The notes under the pieces are model-generated. The model was not told the origin of the DNA, ran no database searches, and saw only the letters and a program-made list of their open reading frames with translations. The position numbers and the translations under genes are program-made. DNA of 64,000 bases, from positions 1 to 64,000 of the forward strand of contig JAJYLT010000019.1 in NCBI GenBank assembly GCA_021787565.1, read 5' to 3'. Source of the DNA: Acidobacteriota bacterium. GTDB taxonomy: Bacteria; Acidobacteriota; UBA4820; DSQY01. Below, piece after piece: positions 1 to 64,000 of this stretch (position 1 is the first letter of the stretch; every line of letters starts with the position of its first letter).

Positions 1-367
1 ATCCCCCCTCACCGAAGCCGGAGAATTTCATCCCCTGCCTGTCCTCCACCCTCTTCTATGCCCAGCCCCATTGACAGGCCTTGTCTTGCACAGGGAATTC
101 GTCGATTGAAAAGGCCAAACACGAGCGCTCCGCGGGCAAAGCCCGCGGAGCCTCACCCCACCCTTGGCGCATTCTTCCCCCGGATCAAGTCCGGGGTCGA
201 ATGCCCCCAATCCCTTGGCAGGTGGCTGTGCGGCTATGCCGATCAGCAAGATCCATAGGGATTTGCACCGCCATTTCGGCTCCCATCGCGGGATTGGGGT
301 ACCCCACCGGTCTTGGCAGGGCCGCATCTTCGTGATAGAAAGAAGGTTTCGGAGGATGCGCGAGGCC
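1..367. other. Upstream region of uvrA, no gene seen
   Basis: I see no convincing coding sequence here. The one clear structure is a perfect inverted repeat at 127-151, with 11-base arms (GCTCCGCGGGC / GCCCGCGGAGC) around a 3-base AAA loop. It has no T-tract, so it may be the end of an upstream unit or simply an intergenic hairpin. No strong promoter for uvrA was recognised. Confidence 0.5.
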
Positions 368-3217
368 ATGGACCTGATCCGAATCAAGGGCGCCCGGGAA
401 CACAACCTGAAGAACCTGGACGTCACCCTCCCCAAGAACAAGCTCGTGGTCATCACGGGCCTTTCGGGATCCGGCAAATCCTCGCTGGCCTTCGACACGC
501 TCTACGCCGAGGGCCAACGCCGGTACGTGGAGTCCCTCTCCGCCTATGCGCGGCAGTTCCTCGACCTCATGGAGAAGCCCGACGTAGACTCCATCGAGGG
601 GCTCTCGCCGGCCATCTCCATCGAGCAGAGATCCACTTCCCACAATCCCCGCTCGACGGTCGGGACCGTGACGGAGATCTACGACTATCTCCGCGTGCTC
701 TTCGCCAGGGTGGGCAAGCCCTTCTGCCCGCAATGCGGCCGGCCCATCGAGAGCCAGACCGTGCAGCAGATGGTGGACCAGATCCTCTCCCTTCCTGAGG
801 GCGAGCGGATCTACGTCCTCGCGCCGGTGGTCAGGGGGCGCAAGGGCGAGTACAGGAAGCTGCTGGCCGGGCTTCTCAAGGAGGGGTTCGTCCGCGCCCG
901 GGTGGACGGAAAGGTGCTGGACCTTCAGGAGGACATGGATCTGGCGCGCTACCGCGCCCATACCATCGAGATTCTCGTGGACCGCCTGGTGGTCAAGCCC
1001 GGCGTGCAGAGCCGCCTGACCGAATCGGTGGAGCTGGCCCTGCAGAAGGGGGAGGGGCTTGTGGTGATCCACAGGCTGTCCGACGAGAGCGACCTGCTCT
1101 TCTCGGAGCGGCTCTCTTGCCCCACCTGCGGCACCTCTCTCCCCGAGCTGGAACCGCGCCTCTTCTCCTTCAACAGCCCGCACGGGGCCTGTATCGAGTG
1201 TTCGGGACTGGGCGTCAAGATGGAGCTGGATCCCGCCAAGATCGTGCCCAACCCCAACCTCTCCCTCGCTCAGGGGGCGCTCGTGCCCTGGCCCGTGGAG
1301 GGCGGCTTCTGGTATCGCGAGATGATCGAAGGCGTGGGCAGGGACATGGGCTTCTCCCTGAAGAGCCCCTGGTGCAAACTCCCGGAAGAGGCTCGGCAGG
1401 TCATTCTGCACGGCAGCAACGGCCGCAAGATCGCCTACGACGTGCAGCGGGACCGGAACCGCTACCAGTTCGAGCATGCCTTTGAAGGGGTCATCCCCAA
1501 CCTCATGCGGAGGTACCGGGAGACCAAGTCCGACGCCTCCCGGGAGGAGATCGAGGCCTACATGTCCACCTCTCCCTGCCCCGCCTGCGGTGGGAGGCGG
1601 CTGAAACCCGAAGCCCTCTCGGTCAAAGTGGGGGGGCACACCATCGCGGCGCTCACGGATCTGTCCGTGCGGGAGGCGAGGCGGGCCCTGTCCGAGCTGG
1701 AGCTGTCGCCCCGGGACCAGGAGATCGCCAGGATGGTGCTGAAGGAGATCCGCAGCCGGCTGTCTTTCCTGGACAATGTGGGCCTCGGTTACCTGACGCT
1801 CTCGCGGACGGCCACCACCCTCTCGGGCGGAGAAAGCCAGCGGATCCGCCTCGCCACGCAGGTGGGCAGTCAGCTGACGGGAGTGCTCTACGTCCTGGAC
1901 GAGCCTTCCATCGGCCTCCACCAAAGGGATAACAGGCGTCTGCTGGACACGCTCATGGCCATGCGCGACTTGGGCAACACGGTCGTGGTGGTGGAGCACG
2001 ACGAGGAGACGATCCGCACGGCGGACCACGTGGTGGACTTGGGCCCTGGCGCCGGCATCCACGGGGGAGAGGTGGTGGCCGAGGGTCGGATCGAAGATCT
2101 CTGCAGCGCACCGAGGTCCGTTACGGGCGCCTACATCGCCGGCCGGAGGAGCATCCCCGTGCCCGCCGCGAGGAGGAGGCCCAGCGGGTGGCTGAAGGTG
2201 CTCGGAGCCCGCGAGCACAACCTGAAAGAGCTGGACGTGCGCATTCCCCTCGGAGTGTTCACGGTGGTGGCCGGGGTTTCCGGCTCGGGCAAGTCCACCC
2301 TCGTACACGACATCCTTTACAAGGGGCTAATGCAACGGATCTACCACAGCATAGACATGCCCGGCAGCCACCGCTCCATCGAAGGATGGGAGAGGGTGGA
2401 CAAGGTCATCGAGATCGACCAGTCGCCCATCGGGCGCACGCCGAGGTCCAACCCCGCCACCTACACCGGGCTCTTCACGCCCATTCGCGACCTTTTCGCG
2501 CAGGTGCCGGAGGGTCGCGCCAGGGGGTACCGGCCCGGCCGTTTCTCCTTCAATGTCAAGGGGGGGCGGTGCGAGGCCTGCCAGGGGGACGGGGTCCTCA
2601 AGATCGAGATGCACTTTCTGCCGGACGTCTACGTCACCTGCGATGTCTGCAAGGGCATGCGGTACAACCGGGAGACGCTGGAGGTCCGCTACAAGGGAAG
2701 GAGCATCGCCGAGGTGCTGGACATGACCGTGAGCGAGGCCCTCGAGTTCTTCGACAAGATCCCGCTTGTCCGGAAGAAGCTCCAAACCCTGGCCGATGTG
2801 GGCCTGGGGTACCTGCACCTGGGCCAGCAGGCCACGACCCTCTCGGGGGGCGAGGCCCAGCGCATCAAGCTGGCGCGCGAGCTCAGCCGGCGGGCCACCG
2901 GAAACACGCTCTACGTGCTGGACGAACCCACGACGGGCCTCCATTTCGAGGACGTGCGCCATCTGCTCAACGTCTTGCAGCGGCTGGTGGAGGCGGGGAA
3001 CACGGTGGTGGTGATCGAGCATAATCTGGACGTGATCAAGAGCGCCGACGCGGTGCTCGAACTGGGCCCCGAAGGCGGGGAGGAGGGCGGCCGCCTGGTC
3101 GCCTGCGGAACGCCGGAAGAGGTGGCGAACGTGCAGTCATCTCCGACCGGGGAGTTCCTGAAGCGAATTCTATTTGGGGGATCCGATGAAAAGCTGGCCC
3201 GAGCCGTACCGGATTAA
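368..3217 (+). CDS. uvrA: UvrABC excinuclease subunit A
   Basis: Damage-recognition ATPase of nucleotide excision repair; UvrA dimers load UvrB onto distorted DNA. The product is about 949 residues, normal for UvrA. It carries two ABC ATPase halves with Walker A motifs [13 protein letters not shown] near the N-terminus and [13 protein letters not shown] in the second half. Both ABC signatures are present ([14 protein letters not shown] and [14 protein letters not shown]), as are zinc-finger cysteine pairs (CPTC...CIEC; CEAC...CDVC). I start at ATG 368 (MDLIRIKG), because an earlier in-frame ATG at 356 directly abuts the GGAGG at 351-355. The 3' end overlaps the next gene by 32 bases. Confidence 0.97.
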
Positions 3218-4559
3218 GATGGTGGAGGCGATCCGCCTGCCTCGACGGGAGGAGCGCGAGCGCATCCTGAGGGAGGCCGGCTACAACCTCTTCATGGTGC
3301 GGGCCGAGGATGTTTTCATCGACCTCCTGACCGATTCGGGGACCGGGGCCATGAGCGATAGGCAGTGGTCGGCCCTCATGCGCGGCGACGAGTCTTACGC
3401 GCAGGCCCGTTCGTGGTTCCGCTTCTACGAGGCGGTGCGGGGATTCACCGGGATGGAGCACGTGCTCCCCACGCACCAGGGCCGGGCCGCCGAGAACCTG
3501 CTCTTCTCACAGATCGCCCGGCCCGGCATCAGCATCCCCAACAACAGCCACTTCGACACGACGAGGGCCAACATCGAGTTCTTCGGAGCGGAGGCGGTGG
3601 ATTTGGTGATCCCGGAGGGAAGGGACATCCACCTCGACCACCCCTTCAAGGGGAATATGGACCTGAACCGCCTTGAAGCCCTCCTGAAGGAGAAGGGGAG
3701 GAAGTCCGTTCCCCTGTGCATGATCACCATCACGAACAACACGGGGGGAGGCCAGCCCGTCTCCCTGGCCAACATCAGGGCCACGGGGGAGCTCTGCCGG
3801 CGGTACGGCGTCCCCCTGTTCCTGGACTGCTGCCGCTTCGCCGAGAATGCCTACTTCATCAAGCTGCGGGAGCCCGAATGCGCGCGCATGAGTATCCGCG
3901 AGATCGTGGCGGCCATGTTCGCCTGCGCCGACGGGGCTACCATGAGCGCCAAGAAGGACGGCCTCGGGAACATCGGGGGCTTCCTCGCGCTTCGGGATGG
4001 AGACCTCGCCGCGCGGCTCAAGTCGATGCTGATCCTCAAGGAGGGGTTCCCCACTTACGGAGGCCTCGCGGGAAGGGATCTGGAGGCCCTCGCCCAAGGA
4101 TTCGAGGAGGTCCAGGAGGAGGACTACCTGGAGGCCCGGGTGGGCCAGATCGCGAGGTTCGGCGAGGCGCTCAAAGGCCGGGGCGTGCCCATCCTGGAGC
4201 CCACGGGGGGCCACGCCGTCTACCTGGATGCCCGTGGGATCCTGCCGCACGTTCCCGCCCATGCGTTCCCCGCCCAGAGCCTCACCGCAGAGCTTTACTT
4301 GGAGGGCGGCGTACGCGGCGTGGAGATCGGCTCGCTCATGTTCGGGAAGACGGGGAAGGATGGCCGGTTCCTCCCTGCCGCCCTTGAGCTGGTGCGACTC
4401 GCCGTGCCCAGGAGGGTCTACACCGATAACCACCTGGGGTACGTGGCCGAGGTGACCGGGGAGATCGTGCAAAACGCGTCCAGTTGCAAGGGCTTCCGCA
4501 TCGTGGAGGAGGCCCCCTTCCTCCGGCATTTCACGGCGAGGCTCGAACCGCTGGCGTGA
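3186..4559 (+). CDS. tnaA: Tryptophanase (beta-eliminating PLP lyase)
   Basis: PLP-dependent lyase of the tryptophanase / tyrosine phenol-lyase family, 457 residues, cytoplasmic. Family motifs are [28 protein letters not shown] and the PLP-lysine region MSAKKDG. Two discriminating positions favour tryptophanase: the motif SHFDTT has Asp where tyrosine phenol-lyase has Thr, and GVEIGS has Ile where tyrosine phenol-lyase has the phenol-binding Arg. Expected reaction: L-tryptophan to indole, pyruvate and ammonia. ATG 3186 follows a G-rich RBS; a TTG at 3174 is also in frame. It begins 32 bases inside uvrA, so translation may be coupled. No tnaC-like leader or tryptophan permease is adjacent. Confidence 0.88.
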
Positions 4560-4563
4560 GGCC

Positions 4564-4592
4564 TTGAGAAGCTGTGCCTCTTTGCGTATCGT
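4564..4592 (+). promoter_or_regulatory. Predicted sigma-70 promoter
   Basis: TTGAGA, 17-base spacer, TATCGT, located about 19 bases before the GTG at 4611. Sequence match only. Confidence 0.4.
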
Positions 4593-4610
4593 AGTCCTCG
4601 TGAAGGATGC

Positions 4611-5267
4611 GTGGCCGCCATGATCACTGGATTCAACCAGGATGTCGTGCACAAGGGCAAGGTCTATCACGTCCAGACCGAGGACCGCGGGCTGGACAAT
4701 CCGGTGATCGAGACCCTCATCTACGCGGGAGGAGAGATCCTCGCCTCGAAAAAAACCTCCTACAAAGAGCTGGTGGAGCAGGGGTATGAGGAGGCCAAGC
4801 TGGCCGCGCTGCTCGAGCAGCAGCACCGCCGCATCGTCGTGGATATCAAGCTGGGCAAGTATTCCAAGGAGCCCGTGGAGACCTTCGGACAGGGGCTCGT
4901 CTCCTCGAAGAGCCTGGATGAGGTCATCCTCGAGTATCTGACGAGCGAGAGCGAGGGGGAGAAACTGATGGCGGAAATCCTGGACCAGTCCCCCTACGTG
5001 GCCGGCGAACGGGGTTGGGTACACCTCAGAGTCCAGACCGACATCACGCGGACTCCCTTGCCGGGGGCGTCGGTATCGGTGCGCCTGGCGGCGAGCGACG
5101 GGCACGGCGCGGAGCTCTTCCGCGGAAGCACGAGTCCCGATGGGCTGTGCAACGCCTCCTTTCTCCTTCCACCCGTGGAGGGAAATGCGGTGGTCGTGAT
5201 CCAGGTGACCCACGCGCAGGGCAGCTTCCAGACCAAGACCCTCATCACCAAGAGAAGCCCGCGATGA
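4611..5267 (+). CDS. Conserved hypothetical protein with C-terminal beta-sandwich-like region
   Basis: 218 residues, function not recognised. There is no signal peptide. The N-terminal half (MITGFNQDVVHKGKVYHVQT...) resembles a small beta-rich domain followed by a charged helical stretch. Residues about 135-218 (VHLRVQTDI...PLPGASVSVRL...SPDGLCNASFLLPP) read like an Ig-like or carboxypeptidase-regulatory fold. The start is GTG 4611 or ATG 4620; a GAAGGA at 4602 suits neither ideally. Its stop overlaps the start of the ThiS-like gene in an ATGA arrangement, so the two are translationally coupled and likely work together. Confidence 0.7.
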   Translation: MAAMITGFNQDVVHKGKVYHVQTEDRGLDNPVIETLIYAGGEILASKKTSYKELVEQGYEEAKLAALLEQQHRRIVVDIKLGKYSKEPVETFGQGLVSSKSLDEVILEYLTSESEGEKLMAEILDQSPYVAGERGWVHLRVQTDITRTPLPGASVSVRLAASDGHGAELFRGSTSPDGLCNASFLLPPVEGNAVVVIQVTHAQGSFQTKTLITKRSPR

Positions 5268-5464
5268 CCCTCACACTGAACGGTTCCCCGATGACCCTCG
5301 AAGAAGGTCTCACGGTGGCTGCCCTTCTTCAGCAGCTGAAGCTTCCTCCGGAGCGCGTTGCCATCGAGCGAAACGGCTCCATCCTCCCCAAAGCCGCCTA
5401 CGAGGAGACCCGCCTGGCCCAGGGCGACAGGCTGGAGATCGTGCAATTCGTGGGCGGCGGCTAG
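5264..5464 (+). CDS. thiS: ThiS/MoaD-like sulfur carrier protein
   Basis: 66-residue ubiquitin-fold protein ending in FVGGG, the C-terminal Gly-Gly that is adenylated and thiocarboxylated in ThiS and MoaD. The pattern LNGSP...LTVAALLQQL...VAIERNGSILPKAAY...GDRLEIVQFVGGG matches ThiS more closely than MoaD. In thiamine synthesis ThiS-COSH donates sulfur to ThiG for the thiazole ring. No thiG, thiF or thiH is adjacent, so the carrier may serve another sulfur-transfer step; ThiS is the best family name but the pathway is inferred. ATG 5264 overlaps the upstream stop. Confidence 0.88.
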   Translation: MTLTLNGSPMTLEEGLTVAALLQQLKLPPERVAIERNGSILPKAAYEETRLAQGDRLEIVQFVGGG

Positions 5465-5487
5465 GACGCGGCGCTCGGGGCCGCGAG

Positions 5488-5679
5488 ATGTGCGGAGGCG
5501 GCGATCTGCCGTCACGGAGAACTCTGTTGGTCCAGGGCTACCGCATCGGCCGGAGGCTGCGGTTTCTCATGGCCGAGGTCCACGAGGCCATGCAGGCCCT
5601 CCTTTTCAATCGGGAGGGGCCGGCGGCCCTTATGGAGAGGGGGCCGGATGGCGCAGAACCCATTGAAAAGGCTGTATAA
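5488..5679 (+). CDS. Possible small hypothetical protein
   Basis: A 63-codon frame between thiS and tRNA-Val. The part LVQGYRIGRRLRFLMAEVHE looks protein-like and amphipathic, but there is no clear RBS and no recognised family. It could equally be chance in high-GC DNA. Confidence 0.25.
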   Translation: MCGGGDLPSRRTLLVQGYRIGRRLRFLMAEVHEAMQALLFNREGPAALMERGPDGAEPIEKAV

Positions 5680-5685
5680 ACTCCC

Positions 5686-5760
5686 TGGTGGGCGGTACCG
5701 GGTTTGAACCAGTGACATCCTGCTTGTAAGGCAGGCGCTCTCCCGCTGAGCTAACCGCCC
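5686..5760 (-). tRNA. tRNA-Val (anticodon UAC)
   Basis: Read on the minus strand, the sequence starts GGGCGGTTAGCTCAGCGG and folds into a complete cloverleaf. The anticodon arm is CCTGC-CTTACAA-GCAGG (anticodon TAC) and the T-arm contains GGTTCAAACC. The acceptor arm GGGCGGT pairs with ACCGCCC, followed by discriminator A and an encoded CCA. 75 bases. Confidence 0.97.
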
Positions 5761-5848
5761 AGAGCGGCAGTGTAGCCGCGGCCCGATGCGGCGTCAAACG
5801 GGCCGTCCGATTCTCTCTGGGTGAAAAGACGAGGTGGCCCAGAACTTC

Positions 5849-5877
5849 TTGACCCCCCGTGGGAATTCTGCTACGCT
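5849..5877 (+). promoter_or_regulatory. Predicted promoter of the F-ATPase operon
   Basis: TTGACC, 17-base spacer, TACGCT. The predicted start of transcription is near 5884, which supports GTG 5920 rather than ATG 5821 as the first start codon of the operon. Confidence 0.5.
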
Positions 5878-5919
5878 GAACCTTTCGATTGGCCCGACCG
5901 TTCATGGGGGGGATCGACC

Positions 5920-6363
5920 GTGCTCGAAGAGCTGATGAAGAGTTACTGGCATATTCCCATCATCATGGGAATGGTCCTGGTGTACGGTATCCTGTTGAAC
6001 AAGGTCTTCTTTCAGCCGGTCCAGCGGGTGCTGGAGGAGCGGAAGAAGCGCGTCCGGGAGTCGGGCACCCTTTCCGAACAATCCAAGGACGTCCTGGCCA
6101 AGCGTTTCACGGAGTACGAACAGGCCGTTCTGGAAGCTCACCGCAAAGCCACCCACCTCAAGGAGCAGGCCCGGAACGAGGCTTACGAATACCGCAGCAG
6201 GGTTCTGGGCGAAGTGAAGGCTGAGGTGGGAAAGGATCTCCAGCGGGCCGAGGGAGAACTCAGCGAGAACGTCGCCGCGGTGAAACGGGACCTGGAGGGA
6301 CAGATCCCGCAGTTCGCCAAGGCCTTGGCGTCCAAGCTCTTGGGCCGGGAGGTGACGGCATGA
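5920..6363 (+). CDS. atpF: F0F1 ATP synthase subunit b'
   Basis: 147 residues. One N-terminal membrane helix (HIPIIMGMVLVYGILLNKVFF) is followed by a long charged coiled coil. This is the peripheral stalk subunit that holds the alpha/beta hexamer still. GTG 5920 is chosen because it has a GGGGGGA RBS and lies downstream of the predicted promoter; an upstream ATG at 5821 would add an implausible leader. It is followed, with a 4-base ATGA overlap, by a second b-type gene. Paired b'/b subunits occur in cyanobacteria, alphaproteobacteria, deltaproteobacteria and others. Confidence 0.85.
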   Translation: MLEELMKSYWHIPIIMGMVLVYGILLNKVFFQPVQRVLEERKKRVRESGTLSEQSKDVLAKRFTEYEQAVLEAHRKATHLKEQARNEAYEYRSRVLGEVKAEVGKDLQRAEGELSENVAAVKRDLEGQIPQFAKALASKLLGREVTA

Positions 6364-6965
6364 GCAGGAGGCTTTTACTCGCGGTCCTGCTCTGGCTCCC
6401 GACCATGACTTTGATGGCCCAGGAGGCCTCCGAGGGGCATGGGGGAGAGGGGGGATGGATGGCCCCCATCTGGCACGTGCCCATGATCGCCTGGCAGATC
6501 GTGAACTTCCTGCTGGTAGTGGGGCTGTTCATCTACCTGTTGAGGAGGCCCGCGCCGCAGTTCTTCGAATCCAGGGCTAAGGAGGTCCAATCGCTTCTGG
6601 AGAAGGCGCTCAGAGAGAAGGAAGAGGCGCTGGCTCGGCTCAAGGAGGTGGAGGACAAGATGGCGCGCCTCGGAGACGAGGTGGCCTCCATCGAGCAGGC
6701 CTCCAAGGAGTCGGCGGAGGCGGACAAGCGCAGGGTTCTGGAAGAAGCCGACGCGGCCAGGGTTCGCATCGGGGAGGAGGCGCGCGCCGAGATGGAGCGG
6801 CGCGTGCTGGAGGCGAAGCGGGACCTCCGGGCCTTCGCCGCCGATATGGCGGTGAAGATGGCCCGGGAACTGTTGGCCCAGAACCTGACCGATGAGGATG
6901 AGCGGCGGCTCCAGGGTGAGTTCTTGGGTCTGCTGGAGGAGGAGAGCCATGAGCAGCATCGGTAA
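6360..6965 (+). CDS. atpF: F0F1 ATP synthase subunit b
   Basis: 201 residues. An apparent cleavable signal-like N-terminus (LLLAVLLWLPTMTLMAQ) precedes the usual membrane helix (MIAWQIVNFLLVVGLFIYLL) and a long coiled-coil stalk. Second peripheral stalk subunit, partner of the preceding b'. An N-terminal extension of this kind is seen in b subunits of several anaerobic lineages. The start overlaps the previous stop (ATGA), and its 3' end overlaps atpH by 17 bases. Confidence 0.88.
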   Translation: MSRRLLLAVLLWLPTMTLMAQEASEGHGGEGGWMAPIWHVPMIAWQIVNFLLVVGLFIYLLRRPAPQFFESRAKEVQSLLEKALREKEEALARLKEVEDKMARLGDEVASIEQASKESAEADKRRVLEEADAARVRIGEEARAEMERRVLEAKRDLRAFAADMAVKMARELLAQNLTDEDERRLQGEFLGLLEEESHEQHR

Positions 6966-7482
6966 GCGGTACGCCCAGGCCCTCCTTGCCAACCTCGGGG
7001 CGGAGCCGGTGGACGCGGTTCTTGCGGACCTGAAGACCTTTGGGGCCATGCTGGAGCGGGTTCCACAGCTAGGCCGGGTGATTGAGAATCCGGGCATTCC
7101 CGCGGATGTCAAGGGACGGCTGGTGAGAGAGCTGGCCAAGCGGTCGGGGCTGAGGGACGTCTCAATCCGGTTCGTGCTCCTGGCCATCGAACACCGCCGC
7201 CTCCGCCAGTGGGAGGAGATAGTGGCCGCCTTTTCGGCCATCAGGGACGAAAAGGCAGGGGTTCAGCGCGCGCAGGTCGTGTCCGCTCGGCCCCTGAACG
7301 AGAGAGCGCGAAAGGAGATGTCCGCCCGGCTGGCGTCCATCTTCGGGCGCACGGTGGAACTGGAGGCGAGGGTTTCCAGCGAGCTACTGGGGGGCATTCA
7401 GCTTCACGTGGGGTCAACCGTGTACGACGGGTCCGTTGCCGGCGCCCTGAAGTCCGTGCATCAGGATCTCGTGAAGGGGTAG
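6949..7482 (+). CDS. atpH: F0F1 ATP synthase subunit delta
   Basis: 177 residues, the OSCP/delta subunit joining the stalk to the top of F1. The N-terminal helical bundle begins SSIGKRYAQALL. The C-terminal conserved segment ELLGGIQLHVGSTVYDGSV is typical. The start ATG 6949 is inside the end of atpF and has GGAGGAGAG just upstream. Confidence 0.92.
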   Translation: MSSIGKRYAQALLANLGAEPVDAVLADLKTFGAMLERVPQLGRVIENPGIPADVKGRLVRELAKRSGLRDVSIRFVLLAIEHRRLRQWEEIVAAFSAIRDEKAGVQRAQVVSARPLNERARKEMSARLASIFGRTVELEARVSSELLGGIQLHVGSTVYDGSVAGALKSVHQDLVKG

Positions 7483-7488
7483 GCGAGC

Positions 7489-9009
7489 ATGATCAAGACG
7501 GACGAGATCAGCAGGATTCTGAAGGCCCAGCTCGAAGGATACGAGACGAAGCTGGACGTGGCGGAGGTGGGCTACGTGACCTCCGTGGGCGACGGCATTG
7601 CCCGGATCTACGGTCTGGAGAAGGTTATGGCCGGCGAATTGCTCGCCTTCCCGGGCGACATGTTCGGCATGGCCCTCAACCTGGAAGAGGATAGCGTGGG
7701 CGCCGTGCTCATGGGCGAGACGGACAAGATCCGTGAGGGCGACGAGGTCCGCCGCACCAAGCAGATCATGTCGGTCCCGGTGACCGAAGGGATGATCGGA
7801 CGGGTCATCGATCCCATCGGGCTGGTGCAGGACGGCCGGGGGCCCATCGAGTCCACCGAGCGCTACCCGATCGAGAGGATCGCCCCGGGCATCGTCCAGC
7901 GCGAGCCGGTCAAGGTGCCTCTGCAGACGGGCCTCAAGCCCATCGACGCCATGATTCCCATCGGCAGGGGCCAGCGCGAGCTGATCATCGGCGATCGGCA
8001 GACGGGTAAGACCGCCGTGGCGCTGGATACCATCATCAACCAGAAGGGAAAAGGGGTGATTTGCATCTACGTGGCCATCGGGCAGAAGCGCTCGACGGTC
8101 GCTCAGGTGGTGAAGACGCTGGAGGATTACGGGGCCATGGAGCACACCATCGTGGTGTCGGCCTCGGCCTCGGAACCGGCTTCGCTTCAGTACATCGCCC
8201 CGTACGCCGGCTGCGCCATCGGCGAGTACTTCATGCACAAGGGCGGTCACGTCCTCTGCGTGTACGACGACCTCTCGAAGCACGCGGCGGCCTACCGCGA
8301 GATCTCGCTGCTCCTGCGGCGTCCGCCCGGCCGCGAGGCCTACCCGGGCGACGTGTTCTATCTGCACTCCCGTCTGCTGGAGCGCGCGGCGAAGCTGAGC
8401 GAGAAGCAGGGCGGCGGGTCGCTGACGGCCCTCCCGATCATCGAGACGCAGGCCGGGGACGTGTCGGCCTACATCCCGACGAACGTCATCTCCATCACCG
8501 ATGGGCAGATCTATCTGGAGAGCGACCTCTTCTACCAGGGCGTCCGCCCGGCCCTGAACGTGGGCATCTCGGTGAGCCGAGTGGGAGGAAACGCGCAGAT
8601 CAAGGCGATGAAATCCGTCGCGGGGACCCTGCGCCTCGAGCTGGCGCAGTACCGCGAGCTGGCCGCCTTCGCGCAATTCGGGTCGGACCTGGACAAGGGC
8701 ACGCAGGCGCAGCTCAACCGTGGTGCCCGCCTGGTCGAGATCTTGAAGCAGGACCAGTATCAGCCGCTGGACGTGATCAAGCAGATCGCCATCATCTACG
8801 CGGGTACGCACGCCTGGCTCGATGACCTGGCGGTGAGCGAGTGCCGGACGTTCGAGGCCGGGCTCTACAAGCACCTGGACCTGAACGGCCAGGCATGGAT
8901 GGACGCCCTGCGCGAGAAGAAGGTGCTCGACGAGAGCCTGGCGGCTCAGTTGGACGAGCTTCTGAAGTCCTTCAAGCACCAGTACGTGAAAGAACGGGAA
9001 GCGAAGTGA
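7489..9009 (+). CDS. atpA: F0F1 ATP synthase subunit alpha
   Basis: 506 residues, regulatory nucleotide-binding subunit of F1. Walker A GDRQTGKT is present, and [15 protein letters not shown] at the N-terminus and the long central RecA-like domain are standard. The start is 6 bases after the atpH stop. Confidence 0.97.
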
Positions 9010-9012
9010 GCC

Positions 9013-9876
9013 ATGCCCAACCTGCGCGACATTAGGCGCCGAATCCGCTCGGTGCAGAACACGCAGCAGATCACCAAGGCCATGAAGATGGTGGCCGCGG
9101 CGAAGCTGCGACGGTCGCAGGAGCGGATGTTTGCGGCGAGGCCTTACGCGAACAAGATGCTCGAAGTCCTGAACTCGCTGGCCAGCCGGGCGCAGCAGAG
9201 CGTCCACCCGCTGCTCGACGTGCGGCCCGAGGAGCGCGTGCTGGTCGTGGTGGTGACCGCGGATCGGGGCCTGTGCGGCGCGTTCAACACCAATATCCAA
9301 CGCCATGCCGGCCGTTTTCTGAGGGACCTCGCTCAGGAGGGCAAGGAGATCTCGCTGGCCTGCATAGGTAGGAAGGGCCGTGAGTTCTTCCGCCGCCGGG
9401 AATTCACCATCGCCGAGAGCTGGGTTGGGATCTTCAACAAGATCCGGTACGAGGACGCGAGCGAGATGGCGGAGTATCTGAGCGGGCTCTACACGGAGAA
9501 GAAGGCCGACGCCATCTATCTGATATACAACGAATTCAAGAGCGTCATCGCACAGCGGATCGTGACTGAGAAGCTGCTGCCCATCCCGCGGCTCACCTTC
9601 GAGGAGCCCACGGTGATGGAAGACTACCTGTACGAGCCTACCGAGCGGGAGCTGTTCGAGACGCTCCTGCCAAGGCACGTGGCGTTCCAGGTGTATCGCT
9701 CCGTTCTCGAGTCGGCCGCGGCGGAGCACGGCGCGCGCATGACGGCCATGGAGAGCGCCACCAACAACGCGCGGGACATGATCGACCGGCTTACGCTGTA
9801 CGCGAACCGAGTTCGGCAGGCGGCGATCACCAAAGAGATCATCGAGGTCGTGAGCGGGGCCCAGGCCCTCGGGTGA
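9013..9876 (+). CDS. atpG: F0F1 ATP synthase subunit gamma
   Basis: 287 residues, central rotor shaft. N-terminal RDIRRRIRSVQNTQQITKAM and the C-terminal helix ATNNARDMIDRLTLYANRVRQ are the two ends of the coiled coil. It lies 3 bases after atpA. Confidence 0.96.
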   Translation: MPNLRDIRRRIRSVQNTQQITKAMKMVAAAKLRRSQERMFAARPYANKMLEVLNSLASRAQQSVHPLLDVRPEERVLVVVVTADRGLCGAFNTNIQRHAGRFLRDLAQEGKEISLACIGRKGREFFRRREFTIAESWVGIFNKIRYEDASEMAEYLSGLYTEKKADAIYLIYNEFKSVIAQRIVTEKLLPIPRLTFEEPTVMEDYLYEPTERELFETLLPRHVAFQVYRSVLESAAAEHGARMTAMESATNNARDMIDRLTLYANRVRQAAITKEIIEVVSGAQALG

Positions 9877-11331
<1,455 letters not shown>

Positions 11332-11337
11332 GGGGCG

Positions 11338-11766
11338 ATGGCACAATTCACGTTGCCCACCAAGATCACGCTGAACATCGTCACTCCGGAAAGAAACGTC
11401 GTCTGCGAGGTGATCGACGAGGTCGTGTTGCCGGGCACTTTGGGCTACCTCGGAGCGTTGCCGGGCCACACCCCGCTCTTGACTTCGCTCAAGATTGGTG
11501 AAATAAAATATAGGGTTGGAAGCCAGTGGCGGTACCTCTGCGTGTCCTGGGGATTCGTGGAGATTCTGCCGGACCGCGTTACGGTGCTCGCCGACGTCGC
11601 CGAACCCGCCGAGGAGATCGACGTGGAGAGAGCCCGGGAGGCGAAGGCCTCCGCGGAGAAGCGGCTGAAGAACCCGGATGCGGAGTTTCTCCAGGAGCAG
11701 ATTGCCCTGGAACAGGCCTTGATTCGGTTGCAAGTGGCCGCGAAGGCAGCGCGGACCCCTTCGTGA
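11338..11766 (+). CDS. atpC: F0F1 ATP synthase subunit epsilon
   Basis: 142 residues. The N-terminal beta-sandwich (LNIVTPERNVVCEVIDEVVLPG, GYLGALPGHTPLLTSLKIG) couples gamma to the c ring. The C-terminal helical pair (about residues 90-142) can inhibit hydrolysis. Last gene of the F1 cluster; it is followed 25 bases later by rpmH, so read-through is possible. Confidence 0.94.
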   Translation: MAQFTLPTKITLNIVTPERNVVCEVIDEVVLPGTLGYLGALPGHTPLLTSLKIGEIKYRVGSQWRYLCVSWGFVEILPDRVTVLADVAEPAEEIDVERAREAKASAEKRLKNPDAEFLQEQIALEQALIRLQVAAKAARTPS

Positions 11767-11791
11767 CCCCCCCTGAGAGCGAGAATGGCTC

Positions 11792-11929
11792 ATGAAGAGA
11801 ACCTACCAGCCCAACAGGCATCGCCGAGCCAAGACGCACGGCTTCCGTGCGCGCATGGCTACCAAGGGCGGACGCGAAGTCCTTGCCCGTAGGCGGGCGA
11901 AAGGGAGATGGCGTCTCACGCCTGCGTAA
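11792..11929 (+). CDS. rpmH: 50S ribosomal protein L34
   Basis: 45 residues, very basic: [20 protein letters not shown] then [20 protein letters not shown], the classic L34 pattern. It overlaps the start of rnpA by 22 bases, as known in some lineages. dnaA is not upstream; atpC is there instead. Confidence 0.97.
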
Positions 11930-12300
11930 CGCCCCGGACCGGATCCTTTCGAAAAGAAGACAGGGTTCGAAAGCGGCACGAATACCTGGAGAGCTATCGG
12001 CGGTGTAAACCCATGCACACCGCGCATTTGGTGTTTTACGCCCGGCCTGAAGAGGGCGGGCGACGCCGGTTTGGGTGCACGGTGCCGAAGAAGGTCGGAA
12101 AGGCGGTGACGCGAAACCGCCTGAAGCGTCTCTTCAGGGAGGTCTTTCGCAAGACGCGCCAGACGCTGCCGGAGGGGTGCGTACTGATCGTGAATGCCAA
12201 GCGGTCCGCCGCGGACATGAGCCACCAAGACGTCCTGGAAGCCTTCGAAAAGATAAGCACGCGGCTGGCTGCGGAGGGATATCCGCCGTGCGAGCCGTGA
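11908..12300 (+). CDS. rnpA: Ribonuclease P protein component
   Basis: 130 residues. Protein subunit of RNase P, which trims the 5' end of precursor tRNAs. The RNR-like motif is visible as [20 protein letters not shown], and the N-terminal [13 protein letters not shown] matches the family. ATG 11908 inside rpmH, preceded by AAAGGGAG, is the likely start. The 3' end overlaps yidD. Confidence 0.95.
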
Positions 12301-12521
12301 TGCTTCTCCTGATCCGACTCTACCAGTGGACCTTGAGTCCCTGGCTGGGGGGGGGCTGCCGATTTTGCCCCTCGTGCTCGGAGTACACTTATCGGGCCGT
12401 CTCCGAATACGGCGCCCTCAAGGGCGGGTGGATGGGGATTCGGCGCGTGTTGAGATGCAACCCCTTCTGCGAAGGCGGATATGACCCTGTGCCGGCGTCG
12501 GCCGGAAAACGGAGCGAATAG
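12288..12521 (+). CDS. yidD: Membrane protein insertion efficiency factor YidD
   Basis: 77 residues. Motifs YQWTLSPWLGGGCRF, CPSCSEYTYRA and CNPFCEGGYDPVP identify YidD, a small membrane-associated helper of YidC. GTG 12288 is chosen because GGAGGG (12273-12278) lies 9 bases upstream. The GTG at 12297 and ATG at 12300 are alternatives. It directly abuts yidC. Confidence 0.94.
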   Translation: MRAVMLLLIRLYQWTLSPWLGGGCRFCPSCSEYTYRAVSEYGALKGGWMGIRRVLRCNPFCEGGYDPVPASAGKRSE

Positions 12522-14282
12522 ATGGAGCAGCTGGGACAGGACGACCCGCATAGCGGAAGGAACATCCTCTGGGCCACGCTGATTATGGCCGCGATCTTTC
12601 TCACGTGGGCGTACTTCATGTCGACGCCTCCAGCGAAGGCGCCCGCGGAGGCGAAGCCGGCGGAGAAGGCGGCGAGGGCAAGCAAGCCGGAGGGGAAGGA
12701 GCCGCTTGAGGCACCGGCGGCGGTGCTGCCGGGCGGCGGGCAGCCCGTGGCCGACAATACGGCGCGCAACTATACGGTGAGCAACGGGGACCTGGAATTG
12801 CAGGTGACCAACCGCGGTGCCCGGCTGGGGCAGGTGCTGCTCCTGAAATACAAGGAAAAGGGAGGCGAGCCCAGTGACCTGGTGTCGCCTCTGTCGGCCG
12901 CCACGGGCAGTCTGCCTCTCGCCATTCAAACCGGGGACAAGGCCTACGACGAGCTCGTCAATTCCGCGCTGTTCCACGTGGAACAGGCGGAGCGGAAGGG
13001 CGGTGGGACGTCCCTCGCAATGAGCTGGTCCGACGGCAAGGGAGATGCTGTTGAAAAGGGACTGGACCTCCCCGCGTCGGGGTACGCGGTGGATTTCGCG
13101 GTCAAGGCCTTCAAGGCCGGGCGGCCGCTGGATCCCGTTCCCCTGGTCTGGGGCCCGGGTTTCGGCCGACTGCTCGCCAGTGAAGCCAAGAACCGGTACT
13201 ACCAGCAGGAATACGTGGGTGTGTCCGAAGGTGGGAGCTTCGAAAAGATCGAGCGGGGAAAGGTCAGCGCGGAAAAGGGCACGGCGATCGACGAGCTGGG
13301 CGGCAAGGGGCCCATCGCATGGGCCGCGATCACGGATAACTACTTCGGAGCGATCTTCGCTCCTGACTCGCCGATGCCCTGGGCCAAGGTGGAGACCCAA
13401 TGGCTGACTCCGGAGGAACGGAAGGTCCACCCGACGGATTCGGACATCAGCCTCGTGGTCGGATTTCCCGGAAGGGGGAAGCTGTATCTGATCCCCAAGG
13501 AATGGCACCTGCTCTCGAGCATGGGCGACCATTTCTACAAGCTGACGGACTGGGGGATCCTGGGCCCGTTCTGCGCGATTCTGTTGTGGGGCCTTAAGAA
13601 GCTTTACGCCCTAAGCGGGAACTACGGGATCGCCATCCTGCTGCTGACGCTCGTGATCAAAGTGGCCTTCTACCCTCTCACCCAGCGCTCCATGGTCAAG
13701 ATGAAGGAGATGGGCGAGGGCATGAAGAGGCTCAAGCCGCAGATAGACCGGATCAAGAGCAAGTACAAGAAGCTGCCGAAGGACATGGGCAATCGCACGA
13801 AGATGAACGAGGAGATGATGGCCCTCTACCAGCGGGAGGGAATCAATCCCCTCTCGGGCATGGGGGGATGCCTGCCCATGCTGCTTCAGATGCCCGTCTT
13901 CTTCGCGCTTTTCGAGCTTCTGCCGAGGGCCATCGAGCTCAGGGGGGCCCCCTTCTTCGGCTGGATCCACGATCTGTCCTCTCCCGATCCGTACTACATC
14001 GCGCCCATCATCATGGGTCTGTCCATGGTGGTGTCAACCAGGATGACCGCTACGCAAGGGATGGAGGGGCCCCAGAAGCTCATGCTCTGGTTCCTGCCGA
14101 TCATGTTCACGTGGTTCTGCCTCTGGGCTCCCGCGGGGCTGACGCTGTACTGGCTCGCCAACAACCTTCTGACCATGGGGCAGCAGGCCATCATCAATAG
14201 GCAGGTGGCCCAGAGGAAGGAGGCCGTGGCGAAGGCGAGGAAGTCGACACCAAAGGGGCCATCGAAGCCGTCCCATGCCTGA
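12522..14282 (+). CDS. yidC: Membrane protein insertase YidC
   Basis: 586 residues. An N-terminal membrane anchor (NILWATLIMAAIFLTWAYFM) is followed by a proline/alanine-rich linker and then the large periplasmic beta domain found in Gram-negative YidC. The C-terminal insertase core of about five helices (YGIAILLLTLVIKVAFYPLT ... LPMLLQMPVFFALFELL) follows. It inserts proteins such as F0 subunits into the inner membrane. A perfect parS palindrome sits in its coding sequence at 12970-12985. The 3' end overlaps mnmE by 8 bases. Confidence 0.97.
   Translation: MEQLGQDDPHSGRNILWATLIMAAIFLTWAYFMSTPPAKAPAEAKPAEKAARASKPEGKEPLEAPAAVLPGGGQPVADNTARNYTVSNGDLELQVTNRGARLGQVLLLKYKEKGGEPSDLVSPLSAATGSLPLAIQTGDKAYDELVNSALFHVEQAERKGGGTSLAMSWSDGKGDAVEKGLDLPASGYAVDFAVKAFKAGRPLDPVPLVWGPGFGRLLASEAKNRYYQQEYVGVSEGGSFEKIERGKVSAEKGTAIDELGGKGPIAWAAITDNYFGAIFAPDSPMPWAKVETQWLTPEERKVHPTDSDISLVVGFPGRGKLYLIPKEWHLLSSMGDHFYKLTDWGILGPFCAILLWGLKKLYALSGNYGIAILLLTLVIKVAFYPLTQRSMVKMKEMGEGMKRLKPQIDRIKSKYKKLPKDMGNRTKMNEEMMALYQREGINPLSGMGGCLPMLLQMPVFFALFELLPRAIELRGAPFFGWIHDLSSPDPYYIAPIIMGLSMVVSTRMTATQGMEGPQKLMLWFLPIMFTWFCLWAPAGLTLYWLANNLLTMGQQAIINRQVAQRKEAVAKARKSTPKGPSKPSHA
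12970..12985. promoter_or_regulatory. parS: parS centromere site 1 (inside yidC)
   Basis: TGTTCCACGTGGAACA, a perfect 16-base palindrome of the ParB-binding parS type, in the yidC coding sequence about 5.9 kb from parB. Confidence 0.9.
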
Positions 14283-15615
14283 TCTGACCGATACCATCGT
14301 GGCCGAGGCCACTCCTCCCGGACGGGGTTCCGTGCGGGTGATCCGAATCAGCGGTTCCGCGGCGGCCGCCCTCCTCGGGGCGGCCTTCGTGCCTTCGGGG
14401 GCGAAGCCGATGGAGCGGCCGAGGCGGCTATGCCTCGGGACGCTGCTGAGCGCCTCGGGCGAGGCGTTGGACCGGGCGCTGGCCGTGTGGTTCCCCTCCC
14501 CCCGCTCGCTGACCGGAGAGGACGTAGCCGAGATCCAGGTGCACGGCGGTCGGGGAATCGTGCGGGGCGGGCTGGAAAGCCTCGAAAGGCTCGGGTGTCG
14601 TGTGGCTCTACCCGGTGAGTTCTCGTATCGCGCCTACCTGAACGGGAAAGTCTCTCTGATGGAGGCGGAGGCCGTTAACGCGCTCGTGGAGGCGGAGACC
14701 GCGGCGCAGGCCGTGCGGCTGGGCGGCGTGCTGCACGGCCGATTGTCCGAGGATCTGGCGGATCTCCGATCGGAGCTGCTTTCCCTCCGCGCCGATTGGG
14801 AGGCGCGGATTGACTTTCCGGAAGAGACGGGAGACGGCGGAGCCGATCGAAATCGCGTCGCCGCATTGCTGGAGAGGCTGTCCAGGCTGGAAGGAGATGG
14901 ACGGGCGGCGAGGTTCATGAGAGAAGGATGGCGGCTTGCCCTGGTGGGAAGGGTCAACACCGGGAAGTCGTCGCTCTTCAATGCCCTCCTCAAACGGGAA
15001 CGAGCTCTAGTAACGCCGCACGCGGGTACGACGCGAGACGTCATCGAGGAATCGATCGAAGTAGGAGGATACCCGGTGGTCCTCCAGGATACGGCCGGGG
15101 TCCGCGCCGCGCGTGATCCGGTGGAGGCCGCCGGAGTGGAGCGAAGTCGCGAGACCGCGGGACAAGCTGACGGGACGCTCTTCGTCTACGACGCGGCGGC
15201 AGGATGGGGTTCGGAGGATGAAAACCTTCTGGCTGGGTTAGAGAGGCCACCGGTCGGCATTCTTGCGAACAAACGAGACCTTCCTCAGAGTGGGCAGCGC
15301 CGGGAGGGAGCCCTCGGGGTCAGCGCAAGAACGGGCGAGGGGCTGAAGGAAGTCGTGGATCTTATCGAGGGCTGGATGGAAAGGTCCCTGCCCCGAAGCA
15401 TCCCGGCGCTGGTGTGCCAGCGGCAGGTGGAGGCCGCGCGAAGGGCCGCCGACGGTTGCCGAGAGGCCATGGAGGCGTTGGAGGCCGGCCACTCCGAAGA
15501 GGTGGCCCTGCAGGGGCTGGGGCGCGCCCAGCGCGCCATGGATGAGCTGTTGGGCGGGGGCGGCGCGGAGCATCTGTACGACCTCATATTTGCCCGATTT
15601 TGCATCGGGAAGTAG
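14275..15615 (+). CDS. mnmE: tRNA modification GTPase MnmE (TrmE)
   Basis: 446 residues. An N-terminal tetrahydrofolate-binding domain ([20 protein letters not shown]) is followed by a helical domain with an inserted G domain: P-loop [15 protein letters not shown]3 DTAG, G4 NKRD. The C-terminus ends CIGK, the C(I/L/V)GK motif needed for catalysis. With MnmG it makes 5-(carboxymethyl)aminomethyl uridine at the wobble position. ATG 14275 lies 8 bases within the end of yidC. Confidence 0.97.
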
Positions 15616-15632
15616 GCGGGGGAGGTTGGCCC

Positions 15633-17483
15633 GTGGCCGCAACGCTGGCATTCGAGGCGACGGTGGTGGGTGGGGGACACGCGGGTGTGGAGGCCGCCTC
15701 GGTTCTGGCGAGGAAGGGACTGGCCACCGCTCTGGTGACCGACTCCCTGGACTCCATCGCCCGGATGTCCTGCAACCCATCGATCGGGGGCGTTGGCAAG
15801 GGGCACCTCGTCCGGGAGCTGGATGCTCTAGGGGGGCTCATGGCGAAAGCGGCCGACGCCACGGGGATCCATTTCAGGCTCCTCAATGCCAGCAAGGGCC
15901 CGTCGGTGCAGGGACTCAGGAGCCAGAACGACCGGCTGGCCTACCAGCGGGAGATCAGGCGAATTCTCGATGGAACGCCGAACCTGACCCTCGTCGAGGG
16001 GCGGGCCGTCGAGCTGGGATGCGGGGACGGCGCTGTGACAGGGGTCGGCCTCGCGGACGGCCGTTGGCTGGACTGCAAAGTCGTCGTGGTCTGCGCGGGC
16101 ACCTTCCTGAACGCCATGATGCACGTGGGCCGGGAACGCACCGCGGGAGGACGCCTGGGCGGATTCTCCGCGGAAGCCCTGGGGAGAGCCCTCGCACGGA
16201 TCGGACTCGCCATGCGGCGCTTCAAGACCGGCACCCCGCCGCGGCTGGCGAGGGACTCCATTCGCTGGGAGGCTCTGGACACGCAGCCGGGGGACGCTGA
16301 GCCCGAACCCTTCTCAATTCACAGCGATCCCTTCCCCCTTCTGTCGCAGGCGGTATGCCATGTGACCCGCACGACGCCGGAGGTGGCGCGGATCGTTCGC
16401 GCCAACTTGGACCGCTCTCCCCTCTACTGTGGAATCATCAAGGGTACGGGACCGCGCTATTGTCCATCCATAGAGGACAAAGTAGTCAAATTTCCCCACC
16501 ACGACAGCCATCTCGTGTTTCTTGAGCCGGACGGGGTGGACTCGGAGGAGGTCTACCCGAACGGCATATCCACATCGCTGCCCAAGGACGTTCAGGAGGC
16601 CATCGTGCGCGCCATACCGGGCCTGGAGAAGGCCGTGTTCCTGCGGTACGGATACGCCGTCGAGTACGATTTCATGGACCCAACCGGGCTGAAGCCGACG
16701 CTGGAATCCAAAACGGTGCGCGGCCTCTACGTCGCGGGCCAAGTCAACGGTACCACCGGCTACGAAGAGGCGGCGGCCCAGGGCTTCTGGGCCGGGCTGA
16801 ACGGGGCCAGGGCCCTGCGTCGGGAACCTCCCTTCTTGCCCGGCCGCGACCAGGCCTACGCCGCGGTTCTGGTGGACGACTTGGTGACGAGGGGCGTGCT
16901 CGAGCCCTACCGGATGTTTACGTCGAGGGCCGAATACAGGCTCCTGCTGGATCGCCATAGCGCGTATCGCAGGCTGAGCCCGCTCACGGAGGGCGACCGC
17001 CTTCGCGGCCCAGCGGAGGAGGAGCGCATTCGAGCGCGTGAACGCAAGGTGGGATCGCTCTTGGACCACGTGTCGCGACACAGCGTGATGATGGACGGAG
17101 AGGCGGTAAGCCTGAAGCGGCTGCTGGCGAGGCCGAAAACGAGGTACAGCGACCTGTCGCCATTTCTGAGGGAGGCGGAGCCGCCTCCCAGGTCGATCGG
17201 GCTGTACCTGGAGTCGGAGGTCAAGGGAGAGGGATACCGGGAGCGGGAGCAGGCGCTGGCCAGAAAAACGCGGGCCGCCTTTGGCATGCGGATTCCGGAG
17301 GAGTTCCGATACGAGGGTGTGCCCGGACTCAGCGCGGAGATGGTCGACCGCCTGAGGGCGGTGGCGCCGCGGATCCTTGCGCAGGCGGCCCGGATCCCCG
17401 GCGTGACGCCGGCGGCCTTGACGATCGTGCGCCTGGCGGTGGAGGCGGCGCGAAGGGAGAGACGTGACCGATCGGCTGGATGA
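15633..17483 (+). CDS. mnmG: tRNA uridine-5-carboxymethylaminomethyl synthesis enzyme MnmG (GidA)
   Basis: 616 residues. FAD-binding GxGxxG-type motif [12 protein letters not shown] near the N-terminus; family signatures [16 protein letters not shown] and [16 protein letters not shown] are present. Partner of MnmE. The start is GTG 15633 after GGGGGAGG. The 3' end overlaps rsmG by 20 bases. Confidence 0.96.
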
Positions 17484-18051
17484 GTACTTGAGTCTCCTGC
17501 TGAAGTGGAACCGGACAGCGGGGCTGACCGCGTTCGAAGGCAGGGAGGAGGCGCTGGCCAAGGGTGCCCTTCCCTCTCTGGCGGGCGAGCCGTGGCTTCG
17601 AGTGGGATGGAGGGTGATCGATGCGGGGAGCGGAGGAGGCTTCCCCGCCATCCCGCTGGCGCTGAAGCGCCCCGATCTGCGTTGGACGCTGGTGGAGCCC
17701 AACGCGGCCAAGGCCGCCTTTCTACGGGAGGCGGCACGGCATCTGGCATTGGAAGCCGAGGTGATTGAGGCCTCCTTGGAGGCGCTGCTGGCTGGAAAAC
17801 AGCGGCAGTGGGACGCCGCAACGATGCGCGGCCTGCGACTGCGGAAAGGCCCGCTCAGGCGGCTCGTGCGGGCCTTGACGCCGGGTGGACGCATCCTGGT
17901 GTGGAGCGCGGGCGACAGGGCGAGCGAGTACCAGCTATGGTTTGAGGAGTTCGGCCTGGCCGTCAAGACCGTCCCCACGGGCCAGCAGGGGCTGATGCTT
18001 CTATCCGGCGATGTTCCACGTGGAACACCCGAAGCGCCACCCATGCCGTGA
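17464..18051 (+). CDS. rsmG: 16S rRNA (guanine-N7) methyltransferase RsmG (GidB)
   Basis: 195 residues. The SAM-binding motif [17 protein letters not shown] is typical of RsmG, which methylates G527 of 16S rRNA. GTG start inside mnmG. The last codons contain the second parS palindrome (18012-18027), encoding the C-terminal GDVPRGTP stretch. Confidence 0.93.
18012..18027. promoter_or_regulatory. parS: parS centromere site 2 (end of rsmG)
   Basis: TGTTCCACGTGGAACA, identical to the site at 12970. It lies about 120 bases upstream of parA, so ParB binding here could also affect parAB expression. Confidence 0.92.
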
Positions 18052-18145
18052 AGCCCCGCCAGGGGCCGCCCTGGGGCCGCGCGACGAGCGCCAAGGCGTT
18101 GAGCCCGGCCGCGCGATGTGGTACAAACGGGTGGGAGGATACCCC

Positions 18146-18910
18146 GTGGGCCAGATCATCGCTGTAGCCAACCAAAAGGGCGGAGTCGGCAAGACCACCA
18201 CCGTCATCAATCTGGGCGCTTCGCTGGCCGCCGCCGAGAAGCGGGTGCTGCTGGTGGATTTCGACCCGCAGGCCAACTGCACCTCGGGCCTCGGGTTTCC
18301 CAGGGACGGGAGCGAGGCCAACGCGTACACGGTGCTCTCGGGCCACCACCGGCTATCCGAGGCCATCGTGGCCTGCGGGCTCCCGAACCTTTGGCTCCTG
18401 CCTGGGGCGATCGCCCTAGCCGGCGCGGAAGTGGAGCTCGCGTCCATGAGGGATCGCGAGTTCGTGTTGCGGCGGCTCGTCGAACCTCTTCGCGGCGAAT
18501 ACGACTACCTTCTCGTGGACTGCCCTCCTTCCCTCGGCTTGCTCACCCTAAACGCGCTGGTGGCAGCCGACCAAGTGCTGATTCCCATCCAAGCCGAGTA
18601 CTACGCCCTGGAGGGGGTGACGCAGCTCCTCCAGACCATCGAGCGGGTTCAAAACTCCCTGAACCCGACCCTGGGAGTGCGCGGCGTTCTCCTGACCATG
18701 GTGGATGAGCGCACCAATCTCGGGCGGCAGGTATCCAGCGAGGTTCAGCGCCACTTCGGCCGCAAGGTCTACCAGAGCTACATCCCCCGGAATGTCCGCC
18801 TCGCCGAGTCCCCCTCCTTCGGCAAGCCGGTCATCCTGTACGACATCGCCTCGCGAGGGGCGCAGAGCTACCTTCGGGTGGCCAAGGAGTTTCTCGTCCA
18901 TGAATCCTAA
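18146..18910 (+). CDS. parA: Chromosome partitioning ATPase ParA (Soj)
   Basis: 254 residues. Deviant Walker A KGGVGKTTT close to the N-terminus (MGQIIAVANQ), Walker A' and B VLLVDFDPQANCT and YLLVDCPPSLG. Chromosomal ParA/Soj that forms ATP-dependent DNA-bound dimers and moves ParB-parS complexes. GTG 18146 has GGGAGGAT at 18132-18139. The frame is open further upstream, but the Soj family starts at this point. Confidence 0.96.
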   Translation: MGQIIAVANQKGGVGKTTTVINLGASLAAAEKRVLLVDFDPQANCTSGLGFPRDGSEANAYTVLSGHHRLSEAIVACGLPNLWLLPGAIALAGAEVELASMRDREFVLRRLVEPLRGEYDYLLVDCPPSLGLLTLNALVAADQVLIPIQAEYYALEGVTQLLQTIERVQNSLNPTLGVRGVLLTMVDERTNLGRQVSSEVQRHFGRKVYQSYIPRNVRLAESPSFGKPVILYDIASRGAQSYLRVAKEFLVHES

Positions 18911-19748
18911 GAATGCCCTAGGGCGGGGCCTGGACGCCCTCATCGGACCCTCCGGGCCGGAGCCGCGTCGGGTGCTGGAGGTGGAGGTCCATCGCCTCCG
19001 CCCCAACCCTCGCCAGCCCAGGGTCCACTTCGAGGAGGGGGCGCTGGAAGAGCTGGCGCGCTCCATCGAGGCGAATGGGCTCCTCCAGCCCATCCTCGTG
19101 CGCCCAGCGGGCGGCGAGTATGAAATCATCGCGGGGGAGCGGCGCTGGAGGGCCGCGCAGAAGGCGGGCCTGCAGCGCGTCCCCGTGCTCGTCAAAGAGG
19201 CCGTGGATGAAGAGATGGTGGAGCTGGCCCTCGTCGAAAACCTCCAGAGGGCCGATCTCAACCCGGTGGAGGAGGCCAGGGCCTACAAGCTGCTGATTGA
19301 GGAGTTGGGGCTCAAGCAGGAGGAGGTGGCTCGAAAGGTGGGCAAGGAAAGGGCCACCGTGGCCAACGCCCTGCGTCTCCTGAATCTGGGCGAGACCGCC
19401 CTGCGCGCGCTCGAGGGGGGAGTGATCTCCGTGGGGCACGCCAAGGCCGTCCTGGCCCAGAGACGCCGGGAAGACCAGGAAGCGCTCCTTTCGCTCATCT
19501 TGAGCAAGGGGCTCTCCGTGAGAGAGGCGGAGGCCTATAGGAAGGGGGCAAGGGAGTCGGCCAAGAAACGCTCGCAACCAGACGCGGACACGCTGGAAGC
19601 CGCCGCCAAGCTCACTCGGCTTCTCGGCTTCTCGGTGGAAATCCGCCGGCGAGGCAAGGGCGGAGAGGTGGCGGTCAAGTTCAGGGACGAAGGGGAACTC
19701 CAGACCCTTTTCGACTGGTTCCACGCCGATCTCAGGAGGACCGGATGA
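18900..19748 (+). CDS. parB: Chromosome partitioning protein ParB (Spo0J)
   Basis: 282 residues. N-terminal ParA-activating segment ALGRGLDALIG; CTPase/ParB-N motifs NPRQPR and GERRWRAA; central HTH (KQEEVARKVGKERATVANAL) that reads parS; C-terminal dimerisation region. It overlaps parA by 11 bases. With the two parS sites this makes a complete partition locus. Confidence 0.96.
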   Translation: MNPKNALGRGLDALIGPSGPEPRRVLEVEVHRLRPNPRQPRVHFEEGALEELARSIEANGLLQPILVRPAGGEYEIIAGERRWRAAQKAGLQRVPVLVKEAVDEEMVELALVENLQRADLNPVEEARAYKLLIEELGLKQEEVARKVGKERATVANALRLLNLGETALRALEGGVISVGHAKAVLAQRRREDQEALLSLILSKGLSVREAEAYRKGARESAKKRSQPDADTLEAAAKLTRLLGFSVEIRRRGKGGEVAVKFRDEGELQTLFDWFHADLRRTG

Positions 19749-20146
19749 TCTCAAAGAGGCCTGCGGATGTGGTCCAGGTCGGTGGCATGCTGGGCGAGGG
19801 CGTCACCGTCGAAGGCGTCATGTCCTTCACCCAGACCTTCCGGGTGGACGGAGAGTTCAAGGGAAAAATCCTTCGTTCGGACCGGCTCGTGATCGGCGAG
19901 AAGGGAAAAGTCTCCGGAGAGGTGGAGGTGAACGCGCTGGTGGTCTACGGGCGCGTGGACGGTACCATCCGGGTAAAGGGTGAGGTTGAGGTCCATCCGA
20001 AGGCCTGCATTGTGGGCGAACTGGAGATGACCACGCCCGCGCTCACGGTCCTGGAGGGCGGCGTCATCGAGGGGACCCTGAAGATGGCGGGCAAGACGGA
20101 GGCCCCGGCGGCGCCGGTGAAGCAGATCGGTGGCAGCAAGGCCTGA
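19745..20146 (+). CDS. Bactofilin (polymer-forming cytoskeletal protein)
   Basis: 133 residues. The right-handed beta-helix core of bactofilins is visible as short repeating turns (VEGVMSFTQTFRVDGEFKG, GKVSGEVEVNALVVYGRVDG, VHPKACIVGELEM). Flanking tails are short and proline/alanine-rich. Bactofilins polymerise without nucleotide. Its 4-base overlap with parB suggests co-translation. In Myxococcus, bactofilins scaffold the ParABS machinery, so a role in positioning the partition complex is a reasonable inference. Confidence 0.93.
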   Translation: MISKRPADVVQVGGMLGEGVTVEGVMSFTQTFRVDGEFKGKILRSDRLVIGEKGKVSGEVEVNALVVYGRVDGTIRVKGEVEVHPKACIVGELEMTTPALTVLEGGVIEGTLKMAGKTEAPAAPVKQIGGSKA

Positions 20147-20204
20147 ATCCGTCGGCCAACGGAGAACGAGATAGGATCTGGGAACTGTTGGGGGGGGCCG
20201 AAGA

Positions 20205-21470
20205 GTGAGCGACGCCTTGGACCGATACTCGGAGAGACGCAACCGCTTCGCTGCCACCCTGGCTCAGGATTCGGGGGGGCGGCCTTCCGCTGCACTCCTT
20301 CTCGCCGGTGAAGAAAACGGGCTGAAGCACTTTGAGCCCGATCCCAACTTCTTTTACCTCACGGGCGTGGAGGTCTCACGGGCGGCTCTGCTCATGACCG
20401 CGGGCCAGGCCAAGCCCACCGATATCCTTCTGCTCCCCGCCTCCGATCCCGCCAAGGAGCGCTGGACGGGCAGGGTTCTGACCGCGGGCGGGCTCACGCC
20501 CGCCGCCCAGCCCGATCCGGAGCGGCTGGAGTCCAGCCGGCTGACCGGCCATCCCAACATTGCGGCCTATCACGAGTTGGACGAGGCCCTGCTGCGTCCC
20601 CTCAGAGATGCTGAATTCCTCTACGTGGACTGTCCCGAGGATGCCCTTCCGGCCCCTTTGGGCGTTTCTCAGCTTCTGGCCGAACGCCTGCGGAGGCATT
20701 ACCCGTACCTCCAGGTCCGTCACGCCGGTCGGCTGGTGGCCCAGCTTCGAAGGGTCAAGGACGATCACGAGCTGGCCCTCATGCGGCTGGCCATGGACAT
20801 TACGGCGAAGGCGCACGCGGCGATCATGGGCCACCTGCGGCCGGGCCAGTTCGAGTACGAGATCCAGGCCCTGGTGGAGTACGTCTTCACCGCCTCCGGA
20901 GCCCAGTCCCCGGCTTTTCCCAGCATCATCGGGTCGGGCCCCTATTCCTGCACGCTCCACTACGAGCGCAACCGGCGCCAAATGGATTCGGGTGACCTGG
21001 TGGTTTGCGACATCGGGTGCAGGAAGGACTATTACTGCGCCGACGTGACGAGGACCTACCCGGTTTCCGGTCGGTTCACGCCCAGGCAGCGGGAGGTTTA
21101 CGAGGTGGTTCTCGGGGCCCACAGGGCCGCCGTAGAGGCCGCCAAGCCGGGGGCATACGTGCGGGAGGTGCATGCGGCGGCCCTGGATTACATCGCCCGC
21201 GCCGGATACGCTCCGTACTTCTTCCACGGAACCAGCCACTATCTGGGCATCGAGGCGCACGATCCCGGCAGCTATGAAAAGCCCCTCGAACCGGGCGTGG
21301 TCATCACGATCGAACCCGGAATCTATATCGCCGGGGAGGATCTGGGCGTAAGAATCGAAAACGATCTCCTGATCACCGAGACCGGTTCCGCCATCATGAC
21401 CGACATTCCCATGGAAGTATCTGATATTGAAAGACTTCTGCTGGCTCCAAGGCGGAGCTTCCTTCTCTAG
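20205..21470 (+). CDS. pepP: Xaa-Pro aminopeptidase (M24 family)
   Basis: 421 residues. N-terminal creatinase-like domain (residues about 1-170) and C-terminal pita-bread metallopeptidase. Metal ligands are in DIGC...YYCADVTRTYP, GTSHYLGIEAHD, TIEPGIYI and VRIENDLLIT. It removes N-terminal residues preceding proline. GTG start after a GGGGGGG/GAAGA stretch, 58 bases after the bactofilin gene. It ends 13 bases from the convergent glmS. Confidence 0.93.
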   Translation: MSDALDRYSERRNRFAATLAQDSGGRPSAALLLAGEENGLKHFEPDPNFFYLTGVEVSRAALLMTAGQAKPTDILLLPASDPAKERWTGRVLTAGGLTPAAQPDPERLESSRLTGHPNIAAYHELDEALLRPLRDAEFLYVDCPEDALPAPLGVSQLLAERLRRHYPYLQVRHAGRLVAQLRRVKDDHELALMRLAMDITAKAHAAIMGHLRPGQFEYEIQALVEYVFTASGAQSPAFPSIIGSGPYSCTLHYERNRRQMDSGDLVVCDIGCRKDYYCADVTRTYPVSGRFTPRQREVYEVVLGAHRAAVEAAKPGAYVREVHAAALDYIARAGYAPYFFHGTSHYLGIEAHDPGSYEKPLEPGVVITIEPGIYIAGEDLGVRIENDLLITETGSAIMTDIPMEVSDIERLLLAPRRSFLL

Positions 21471-21483
21471 CTCCAGCCCCTTC

Positions 21484-23310
<1,827 letters not shown>

Positions 23311-23357
23311 GCGCGCCTCCGGTGCCGATTATATACCCGGCGCCTTGAAACGAGCCG

Positions 23358-24761
23358 CTAGGCGTGGTCAGGCTTTCGGTCTCTGGAGCGGGCGCGCTTC
23401 CTTTCGGCCCATCCTTCGACGATCTTCTGCGGACTCCTGGAAATGGCGAGGGCCAAGGCGGGCACGTCTTTGGTCACGGTCGTGCCCGCGCCGATGTAGG
23501 CGTCGTCACCCACTTTCACCGGAGCGACGAACTGGGTGTCGCTTCCCACGAAAACCCGTTCCCCCAGGACCGTGGGATGCTTGTTTACCCCGTCGTAATT
23601 GCAGGTGATGGTTCCCGCGCCGATGTTGGAGCCCTCGCCCACGGTGGCATCGCCCAGGTAGCTGAGGTGGTTGGCCTTTACGCGGTCCCCGAGGGAGGCC
23701 TTCTTGGTCTCGACGAAGTTCCCGAGGTGGACGCCGGCGCCCGCTACGGTACCCTCCCGCGTCCTGCAGAAGGGGCCGATGATGCAACCTGGCCCGCACC
23801 GCGTGCCCTCGAGCACGCAGTGTTCGCGCACGAGGGTCCCCTCGCCGATGTGACAGGACCGAAGCACCGAATAGGGCCTTACCTCGACGTTCCGTTCGAG
23901 GCGGGTTTCGCCGCACAGATGAACGCCCGAATGGAGGAGGACGCCGGGCTCGAGGCGAACCCCCGGCTCGAGCCAGACGGTGGAGGGATCCAGGATGGTG
24001 ACTCCCGCGGCCATCCAGCTCCGCGTCAGGCTCTGCCGCAACCGCCCGATGGCCAGGGCAAGCTCCTCCTGTGAGTTGATCCCCATGTAGAGGTCGGGGG
24101 CGGAAGCCGGAAAGGCGACCGCCGGCCGGCCGCTTCGCCCCAGCTCCGCCACCACGTCGGTCAGGTAATACTCCCCTTGGACGTTATTGGTCCGCAGTTC
24201 GTCCAGGAGCCCCAGGATGTCCGGGCTCCGGAAAAAATAGACGCCGGCGTTGACTTCCCGGATTGATCGCTGGGGCTGGGTCGCGTCCCTCTCTTCGACG
24301 ATACCCTCCACCGCCCCAGCGGCGTTGCGCAGGATTCGTCCGTAGCCGGTGGGATTGGCCATCTCCAGGGCTACCAGCGCGAGCGGGTGCCCTTGGGCGG
24401 AGAAAATGTTCCAGAACGCGTCCAATTCAGGCACGGGCAGAAGGGGAGCGTCCCCCGGTACCAGGAGTACCTCGCAGGGGCCGATCTCCGACAGCGCGGG
24501 TCCGCACGCCATGAGGGCGTGGCCGGTTCCCTGCTGGGGCTCTTGGAGAATGGGGACGGCCTTGAAAGGGACGAGCAGGGGGGCGACCAGGTTGGCCTGG
24601 TGTCCCACGACGACCAGAAGGGGGCCGTCGTGGATCGTGCGAAGGGACTCCAGCAGATGTTCGAGAATCGTTCTCCCCATGAAGGGGTGCAGGACCTTTG
24701 CCCTGGGTGACTTCATGCGCGTGCCCTGCCCGGCGGCCAGCACGATGATGACGCGCTTCAT
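23358..24761 (-). CDS. glmU: Bifunctional GlmU (glucosamine-1-P acetyltransferase / UDP-GlcNAc pyrophosphorylase)
   Basis: 467 residues. N-terminal nucleotidyltransferase motif LAAGQGTRMKS; C-terminal left-handed beta-helix acetyltransferase with hexapeptides (GEGSNIGAGTITCNYDGVNK, FVGSDTQFVAPVKVGDDAYI). It makes UDP-GlcNAc, the step after GlmS and GlmM. The start is ATG 24761 (MKRVIIVLA), with AAGGAGG just upstream; the frame is open further upstream but that part is unrelated. Confidence 0.97.
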   Translation of the reverse strand: MKRVIIVLAAGQGTRMKSPRAKVLHPFMGRTILEHLLESLRTIHDGPLLVVVGHQANLVAPLLVPFKAVPILQEPQQGTGHALMACGPALSEIGPCEVLLVPGDAPLLPVPELDAFWNIFSAQGHPLALVALEMANPTGYGRILRNAAGAVEGIVEERDATQPQRSIREVNAGVYFFRSPDILGLLDELRTNNVQGEYYLTDVVAELGRSGRPAVAFPASAPDLYMGINSQEELALAIGRLRQSLTRSWMAAGVTILDPSTVWLEPGVRLEPGVLLHSGVHLCGETRLERNVEVRPYSVLRSCHIGEGTLVREHCVLEGTRCGPGCIIGPFCRTREGTVAGAGVHLGNFVETKKASLGDRVKANHLSYLGDATVGEGSNIGAGTITCNYDGVNKHPTVLGERVFVGSDTQFVAPVKVGDDAYIGAGTTVTKDVPALALAISRSPQKIVEGWAERKRARSRDRKPDHA

Positions 24762-24817
24762 GACTCCTCCTTGATCCGGCGTGGCTTCGGCAGTTCCCGG
24801 GGCCGTGGCCGATTCCT

Positions 24818-26092
24818 TCAAGATCTCTCCTCCGGTCCGTGAACTGGGCAGGACGACCAGGATAGGCGGCCCTGGCAGATGACGGTACGCAGGGGCATGT
24901 CTCCGTACGGGTAGAAAAGATGAAGGTAGGAGGGGACGTCCCATACGGTCAGGTCCGCCCGCCTGCCCACGGCGAGTGATCCACACTCCTCATGAATCCT
25001 AAGCGCGTAGGCCGCATTCAGCGTCACGGCCCAGAGGGCCTCCTCCGGCATCAGCCCCATGCCAAAGACGGCGAGGGTGGCCACGTTCAGGAGATTGGTC
25101 GTGTAGGAAGAGCCGGGATTGCAGTCGGTGGAGAGGGCGACGGGACAGCCGGCCTCGACGAAGTCCCTGGCCGGCGCGTAAGGCTTGCGCAGGTAAAAGG
25201 AGGTCCCGGGCAGGAGCGTGGCGCACACACCGGCCCGGGCCATGGCGGCAATGCCCTCCGCCGAGGCCGCCATCAGGTGGTCCGCACTGACGGCCCCCAC
25301 CTCCGCCGCGAGCGCCGCGCCGCCCGTGTCCTCGATCTCGTCGGCGTGGAGTCGGGGCAGGAGTCCAGCCGAACGTCCGGCTACTAGAATCCTGCGGCTC
25401 TGCTCCACGGTGAAGGCCCCCTCCTCGCAGAAGACGTCGCAGAATCTCGCCAAACCGGCGGCGGCGATGGCCGGGATCATCTCCTCCACGATGAGATCCA
25501 CGTAACGGTCCGCCTCGCCCTTGAACTCGGGAGGAACGAAATGGGCGCCGAGGAAGGTGGAGACCACCCGTTGAGGGCCCCTCTGATCCAGCCGGCGCAG
25601 GACGCGCAACTGCCTCTCTTCGGTGCCCGGTTCCAGCCCGTAGCCACTCTTGGCTTCGAAGGTCGTCACTCCTTGGCGGAGGAAGCCGTGCGCGGTCTTG
25701 CAGGCGGCGGCGAACAGGGCCTCCTCGCGCGCCTGGCGCACGCTCCGCATGGTGCTGAGGATGCCCCCTCCCGCCCGTCCGATCTCCATGTAGCTCTTGC
25801 CTTCCAGTCGCAATCGGACTTCCGCCGAGCGGTCTCCCAGGAAGGGTACGTGGGTGTGCGGATCGATCAGCCCCGGGAGGACCGTTCTGTTGGTCGCATC
25901 CAGGCGCGTCGAGGCTCGCGCGTCGGCCACCTCGGCCCAGGGACCCACGAAGGCGATTCGCCCCTCGCGCACGCCCACGGCGGCCCCCGAGCGCGTGGGA
26001 AGATCCCGCAAGGCCGGACCGACCCTGGGGGCGGGCCCGTCGCAGGGGACTAGGCAGCCGATGGGGCCGACGAGCAGGTCGAAAGAATCCAT
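24818..26092 (-). CDS. hutI: Imidazolonepropionase
   Basis: 424 residues, amidohydrolase superfamily. Metal motif PGLIDPHTHVPFLGDR, second metal ligands in HADEIEDTGG, SADHLMAAS and STDCNPGSSYTTNL are all present. It hydrolyses imidazolonepropionate to formiminoglutamate in histidine degradation. No hutH or hutU is in view, and the gene is embedded between divIVA (1-base overlap) and glmU, an odd setting for a catabolic enzyme. Confidence 0.93.
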   Translation of the reverse strand: MDSFDLLVGPIGCLVPCDGPAPRVGPALRDLPTRSGAAVGVREGRIAFVGPWAEVADARASTRLDATNRTVLPGLIDPHTHVPFLGDRSAEVRLRLEGKSYMEIGRAGGGILSTMRSVRQAREEALFAAACKTAHGFLRQGVTTFEAKSGYGLEPGTEERQLRVLRRLDQRGPQRVVSTFLGAHFVPPEFKGEADRYVDLIVEEMIPAIAAAGLARFCDVFCEEGAFTVEQSRRILVAGRSAGLLPRLHADEIEDTGGAALAAEVGAVSADHLMAASAEGIAAMARAGVCATLLPGTSFYLRKPYAPARDFVEAGCPVALSTDCNPGSSYTTNLLNVATLAVFGMGLMPEEALWAVTLNAAYALRIHEECGSLAVGRRADLTVWDVPSYLHLFYPYGDMPLRTVICQGRLSWSSCPVHGPEERS

Positions 26093-26595
26093 CAGCCTTG
26101 ATCCCGGCCGAAAGAGGCGACGTTCTCCTTGGCCTTGTTCTCCTCGATGGCGTCCAGGATCGCCTGGGTGCGGTGGAGGAGGTCGCGAAGCGCGCTCATG
26201 TGGTGTTCGCGTTCCATCTTCAGGTCCAGGATGCTGCGATCCACTTGGTGGGCCCTCAACTGCGCCTGCTGGAGGACGGCCTCGCTCCGCACCTGAGCCT
26301 CCTGTACGATGCTCTGGGCCTCGCGGGCGGCCTGGGCCTTGACCTCGTCAGCGAGCTTCTGCGCCGTATAGAGCGCCTCGCGGAGCAGGTCTTCACGATG
26401 CTTGAACTCGTCTAGCGCTGCCTTCTGGTGCTCCAGCTCCTGGCCCTGTTGGTGGTTCTCGATCGTCAGGGCCTGGTACGACTCGGCCACGGTCTGAAGG
26501 AAAAGGTGTACCTCCTCGGGGTCGAAGCCTCGGAGCCTTCGATGAAATTCGACCGACTGGATATCAATGGGGGAGAGGGGCTTTCGCATCGTCAT
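26092..26595 (-). CDS. divIVA: DivIVA-domain protein
   Basis: 167 residues. The N-terminal membrane-curvature domain contains SPIDIQSVEFHRRLRGFDPEEVHLFL-type sequence (about residues 7-32). The rest is a long coiled coil (residues about 35-155) rich in Gln, Glu and Ala. DivIVA proteins mark poles or septa and recruit other factors. It overlaps yggS by 4 bases, the familiar YggS-DivIVA neighbourhood of Gram-positives. Confidence 0.9.
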   Translation of the reverse strand: MTMRKPLSPIDIQSVEFHRRLRGFDPEEVHLFLQTVAESYQALTIENHQQGQELEHQKAALDEFKHREDLLREALYTAQKLADEVKAQAAREAQSIVQEAQVRSEAVLQQAQLRAHQVDRSILDLKMEREHHMSALRDLLHRTQAILDAIEENKAKENVASFGRDQG

Positions 26596-27296
26596 GGAGC
26601 CCTCCTGGGGCCGAAGAGCGCGGTGCCGATCCGGACCATCGTCGCACCTTCCTCCACGGCCACTACAAAATCGTGGCTCATTCCCATGGAGAGCTGACCG
26701 AAGTCGCCGGCCTCCGGAATGGCCCGACGCACCTCGTCGAACAGCTCCCGCAACCGCCGAAAGAACGGCCGGCTCGCTTCCGGATTCTCACCATAGGGAG
26801 GAACCCCCATGATGCCGGCCAGCCTGAGGCCCGGCAGGGGCTGCACCGCCCTCGCCAGATGGAGGAGATCTCCGGCCGCCACGCCGCCCTTCTGGGACTC
26901 CTCTCCCAGGTTGACTTCAATCATCACATCGCGTTCAAGGCCCTCCTCGCGGGCGATGCGAGAGAGTCGCTCGGCAAGCGAAAGGCTGTCCAGGCTGTCG
27001 ATGGCCCGAAACGCCAGCAGCGCCTTGCGGGCCTTGTTGGCCTGAAGTCGCCCGATGAAATGCACCTCCAGGTTTCTTCGTACCTCCAGCGGAATAGCCT
27101 CCAGGTGTTCCACACCCTCCTGCACGCGATTCTCGCCGATGAGCACCACGCCTTCCGAGGCAAGGGCCTGGATCTCCGAGGGAGGGCGCGTCTTGACGGC
27201 GGCCATCAGACGCACCGACCCGGCAGGCCGGCCGGCCCGTTCGGCGGCCGCGGAAATGGCACCTCGGACAGCAGCGACACGCTCGGCGAGGGCCAC
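26592..27296 (-). CDS. yggS: YggS/ProSC family PLP-binding protein
   Basis: 234 residues. Single-domain alanine-racemase-like TIM barrel: MAAVKTRPPSEI with the PLP lysine, GENRVQEG, EVHFIGRLQANKA, SMGMSHDFVVAVEEGATMVRIG. PLP homeostasis. GTG 27296 is chosen since GGGAGGAG lies 7-9 bases upstream; the frame is open for another 60 bases but without an RBS. First gene of the minus operon yggS-divIVA-hutI-glmU-glmS. Confidence 0.93.
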   Translation of the reverse strand: MALAERVAAVRGAISAAAERAGRPAGSVRLMAAVKTRPPSEIQALASEGVVLIGENRVQEGVEHLEAIPLEVRRNLEVHFIGRLQANKARKALLAFRAIDSLDSLSLAERLSRIAREEGLERDVMIEVNLGEESQKGGVAAGDLLHLARAVQPLPGLRLAGIMGVPPYGENPEASRPFFRRLRELFDEVRRAIPEAGDFGQLSMGMSHDFVVAVEEGATMVRIGTALFGPRRAP

Positions 27297-27316
27297 CCAT
27301 TCTCCTCCCTGACTCG

Positions 27317-27346
27317 AGGGTAGGTGGTCGGGCCCAGCGAAGTCAA
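27317..27346 (-). promoter_or_regulatory. Predicted promoter of yggS operon
   Basis: On the minus strand: TTGACT (27346-27341), 18-base spacer, TACCCT (27322-27317), about 20 bases before GTG 27296. Confidence 0.45.
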
Positions 27347-27557
27347 GGCCGGGCATCGTCAGGCCTGGTTTTGCCCCAGCGGTGCCCCCGAATCCCGCGC
27401 ACCACGTGCCTCTGGGCCCCCTCCGAGAGCAAGGCTCGTTATGAACCTTGCCCTAGCCCCCGCACGCATGTACTGGTGCCACTGCCGGTAGCCGCTCGAT
27501 GGCTCTCCCGGAGAGCCTGTTCGGCCAGGGAACGCTTGCCCCTCCCTTCCCGAGGGT

Positions 27558-27587
27558 TTGACAGCCACCGGCGACGGTTCCCATACT
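27558..27587 (+). promoter_or_regulatory. Predicted promoter
   Basis: TTGACA at 27558-27563, 18-base spacer, CATACT at 27582-27587, about 21 bases before ATG 27609. Confidence 0.45.
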
Positions 27588-27608
27588 AGGACTCTCGGGA
27601 GGAGCCCT

Positions 27609-28412
27609 ATGCCCGTGGGCACGACGCTACGCTACGACGAGGTTCCGCTGGACGATTTCCTGCTCGCGTTGCGGCAGCACGAACACGACGTGAGGGTGGG
27701 CCACCTGCCCCCCCAACAGCAGCTCAAGGAGGTTCGTCTCGAGACGCGGTGGACGCCGCCCGGCGCAACGGAGGCATCGCCCCTGACGGTCTACCTGCTG
27801 CAGGAGAGGGACGCATTGAGCGAACAGGTGGAGGTCTTTTTCCTGCTGCACGCCCCAAGCGCACTCGCCTCGCCCATGCGCGATTTAGCCCTGAAGCTCA
27901 GGGCATTTCTCCAGAAGAGGCAGGTCCCTTCGCTGTTCAGGATCGACCCCCGGTACGGCTTGGTCTACGGAAGCGCCCTCGATCCGCTGGATGAGACCAT
28001 CCGCTGGGACAAGCCCTGGTCTTTCGTGACCCTCTATCTCACGGAGGACCCCTCCTCTCCCTCTCTGGCCGTGATGGACTACGTCGCACAGGGTGCCAAG
28101 AAGCGCTATCAGGAGCTCTTCTCGAAGGTCAACCAGGTGGCGCCTTCGTCGCCCGGCTTCTTGAAGAACGCCTGGAAGCGCCTGAGGGGTGGCGGTCAGG
28201 AAGAGGCCGGCGTACACCGCCTGAGCTACCGCCTGGTGGCCCTGCTCTCCTCGTTCCTGCAGAACGAACCCTGCATCAATGCCACTATCTCCATGATCTT
28301 TAAGGAGCTGCCGGGTGGGCCTAGTAGACCTGGGCTCCTGGATCCCCGTTTCGCCACCTTTTACCCGTCCGGTCACGATCGGTTTTTCGCCTCACTGGGA
28401 GAACTCGCCTGA
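27609..28412 (+). CDS. Hypothetical protein, 267 aa
   Basis: No family recognised. No signal peptide or membrane helix. Begins PVGTTLRYDEVPLDDFLLAL, with mixed alpha/beta sequence and a basic segment FLKNAWKRLRGG near residue 190. ATG 27609 follows GGGAGGAG at 27598-27605. Its TGA overlaps the ATG of the downstream lytic transglycosylase, so the two are co-translated and it may be a cytoplasmic partner or simply co-regulated. Confidence 0.75.
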   Translation: MPVGTTLRYDEVPLDDFLLALRQHEHDVRVGHLPPQQQLKEVRLETRWTPPGATEASPLTVYLLQERDALSEQVEVFFLLHAPSALASPMRDLALKLRAFLQKRQVPSLFRIDPRYGLVYGSALDPLDETIRWDKPWSFVTLYLTEDPSSPSLAVMDYVAQGAKKRYQELFSKVNQVAPSSPGFLKNAWKRLRGGGQEEAGVHRLSYRLVALLSSFLQNEPCINATISMIFKELPGGPSRPGLLDPRFATFYPSGHDRFFASLGELA

Positions 28413-29050
28413 TGCGCGCGTTACTGATCGGGGCCTCGGCAGCGCTCGCTCTTCTTTGTTTCTCGGCTCCGCTCGGGGCCATGGAGCTCGTGGTATTCCA
28501 GTCGGACCGCTCCTTGGTGGTGGAGCACTACACGCAGGAGGGGGACCAGGTGCTGCTGACCCTGCCAGGGGGGGGCCAGCTCGGGGTTCCCCTTCGCACG
28601 GTTCGAAACCACTACCCGGGGTATGTGCCGCCCCCCGGGCTCACGGACCCGGCCAAAGAGCTGCCCAAGAACCTGCCCTTCAGGGATATCATCGGCAAGT
28701 ACTGCCAGAAGTACGGCATGGACTGCAAGCTGGTGGCCGCTCTCATCAAGGTCGAGTCCAATTTCAACGCTTCGGCCGTCTCCCCGAAAGGGGCACAGGG
28801 GCTCATGCAGCTCATGCCCGGGACCCAGCGGGAAGAGGGGGTCATGAACCCCTTCGACCCGGAGCAGAACATCCGGGGAGGGGTCCACTACCTCCGCCAC
28901 CTGCTGGACGCCTTCCAGGGGGACCTCGAACTGACGCTGGCGGCTTACAACGCCGGCATCGGCCGGGTCCAGGCCAATCAGGCCGTCCCGCCCATTCCCG
29001 AGACCCAACTATACGTTTCGAGGATTCTGGCGCTCTACCCCACGCTCTGA
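28412..29050 (+). CDS. Lytic transglycosylase (SLT domain), exported
   Basis: 212 residues. Signal peptide LLIGASAALALLCFSAPLGA at the N-terminus. A short beta-rich segment (residues about 24-65) precedes the SLT domain (about 90-205) with catalytic Glu in IKVESNFN and motifs SPKGAQGLMQLMPGT and AAYNAGIGRV. It cleaves peptidoglycan glycan strands to give 1,6-anhydro ends. Overlaps the upstream gene by one base. The downstream side is the large palindrome at 29066-29253. Confidence 0.92.
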   Translation: MRALLIGASAALALLCFSAPLGAMELVVFQSDRSLVVEHYTQEGDQVLLTLPGGGQLGVPLRTVRNHYPGYVPPPGLTDPAKELPKNLPFRDIIGKYCQKYGMDCKLVAALIKVESNFNASAVSPKGAQGLMQLMPGTQREEGVMNPFDPEQNIRGGVHYLRHLLDAFQGDLELTLAAYNAGIGRVQANQAVPPIPETQLYVSRILALYPTL

Positions 29051-29065
29051 CGCACGCGGGGAAGC

Positions 29066-29253
29066 TAGGGACCAGCGCAGAAATAACTTAACGTTTTCGC
29101 ATCCCATCTTCGCGCGATCTTGGCGCGATTCTCGATCGCAAAATCCTCAACGTAGTCTTCAACTACGCCTGCGGTTTTGCTCCCTCCAATCGCGCCAATC
29201 TCACACGAATCTGGGCGCGAATTCCGTTAACCTATTCCTGCGCGGGTCCTAGG
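29066..29253. repeat. Long imperfect palindrome (about 185 bases)
   Basis: The left arm, reading TAGGGACC-AGCGCAG-AAATAACTTAACG, is matched on the opposite strand by the right end (TAGGACCCGCGCAGGAATAGGTTAACG). The match continues inward through GGCGCGATT, GCAAAA and CGTAGTTGAAG elements to a centre near 29155. It lies between two convergent genes. This is either a bidirectional terminator or structured RNA, or a mobile hairpin-type repeat. Confidence 0.8.
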
Positions 29254-31501
29254 CTTTCTCGTAGAGGTGCGCCATGAGATAGGCCACGGCCTCGGGGGCG
29301 CACCGCGGACAGTAGCCGAACCGCTTCGCGAGTTGCTCCAGCAGGTTCTTGGCCGCCTCTTGACGGGCAGGGGGCAGCCCCGCGAACGCGGGGGTTCCAT
29401 AGGAGGTGAGGGCCTGACCGATCTCTTGCACCTGGTGCTTGACCCTGGCGTGGAACCCCTTTGAGAGCGACTCGATCTGCGGAGCGAAGAGGATGGACAG
29501 GTCCAGCGCCTCGCCCGGATTTTCCAGCGTCCAGGCGGCCACCTGCCCCATGAGATCCTCCCGAAACCGCGGGGCCGAGCCCCCTATCGCCAGGTACTCC
29601 TCCACCTGCTCCATGAGCGCCTCATTGGGCTCCTCCCACTGGCCCGTGGGCGCGGACCGCACCTTCTCGCCGCGCAGAAAGGCCCTCACGTGCCGGAAGT
29701 AGCGGTCGAAAAGCGCCGTGTACTGGCCTTCGGGAACGAGCTCCATGGCCGCCAGCACCTCCTGGTCCAGCGTCCGAAAATACTCCCCCTGCGCCGCGGC
29801 CACCGCGGCCTCCGCGTCGTGGTAGCCCTCGTCCGCCTTGAGCTGGAGGAAGAGATAGAGACTCTTGTCCTTGACGAATTCGGCGATCTCTTCGAACAGG
29901 AGCGCCGGCGTCAGGCAGCCGTCCGGTCTGCGGTAGACGGCCCCGTACAGGATTTCCCGCATCTCCCGGGGGGAGGCCCCGAATCGCCCCTCGTAGATGG
30001 GGGTGTCGCGGAACTCGTCCCTCAGGTCGGGCAGGATCTCTCGCAGGAGCCGCAGTTGCTTCGCCGGATAGCGACCCACCTGCGTGGGAAGAACGCCATC
30101 GTACAGCAGGCCCTTCTCATAGGGGGTCAGGCCCCGGATGAGGGTGCGGCTCTCTTCCGGGTAATGATCGGGCTCAGGGCGGTTGAGGCGCGAGAGGACG
30201 GCCCAAAGAGCGGCCAGTTCCGCGACGTGGGGAGCCACGTGCTTGGTGCGGCCGATCCGGGTGAGGATGGGCCTGTAGATGGCGGTCTCCTTCTTGCGCT
30301 CCAGGAGGTAGGGGACGGTCACGAGGATCATCCGCCCCTTGAACGAGGCGAAGTCGGCGGACTGCTTGAAGGCGTCCAGGTGGCGCTCGTTGGACGTGGC
30401 GAAGAGAATCTCGTTGAGGTAGACGTTGGCGGTGGAGAGGGCCAGTTCGGAGCGCTCGGTGGCCGCAAGAAGATACTTGTTCAGCTCGGGGGCCCTCGTC
30501 AGGAAATCGGAGAACTCCACGAGGCCGTTATTGGCGTCGATCAGATCCCCCGAGAGCTGGATCAGGTTCAGGTGCTGGAGCGTGGTCGGAAGAGTGGAAA
30601 GGGAGGAGTCCAGCGTCAACTGCCGGCTGGAGGCATCGGGCGTGTCCTGGGGAGAGATGACCACCGCCCCCCTCCGATACCGGCGAGAGAGGTAGCGTCG
30701 CCGCACCTGGACGTGTCGGAGCACCGCCAGAACGTCGCCCGAATATTCCACCATCAAGGCATCGAAGATCTGCTTGCACCGTGGGCAGAGGTTCCCATCC
30801 TCCAGGAACTGGCTGGCCACGAACTTGGCGTGGGGGGCCTTGTCCAGGAGGGAGCCGATCAGCGCGAGCCGATCCCCCGGGGGCAGCAAGAGGATGGGGG
30901 AATCGCCCAGGTCGCACGGTATCCGGGCCTCCAGTCGATCGGAGGGCCAGTGGGCGAAGGAGTCGGCCGCCGCCTCACCGCCGGGCCGAGCCGCCTCGTC
31001 CCCGCCCATGAACCCCAGGGTGCGGGCCTCGTCCTCCCTCGGGAAGACCCAGTTGAAGGAGAAGATGGCCCCCTCCGGCCTCCGGCTGTACTCCTCGCAG
31101 CCCCTCATGAGCAGTTCCACGATAAGGCTTTTGGCTGACCCGCTGGGGCCATGCAGATGGAACATGCGGTCGGACCGCCCCTCCAGCACCAGGTTTTTCA
31201 TGGCTTCATAAATCGCGAGAACGGGAAGTTCCTGCCCCATCAGGGGCTGGTCGGCCGCACATCCGAACGGGGCGTCGAAGAGCTTGAAGCGGGTGACCTC
31301 TTCTCCTATCCAGCTGGATTTCTCGGTGCCGAAGCCCTCCATCATGTCCACGACGTATTGCAGGGCGTTGCGCGTCAGCTCATAGGGATGGGCCGCGAGA
31401 TCGCCCAGGTACTCCTGGAAGGATTTGATCTGGTGGCTCTCCGCGAAGGACGCCCTGCTCCGGTTCGACCAGGATTCCAACCAGCCGTCCCAATCCGCCA
31501 T
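29249..31501 (-). CDS. prkA: PrkA family serine protein kinase (AAA+/PrkA)
   Basis: 750 residues, longer than the usual ~640. N-terminal AAA+ region with a P-loop-like HLHGPSGSAKSLIVELLMRG near residues 113-132 and LMGQELPVLAIYEAMKNL before it. A CxxC-type LCPRCKQIF segment sits mid-protein. The C-terminal PrkA part includes NAPELNKYLL-type RAPELNKYLLAATE and YLNEILFATSNERH. ATG 31501 has GGAGG 5 bases upstream. Usual partners yeaH (DUF444) and spoVR are not adjacent. Kinase activity is known for the family; some members act as AAA proteases. Confidence 0.85.
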   Translation of the reverse strand: MADWDGWLESWSNRSRASFAESHQIKSFQEYLGDLAAHPYELTRNALQYVVDMMEGFGTEKSSWIGEEVTRFKLFDAPFGCAADQPLMGQELPVLAIYEAMKNLVLEGRSDRMFHLHGPSGSAKSLIVELLMRGCEEYSRRPEGAIFSFNWVFPREDEARTLGFMGGDEAARPGGEAAADSFAHWPSDRLEARIPCDLGDSPILLLPPGDRLALIGSLLDKAPHAKFVASQFLEDGNLCPRCKQIFDALMVEYSGDVLAVLRHVQVRRRYLSRRYRRGAVVISPQDTPDASSRQLTLDSSLSTLPTTLQHLNLIQLSGDLIDANNGLVEFSDFLTRAPELNKYLLAATERSELALSTANVYLNEILFATSNERHLDAFKQSADFASFKGRMILVTVPYLLERKKETAIYRPILTRIGRTKHVAPHVAELAALWAVLSRLNRPEPDHYPEESRTLIRGLTPYEKGLLYDGVLPTQVGRYPAKQLRLLREILPDLRDEFRDTPIYEGRFGASPREMREILYGAVYRRPDGCLTPALLFEEIAEFVKDKSLYLFLQLKADEGYHDAEAAVAAAQGEYFRTLDQEVLAAMELVPEGQYTALFDRYFRHVRAFLRGEKVRSAPTGQWEEPNEALMEQVEEYLAIGGSAPRFREDLMGQVAAWTLENPGEALDLSILFAPQIESLSKGFHARVKHQVQEIGQALTSYGTPAFAGLPPARQEAAKNLLEQLAKRFGYCPRCAPEAVAYLMAHLYEKA

Positions 31502-31526
31502 GGAAGCCTCCTCATCCCCATCCCCT

Positions 31527-31555
31527 AGCGTAGTCTCCGGGCGAGGGCCGCGCAA
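31527..31555 (-). promoter_or_regulatory. Predicted promoter of prkA
   Basis: On the minus strand: TTGCGC (31555-31550), 17-base spacer, TACGCT (31532-31527). Confidence 0.4.
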
Positions 31556-31571
31556 GAAATCGGCCGGCGCT

Positions 31572-31599
31572 TTGTTCTGCGGCCCCGCCGGGATACAAT
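31572..31599 (+). promoter_or_regulatory. Predicted promoter of the glycosyltransferase gene
   Basis: TTGTTC, 16-base spacer, TACAAT; the -10 ends 10 bases before GTG 31610, so the 5' leader would be very short. Divergent from the prkA promoter. Confidence 0.4.
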
Positions 31600-31609
31600 C
31601 CGCCAGGAG

Positions 31610-32722
31610 GTGGCGGTGGGTGGAGGCGCGGATCCCTGCGACTCGGTGCACGTCAACACGGAGCTGGGTTTTCGTGGCGGAGAGGTGCAAAACCTCGGAC
31701 TCGTGCGCCATCTGGAGGGGGCGGGGCTCCCGTGCATCCTGGTGGCCCACGTTCGGGGACCGCTTCTCGCCAGGGCGAGGGCGGAAGGCGTGCGGACTGT
31801 TGCGTGGCACCCCCGCGGAGAACTCGACCCCTTCGCCGTCTGGCAGCTCAGGCGGCTCCTGCGCGAAGTCAAGCCCCGAATCCTGCACGCCCACACCGCT
31901 CACGCGCTCACCCTGGCGCTCCTGGCGGCCAGAGGACTACCGGGGCTGAGCTTGGTGGCGAGCCGGCGGGTCTCCTTCCCCCTGCGCACGCCCCTTTCCC
32001 GTTGGAAATACCACAGGCCGCAGGCGGTGGTCGCCGTGAGCGGCGAAGTCCGGGGTGAGCTGCTCCGTGACGGGCTCTCCGAAGAGAAGGTGCGCATCAT
32101 TCACAGCGGCGTGGATCTCGCCCGCTTCCGCGCGCTGCCCTTGAAGGAGGAGGTCCGCCAAAGGCTTGGACTTCCGGTGGCGGCCAAGGTCGTGGGGGTG
32201 GTGGGGGCCCTCGTGCCCCACAAAGGGCACCGGGTGCTGCTGGAGGCCCTCTGCGCTTGGCCCTCGGACGAGGGGAAGCCGGCACTGGTGCTGGTGGGCG
32301 AGGGACCCCTGCGCGGAGAACTGTCCTCAACGGCCGAACGGATGGGGATTGCCGTCACATTCCTGGGCTACGTGGAGGAGCCCGCGCCACTCTACGCCGC
32401 ACTCGACGCGCTGGTGCTTCCTTCCCTCTCCGGCGAAGGCTCGCCTGGCGTGATCAAGGAGGCGGCGGCCGCCGGTATCCCCGTGGTGGCCACCTGCGTG
32501 GGCGGGACGGCCGAAATCCTGAGGCCTGACAGGGAGGCGCTCCTGGTTCCCCCCGGAGAGCCGGTATCCATGAGAGATGCCCTCGTCAGGGTGTTTCGAG
32601 AACCCGGCTTGGGGGCGTCCCTCAGGGAGTCGGCCCGCAGGCGGGTCCAGGACTTCAGCATGGGGGCCATGGGCCGGGCCCACGCACGGCTTTATGAGGA
32701 GCTGGCCACAGCCCGGCCTTGA
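31610..32722 (+). CDS. Glycosyltransferase family 4
   Basis: 370 residues, GT-B fold. N-terminal acceptor half starts HVNTELGFRGGE, typical of GT4. C-terminal donor half has VGALVPHKGHRVLLEAL, the LVGEGPLR turn and the EX7E-type GEGSPGVIKEAAAAGIPVVAT. Probably acts in LPS or exopolysaccharide synthesis; the sugar cannot be told. The start is GTG 31610 (AGGAG just upstream); GTG 31645 (MHVNTELG) would also fit the family. Confidence 0.88.
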   Translation: MAVGGGADPCDSVHVNTELGFRGGEVQNLGLVRHLEGAGLPCILVAHVRGPLLARARAEGVRTVAWHPRGELDPFAVWQLRRLLREVKPRILHAHTAHALTLALLAARGLPGLSLVASRRVSFPLRTPLSRWKYHRPQAVVAVSGEVRGELLRDGLSEEKVRIIHSGVDLARFRALPLKEEVRQRLGLPVAAKVVGVVGALVPHKGHRVLLEALCAWPSDEGKPALVLVGEGPLRGELSSTAERMGIAVTFLGYVEEPAPLYAALDALVLPSLSGEGSPGVIKEAAAAGIPVVATCVGGTAEILRPDREALLVPPGEPVSMRDALVRVFREPGLGASLRESARRRVQDFSMGAMGRAHARLYEELATARP

Positions 32723-32727
32723 GCCCC

Positions 32728-32753
32728 AAGGCCCCGCACCGTTCGGGGCCCTT
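32728..32753. terminator. Hairpin between convergent genes
   Basis: GGCCCCG / CGGGGCC stem with a 7-base loop, between the ends of the glycosyltransferase gene and the HTH gene. No T-run follows on either strand, so intrinsic termination is uncertain. Confidence 0.35.
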
Positions 32754-33370
32754 CAGCGAAGGCCGCTTCGATTCCATCGGCAGTTGGGAAACTCGCGCCG
32801 CAAGAAGCGAAAGAGCTCCTGCCGGTCGAGCGGCGCGGTGAAGCAGTGCTGGACCCCCGAGCTCTGGGCCTCTTCGAGCACCTCCACGGAGGGGTTCTTG
32901 GTCATTCCGGCGAGCTTGACGTGAGAGGTGTCGGGCCCCTCCCGGAGCCGGCGGCAGATGGAGAGACCGTCCCAAGTGCGCGCATCCAGGTCCACCAGCA
33001 GGAGGTGCGGGTCGAACGAGGTGATGAGGAGACCACCCTCGAAGGCCGAGGCGGTAAGGGTGACCTGGAGGTCTTCGGACCAGAGTTCGATCTCCCGGAG
33101 TCCCTTCAGGAGCTTCTTTTCGGCGAGGACGAGGACCCGTCTCCGGCCCGATTGGAAATCCTCCGGTAGAGGCATGTGATTGGCGAGCAGGAAGGCGTCC
33201 AGATCCTGGCGGCGGATTCGCCGGTGCCCTCCCGGCGTGGTATAGGCCGGAAGCCGGCCGGCATTGATCCAGTGGCGGATAGTGTATGGGCTGACCTGGC
33301 AGTACCGCCCCGCCTGCCACGTGCTCAAGACGCTCCTTGGAGACATGGCGGGCTCTCGGGCCTCCTTCAC
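32753..33370 (-). CDS. MerR/excisionase-type HTH protein with degenerate receiver domain
   Basis: 205 residues from GTG 33370 (coupled to the bactofilin stop), or 197 from ATG 33346. Residues about 15-60 form an excisionase/MerR-type winged HTH (YCQVSPYTIRHWINAGRLPA, GGHRRI). Residues about 75-195 resemble a response-regulator receiver: LLLVDLDARTWDG keeps an Asp. The acidic pair at the start is lost (VLVLAEKKLL), and the conserved Lys of the KP motif is Ala (CFTAPLD). It probably does not follow normal phosphotransfer. Likely a DNA-binding partner of the co-transcribed bactofilin. Confidence 0.8.
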   Translation of the reverse strand: MKEAREPAMSPRSVLSTWQAGRYCQVSPYTIRHWINAGRLPAYTTPGGHRRIRRQDLDAFLLANHMPLPEDFQSGRRRVLVLAEKKLLKGLREIELWSEDLQVTLTASAFEGGLLITSFDPHLLLVDLDARTWDGLSICRRLREGPDTSHVKLAGMTKNPSVEVLEEAQSSGVQHCFTAPLDRQELFRFLRREFPNCRWNRSGLR

Positions 33371-33702
33371 CCCACCTCGCGGTGCACGCCGGGCTCATTC
33401 GTCAGGATGCGGCCCTGCAACACGCCGCCGTCCTCCACCCGGAGGTGGCCGGCGTGGACGTCTCCGAGGATCTTGCCGGTCGGGCCGACGAGGGCATGGC
33501 CCGACACCCAGACGTTCCCTTCCAACACGCCGTGGACCGTCACGTCCCGGGCGGTCACTTCGCCCTGGAGGTGCCCTCCCTGGGCCACCGTCACCGAGAG
33601 TTTGGACCGAATGTCGCCCTCCACGGTGCCTTCGACCAGCAGGTCGTCGTCGGTGACAATTCGGCCGGTGAAGCGGGTCGAGGTGTCGATGAGCGTCTCC
33701 AT
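33367..33702 (-). CDS. Bactofilin (second copy)
   Basis: 111 residues. Beta-helix repeats VEGTVEGDIRSKLSVTVAQG, GHLQGEVTARDVTVHGVLEG, NVWVSGHALVGPTGKILGDV. Divergent from the bactofilin beside parB. ATG 33702 has GGGGAGG upstream. The stop overlaps the next gene's start by 4 bases, so it is translated together with the HTH/pseudo-receiver protein. Confidence 0.9.
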   Translation of the reverse strand: METLIDTSTRFTGRIVTDDDLLVEGTVEGDIRSKLSVTVAQGGHLQGEVTARDVTVHGVLEGNVWVSGHALVGPTGKILGDVHAGHLRVEDGGVLQGRILTNEPGVHREVG

Positions 33703-33722
33703 GGGGCCGAACCTCCCCGATG

Positions 33723-33750
33723 AGTATACCCGCTCGGCCTTGGCCGACAA
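33723..33750 (-). promoter_or_regulatory. Predicted promoter of the second bactofilin gene
   Basis: On the minus strand: TTGTCG (33750-33745), 16-base spacer, TATACT (33728-33723). Confidence 0.5.
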
Positions 33751-33790
33751 AGAGTGGCTGGGACCCCAAATTTCGCGATGGAATTGCACT

Positions 33791-33883
33791 CGTAGGAGCG
33801 CCGCCCCCGGCGCGACGGACCGTATGCGGGCACCGCATCCTGGCAGGGTCACCCGGTTCGCGGCGAGGCGCCGCTCCTATCGC
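33791..33883. repeat. REP-like pair in inverted orientation
   Basis: Left copy at 33791-33817 begins CGTAGGAGCGCCGCC and can fold on itself (GCGCCG...CGGCGC). Right copy at 33857-33883, read on the minus strand, begins GATAGGAGCGGCGCCTCGCC. Both share TAGGAGCG and end in a GCG(A) arm. This resembles bacterial REP/BIME units that start GTAGGAGCGGC. Confidence 0.65.
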
Positions 33884-33972
33884 AGGCGTTGAGCCGCTAT
33901 CGCGGAATCTGGGGGACGACAGAACGGTGAGGAGCCGTTTCCCGGGCGACTGGAGTTGGGTATACTTCCTCC

Positions 33973-34422
33973 ATGAAGTGGATGGCCGCGCTACTGCTCT
34001 TGATCCTCTGGCTTCCCCTCCCAGGCCGGGAACCCCCAGCCAAACAGCCTGCTCCGGCGCCGGCCGAAACAGGTAGCCAGGAAGGCCTCTCGACGGCCCT
34101 GGAATGGGACCGCGACTTCGACCTCCTGCTCGAGGCCGAAAATCAGCCGACTCGCGCGCAGATCCTCATCGCCTCCCGCATCGAGGGCCTGGAAAAGCAG
34201 GAGGAGAGCCTTTCCAAGCAGCTGGCCGATCTGAAGGCGCGCTCGGCGGCGCTGGAAGGCACCTACACCACGGAGGCCCTCCTTAAGGAGATGCTTCGCC
34301 AGGGGGTCTCCGACCTCCAGTCGGTGCAGAGGAACCTGAAAAACGACACCGATCGGACGCAGGCTCGCCTCTTTGAAGTCCAGGCCGAGCTCGCCAGGCT
34401 TCGCCGAGAGGCAAGGAGATAG
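33973..34422 (+). CDS. Secreted coiled-coil protein, function unknown
   Basis: 149 residues. N-terminal signal peptide (KWMAALLLLILWLPLPG), a proline/alanine linker, then a helical region (residues about 50-149) with heptad-like Leu spacing (IEGLEKQEESLSKQLADLKA; LFEVQAELARLRREARR). Probably periplasmic. A TATACT box at 33961-33966 is so close that transcripts may be leaderless. The NtrC-type regulator begins 3 bases after its stop. Confidence 0.8.
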   Translation: MKWMAALLLLILWLPLPGREPPAKQPAPAPAETGSQEGLSTALEWDRDFDLLLEAENQPTRAQILIASRIEGLEKQEESLSKQLADLKARSAALEGTYTTEALLKEMLRQGVSDLQSVQRNLKNDTDRTQARLFEVQAELARLRREARR

Positions 34423-34425
34423 TCC

Positions 34426-35790
34426 GTGCGGATCCTCCTGGCGGAAGATCGGGCCAGTCTCAGGACGGTCCTGGCGGAGACCCTGACCCGCTCCGGCTAT
34501 CAGGTCGTGGAGGCGGCCGAGGGAAGGGCTGCCATGGCCCTCGTGGAGGAGGGCGGGTTCGATCTCGCCCTCTTCGACCTCAAGATGCCGGTCCACAGCG
34601 GAACCCAGCTTCTGCTGGCCAGCCGCGAGCGATGGCCGCTCGTTCCGGTGGTGCTCCTCACGGCCTACGGCTCCGTTGAGGTGGCCGTGTCCGCCATGAA
34701 GTCCGGGGCCTTCGACTTCCTCAGCAAGCCCATAGACACGGACCACCTGCTCATCGTGGTGGAGAGGGCCCTTGAGGCGAGCCGGCAGGAGCGCCGGCAG
34801 GAGAGCCTGGAGACCGAGCTGGGGCGCACCCCCATCTTTCAGGGAATCGTGGGCGGTAGCGGCGCGCTCCGGAAAGTGCAGGAGGAGGCGGCCAAGATCG
34901 CCCGCACGGATACCACCTGTCTGATCCTGGGCGAGACGGGAGTGGGAAAGGAGCTCTTCGCCCGGGCGATCCACGATGGGGGGCCCCGCCACGATGAGCC
35001 CTTCGTCGCCGTGAACTGCGCCGCCATCCCCGCCACCCTCCTGGAAAACGAGCTCTTCGGGCACGATAAGGGTGCCTACACGGGCGCCCATGAATCCCGG
35101 ATGGGGCGATTCGAGCTGGCACACCGCGGCACGATCTTCCTGGACGAGATCGGGGAGATGGGTCCTGAACTGCAGGCCAAGCTGCTGCGCGTCCTCGAAG
35201 AAAAGCGCTTCACGAGGGTGGGCGGGATCCGTCCCGTGATCGTGGACGTGCGCGTCTTGTGCGCCACCAACCGGGACCTGACCGAGCTGATCCGGGCCAA
35301 ACTCTTCCGGGAAGACCTCTACTACCGGCTGAGCGCGTTTCCCATCCGCATCCCGCCTCTCAGGGAGCGCCGGGAGGATATCCCTCAGCTCGCCGCCCAC
35401 TTCGCGAACCACTTCCGACAAGAACTCGCGAGGCCCGCCCTGCACCTGGAGTCCGAAGCGGAGGCCTGGTTGGTCGCTCAGCCCTGGCCGGGCAACGTGC
35501 GCGAGCTCATGAACCGAATCGAGCGGGCAGCCATCCTGGCGGAGCCCGATGGCGCCATCACGGCGGCCCTGCTGGCCGGCGGTGGTGGCGGAACGTCACC
35601 CTCGATCCGGGTCCCCGAGTTCACGTCCCTGCAAGACCCCGAGGAGTGGCTGCGGGAGGAGGAGCGATGGCGCGCGATGGAGATCCTGCGCCGGTGCGGT
35701 GGCGACAAACGGCGTGCGGCCAGGCTGCTGGGGCTCACTCCCGTCCGATTGAATGAACTCCTGGCCCCTCAAGATCAGTTGACCTCGTGA
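34426..35790 (+). CDS. Sigma-54-dependent NtrC-family response regulator
   Basis: 454 residues. Receiver domain (residues 1-115) with phospho-acceptor Asp in LALFDLKMP, Thr in LLTAYG and Lys in FLSKPI. AAA+ domain (about 140-375) with Walker A GETGVGKE, the sigma-54 contact loop GAYTGA and Walker B TIFLDEIGEM. C-terminal Fis-type HTH (GGDKRRAARLLGLTPVRLNELL). GTG start with AAGGAGA. No histidine kinase is adjacent; the partner is unknown. Co-transcribed with the preceding coiled-coil protein. Confidence 0.95.
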   Translation: MRILLAEDRASLRTVLAETLTRSGYQVVEAAEGRAAMALVEEGGFDLALFDLKMPVHSGTQLLLASRERWPLVPVVLLTAYGSVEVAVSAMKSGAFDFLSKPIDTDHLLIVVERALEASRQERRQESLETELGRTPIFQGIVGGSGALRKVQEEAAKIARTDTTCLILGETGVGKELFARAIHDGGPRHDEPFVAVNCAAIPATLLENELFGHDKGAYTGAHESRMGRFELAHRGTIFLDEIGEMGPELQAKLLRVLEEKRFTRVGGIRPVIVDVRVLCATNRDLTELIRAKLFREDLYYRLSAFPIRIPPLRERREDIPQLAAHFANHFRQELARPALHLESEAEAWLVAQPWPGNVRELMNRIERAAILAEPDGAITAALLAGGGGGTSPSIRVPEFTSLQDPEEWLREEERWRAMEILRRCGGDKRRAARLLGLTPVRLNELLAPQDQLTS

Positions 35791-35841
35791 ACATTCATGG
35801 TTCATCTCGCGTATATTGACATTCTTTCGTAGGAGTAAACG

Positions 35842-37623
35842 ATGGATGGTTCCGTAGGCGTAGGGCAGGCTCCGATCAAGCGCACTCGATGGGGGCTCTG
35901 GATCTTCCTTGCCATTCTGGGCGTCATCGTGCTGGGCGGCTTCCTGCTTGTGGTGGGTTTCGCTTCCCTGGTGGGCGCCAATCAGGTAGTCGTCAGACCC
36001 GACTCCACGCTCGTCCTGTCGCTGGACCGCCCCCTGCAGGAGATGCCGCCGGATCCGATCGCCACGCAGCTCTTTCATGAGAAGATTTACAACGTCTTCG
36101 ACACCGTGAGGGCTCTCGACCGGGCGGCTAAGGATGACCGCATCAAGGACCTGCTCATCCAACCGGGAATGGGTGGCGGAACGGGCCTGGCCAAGCGGGA
36201 GCAGCTCCGGTCGGCCGTGGAGCGCTTCAAGAAGAGCGGCAAGCCGGTGTGGGCCTACTATGAATCGGCCAGTACCGGCGGCTACTACGTAGCCTCCGTC
36301 GCGGACAAAATCTACGCTCCACCGTCCGGAGACCTCTTGCTGATAGGGCCCGCGGCGGCGCTCCCCTTCTTCGGGGGGACCCTGAAGAAGTTCGGGATCG
36401 TGCCGCAGCTCTACCACATCGGCGCCTATAAGTCCTACTCGGATACCTTCACCCGCACCGATGCCTCCGACGCCGAGAAGGAGGCCACCAACGCCATTCT
36501 CGACAGCGTCTATGGCCAGCTCGTGGAGGGAATCGCCCAAGGACGCAAGCTCAGCCCGGACCAAGTCAAGGCGGCCATCGACATGGGTTTCCTCTGGGGC
36601 GATCAGATGAAGCAGCAGCACCTAGTGGATGATCTCTTATACAAGGACCAGGTGGAGGAGGGGCTCAAGAAGATCAACGGCAACGGGGCGCAGTGGAACC
36701 GAATCGACATGGCCGACTATCAGAACGACCACCGCGTGAACCTGCACGAAGGCGCCAACAAGACCATAGCGTATGTGGTAGCCAGCGGCGACATCGTCTC
36801 CGGAGGGGGAAGGTCCGGCAACATCGGTTCCGATACGCTCATCCGAATGCTGAGGAAGGTCGGGGAGGACCGGAACATCTCGGCGGTGGTGCTGAGGGTG
36901 GACAGCCCCGGCGGAGACGCCCTGGCCTCAGACGTGATCTGGCGCCAGGTGCAGGTGCTCCGGAAATCCAAGCCGGTGGTGGTATCCATGTCCGACCTGG
37001 CCGCTTCGGGCGGCTACTACATCTCGATGGGCGCCGACGGTATCGTGGCGGAACCTGGCACCATCACGGGCTCCATCGGAGTGGTCTCGGGAAAGTTCGT
37101 CATCAAGGGGCTGCTGGACTTCGTGGACTTCAACATGGAGATCATGAAGCGGGGAAAGAACTCCGATCTCTTTGATGCCTACACCCCCTTCACCCCCGAG
37201 CAGGAGCAGCTCATCCAGAGCCAGATGCAGAGCTTCTACAAGACGTTCGTCCAGAAGGCCGCGGAGGGCAGAAAAAAGTCCTACGAGGACATCGACAAGG
37301 TGGGACAGGGCAGAATCTGGTCGGGAGAGGACGCTCTCAAGCTCGGGCTGGTGGACAAGCTGGGCGGGATCGAGGAGGCCATCGCCCTGGCCAAGCAGAA
37401 GGCGGGCATCCCGGCGAAGGAGCCCGTGCGCATCATCATGTACCCCAAGCCGAAAACGATCCTCCAGGCCTTTCTGGAGGAGAAGACGGATTCGCTGGTC
37501 CGTGCCCGCGAGCGCAGCGAGGTGCCGCCCGAACTCTGGCAGCTCTATCAAGAATACGAGCGGGTACGGCCCCTGGTGTCCGAACCCTTCTCGCTGTATA
37601 CGCCCATCCGGTTGACGATGTAG
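35842..37623 (+). CDS. sppA: Signal peptide peptidase SppA (67K type)
   Basis: 593 residues, tandem S49 domains like E. coli SppA. Single N-terminal membrane anchor (LWIFLAILGVIVLGGFLLVV). Catalytic Lys is in the first domain (GAYKSYSDTFTR) and catalytic Ser in the second (MSDLAASGGYYIS). It degrades released signal peptides in the membrane. RBS TAGGAG upstream of ATG. Upstream at 35788-35804 is a small inverted repeat TGAAC-N7-GTTCA that might be an operator. Confidence 0.95.
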   Translation: MDGSVGVGQAPIKRTRWGLWIFLAILGVIVLGGFLLVVGFASLVGANQVVVRPDSTLVLSLDRPLQEMPPDPIATQLFHEKIYNVFDTVRALDRAAKDDRIKDLLIQPGMGGGTGLAKREQLRSAVERFKKSGKPVWAYYESASTGGYYVASVADKIYAPPSGDLLLIGPAAALPFFGGTLKKFGIVPQLYHIGAYKSYSDTFTRTDASDAEKEATNAILDSVYGQLVEGIAQGRKLSPDQVKAAIDMGFLWGDQMKQQHLVDDLLYKDQVEEGLKKINGNGAQWNRIDMADYQNDHRVNLHEGANKTIAYVVASGDIVSGGGRSGNIGSDTLIRMLRKVGEDRNISAVVLRVDSPGGDALASDVIWRQVQVLRKSKPVVVSMSDLAASGGYYISMGADGIVAEPGTITGSIGVVSGKFVIKGLLDFVDFNMEIMKRGKNSDLFDAYTPFTPEQEQLIQSQMQSFYKTFVQKAAEGRKKSYEDIDKVGQGRIWSGEDALKLGLVDKLGGIEEAIALAKQKAGIPAKEPVRIIMYPKPKTILQAFLEEKTDSLVRARERSEVPPELWQLYQEYERVRPLVSEPFSLYTPIRLTM

Positions 37624-37978
37624 GAAGTTCTTGGATGCTTCGGGCGGCCGCTTGATGGACGGATCCATCTGCTACTCCTGAGGTGCGGACCGGTCAGAAG
37701 CGAGGACGAAGCCGTTTGTCCCCCATGAGTCTGGGCCTCTCCCTCGCTCCGCGAAGCCCACTGGAGTGAGGTTCGCGCCTCAACCGAAATAAATTGGGCG
37801 CCGGCGGCCTTTATGTGGCAGTCGTAGCGGAGAACCTCGCCCAACCGAGCGGGGAAGCCATCCCCCACCGCTCGACTTGATAGGTCTAGAGAAATCAGGG
37901 GGTTGACTCCTCCCGCGGGATGGGTTACTCTGCCCGCGACGCGGGGGAGTGAATCACCCGCATGGAGGTCCTTGTCGA
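37624..37978. other. Intergenic region between sppA and lytic transglycosylase gene
   Basis: No gene recognised in 37624-37900. The right end holds the predicted promoter at 37903-37931. Confidence 0.5.
37903..37931 (+). promoter_or_regulatory. Predicted promoter
   Basis: TTGACT, 17-base spacer, TACTCT; the predicted start of transcription is near 37938. Confidence 0.5.
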
Positions 37979-38593
37979 TTGAAAACCCACAACTTTCTGG
38001 CGGTAGCCATGCTGGGGGCGTGTGCTCTCCTGGTCAACGTGTGGAGCAAGCCCCTCTCCTCTCCCAGCCCCGTGGCGGTGGTCCAGGCCGGGGACGGGTT
38101 GCGGCCGCTCAAGAACGAGGTACGGCGCCTGCTCAACGAGGCACTCCGCTACAACGGGCAGCGATGGTCTCGGGCCAACTTTGATCAGGCCTCTGCCGCG
38201 ATCGTGCGGGTGGTAGTCACCTACCAGTACTCCCCGATGCTCGTTCTGAGCCTCATTCAGATGGAGAGTTCCTTCCGGCTCGATGCCCTCTCCAGCCAGG
38301 GCGCGGTGGGGTTGACACAGATCCTCCCTTCCACCGCAGACGCCGTGGCCCAAGCGCTCCACGCAACGCCTCCCACCGCCGAGGAACTGAAAGATCCCAG
38401 TCTCAACATCGAACTCGGGTTTGCTTACCTGGCTCAACTGCAAGAGAGCCTGGGGTCTCAGGAGGCGGCTTTGGCGGCCTACAACGCAGGTCCGGCCGTG
38501 GTCCAGCGCAGGGTGGGCCTGCCGCTTCCCATGGCCGAATACAGACGGGAGATCTCGCGGGGTGAGGCGACGGTCTTCCACTGGATGAAATAA
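37979..38593 (+). CDS. Lytic transglycosylase (SLT domain), exported
   Basis: 204 residues. Signal sequence/anchor HNFLAVAMLGACALLVNVWS, then an SLT domain with catalytic Glu in IQMESSFRLDAL and motifs SSQGAVGLTQILPST and AAYNAGPAVVQRR. TTG 37979 is preferred because GGAGG at 37964-37968 is 10 bases upstream; a GTG at 37949 would add ten residues. Paralogue of the gene at 28412, with low identity outside the SLT motifs. Confidence 0.88.
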   Translation: MKTHNFLAVAMLGACALLVNVWSKPLSSPSPVAVVQAGDGLRPLKNEVRRLLNEALRYNGQRWSRANFDQASAAIVRVVVTYQYSPMLVLSLIQMESSFRLDALSSQGAVGLTQILPSTADAVAQALHATPPTAEELKDPSLNIELGFAYLAQLQESLGSQEAALAAYNAGPAVVQRRVGLPLPMAEYRREISRGEATVFHWMK

Positions 38594-38628
38594 CCCAGCC
38601 CGCGGTCCGTACCGGCCTTCAGGGATGA

Positions 38629-38652
38629 TGTAGGGCACCGCCCTGCCCTACA
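38629..38652. terminator. Hairpin after lytic transglycosylase gene
   Basis: Perfect 9-base stem TGTAGGGCA / TGCCCTACA with a 6-base loop, located between the SLT gene and the NifU-like gene. No T-tract, so it may be an attenuating hairpin rather than a full terminator. Confidence 0.4.
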
Positions 38653-38682
38653 GTCTTGGGGTACGGCGTGAAGGAGGTCCGC

Positions 38683-38913
38683 ATGCCCGAAGGTTTTGAT
38701 GCGCGTGTCCGCGAAGTGATCGCCAGAATCCGCCCCGCCCTGCAGATGGACGGGGGGGACATCGAAATCGTGGAAATCCAGGAGCCCAACCTGACGGTCC
38801 GGCTGGTGGGAGCCTGCCATGGCTGCCCCAGCGCGGTCTACACCCTCTACCAGGGCGTTTACGGTGAACTGAAGCGGAGCGTCCCCGAGTTCGGCGAACT
38901 CTTCGCCGTCTGA
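38683..38913 (+). CDS. NifU-like C-terminal domain protein (Fe-S scaffold)
   Basis: 76 residues. Stand-alone Nfu domain: IRPALQMDGGDIEIVEI and the cluster-binding GACHGCPSA (CxxC). It carries Fe-S clusters to target proteins. ATG 38683 has AAGGAGG 5 bases upstream. The next gene starts 6 bases after its stop. Confidence 0.92.
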   Translation: MPEGFDARVREVIARIRPALQMDGGDIEIVEIQEPNLTVRLVGACHGCPSAVYTLYQGVYGELKRSVPEFGELFAV

Positions 38914-38919
38914 ACTTTC

Positions 38920-39486
38920 GTGCCCGCCCCCCTGCCGCCGCCCGTTCGGAAGGGCCTGCTGGCCTTGGCCCGCCGGGCCATCAGTGTCTACCTGTCGGAG
39001 GGTCGAAGGCTGGCGGTTGGGGTGGACTGCCCCTCCATAGCGCCCGAGCCCCGCGGCGCCTTCGTCACGCTGAAGCGCCGGGGCGGAGCCCTGCGCGGGT
39101 GCATCGGGACTATCCTTCCTTCTGGCCCCCTGGATGAGACCGTGGCCCGGATGGCGGTGAGCGCCGCCGTTGAAGATCCCCGGTTTCCATCCGTCTCTCC
39201 GTCGGAGCTCCAGACGCTGAGCATCGAAATATCGGCGCTCACGGTGCCCGAGCCCATGCGCGCCGTAGAGGCGATCGAAGTCGGCCGCCACGGACTCATC
39301 GTGAGCCGGGGAGGCCGAAAGGGGCTTCTGCTTCCCCAGGTTCCGGTGGAGTGGGGTTGGGACAAACAGACGTTCTTGGAGCAGACCTGCCTGAAGGCTG
39401 GACTCCCACGCGGTGGGTGGAGGGAGCCCGGCACCCGCATTGAGTGGTTCGAGGCGGAGGTGTGGGGGGAGGAGGCTCCCGAATAG
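38920..39486 (+). CDS. AMMECR1 domain protein (AmmeMemoRadiSam system A type)
   Basis: 188 residues. The AMMECR1 signature is LRGCIGTILPSGPLDETVA, followed by AVSAAVEDPRFPSVSPSEL and LPQVPVEWGWDKQTFLEQTC. Often encoded with a Memo-like protein and a radical SAM enzyme; neither is adjacent here. GTG start. Probably co-transcribed with the NifU-like gene, hinting at an Fe-S link. Biochemical role is unknown in the family. Confidence 0.9.
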   Translation: MPAPLPPPVRKGLLALARRAISVYLSEGRRLAVGVDCPSIAPEPRGAFVTLKRRGGALRGCIGTILPSGPLDETVARMAVSAAVEDPRFPSVSPSELQTLSIEISALTVPEPMRAVEAIEVGRHGLIVSRGGRKGLLLPQVPVEWGWDKQTFLEQTCLKAGLPRGGWREPGTRIEWFEAEVWGEEAPE

Positions 39487-39502
39487 GCAGATGCTGCTGC
39501 CT

Positions 39503-39724
39503 CATTATACAGCGCGACGGAAGTCCGGCGCGCTGTATGCGGGTGGGGGTCCGGGGGAGGCGCCGCTGCGCCTTTCCCGGTAGGGCCCGCGGGGAGGGCT
39601 CAGCCCTTGCGCGGCCCGTAGGGCCGCACTCGCAAGGGGTGGGGCCTTCCCCGCGAATACAGAGCGGCATACTCCCCAAGCCCCACCACCTTATGCGCCT
39701 TCACTTATGCCGCTCTGTATAATG
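39503..39724. mobile_element. MITE-like element with terminal inverted repeats
   Basis: 222 bases bounded by CATTATACAG (39503-39512) and its inverse CTGTATAATG (39715-39724). The TIR extends imperfectly inward (CAGCGCGACGGAAG / CAGAGCGGCATAAG). A second nested pair GCGCGCTGTATGCGGG / CGCGAATACAGAGCGGC and a central hairpin (CCCTTGCGCGGCCC / GGGCCGCACTCGCAAGGG) are inside. No coding capacity. Flanked by AMMECR1 and the PKD pseudogene. Confidence 0.7.
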
Positions 39725-39734
39725 ACCGTACGCG

Positions 39735-39743
39735 TGCTAGACT
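39735..39743 (+). promoter_or_regulatory. Predicted extended -10 promoter
   Basis: TGC-TAGACT just beyond the MITE-like element, 20 bases before ATG 39763. No good -35. Confidence 0.35.
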
Positions 39744-39762
39744 CGGTATGAAAGGAGGCGTC

Positions 39763-41456
39763 ATGTCCAAACGATTGTTCGCCATCCTCGCGTTGGTCAG
39801 CTTGGCCGGGCTCGGTGTGTGGGCGAAGGATCCAGCCGCCCTGCTGGACCTGGGCCTTCAGCAGCCGGAGTATCTCAGCGTGCAGGTGGCCAACCCCATC
39901 ACCGTCCTGGTGACCTCCCCGGTTGATTGTTCCGAGGCACTGACCCTCACAGTACGCTCCGAAGACGGCCTGATCTCCCAGCGGGTCTGGAAGGAGCAGG
40001 TCCACCTCCAGGCGGGGATTAATCCGGTTCAGGCCTTGATCGCTCCAGCAAGACTGTCCGCCTTCTCAATTGGCGAGGATGTGCTTCTCACTGCTCAGAT
40101 CGGGCAGGCCAGCGCGGAAACGGAAGTCACGCTGGCCGCGAACGCGAAGGCTCCGAGGGCCAGCCAGTGGTCCATCGCCTTCGCCTCGAAGCCCGCGCTC
40201 CTATACACCACTTCGGACGCTACCCTGAGTTTCGTGGTGGCGAATCTCAAGAGCAAAACGAAGCGGGCCAAGGTCGTCCTGAAATTCATCACCATTCCTC
40301 GGACCTCAGCCCCTCCCATAGCTATTTGACGCCAGGCTCCTTCGCCGCGCTGCTCACCGTGACGGACGTCCTGGGTGGAGTGGTGGAGGCGGCCCCCCTG
40401 ACCGTGACCGTTGCCCCTCCCCTCAGCCTGACTTGCGGTGCCAGCCCATCCGGTGGCGTCGCTCCCCTGCCAGTGACCTTCTCGGCGGCGGCCACAGGCG
40501 GCTCCGGTGCCTATGCCTACACCTGGAGCTTCGGCGACGGTGCCTCCTCCTCGCAGCAGAATCCGTCCCACACCTATACGACCGCGGGAAGCTACGGGGC
40601 GAGTGTGACCGTCACGAGCGGGGCCCAGTCCGCCTCCTGTTCCAAGACCATCAGCGTTAGTGCCCCCGCCCTGGCCGTGACGTGCAGCGCCACCCCGACG
40701 AGTGGAACAGCCCCCCTGGTCGTGAGTTTTGCGTGCCAGCCTTCGGGTGGCAGCGGTTCCTACGTCTTCGACTGGAACTACGGCGACGGCACTGCCCATG
40801 ACATCACCCAGAACCCAAGCCACACTTACTCCGCCAACGGAACCTACACGGCGGTGGTGACCATCACCTCGGGAGGCCAGTCCGCCACTTGCCAGCAAAC
40901 CATCACCGTGGGGGGCGCCTCGGGAGTGACGGTGAGCTGCGGCGCCACGCCCGCGAGCGGTCCGGCCCCGCTGGCGGTCTCCTTGACCTGCCAGCCTTCG
41001 GGGGGTACGGGCTCCTACACCTACGACTGGGACTTCGGCGACGGGAGTCCGCACCTCACTACGCAGAATCCCAGCCATACCTACTCGGCGGGAGGAACGT
41101 ACACGGCCAGTGTGGCCGTCGTCTCAGGCAGCCAGAGCGGGTCCTGCAAGACCTCCATCACGGTGAGCGGCTCTCCTCTCACCATCGACGGATTGACGGC
41201 GACCGTTCTGCCTGACGGTACCTATTCCATAGACTGGCTTCTGAACGATACCGATGCGGCCGCCACGGCGATCACGTGGAGCGCAGCCGTCACTGCCGGC
41301 GGCGGAAGCGTCAACCCCACGAGCGGAACCAGCGCGCCTGGCGACGCCGCCAACACCACCTATAGTCCCAATGGGGCCACGACGGGCACCATCACCATCA
41401 CCGCCTCAGACGACCAAGGCAATACAGCCGCCCCGCAGTCGGTCACCGTGCCATAG
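39763..41456 (+). pseudogene. Secreted PKD-repeat protein, frameshifted
   Basis: Reading from ATG 39763 (RBS AAGGAGG) gives a signal peptide (LFAILALVSLAGLGVWA) and about 189 residues ending at 40329. The rest of the protein continues in the -1 frame. From about 40300 to 41456 it encodes the end of one PKD domain ([12 protein letters not shown]) and three complete PKD domains. These contain WSFGDG, WNYGDG and WDFGDG, each closed by NPSHTY, at about 40420-40660, 40670-40905 and 40925-41170. A C-terminal Ig-like domain follows. The first PKD domain lacks its N-terminal strands, so an internal deletion that also broke the frame is likely. No classic slippery heptamer is seen. Confidence 0.75.
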
Positions 41457-41760
41457 GCTTGGCCGGCCCCATGGGCAGGCAGGGTAGTGCCCAAGTGGAA
41501 TGGTGTATCCCCGACCAGAGCCGTGATCGAAGTATACGGAGCGCGTGGAACGCGGTATTCTGCCTCTAAGCCTTGATATTTCAGCCCATAGAAGCGTTGT
41601 CCCTCTTATTGGTTAGCCGCCCTGCTAACTGAGTACACGCCGAAGGCTGCCCGCTGGAAGCGTGCAACTCATTGATAAGGCTAGCAGTTTTCCGATCCGC
41701 CTGGGATGGCACCCCTCTTGCTGCACGTGGGCTAGGGAGCAGAGGGAGGGGCACCTCATC
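41457..41760. other. Intergenic region, nothing recognised
   Basis: About 300 bases between the PKD pseudogene and the next small gene. Possible secondary structure around 41610-41690 (GCTAAC...GCTAGC-type arms), but no known riboswitch or RNA pattern could be assigned. Confidence 0.35.
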
Positions 41761-42144
41761 ATGGGCAAGAGGGTAACCAAGCTCGTATTTCTGATCTCGA
41801 TTAGCTGCGCCTTCTGTGCTCTGGGCGCGGGATCGTACGCCTCCCAATCCTCCTGGCCCTCGCCCTCCCGGTCGGAAGCGGATCCCAGCCGTTTGCAGGC
41901 ACAGGAGGCCCCGGACCCCCTCGACGCACTGTCGCGGCCGCATCCCAATAGCGGGCAGATGGGTCCCGACGAGGATGACGATTCCTCCCGGGACAACGAC
42001 GGCCCCCTACTCCAACTGATTCCATCTCTACTTGCACCTCTCTTGCTCCAAGCCCGCTCCTTCGAGCGGCTGGCCCTACCCGCCGCTCCGTGGATCCCAG
42101 GTCGGAGCACGCTCCTGCGAAGGCGAATCTTCAAGAAGCCCTGA
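41761..42144 (+). CDS. Small secreted hypothetical protein
   Basis: 127 residues from ATG 41761 (GGAGGGG at 41744-41750). Signal peptide LVFLISISCAFCALGAGSYA. The mature part is proline/serine-rich with an acidic patch (GPDEDDDSSRDNDGP) and a C-terminal leucine/arginine-rich stretch. No family recognised. It sits between two secreted-protein genes. Confidence 0.55.
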   Translation: MGKRVTKLVFLISISCAFCALGAGSYASQSSWPSPSRSEADPSRLQAQEAPDPLDALSRPHPNSGQMGPDEDDDSSRDNDGPLLQLIPSLLAPLLLQARSFERLALPAAPWIPGRSTLLRRRIFKKP

Positions 42145-42273
42145 CAGGATCGCCGTGCCGGCAGACCTCAAGGCCGGCAATCCCAGCTAATCCATCGCAT
42201 TTCTCGTCCCATTGGCGCAGGGGTGTACCGGGTATTGCGACGCAGTACCCATGAGAGATCGGAGGTCGGTGTG

Positions 42274-45200
42274 ATGCAAAGGCGGACACTTTTCCTATTC
42301 GTGCTTGGGTTGGTGCTGACTCTCGCGCTGGTTCCTGGGCTCTTTGCTCAAGGGGCCAGCCCAGCTTCCTGCGGTACCATAGGCCCCATCAACAACAACG
42401 ACACGATCGTCCTCAGGGGCAACGTGAACCCTCTCGCCCAACCCCAGGCGGACTATGGCTTCGCCGACCCGGCGCGGCCGATGGACCGGATCATTCTCAC
42501 GCTGAAGACGAGCCCCAGCCGGCAGGCCGCTCTGGACCGCCTGCTCGCCGAGCAACAGGACCCGACCTCTCCTCGCTTTCATCATTGGCTCAGCCCCGAG
42601 GAGTTCGGTCGGCGCTTCGGGCCAAGCAGGACGGACCTGGCCACGATCACCCGCTGGCTGCAATCGCAGGGTTTCACCATCGACGAAGTGGCCAAGGGCC
42701 GGCTGTGGATCAACTTCAGCGGGACCGTCGCCGAGGTGGAGAGCGCTTTCCGCACCCAAATTCACCGGTACTACGTGGCGGGAGTGATGCACCACGCCAA
42801 CGCCGTGGATCCCTCGATCCCGAAGGCGCTTGCCGGCGTGGTGGCGGGCATCGTCTCACTGGACGATTTTCCGCGACAGGCCATGAATATGGGGTTCCAG
42901 AAGCTGTCTCCCCAGGACGCCGCCGCCGTTTACGCCAAGTACGGCAAGATCGCGCCCCAGTGGAGCGGCACCGCCAACGGCACCGCCGGGGTTTACGCCA
43001 GCCCCATTGACTGGGCCACCATCTATGACGCGAACGCCTCCTACAGCGCCAACGGTACCGGCACGGGCGTGACCATCGGCATCGTCGGCCGCACCAACCC
43101 CGGCACCACGAACTGGTCCACCTTCCGTAGCGTCCTGGGACTGCCCGTGAACACACCCACGATCATCGTCAATGGTACCAACCCCGGCGACCTGGGCGCG
43201 GGCGAGGATGGGGAGGCCGACCTGGACGCCGAATGGTCCGGCGGCGTGGCCCCGGGGGCTACGGTCAAATTCGTGGCTTCGAAGTCCACTACTTCGACGG
43301 ACGGCGTTGATCTTTCGGCGCAGTACATCGTCAACAACAACATCGCCGACGTCATGAGCACCAGCTTTGGCTCCTGCGAGTCGGCCATGGGGTCGGCCGA
43401 GAATACCTTCTACAATAACCTCTGGTCCCAGGCCGCCTCGCAGGGCATCACCGCTTGCATCTCCACGGGCGACAGCGGTCCCGCCGGGTGCGCCGCGGGC
43501 AGCGCCACCACCGGCTCCGGCCAGTCGGGCGTGAACGGCCTCGCCTCCACGCCCTACGACATCGCCGTGGGAGCCACGCAGCTCAGCAACTCCAGCAGCT
43601 ACTGGAACGCCTCGGGTGCGGCCACCGGCTACATCCCCGAGACGCCCTGGAATGAGAGCGGCACGGTGAGCGGCGGATCGGGCCTCTGGTCCACGAGCAG
43701 CGGCGCCTCCAGCACCTACGCCAAGCCCTCCTGGCAGTCGGCGCCCGGCGTGCCGAGCGCCAGCCACCGCTACCTGCCCGACGTGTGCCTGGACGGCTCC
43801 GACATGTTCTTCGGGAACTATGGCATGCTGGTCTACACCCAGGGCGCCATGGCCACCACGGGCGGCACCTCGGCGGCCTCGCCCTCCTTCGCCGGCCTCA
43901 TGGCCCTCGTGGTTCAGAAGTACGGCCGGCAGGGCAACGCGAACACGAAGCTCTATCAGCTCGGCACGGCCCAGTACAACGGGACGGGGCCGGCCGTCTT
44001 CCACGACATCACCTCGGGCAACAACAACGTTCCGGGCCTGACGGGCTTCACCGCCGCCACCGGATGGGACGAGGTCACGGGCCTGGGCACGGTAGACGTG
44101 GATGCCCTGGTCAACAATTGGAACGGGACGACCACGACCTACAGCATCTCGGGGACGGTGAGCGGTGCGGCGACCTCCGGGGTGACGATGACCCTCAGCG
44201 GAGCGGCCAGCGCCACGACCACCACGGCCAGCGGCGGGACCTACAGCTTCGCGGGGCTCGCCAACGGCAGCTACACGGTGACGCCAAGCAAGTCCGGCTA
44301 CACCTTCTCCCCGGCAAGCGCCTCCGAAACGGTGAGCGGCGCCAACATCACGGGCGTCAACTTCACCGCCACGGCCGTGCCCACTTACAGCATCTCCGGG
44401 ACCATCACCCTGAACGGCGCCGGTCTCTCCGGCGTCACCGTCTCCTCGGGCACCGCATCGGCCACCACCAGCAGCGCAGGCGCCTTCACGCTGACGGGCT
44501 TCCCGAGCGGCACTTACACGGTGACTCCGAGCCTGACCGGCTACACCTTCTCCCCCGCCAGCCAGTCGGTCACCGTCAGCACCGCCAACGTGACGGGCGT
44601 GAACTTCACCGCCTCCGTGGTCACGGGCCCCACGACCCTTTTCAGCGATGGGTTCGAGAGCCAGTTCACGGGGTGGTCTACGGCGCAGGCCTCGGGGACA
44701 GCGGGCGCGTGGACGGCCGTCACCTCCGGCCCCTATCCTTCGGCCTCTCCCCACGGCGGCTCCTACTTGGCCGACTTCAACTCCTATACTTCCGCCAGCG
44801 GAAGCGAGACGCGCCTGTATAGGACGGCCGGCTTCGCCATCCCCTCTTCCGCCAGCACGGTCACGCTGACTTTCTGGATGTACCACGACACGGGCTACTC
44901 GTCGGACAACGACCGCGTGCAGGCGCAGGTCTCCACCAACGGCAGTACGTGGACCAACGTCGGTTCTGCAGTCTCCCGTTACAACGGCAGCACCGGCTGG
45001 GCGCAGGTCAGCATCGACCTGAGCACCTACAAGGGTCAGTCGAGCGTACGGCTCGGCTTCCTGGGCATTAGCGCTTACGGCAACGACTGCTACATCGACG
45101 ATGTGGCGGTGGTGATGCAGGGCGGCTCGGCCACTTACGGCATCTCGGGAACGGTCTCCGGAGCCGTGACCAGCGGCGTGACCGTGACCCTAAGCGGAGC

Positions 45201-46836
45201 GGCCAGCGCCACGACGACCACGGCCAGCGGCGGGACCTACAGCTTCGCGGGGCTCGCCAATGGCACCTACACGGTAGCCCCGAGCCTCTCCGGCTACACC
45301 TTCACCCCGGCGAGTGCCTCCGAAACGGTGAACGGCGCCAACGTCACGGGCGTGAACTTCACGGCCACGGCCAACCCGCCCTCCACTTACAGCATCTCCG
45401 GTACGATCACCTCGGGCGGCTCCGGCCTGTCGGGCGTGGCGGTGACCGCGGGTTCCGCCTCGGCCACCACGAGCTCTACGGGTGCCTACACCCTTTCCGG
45501 GTTGGCCAACGGCACCTACACGGTGACCCCGACCCTGAGCGGCTATACCTTCTCCCCCGCCAGCGCCTCCGAGACGGTCAATGGCGCCAACATCACCGGC
45601 GTGAACTTCACGGCCGCGGCTTCTGGCGGCGGCGGCACGGGTCTCACCAACGGCGGGTTCGAGAGCGGCCTGACGGGCTGGACGGCGGCCACGGGCTCGG
45701 GCACCGTGGCGCCGGTGGCTTCCACGGGGAAGAAGCACTCGGGCAGCTACTCGGCCTATCTGGCGGGGAGCGGGGGCGGATCGGCGACCAACTGCATCCT
45801 GTACCAGAACGTGACGGTTCCGGCCGGCGGCGGGACGCTCTCCTTCTGGTACTACCCGATCTCTCCGGACACGATCACGTACGACTGGCAGGAGGTGGAC
45901 ATCTGCAACACGAGCGGCACCGTGCTCGCGAACGTGATGAAGGTATGCAGCAACGCCCAGGCGTGGACCAACAAGACCTTCAGTCTTGCATCCTACGCGG
46001 GCCAGACGATCCAGATTCGGTTCACGGACCACGATGACGGCTACTCGGGCGACCAGACGAACATGTACGTGGACGACGTAACGATCACGGCCCCGGCAGC
46101 GACCTACACCGTCTCGGGCACCATCACCTACAACGGCTCGGGTCTCTCGGGGGTGACGGTCACGGCGGGCTCCGCCTCGGCCACGACGAACAGCTCCGGT
46201 GCCTATACCATCAGCGGTCTGGCCAACGGCACCTACACCGTGACGCCCGGCCTGGCGGGCTACACCTTCACGCCCGCTAGCGCCTCCGAAACGGTGAACG
46301 GCGCCAATATCACGGGCGTCAACTTCACCGCCGCGGTGGCGAGCGGTCCCGCAACCCTCTTCAGCGACGGCTTCGAAAGCACGACGGGTTGGGGCTCGGT
46401 TTCGGTCTCAGGCTCAACGGCTTCGTGGTCCCAGGCCGCCTCGGGCTCCTACCCGAGCGCATCGCCTCACGGCGGCTCTTACCTCGCGGACTTCAACTCT
46501 TACAGCGCGAACGCCGGTGACACGGCAAGAATCTACCGGACCTCCGGCTTCGCCGTGGCGGGCACCTACACGACGGTGACCCTGACCTTTTGGATGTACC
46601 ACGATACGGGCTACTCCAGCTACAACGACCAGGTGCAGGTGCAGGTCTCCACGAACGGCACCACGTGGACCAACGTGGGCTCGCCGATCTCGCGCTACAA
46701 CGGCAGCACCGGCTGGGCCCAGTCCACGGTGGACCTGAGCGCCTACAAGGGCCAGACGGTCTACCTGGGCTTCCTCGGCATCAGCGGCTACGGCAACGAC
46801 GAGTATCTCGACGATGTAAGCGTCACCGCACAATAA
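42274..46836 (+). CDS. S53 (sedolisin/kumamolisin) peptidase with repeated C-terminal modules
   Basis: 1520 residues, secreted. Signal peptide (FLFVLGLVLTLALVPGLFA); pro-kumamolisin activation domain (about 45-200) with HHWLSPEEFGRRFGP. The S53 catalytic domain (about 215-612) has Glu/Asp in GEADLDAEW, the oxyanion Asp in STGDSGPAGC and nucleophile Ser in TTGGTSAASPSF. Then come five carboxypeptidase-regulatory-like repeats, each with YSISGT...GYTFSPAS and GVNFTA, alternating with jelly-roll modules. Two of these are near-duplicates (SDGFES...GGSYLADFNSY...YHDTGYSS). An acid-active extracellular endopeptidase is expected. ATG 42274 or GTG 42271, with GGAGG 8 bases upstream. Confidence 0.93.
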   Translation: MQRRTLFLFVLGLVLTLALVPGLFAQGASPASCGTIGPINNNDTIVLRGNVNPLAQPQADYGFADPARPMDRIILTLKTSPSRQAALDRLLAEQQDPTSPRFHHWLSPEEFGRRFGPSRTDLATITRWLQSQGFTIDEVAKGRLWINFSGTVAEVESAFRTQIHRYYVAGVMHHANAVDPSIPKALAGVVAGIVSLDDFPRQAMNMGFQKLSPQDAAAVYAKYGKIAPQWSGTANGTAGVYASPIDWATIYDANASYSANGTGTGVTIGIVGRTNPGTTNWSTFRSVLGLPVNTPTIIVNGTNPGDLGAGEDGEADLDAEWSGGVAPGATVKFVASKSTTSTDGVDLSAQYIVNNNIADVMSTSFGSCESAMGSAENTFYNNLWSQAASQGITACISTGDSGPAGCAAGSATTGSGQSGVNGLASTPYDIAVGATQLSNSSSYWNASGAATGYIPETPWNESGTVSGGSGLWSTSSGASSTYAKPSWQSAPGVPSASHRYLPDVCLDGSDMFFGNYGMLVYTQGAMATTGGTSAASPSFAGLMALVVQKYGRQGNANTKLYQLGTAQYNGTGPAVFHDITSGNNNVPGLTGFTAATGWDEVTGLGTVDVDALVNNWNGTTTTYSISGTVSGAATSGVTMTLSGAASATTTTASGGTYSFAGLANGSYTVTPSKSGYTFSPASASETVSGANITGVNFTATAVPTYSISGTITLNGAGLSGVTVSSGTASATTSSAGAFTLTGFPSGTYTVTPSLTGYTFSPASQSVTVSTANVTGVNFTASVVTGPTTLFSDGFESQFTGWSTAQASGTAGAWTAVTSGPYPSASPHGGSYLADFNSYTSASGSETRLYRTAGFAIPSSASTVTLTFWMYHDTGYSSDNDRVQAQVSTNGSTWTNVGSAVSRYNGSTGWAQVSIDLSTYKGQSSVRLGFLGISAYGNDCYIDDVAVVMQGGSATYGISGTVSGAVTSGVTVTLSGAASATTTTASGGTYSFAGLANGTYTVAPSLSGYTFTPASASETVNGANVTGVNFTATANPPSTYSISGTITSGGSGLSGVAVTAGSASATTSSTGAYTLSGLANGTYTVTPTLSGYTFSPASASETVNGANITGVNFTAAASGGGGTGLTNGGFESGLTGWTAATGSGTVAPVASTGKKHSGSYSAYLAGSGGGSATNCILYQNVTVPAGGGTLSFWYYPISPDTITYDWQEVDICNTSGTVLANVMKVCSNAQAWTNKTFSLASYAGQTIQIRFTDHDDGYSGDQTNMYVDDVTITAPAATYTVSGTITYNGSGLSGVTVTAGSASATTNSSGAYTISGLANGTYTVTPGLAGYTFTPASASETVNGANITGVNFTAAVASGPATLFSDGFESTTGWGSVSVSGSTASWSQAASGSYPSASPHGGSYLADFNSYSANAGDTARIYRTSGFAVAGTYTTVTLTFWMYHDTGYSSYNDQVQVQVSTNGTTWTNVGSPISRYNGSTGWAQSTVDLSAYKGQTVYLGFLGISGYGNDEYLDDVSVTAQ
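44140..46833 (+). repeat. Internal coding repeats of the S53 peptidase
   Basis: Five ~80-residue repeats at about 44140-44380, 44388-44620, 45133-45375, 45388-45620 and 46100-46340. Two jelly-roll modules at about 44632-45120 and 46350-46833 are closely similar at the DNA level. A different jelly-roll lies at about 45640-46095. Confidence 0.8.
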
Positions 46837-46857
46837 CCGAGCGATCCGCTCATCCTC

Positions 46858-46887
46858 AAAGGGGGGCGCCTTCGGGTGCCCCCCTTT
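46858..46887 (+). terminator. Intrinsic terminator of the S53 peptidase gene
   Basis: 13-base stem AAAGGGGGGCGCC / GGTGCCCCCCTTT (one G-U pair) with a TTCG tetraloop, followed by a short T run inside the arm. It begins 21 bases after the stop codon. Confidence 0.9.
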
Positions 46888-46954
46888 CAATTGGGCGGGG
46901 GGAATGCCGCACCCCTTGCGGAACGATCCCAGGGGCGAGTAGCATGCAAGACCA

Positions 46955-47044
46955 GGAGAGATGGCCGAGAGGTCGAAGGCGCCTGACTCGAAATCAGGTT
47001 TACCGGTAACGGTAACGGGGGTTCAAATCCCTCTCTCTCCGCCA
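46955..47044 (+). tRNA. tRNA-Ser (anticodon CGA)
   Basis: Class II tRNA beginning GGAGAGATGGCCGAGAGG. Anticodon arm CCTGA-CTCGAAA-TCAGG (anticodon CGA), long variable arm ACCGGTAACGGT, T-arm GGGTTCAAATCCC. Acceptor end TCTCTCC, discriminator G and encoded CCA. 90 bases. The sequence to its right is accessory DNA. Confidence 0.97.
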
Positions 47045-47102
47045 GAAAACAAAGGACTTACGCGAGGGCGGCCACGGTGCCGCCCTTGGTCGTTTTTTGG
47101 TC

Positions 47103-47124
47103 GGGCCACACCTGGGCCACACCT
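47103..47124. repeat. Perfect tandem 11-base repeat next to tRNA-Ser
   Basis: GGGCCACACCT occurs twice head-to-tail, 59 bases beyond the tRNA end. Possibly part of an integration site or arm-type site of a lost integrase. Confidence 0.5.
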
Positions 47125-47181
47125 TCAGCGGAAATCGGACCCCTCACGGGGGCGCGGAAAGGTCCGACCCACTCCGCAGAC

Positions 47182-47209
47182 TTGTGGTGCGCCACAGGGG
47201 TGCTAGACT
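47182..47209 (+). promoter_or_regulatory. Predicted promoter of DUF932 gene
   Basis: TTGTGG, 16-base spacer, TAGACT (with TGC before it, an extended -10). Confidence 0.4.
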
Positions 47210-47290
47210 CTGGACAGCAAGCCATCCTAGAGCGGCTCATGATCCTTGTGGTGATCGAAGGGGGATGTCTCCATTCAAGGGAGGGGGACC

Positions 47291-48301
47291 ATGGCGCACA
47301 ATCTTGAGATCGTTGACGGAGAGGCCTCCATGATGTACGTGGGGGAGCCGCCGTGGCATGGACTCGGGACGCAGTTGGAGAAGCCGGCGACGGCCGAGGA
47401 GGCGATCCGGGCCGCCGGGATGAATTGGGACGTGCGCAAGGTTCCGCTGGTGGCCGCCATCGATGAAGCCAGAATTCCGGTTAGGGGGAGATTCGCCATC
47501 GTGAGGGTGGATGTCCGGGGCAACCCCCGCCACCCGGTCCTTGGGTTAGTAGGGAAGGGCTACGAGCCCTTGCAGAACCACGAAGCCTTTGAATTCTTCG
47601 ACCACATCGTGGGCAAGGGAGCGGCCATCTACCACACGGCTGGAGTTCTGGGAGAGGGAGAACGAATTTGGATCCTGGCGAAGCTGCCAGGGGAGATCCG
47701 CGTCGTAGGCGACGACATCACGAACAAGTACCTGCTGCTCAGCACCTCCCACGACGGGAGCGGGGCGGTTCAGGTCAAGTTCACCCCCGTCCGCGTGGTG
47801 TGCCAGAACACACTCATTCAGGCTCTCAGCCGCGGCCGCACCGTCAAGGTGGCCCACACCCGCAACATCAAAGAACGCTTACACTTGGCGGAGGAGATGC
47901 TCGGGATCGTGACCAAGGGCTACGACACCACCGCCGAGAGCTATAGGGCCATGAGCCACTACAAGATAGATACTCCAAAGCTGAAGGCCTATCTGGAAGC
48001 AGTCTTCCCCTTGCCCGCGAATGGGAAGGAGCAGGATGCAAACCAGGAAACCCGGAAAAGGGTCGTCCAGAGAAGGAACCTGGCCGAGGGCTGCTTCGAG
48101 AATGGGCGGGGGCAGTGCCTGAAAGGGGTTTCAGGAACCCTGTGGGCGGCCTATAACGCGGTCACGGAGTCCGCTGACCACCTCTGGGGCCACCGCAACG
48201 ATGACCGGCGCTTGAACTCGCAGTGGTTCGGGGAGGGCTACCAGGTGAAGGCCCGGGCGTATGAGGTTGCCCTCAAGACCCTCCAGCAACCTGCCGCCTG
48301 A
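47291..48301 (+). CDS. DUF932 (phage/plasmid-like TIGR03299) protein
   Basis: 336 residues. Starts MAHNLEIVDGEASMMYVGEP with PWHGLGT, the family hallmark. Then GLVGKGYEPLQNHEAFEF, VQVKFTPVRVVCQNTL and the C-terminal FENGRGQ...TLWAAYNAVTE. Such proteins are frequent on phages, plasmids and islands; the function is not known. RBS GGGAGGGG. First gene of the island after tRNA-Ser. Confidence 0.88.
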   Translation: MAHNLEIVDGEASMMYVGEPPWHGLGTQLEKPATAEEAIRAAGMNWDVRKVPLVAAIDEARIPVRGRFAIVRVDVRGNPRHPVLGLVGKGYEPLQNHEAFEFFDHIVGKGAAIYHTAGVLGEGERIWILAKLPGEIRVVGDDITNKYLLLSTSHDGSGAVQVKFTPVRVVCQNTLIQALSRGRTVKVAHTRNIKERLHLAEEMLGIVTKGYDTTAESYRAMSHYKIDTPKLKAYLEAVFPLPANGKEQDANQETRKRVVQRRNLAEGCFENGRGQCLKGVSGTLWAAYNAVTESADHLWGHRNDDRRLNSQWFGEGYQVKARAYEVALKTLQQPAA

Positions 48302-48648
48302 AGGTGCCGATTTAGGGACCTCGGGGTCGGAGGGGGGAATCAGGAGGGCATTCGCCCCGACTCCCGGCATTGGCAGGACCACCCCCCGCCCCCCGGGGGG
48401 ACGGGTCAGGAATCCCGGCGTGCGCGTGCCTTCGCTCTAACATGTTGCCGACGGAACATTTGCCCCAGATTAGGGTGCCACTGGCCAGAGCCCGACCACC
48501 CCACAACTTCCCAAGCACGGATTCAGACGTAGCGGGCAGCTCTGGTGAATCCCCGACAAGCGGCGGATGGGGTTACATCCGTGCTCGCCCAGATCAGCCC
48601 CAATCATTCGTGTGGCGACGACCACAAGGGCCACGGGCCAAATCCCGC
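48302..48648. other. Intergenic region with island repeat copy A
   Basis: No gene recognised. 48379-48480 contains a G/C-rich repeat (ACGGGTCAGGA, then CTTCGCTCTAACATGTTGCC and GACGGAACATT). Related copies occur at 51047-51130 and, in part, at 60718-60757. Confidence 0.55.
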
Positions 48649-50826
48649 TTAGGTCCTGGCGCCGTTTCCGTAAACCAGGATCTTTCCGCTTGGGGCGCCG
48701 CTTGCCTTGATCGTAAGACTACGGACCACGAGGGGGAGCACATGGTACTGGTCAGCCAGGTTGAGCAGATAGATCCCTAATGCCCAGCAGAGGATGTGTT
48801 GGCTCCCCATGCCCGTCATGCACAAGAAAGCGGATGGAATGACCTTATTGTGCGGTTGGGCCCTCCTCTCCCAGAGATTCTTTAGCCCCTTTTGGAACTC
48901 CTGCACCCTGTCCCTGATGGTGCGAAAGCCGTCCCGGGGGGCATTGTTATCGATTGAGGCGACGATCTCCTTGAATGTATCCAGAGATGTCGCCAGGCGT
49001 TCATAGCCAAGGAGCGCGGAATCAGTTACCCCCGCACCGCGAAGCCAGGCCTCTACCGTGTTTCCTGGATCCGTCCCTAAGTCCTCGCCAGGCGGAAGGT
49101 TAAGATAGTCTACCCAGGGCCCCTTGTAGACAGCGGTTCTCGTTGGAATGTCCCTGCGCTGAGGAAGGTCCTTCACCCACGGCATGGCCGTTGCCAATGC
49201 AGATGAGAAATCCGGGAGCTTGCTGGCATCCCCAGCAATGAAGAGCGAATTTACGGCTTTCTGGTCCATAAGAAGCTGAAAATCAAGCTGAATGTTGCCG
49301 CGAAGTGATCCAAGGACCTCCTGAAGCTTCGTCGCGGAATCCCCCTCTACGACCTTCCAACTCTTGGCCAGGTCCAACCAAGTTCCTCGGTTCGTATCAT
49401 TCACGGGACCATTGGGGGAGTAAAGGAGATGGAACCCCAGTTGAAACTCGGAGACCGGCGGCTCTTCCTTTGGAACCTGATGGAAGTGATCCATGTCCGC
49501 TTTGAAGTCGGTGGTCCACTGAAGGTCACCGCGGTTGTAGGATCGAAGCCCCTCATAGGCCACCTTCTTCCGGTCGTTGATATCCAGGGACACGTCGGAA
49601 ATGAAAGTAGTCTTGTCCTGGCCGACGAGCTTCCAGCTCCCAATGGCCAATGAGAACCCCCAGGCATGGTCTTTCTCAAGGGTCTGTCGCCGGAGGTATT
49701 GCTCCAAAGCTATGGCGGGAGGCTTCTGTTGGACCCTTGCAAGGACGGCGCCCAGATCGCCTCGCATGAAGGAAAGGCGAACCTCATCTGTCAGGCTAGT
49801 CCTCTTGATAATCCCCTGAAAGAGCACGGAATCGGTTGAAACCCGACTATACGAGTATTCGAATCCGGCCGCGGCCTTCTCCTTCGCGGTGTCCAAGAGG
49901 CGATTGCTGGCCGCTTGCTGCACCTCTTGGCCGAGACTCGTGTAGGTTGATCCAAGGAGATCCTCCAGAAGCTTCTGGGCGTCAGCTTGGTCAAAGCCGG
50001 CAATCTGAGCCGTTACGCCAAGCTTGCCCCCCGCTGCCAGCTTCTTCGTTTTGGCCTTGGTTATCGCAACTCTGACCCGATCGTCGCTCAGGCCCGCAAA
50101 GACGACTCGGAAGTCATCCGCTGCCGTTATGCTCACCGAAATCGAGGCTCCAAGATCCACTTCAACACCAAGCCCCGGAAGGTTAGCTAGTGATGCCAGG
50201 GTACCAAGGGCTTCGGTGAATATGTCGGCCCAGGACAAAGTTACAGACGCCGAAATAGAGGCTGTTCTCCTCAACGAGATGGCCTCACCAGGTTGGAGAG
50301 CCTTGATATCGTCCAACGTGAGCGCAAACTGCCCGTCCCGCATGTCTTGTTCCACACAGGTACCGAGAATGGATGTAGGGGGATGAAGGCGATAATCGCA
50401 GAACCGCAGCGTTTCGGAAGTATCGAATCCAAGTTTCAGATTGGCCAGCACCGGCGCGCCAATGCTCTCGTCGAGCTTCCCTTCAATACCGTACTTCACC
50501 CAATACTCTCCCCTGGGCGATGGTGAACCCTCCACTAGGGGAGGGGGGGCATCGTTACCCGCTGCAGAATCACGAGGCAGCAAAACGGCGTCCGGGTCTT
50601 TGTCCTTGCTTTGTGGAATGGAGGTGAAGACCGTGAGGTCGGCTGAAGAAGTGGCTTGGAGCTTGATCGCCGTCGTCCCCCCAAGTGGGATCGACGGAGA
50701 GGCGGATAGACTCTCCCGGACGACAAAGCTGGGGAAGACGGGAAGCTCCTTGTCCTCCAAGCTAAGAGAAGCGCACTCTTTGAGCCCCTTGAGCTTTTGC
50801 CATGCATCCTTCAGGTTTGTGGCCAT
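48649..50826 (-). CDS. Large hypothetical protein, 725 aa
   Basis: No family recognised. No signal peptide; probably soluble. The N-terminus (MATNLKDAWQKLKGLKECAS) is followed by beta-rich segments. Residues about 190-215 (ISLRRTASISASVTLSWADI) and about 225-250 (GVEVDLGASISVSITAADDF) look like amphipathic strands. A helical region follows (DQADAQKLLEDLLGSTYTSL), and the C-terminal part contains SAFLCMTGMGSQHILCWALG. Composition is less GC-rich than core genes. ATG 50826 is the probable start; the frame is open 60 bases upstream. It stands alone on the minus strand between the DUF932 gene and the restriction operon. Confidence 0.75.
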   Translation of the reverse strand: MATNLKDAWQKLKGLKECASLSLEDKELPVFPSFVVRESLSASPSIPLGGTTAIKLQATSSADLTVFTSIPQSKDKDPDAVLLPRDSAAGNDAPPPLVEGSPSPRGEYWVKYGIEGKLDESIGAPVLANLKLGFDTSETLRFCDYRLHPPTSILGTCVEQDMRDGQFALTLDDIKALQPGEAISLRRTASISASVTLSWADIFTEALGTLASLANLPGLGVEVDLGASISVSITAADDFRVVFAGLSDDRVRVAITKAKTKKLAAGGKLGVTAQIAGFDQADAQKLLEDLLGSTYTSLGQEVQQAASNRLLDTAKEKAAAGFEYSYSRVSTDSVLFQGIIKRTSLTDEVRLSFMRGDLGAVLARVQQKPPAIALEQYLRRQTLEKDHAWGFSLAIGSWKLVGQDKTTFISDVSLDINDRKKVAYEGLRSYNRGDLQWTTDFKADMDHFHQVPKEEPPVSEFQLGFHLLYSPNGPVNDTNRGTWLDLAKSWKVVEGDSATKLQEVLGSLRGNIQLDFQLLMDQKAVNSLFIAGDASKLPDFSSALATAMPWVKDLPQRRDIPTRTAVYKGPWVDYLNLPPGEDLGTDPGNTVEAWLRGAGVTDSALLGYERLATSLDTFKEIVASIDNNAPRDGFRTIRDRVQEFQKGLKNLWERRAQPHNKVIPSAFLCMTGMGSQHILCWALGIYLLNLADQYHVLPLVVRSLTIKASGAPSGKILVYGNGART

Positions 50827-51329
50827 GCTAGGTACTCCTCCCTCTCGCGGACATAGCCGTGGGTGCCGTTCACCTCGGCCTGCCATGCTACAAACTTAGG
50901 TCGCCCATGAGGAAAAGAAATCACCCCCACGGGTGATGGCGACTTTGCCCCAAAGAATGATGGCGATATCAACGGGAAGCATGAGAGATCGGCACGCGGC
51001 GAATCGCGCCCCATACCATTCCGCGGAACACCACATGGCGAATAGGGCCGGGGGGACGGGTCAGGATCCGCAGGTTGCACATCCCTTCGCGCTGATATGT
51101 TGCCCGACGGACATTAACCCCCATTAGGCCGTCTTGCGTGCTGGTAACGCTCCCGCGGGCTCCAGGAGACGCGAAAGCGCCTGGGGATCGTGCAGCCCCG
51201 TCCCTTGTCGTGGCTGTTGCGGGGCGGAAACGGCAAAGGGGCGCCCTAGGACCGCGACGGCTGGAAATTGTCCGTGGGCCTATCAGGGGAGTATGCTGAA
51301 TGCCTTCATCCAACGATTGGGGGGTCTCC
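50827..51329. other. Intergenic region upstream of hsdM with island repeat copy B
   Basis: Contains a hairpin TCACCC-CCAC-GGGTGA near 50924, repeat copy B (51047-51130) and the predicted hsdM promoter. No gene recognised. Confidence 0.5.
51268..51297 (+). promoter_or_regulatory. Predicted promoter of the hsd operon
   Basis: TTGTCC, 18-base spacer, TATGCT; the predicted transcript start near 51304 argues for ATG 51330 over the ATG at 51300. Confidence 0.45.
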
Positions 51330-54278
<2,949 letters not shown>

Positions 54279-54279
<1 letters not shown>

Positions 54280-55784
54280 TGGTCGGGAAGGAAAAATCGG
54301 TATTTGACCCGCGCCGGATGATGGAGATGGCAATCGAGGCTATGCGGCATTCTGTGGCCGAGCGGCGTACGGATGGCAAGGCCAGTCCAAAAGTGGGAGC
54401 AGTGCTTTGGAAGCCGGATGGGACGATCGAAGAGGCGTGGCGCAGCGAGTTGCGGGACGGAGATCACGCCGAGTACACACTGCTGGAGCGGAAGAACCGG
54501 GACGCCAAGCTCGACGGCGCCGTAATGTTCGCGACGCTCGAGCCCTGCGCACCGGGCTCACGTCACCATCCGAAACTGGGCTGTGCAGAACGGATTGTCC
54601 TGGCCAGGATCAAGGAAGTATACGTAGGCATCGAGGACCCGGACCCCACAGTGGACCGCAAGGGGATCAAGTATTTGCAGGACTGTGACGTGATCGTCCA
54701 TATGTTCGATCGGGATCTTCAGGAAGAGATTCAAGCGGCGAACAAGGAGTTCATCGAGCAGGCGTTGGAGCGGGCCGCCGCAGCGCGTGAAGCACAGAAG
54801 CATGAGCCAGTCGTGCTTTCTGCGTTGGAGAGGGTACTCCCGGCGGCACAGTTGGGTGACCTCGATGCCGGTGCGCTTGAAGAGTATCGCAGCATCTCTG
54901 GAATTCCTGAAAAGGTCGAATCTCCCGAGTTCAAGCGGCGCCTGATGTTCCAAGGTCTGGTTCGGGAAGAAGGGGCTGTGCTTGTTCCCACGGGATTTGG
55001 CGTACTACTTTTCGGCAAGGAGCCACGGTCGCAGATCGTGCAGGCGGGCCTTCTCGGGACCATCCATTATGCCGACGGCAGGGAGGAAACGCGCGACTTC
55101 GACGGCCCGGTGGTGGATATCCCCGCCCAGGCCATCCAGTGGCTGAAGGACAAGCTTCCCAATCCGATCGTGCGGACACAGGCCAAGCGGGCGGACTTGC
55201 AGGAGACCCTTTTCGAGCTTATTCGCGAAGGTATCGTCAACGCACTGGTCCACCGTGACTACAGCATCGCAGGGGCGAAATGCCAGCTTTCAGCGAGTGA
55301 GGACAAGGTCGTGGTCATGAGCCCCGGCATGCCGGTGGCACCGATTACCATGGAGCAGATGAGGTCATTCGATGCCCCGATGCTGAGCCGAAATCCGGCG
55401 CTGCATTACGTTTTCGCGAAGATGAGACTCGCTGAAGAACGGGGACTCGGGCTCAAGTCAATGAAATATCGGGCCCAAGCCGCGGGGCTGCCGCTGCCGT
55501 CCTACGCTTTCAAGGCGCCCTATGTAGTCCTGACGCTCTACCGGGACGCTAAGGCGGCGATTTCCGGTGTGGCCTCCGAAGTCCTCAGAAAGCTCAGTGA
55601 AGCGGAGCGAAACGGTTGGAACTGGCTGGTCACGAAGGAGTCAATCACGACCGCGGAATATCAGATCGCGCTTGGACTTCCCAACCGGACGGCAAAGAAT
55701 CACCTTAAGAGGCTAGCCGAACTCGGCCTCTTGCGCAAGAAGGGGGCTGGCCGGGCGACGCGCTATGAGGTGGTGCGGCCGTAA
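54279..55784 (+). CDS. RibD-like deaminase fused to GHKL ATPase (RecG-like/COG2865 type) and winged helix
   Basis: 501 residues. Residues about 10-145 form a zinc deaminase domain: HAE (His63, Glu65), then PC at 89-90 and a second Cys at 102, within TLEPCAPGSRHHPKLGC. EDPDPTVDRKGIKYLQ resembles RibD-type deaminases. A helical linker (150-215) leads to a domain with the GHKL N-box REGIVNALVHRDYS (Glu317, Asn321) and glycine motifs MSPGMP and EERGLGLKSM. This is the ATPase part of COG2865 proteins (HATPase_c_4). Residues about 430-501 form a winged helix. COG2865 proteins normally carry an AlbA/Schlafen DNA-binding domain at the front; here it is replaced by the deaminase. Encoded inside the hsd operon. 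Function unknown; defence or regulation inferred. Confidence 0.85.
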
Positions 55785-55802
55785 CCGGAAAGCGGGCCGC
55801 AT

Positions 55803-55825
55803 ATCGGGCCGCCATGGCCCGATTC
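55803..55825. repeat. Palindromic repeat upstream of hsdR, copy 1
   Basis: ATCGGGCC then GCCATGGCCCGATTC; near-palindromic (ATCGGGC...GCCCGAT). A second copy lies 62 bases downstream. Confidence 0.75.
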
Positions 55826-55864
55826 TCCTATTTGGATCGGCACTGCCAAGGAATTGGGCCATGG

Positions 55865-55887
55865 ATCGGGCTGCCATGGCCCGATTC
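55865..55887. repeat. Palindromic repeat upstream of hsdR, copy 2
   Basis: Same sequence as copy 1 with one change (C to T at the eighth base). A related GGGCCATGG lies between the two at 55857, and GGGCCATGCCTGGCCC at about 55990. Confidence 0.75.
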
Positions 55888-56044
55888 ACTCGAACGACAG
55901 GGCGCGAGTCTGGCCATTCTGGCTAAGGAATATTGGGGATATGATGGAGCCTATTGTGGATCAGAGAGTTAGCTGCTTTCGGCTAATCCCGGGCCATGCC
56001 TGGCCCATTTCAGGGGCATTCAGCAGGCCGCTGTGGGGACCTGC

Positions 56045-59179
<3,135 letters not shown>

Positions 59180-59223
59180 GGGCCAAGGGCTATGGGAGGC
59201 GCTGTGGGGGGGTGGGGCAGAGG

Positions 59224-59430
59224 TCAGGCTGGCATGAAGGAGAGGGTCAAGAAGCCCTTGGGCTCCCCCCGTTCCTCCATTTGTTCGGCAAGGACTTCGA
59301 GGGCAAGGCGCTGCACCGTCGCCAGGGCTTCTTTCTTGGTGCGCCCATACACCAAGACGCCGGGCAGTTGCGGTATATCCGCAATCCAACGCCCATCTTC
59401 CTCGCGGTCGAATTCCACCTTTAGGACCAT
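59224..59430 (-). CDS. HicB-like antitoxin (orphan)
   Basis: 68 residues from ATG 59430 (GGAGGA 5 bases upstream). The HicB fold is visible in MVLKVEFDREEDGRWIADIP, QLPGVLVYG and EALATVQRLALEVLAEQ. No HicA toxin is next to it, and no C-terminal DNA-binding domain is present. Possibly a remnant or a solo HicB-type protein. Confidence 0.8.
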   Translation of the reverse strand: MVLKVEFDREEDGRWIADIPQLPGVLVYGRTKKEALATVQRLALEVLAEQMEERGEPKGFLTLSFMPA

Positions 59431-59493
59431 GATGAATCCTCCGGGGTTGGGATGCCCCCCCGTCACTCCGGGGCAAGGCGCGGGGCGGGCGCC

Positions 59494-59751
59494 CTACCGG
59501 TAGACTTCCCGGCGGTGGGCGATGCGGACCACGAGGACGAGGAGAACCCTGTCCTTGATGGTGTAGACCACGCGGAAGTCTCCGGCGCGGATGCGGTAGA
59601 GGTCCGACTCCCCCGTGAGTTTGACCACCCCAGCAGGCCGGGGTACCTCCGCCAGGGCGTCCACGGCGGCGCGGATGTTTCGTTGGGCGGCTCTGGGTAA
59701 CTTCGCGAGACTTCGGGCGGCGGAGGGCCGTAGCTCGATCCTGTAGGCCAC
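59494..59751 (-). CDS. RelE/ParE family toxin (pair 1)
   Basis: 85 residues. YRIELRPSAARSLAKLPRAA at the start and LYRIRAGDFRVVYTIKD...VVRIAHRREVYR at the end are typical of RelE mRNA interferases. It lies 3 bases downstream of its antitoxin gene. The last 12 residues are identical to those of the second toxin. Confidence 0.92.
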   Translation of the reverse strand: MAYRIELRPSAARSLAKLPRAAQRNIRAAVDALAEVPRPAGVVKLTGESDLYRIRAGDFRVVYTIKDRVLLVLVVRIAHRREVYR

Positions 59752-59754
59752 GGC

Positions 59755-60000
59755 TTACAGCCCTAAGTCGGCCTTGACCTTTTCCCAGGGGATGGAGCCC
59801 TTTTCCTTGAGCGCCTTTCGGGCGGCGCGAACGTCGGCCCTGTTTTCCAGCTCTTCAAGGAGAAGCACGTCCTCGATGGGGACCACGGCCACGAGTTCCT
59901 TACCGTTACGCGTCAAGACGATGCGCTCCTTTTCAAAGGCCGCCTTCGTCACCACGTCTGAGAACTTGGCCCGCGCTTTCACGGTGGTAATGGTGGTCAT
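59755..60000 (-). CDS. Phd/YefM family antitoxin (pair 1)
   Basis: 81 residues. Phd fold: TTVKARAKFSDVVTKAAFEK and ERIVLTRNGKELVAVVPIED. The C-terminal acidic/helical tail (about 55-81) should wrap the toxin. First gene of its pair; the RBS GGGAGG is 8 bases upstream. Confidence 0.9.
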   Translation of the reverse strand: MTTITTVKARAKFSDVVTKAAFEKERIVLTRNGKELVAVVPIEDVLLLEELENRADVRAARKALKEKGSIPWEKVKADLGL

Positions 60001-60020
60001 GGAATGTGCCTCCCGGACAT

Positions 60021-60049
60021 AATGTACAGTACGGACGCCGTGCTGTCAA
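60021..60049 (-). promoter_or_regulatory. Promoter/operator of toxin-antitoxin pair 1
   Basis: On the minus strand: TTGACA (60049-60044), 17-base spacer, TACATT (60026-60021). The small palindrome GTACAGTAC (60024-60032) overlaps the -10, as expected for an autorepressed Phd operator. Confidence 0.6.
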
Positions 60050-60079
60050 CGGCGGGGGGCAGGGCGCGGGCCGGGCGCC

Positions 60080-60340
60080 TTACCGGTAGACTTCCCGGCG
60101 GTGGGCGATACGGACCACAAGGACCACAAGGCGGTCATCCTCTACGGCGTAGATGATCCGGTAGTCGCCGACACGGAGGCGAAGCAAAGGCGGCTTCGAT
60201 CCCCGGAGAGTCTTCACTCCATGCGGGCGTGGGTCGGTAGCCAGGGCGTTGATGCGGGCGTCAACTCGCAGGCGGGCCGCCTTCGGGAGTGCGGCCAACG
60301 CTTTCTTTGCGGACGGGGTTACTTCCAGGCGGTAGGTCAC
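60080..60340 (-). CDS. RelE/ParE family toxin (pair 2)
   Basis: 86 residues. TYRLEVTPSAKKALAALPKA, LLRLRVGDYRIIYAVEDD and the same VVRIAHRREVYR end as pair 1. Overlaps its antitoxin gene by 4 bases. Confidence 0.92.
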   Translation of the reverse strand: MTYRLEVTPSAKKALAALPKAARLRVDARINALATDPRPHGVKTLRGSKPPLLRLRVGDYRIIYAVEDDRLVVLVVRIAHRREVYR

Positions 60341-60591
60341 TCCAGCCCTAGCTCTTGGCGAACCTGTTCGTAAGGGATGGGCTTCTCGGCTGGGTCCGCC
60401 AGGATACGCTCGGCCTCTTCCACGTCCATGCGGTCCTCGAAGGCCTCAAGGGCCTCGAGGTCTTCGATGGGAACGAGGGCGGCCACGGCCTTGCCCCGGC
60501 GCTCGATGATGAAGCGCTCACCCTTCCGGGCAGCCCGGTCCAGCGTGGTCTTCATTCCCCGGCGCAGCGCGCCCGTGGTCATGCGGGTCAT
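60337..60591 (-). CDS. Phd/YefM family antitoxin (pair 2)
   Basis: 84 residues. LRRGMKTTLDRAARKGERFI and IERRGKAVAALVPIEDLEAL match Phd/YefM; acidic C-terminal tail. RBS AGGAGG upstream of ATG 60591. The antitoxin is far less similar to its neighbour than the toxin is. Confidence 0.88.
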   Translation of the reverse strand: MTRMTTGALRRGMKTTLDRAARKGERFIIERRGKAVAALVPIEDLEALEAFEDRMDVEEAERILADPAEKPIPYEQVRQELGLE

Positions 60592-60628
60592 ACCGTGTTC
60601 CTCCTGGGATCGGAACTATCCCACCGGA

Positions 60629-60657
60629 AACATACACCCGCCAGCGCAGAGGGACAA
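60629..60657 (-). promoter_or_regulatory. Predicted promoter of toxin-antitoxin pair 2
   Basis: On the minus strand: TTGTCC (60657-60652), 17-base spacer, TATGTT (60634-60629). Confidence 0.45.
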
Positions 60658-60717
60658 GGCACCTCGCCGGCGCCAGGATCGGGCCGGCCTTCGTCACCGA
60701 TGCCGCCCATCACTGAA

Positions 60718-60757
60718 CACCCCCCGCCCCCCGGCGGAACGGGTCGGCAAGCCCCCC
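60718..60757. repeat. Island repeat copy C (partial)
   Basis: Shares CACCCCCCGCCCCCCGG and ACGGGTC with copy A at 48379, but not the ATGTTGCC part. Confidence 0.5.
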
Positions 60758-60841
60758 CGGCCCTGGCCGCCTAACTAATAGTGTCCACCCCCTGAGTTTT
60801 TTCCCAGGTTCCTTTCTGGGTAGCCTCCCTGTGCTTGAAGC

Positions 60842-61138
60842 CTAGTAGGGGGTCCCTCCCCGGACGATTGCTACCCTTACGGGCTCGGCAAATCTATCTT
60901 GGCTTCCGATTACCTCAACCTCGCCCGACACGGTCACGTCACCCTCTACGGCAGCGACCATTAAGGGGCGCTGCATCAGAAGGCGGTTACGTTGGCTCGG
61001 GTCCTTGACCATCCTGATCTCTCCAATAGTGGGCGGAGCTTTGGGCAAGCTATTCAGGATCCTGACTTGGACCCACAACACGGCGGCAAGAAGCGCTAGA
61101 ACGGCCGCCCCCCAAAGTATCTTCAGTAGCTTTTCCAT
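60842..61138 (-). CDS. Small membrane-anchored hypothetical protein
   Basis: 98 residues. One N-terminal membrane helix (ILWGAAVLALLAAVLWVQVRI), then a polar domain ending in beta-like VEGDVTVSGEVEVIGS. No family recognised. ATG 61138 has GGGAGG 5 bases upstream. Confidence 0.65.
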   Translation of the reverse strand: MEKLLKILWGAAVLALLAAVLWVQVRILNSLPKAPPTIGEIRMVKDPSQRNRLLMQRPLMVAAVEGDVTVSGEVEVIGSQDRFAEPVRVAIVRGGTPY

Positions 61139-61369
61139 TTCTGCCTCCCTCGGTGGGTGCCCCCGGCTCATTCTCAAGCAACAACTCTTGAAGGTATCAC
61201 GGGGCCGAACTCTGCTTCACATTGAAGGCAGTAAAGCACCCCCCGGGGGAAGTGGAGCGGCCGGCAATGAGCCTGCCCGCGTGTCTGGCAACGATCAGGC
61301 CCCCGCCAGGTTCTTTCCCTCAATGCTGATATGAGGTCACTACGGCTCCGCGTCATCCGGGCGGCGTGC

Positions 61370-61399
61370 TTGCCGTGCGAGGTTTATCGGGGATAGTCT
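61370..61399 (+). promoter_or_regulatory. Predicted promoter
   Basis: TTGCCG, 18-base spacer, TAGTCT, 20 bases before ATG 61420. Confidence 0.4.
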
Positions 61400-61419
61400 G
61401 GGGCACAAGGGAGGCCACT

Positions 61420-61941
61420 ATGAATAGGGGGATTCTGGTCGTTATCTTTGGGGTGTTGATTGCCTCGTGCGCATCAAGGCCGCCAGTGGTGCAGCGTGCA
61501 GGCTTGCCACCAGGGGCCGAACTGGCGATTATTTCCTTCCGTGATTGCACCATCAATGGGCAGGAAGACTGCGACGGCTCGGGAAACACGGCCGCGGGGA
61601 TCTTCGCGGAGGTCTTCTCCTCAACGTCCCGCTATCTTGCCGTACCGCTTTCAAGGCCAGTAGGACCGAAGGAGCCACTCACCGATGACGAGGCAGTCAA
61701 ATACGCCAAGAGCAAGGGATTCCCTTACGTCATGAATGGCGAGGTGGACGAGTACTATAGGGTTTCTCCATTTACCTTTAGAACCGAGCGTGCCGGGGTT
61801 TCTTTGAGGATTCTCCGCGTTTCAGACGGTTCCGTAATCGCCTTCTTCAGCCAGCGGACCCATTCCCAATCCAACCTGACCACGCCAGATAAGCTCATCA
61901 AGAAAATGGCACAGCACGTCAGGGATTCCCTGCGGGAATAG
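61420..61941 (+). CDS. Predicted lipoprotein, 173 aa
   Basis: Signal peptide with lipobox LIASC (MNRGILVVIFGVLIASC). Mature part includes FRDCTINGQEDCDGSGNTAA and a C-terminal half (GEVDEYYRVSPFTFRTERAG, LRILRVSDGSVIAFFSQ) resembling outer-membrane-associated lipoproteins that vary around a GNA1162/CsgG-like fold. That link is tentative. Envelope location is expected. Confidence 0.75.
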   Translation: MNRGILVVIFGVLIASCASRPPVVQRAGLPPGAELAIISFRDCTINGQEDCDGSGNTAAGIFAEVFSSTSRYLAVPLSRPVGPKEPLTDDEAVKYAKSKGFPYVMNGEVDEYYRVSPFTFRTERAGVSLRILRVSDGSVIAFFSQRTHSQSNLTTPDKLIKKMAQHVRDSLRE

Positions 61942-62013
61942 ATCGGCTGCCCACAAACAACTCCATTCCCGGCTTGGCTACGACGAGTCCCCGGAACTGA
62001 ATCAGCGGTCCAG

Positions 62014-62547
62014 CTATTTCGCCTTGGCTTCCGTGACCTTCAACCCCTTGTCCCGCTCCAGTGTTTGAACGATGGCCTTGGATAGGGACTCGAAGGCCTG
62101 CGTGCGATCCCCGGGGTCGAACATATCTCCCTCGGCTTCTGTCGTAACGGTGGCCACGGTTTTGCCCGTGACGGCATCATCAAACGACACCGTGAGCAAG
62201 TTCTCTTCTTCGCTGGAAGAGATCATGGCCATTCGCGCAATCAAAGTCTGCCGTTGTTGGTCGGTTGTGAGGCCCTGGTACTCCTTGTCTCCTATCACGT
62301 TCCAGTTGTAACGCTCCATGAGGTTAGCAAACTCCACGTCCATTCCGTACAGGCTCGCGGAAGTCTTCTCGCCGGGCTTGGCCACGACAAGGTAGTTGTA
62401 GCGCGCGAACGAAAACCCGGGCGAGTAAACAACTCTGTACGCCTGCCCCGCGGCACAGCCGAGAATAAGGACCGCGCAAGAAAGTAACGCGACGGCCCTT
62501 CCGGTGATCGTTCCCCCACACCTACGCCCCAGTATTTCGGTCCCCAT
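62014..62547 (-). CDS. Predicted lipoprotein, 177 aa
   Basis: From ATG 62547 (GGAGGAGG upstream). Signal peptide TGRAVALLSCAVLILGC with lipobox LILGC. The mature domain (FSFARYNYLVVAKPGEKTSA, AMISSSEEENLLTVSFDDAV, TVATVTTEAEG) resembles small lipoproteins of DUF4136-like type; not certain. Independent of the convergent lipoprotein gene at 61420. Confidence 0.75.
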   Translation of the reverse strand: MGTEILGRRCGGTITGRAVALLSCAVLILGCAAGQAYRVVYSPGFSFARYNYLVVAKPGEKTSASLYGMDVEFANLMERYNWNVIGDKEYQGLTTDQQRQTLIARMAMISSSEEENLLTVSFDDAVTGKTVATVTTEAEGDMFDPGDRTQAFESLSKAIVQTLERDKGLKVTEAKAK

Positions 62548-62913
62548 GCCTACCTCCTCCCGTCTACGGTTCATCGCAAGGGGGAAGCTCCCCAAACCCC
62601 CGTTGTCCATCCTTGCGGTTCCGGTGGAGTCAGCGTACACCCCCGAGACGCCGGCGGCAACGCTTGGGGCGCGCGCCCTGCCTTTCGGGCACACGAATCA
62701 CGCTATAACCCAAGCCCCACAAGGGTTATAGCCCTGGTTCGCGCGCACGCGCCCGCGCGCGTTGAGGCGCAGAGAGAAAAAGCAAAGGGGCCAGCTTGCG
62801 ACTGGCCCCAGGGGTGGAGGCGTGGAGAACGCCGGAGAGACGAGGCTACGTGAACCATGGGCGGGCGGCCCCTACGTGCGTAGGCGAGGCCGGGCCGGCC
62901 GCGTTGCGCTTGC
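62548..62913. other. Intergenic region between the lipoprotein gene and the phage-like block
   Basis: Contains the terminator at 62775-62810 and a GC-rich alternating stretch (GCGCGCACGCGCCCGCGCGCG near 62740-62761). No gene seen. Confidence 0.5.
62775..62810 (-). terminator. Intrinsic terminator of the minus-strand phage-like genes
   Basis: On the minus strand: GGGGCCAG-TCGCAAG-CTGGCCCC followed by TTTGCTTTTT. Confidence 0.85.
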
Positions 62914-63615
62914 TTAGCGGGCGAAGGACCAATCGCCCCAGTAGGGCGTGGAGGGGGAAGAGCCGCCGGTGAGTCTGGCCCCGGCGAACTTCTGCCAGGT
63001 GTAGGTTGGCTCACCGAAGGCCGGCTGGGAGAGCTCGTCATGAGGCACCACGGAGGGCGTTGTGGGAGCGGGCCAGGCGCTCCCCAGGGTGGACATGGTT
63101 TCGCGTCCGAGTTGGTTCAGGCTGGCGTTTACGCGGTCCTGCGCCGCCTGCATGGCCTGGGTCTGGTTCAGCTTGTAGGCGAGGCGCATCTTGTCCATGC
63201 TCTGGTTGAACTGTTGCCTGCGCTGGCCCTGCGCCATCTTGCCGCCGAGGGCCCAGGCGTGGAGGGCCTGCCCCGTGTTGGCGTTGACGCCCTGGGCGTT
63301 GGTGTCCTGGCCCTGGTCCATGGCCCGCATCATGGCCCCCGAGTAGGCGCCGCCCTCGGGCACTTGGGCCATGGCCTCGGAAGCGGGGTAGCCGGAGCGC
63401 ATCTGCGAGGCCGTGTCGAGGACGTGGACGGGCGCACCCCTGTACTTCTGGATGAGCCCGTTCCAGGTGTCCTTCTCCAGGTGGTTGGCGAGTTTCTCCT
63501 TGCGCCCGGCGGAGATGTCCATGAAGGGCACGGTGGAGGTGTTGTCCTTGGCGCTCTGGGCGGCGGCGGTTTGGACGCCCGCGGCGATGAGGGGAAGGAA
63601 GGCTACTGCTGGCAT
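62914..63615 (-). CDS. Phage-like virion-associated hypothetical protein
   Basis: 233 residues from ATG 63615 (GAGGAGAT 7 bases upstream). It opens with MPAVAFLPLIAAGVQTAAAQ, a hydrophobic stretch typical of small phage internal or injection proteins. A Gln/Ala/Met-rich helical centre follows (QQFNQSMDKMRLAYKLNQTQ; AMQAAQDRVNASLNQLGRE). The C-terminus is Pro/Ser/Trp-rich. Overlaps the upstream gene. Phage origin is inferred from composition and position. Confidence 0.6.
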   Translation of the reverse strand: MPAVAFLPLIAAGVQTAAAQSAKDNTSTVPFMDISAGRKEKLANHLEKDTWNGLIQKYRGAPVHVLDTASQMRSGYPASEAMAQVPEGGAYSGAMMRAMDQGQDTNAQGVNANTGQALHAWALGGKMAQGQRRQQFNQSMDKMRLAYKLNQTQAMQAAQDRVNASLNQLGRETMSTLGSAWPAPTTPSVVPHDELSQPAFGEPTYTWQKFAGARLTGGSSPSTPYWGDWSFAR

Positions 63616-63851
63616 GGTGTTATCTCCTCGGTGGATAGCCTTCGCCACTCCGCCTTGAACCCTTCCGGCAGCTCCCAGCGCCATTCAGACTCAGGGGCGC
63701 CGAGTGGGCACAGGGCGATCCGGTAGGTGGGCAAGTTGTCGGCTCCCAGGGCCATGAGTAGGCGAATGAAGAGGCCGGGAACCGGCTCTACCAGGTCAAC
63801 CGGCTGCCAGTTTAGGTTCGGATCGGGTAAGGCGGGCTCCGTTCGTTCCAT
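63603..63851 (-). CDS. Small hypothetical protein, phage-like block
   Basis: 82 residues, acidic and proline-rich (TEPALPDPNLNWQPVDLVEP), no family recognised. It overlaps the next minus-strand gene by 13 bases, so the two form one transcription unit, which may extend past the window edge. Confidence 0.6.
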   Translation of the reverse strand: MERTEPALPDPNLNWQPVDLVEPVPGLFIRLLMALGADNLPTYRIALCPLGAPESEWRWELPEGFKAEWRRLSTEEITPCQQ

Positions 63852-64000
63852 TGCACGTTCTCCACACTGGAAAATTTAACGCCTTCGATGGGGCCATGCA
63901 ACTTTTTGCCTTTCAGGGCAAGGCCATTCGTCGTATGTTTCAAACTTGAATCATTTCGCGTCGAAGGACTGCGAGGTCGGGCGTTGGGGCCGTGGACCGG
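63852..64000. other. Window edge, no gene seen
   Basis: The last 149 bases show no convincing gene. An AT-richer stretch at 63870-63955 could hold a promoter for the minus-strand unit. Confidence 0.3.

What the first reader, a model, noticed from the sequence alone, without database searches (positions are those of the whole stretch)
48649..50826. Unrecognised 725-residue protein in the island
A long intact minus-strand gene with lower GC than the surroundings, no recognised domain, placed between a DUF932 gene and a restriction operon and flanked on both sides by copies of the same repeat. Position suggests an independent cargo module.
Basis: partly seen in the sequence, partly recalled or inferred. 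Interest (0 to 1): 0.55.

Follow-up and report, generated by a model that had tools for sequence, protein, structure and literature searches.

The report
Undescribed protein carried by mobile island
A 725-residue protein that no family library recognises is carried by a mobile island beside a transfer-RNA gene in an Acidobacteriota bacterium; it belongs to a scattered, undescribed protein family whose distant relatives sit beside membrane- and cell-wall-attacking enzymes, so it may be an envelope-acting effector, but its function is not shown.

Summary
An intact 725-aa minus-strand gene (ribosome-binding site, GC 56.5% against 64.6% for the window) matches nothing in Pfam, PHROGs, NCBIfam, PADLOC or PDB sequences. 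It lies between DUF932 and a type I restriction operon, bracketed by direct copies of a 74-nt repeat. The 'cargo' reading is supported and sharpened: the gene sits in a ~22.5-kb island beside tRNA-Ser, with a tyrosine integrase and a 68-bp perfect copy of the tRNA 3' part at the far end. The site is nearly empty in the sister genome. It is not an orphan. Six full-length relatives (24-30% identity) are scattered through Acidobacteriota, and longer distant relatives share its N-terminal half. In three loci a relative adjoins one membrane-protein family. Two of these keep the order patatin phospholipase - relative - membrane protein - peptidoglycan amidase, and one opens a contractile-injection-system cluster. 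CHAT proteases lie near two close relatives. My best reading is an envelope-acting effector family, here a stand-alone mobile copy. The partner genes are not beside it, CHAT and the membrane partner were not found in its genome, and the fold is unsolved (pLDDT 36-51), so mechanism confidence is low. An anti-phage role is possible but untested.

The parts
48649..50826 (-). the gene: 725-aa protein without library family; member of an undescribed Acidobacteriota family
48393..48466 (+). flanking repeat, copy 1 (direct), between the convergent 3' ends of the DUF932 gene and the 725-aa gene
51048..51121 (+). flanking repeat, copy 2 (direct), 74% identical, between the gene's 5' end and hsdM
60715..60754 (+). 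shorter third copy of the repeat
46955..47044 (+). tRNA-Ser (cga) at the left end of the island; its 3' part recurs as a 68-bp perfect copy at contig position 69585-69652, beyond the window
47045..64000 (.). part of the ~22.5-kb island that lies in the window (it runs on to about contig position 69.6 kb, with the integrase at 68226-69455)
47291..48301 (+). neighbour: DUF932 protein
51300..52940 (+). neighbour: type I restriction HsdM (N6_Mtase, HsdM_N)
56033..59179 (+). neighbour: type I restriction HsdR

Best explanation
The gene is a stand-alone, horizontally moved member of an undescribed superfamily of large (630-1080 aa) proteins of Acidobacteriota. SHOWN: intact coding gene; family homology; cargo of a tRNA-Ser-linked integrative island; patchy distribution with one copy per genome; distant relatives encoded beside a membrane protein, a patatin-type phospholipase and a peptidoglycan amidase, in one case inside a contractile-injection-system cluster. 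INFERRED: the protein is an effector made in the cytoplasm that acts at the cell envelope (membrane insertion or disruption by its strand-rich N-terminal half, followed by a helical region and a C-terminal domain). Relatives would do this together with lipid- and wall-degrading partners. The island copy would act alone, as a toxin-like or altruistic-defence cargo next to a restriction system.
For: Family: 8 of 396 phylum genomes (own included) match the single protein and 13 of 396 match the profile; G447 was added from another draw; 6 full-length relatives at 24-30% identity; one copy in each of 6 genomes checked. Purifying selection in the G075/G052 pair, dN/dS 0.39 over 306 codons. Profile-profile: ~1000-aa group 97%, E 4.8e-11; ~640-aa group 94.5%, E 7.5e-8. 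Neighbours: one membrane-protein family adjoins a member in G447, G241 and G079. The order patatin - member - membrane protein - Amidase_2 occurs in G079 and G241. In G079, Pvc16_N, sheath, gp19 tube, Baseplate_J, Tail_P2_I and eCIS_core follow. A GH19 gene lies 59 bp downstream in G126. CHAT genes lie near the member in G230 and G066, 2 of 9 genomes against 0.17 expected within 6 kb. Island.
Against: The window gene has none of the partners beside it. Its genome has no CHAT match and no membrane-partner match at E<=1e-8. Sheath was found near only 1 of the 16 member loci examined, and not in the wider flanks (about 30 kb each side) of G126, G066, G230, G367 and G447, though only the G079 sheaths were used as queries. 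The two patatin - member - amidase loci carry related members, so they may be one event. CHAT was picked after seeing the neighbours, so P 0.011 is optimistic. Several close members stand alone beside housekeeping genes: glutamyl/glutaminyl-tRNA synthetase and phosphomannomutase in G367, and a gene that reads by eye as a RimO-type methylthiotransferase in G075. No fold match: models at pLDDT 36.5 and 51, no significant Foldseek hit.
Confidence: 0.35

Rival explanations
1. Anti-phage cargo: the protein is a single-gene defence (for example an abortive-infection effector) that travels with the type I restriction operon in a defence island.
For: Island with type I restriction genes, two ParE/Phd-type gene pairs, a TOTE-type primase and an integrase; the gene is an isolated repeat-bounded module.
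Against: No PADLOC model. The relatives' neighbourhoods show no restriction, CRISPR or other plain defence genes among the proteins scanned. Position alone is weak evidence.
Confidence: 0.25
2. Effector (cargo) of an extracellular contractile injection system, kept on the island after loss of the injection machine or used with one elsewhere in the genome.
For: A distant relative lies inside a full eCIS cluster in G079; the membrane-partner family also lies near a sheath gene in G122.
Against: 1 of 16 member loci only; no sheath or tube match in the window or the rest of its contig; the membrane-partner family also occurs in loci where no sheath was found.
Confidence: 0.15
3. Large cytoplasmic enzyme or structural protein without any role in conflict, spread by chance on mobile DNA.
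For: Invariant polar residues in the seven-sequence family (Y145, R146, H148, D161, D237, R252, K257 and others); lone copies in varied contexts.
Against: H148 and D161 are not kept once the distant member L020 is added; sparse distribution, island location and recurring lipid/wall-enzyme neighbours fit conflict genes better.
Confidence: 0.25

Closest known systems
tRNA-integrated genomic islands with tyrosine integrases
   Same: tRNA-Ser at one end, repeat of the tRNA 3' part at the other, integrase next to the repeat, nearly empty site in the sister genome
   Different: the sequence flanking the right repeat (219 bp) does not match the sister genome, so the exact junction is unresolved
eCIS-associated toxins and effectors
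   Same: a distant relative is encoded inside an eCIS cluster next to patatin and amidase genes
   Different: the window gene itself has no eCIS gene in its contig, and most relatives show none in the stretches read
CisA of Streptomyces coelicolor (membrane factor needed for CIS firing, PMC12237407, passages read)
   Same: the membrane-partner family here is also found in or near CIS clusters
   Different: no sequence link was tested; CisA is described as single-pass with a conserved C-terminal domain, while the partner here shows about three hydrophobic stretches by eye
Protease-activated membrane effectors (gasdermin-like systems; recalled)
   Same: clan-CD proteases (CHAT) lie near two close relatives and a caspase-amidase fusion lies beside the membrane-partner family in G126
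   Different: no sequence or fold match to gasdermin; the own genome has no CHAT match

Membership tests
Cargo of a tRNA-linked integrative island | integrase gene and tRNA-derived direct repeat bounding the segment | tested here: met
   tRNA-Ser 46955-47044, 68-bp perfect copy at 69585-69652, Phage_integrase E 1.4e-17 at contig 68226-69455
Cargo of a tRNA-linked integrative island | absent from the same site of a close relative | tested here: met
   G001 has 43541-47125 followed directly by 69872-71064
Any family of Pfam, PHROGs, NCBIfam or PADLOC | profile match of the 725-aa protein | tested here: not met
   0 families at E<=10; seven family members scanned in Pfam gave only scattered one-member matches, best E 6.4e-4 to PF04201 TPD52
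eCIS-associated effector | gene inside or next to eCIS structural genes | tested here: not met
   no sheath, tube or Pvc16 match in the window or the rest of the contig; met only for the distant member in G079
eCIS-associated effector | loaded into and ejected from the particle | not testable with these tools
   needs purified particles
Protease-activated pore former (gasdermin-like) | clan-CD protease partner beside the gene | tested here: not met
   no CHAT match in the own genome; CHAT near the member in 2 of 9 genomes
Protease-activated pore former (gasdermin-like) | gasdermin or other pore-former fold | tested here: inconclusive
   models of low confidence, no significant match
Anti-phage defence system | match to a known defence protein model | tested here: not met
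   PADLOC 0 families
Anti-phage defence system | protection against phage | not testable with these tools
   needs a plaque assay

The most novel reading that the evidence does not exclude
The family is a new class of membrane-perforating effectors used by Acidobacteriota in self-lysis or attack modules (phospholipase, membrane protein, peptidoglycan amidase, caspase-like protease), some wired to contractile injection systems. Single members have been captured as stand-alone anti-phage or toxin cargo on integrative islands.
Probability: 0.12. Interest if true: 0.75.

Novelty: new variant of a known kind. Interest (0 to 1): 0.42.

Why it matters
It turns an 'unknown' island gene into a testable protein family with a recurring partner and a conserved four-gene neighbourhood tied to lipid, wall and injection machinery. 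If the envelope-effector reading holds, it would add an unrecognised effector class, with its own membrane partner, to the toxins of a little-studied phylum, and show how parts of such systems become mobile cargo.

Tried and rejected
Library searches with the protein alone and with relatives: no usable match. Close-relative scans of genome contigs and viral contigs with the single protein and of viral contigs with A4 and A11: nothing. Plasmid and phage tblastn with the protein, and with one close relative, one distant relative and the membrane partner as listed in the calls: nothing. Structure: full protein with three sequences pLDDT 36.5, N-terminal half of a relative pLDDT 51. Foldseek gave no match with E<=0.001; in the VIA-align look no row reached Z 5. 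Lipid-binding proteins, barrels and pneumolysin appear among low rows, and I draw nothing from that. The repeat as promoter operator was rejected because copy 1 lies between two convergent 3' ends. An active-site reading of the Y-R-x-H motif was dropped because the distant member L020 does not keep H148. The membrane partner also occurs on a 7.3-kb viral contig without a family member. Three weak profile matches (G456, G492, G498) were not followed up.

Papers: PMC12237407, PMC12998442, PMC8213781 and PMC11297309 were read as found passages only. None of the terms patatin, caspase or amidase occurs in those four main texts; all other papers were seen in search listings only. I found no paper on this family in those searches, which name functions and phyla rather than this sequence.

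Full report
WHAT IS THERE. The ORF at 48649-50826(-) is intact and codes for 725 aa, with a good ribosome-binding site before its ATG. Its GC (0.565) is lower than that of any non-overlapping stretch of equal length tested in the window. It has no match at E<=10 in four profile libraries and none of note among PDB sequences. The flanking repeats are real: two direct copies of 74 nt at 74% identity bracket exactly this gene, a shorter third copy lies at 60.7 kb, and a search of the own genome finds no other convincing copy. Copy 1 lies between convergent gene ends, so it is not a promoter element. The layout fits a module bounded by recombining repeats, which is an inference.

THE ISLAND. ARAGORN places tRNA-Ser(cga) at 46955-47044. 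In the sister genome G001 of the same genus, window 43541-47125 is followed directly by contig 69872-71064 at 94% identity. At 69585-69652 the own contig carries a 68-bp perfect copy of the tRNA's 3' part. Next to it, at 68226-69455, is a tyrosine integrase with an Arm-DNA-bind_3 domain. The gene therefore rides on a ~22.5-kb integrative island. Also in the island: a helix-turn-helix protein, a TOTE-type primase, a ParE toxin gene with a Phd-type antitoxin gene and a near copy of that pair beside it, and the restriction genes. The 219 bp right of the 3' repeat do not match G001, while 73 bp right of the tRNA repeat do, so the exact junction is not resolved.

THE FAMILY. With the single protein 8 of 396 phylum genomes match, own included; with a six-sequence profile 13 of 396. 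No other genome of its own order matches (1 of 13, own included). Six full-length relatives (G230, G126, G075, G066, G367, G447) share 24-30% identity along the whole length, one copy per genome. G052 holds a fragment at a contig end; against G075 it shows dN/dS 0.39 over 306 codons. Distant relatives, similar mostly in positions ~100-350, are ~1000-aa proteins (G241, G019, G338, G079), ~640-aa proteins (G233, G217, G163) and a 743-aa protein (G171). Profile-profile comparison supports the first two groups (97%, E 4.8e-11; 94.5%, E 7.5e-8).

NEIGHBOURS OF RELATIVES. Sixteen member loci were examined: seven full-length close members including the window, the G052 fragment, and eight distant members. 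Not every neighbour in every locus was put through Pfam. A membrane protein without Pfam family adjoins the member in three: G447 (close member), G241 and G079. In G241 and G079 the order is patatin - member - membrane protein - Amidase_2. In G079 a sigma-54 activator, Pvc16_N, sheath, tube, baseplate genes and an eCIS_core protein follow, so that locus is a true eCIS cluster. In G126 a GH19 gene starts 59 bp after the member; elsewhere in the same genome the membrane protein stands beside a caspase-Amidase_2 fusion. CHAT genes stand near the member in G230 (two genes) and G066. With the CHAT counts of nine genomes the expected number with a CHAT within 6 kb is 0.17 and P(2 or more) 0.011, but the domain was chosen after the fact. 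Against a general injection-system link: no sheath was found by blastp with the G079 sheaths in the wider flanks of G126, G066, G230, G367 and G447, nor in the window's contig.

HOW IT MAY WORK. Both suggest long strands in the N-terminal half followed by helices, but confidence is too low for fold claims and the fold searches gave nothing significant. Given the recurring lipid-, wall- and protease-type neighbours of relatives, I think an envelope-acting effector is the most likely role (0.35). For the window gene this must work without CHAT or the membrane partner: the own genome has no match to either. Its place beside a restriction system makes an anti-phage role a fair rival (0.25). A plain enzyme or structural protein is as likely as that (0.25).

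VERDICT. Observation confirmed; the cargo interpretation is supported, with the island now defined; function open. An undescribed but real protein family in a known kind of mobile island: new variant of a known kind, interest 0.42.

Noticed in passing
window 54279-55784 (+): A 501-aa protein between the HsdM-side genes and HsdR joins a zinc deaminase domain (dCMP_cyt_deam_1, weaker Inv-AAD) to a RecG-C-like HATPase_c_4 domain; a deaminase inside a type I restriction operon is unusual.
   Followed up: no
window 52924-54279 (+): The gene in the place of the specificity subunit HsdS has no Pfam match even at E<=0.1.
   Followed up: partly
window 59494-60591 (-): A ParE/Phd-type gene pair followed by a near copy of itself (93% over 69 nt).
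   Followed up: partly
L078:5943-8930 (-): G126 encodes a caspase (Peptidase_C14) fused to Amidase_2 beside the membrane-partner protein.
   Followed up: partly
L077, L095, L096: G079 carries an eCIS cluster with two sheath genes, patatin, amidase and an eCIS_core protein.
   Followed up: partly
L111:1226-2431 (+): The membrane-partner protein also occurs on a 7.3-kb viral contig, without a family member beside it.
   Followed up: partly
contig C63 69653-69871 (beyond the window): 219 bp right of the tRNA-end repeat match nothing at the sister genome's site, while 73 bp right of the tRNA do; the island junction is not the simple textbook one.
   Followed up: no
L021:881-1792 (-): TOTE-type archaeo-eukaryotic primase domain in the island.
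   Followed up: no
window 42223-46836 (+): 1537-aa pro-kumamolisin-activation protein with many beta-sandwich and MAM domains just outside the island.
   Followed up: no
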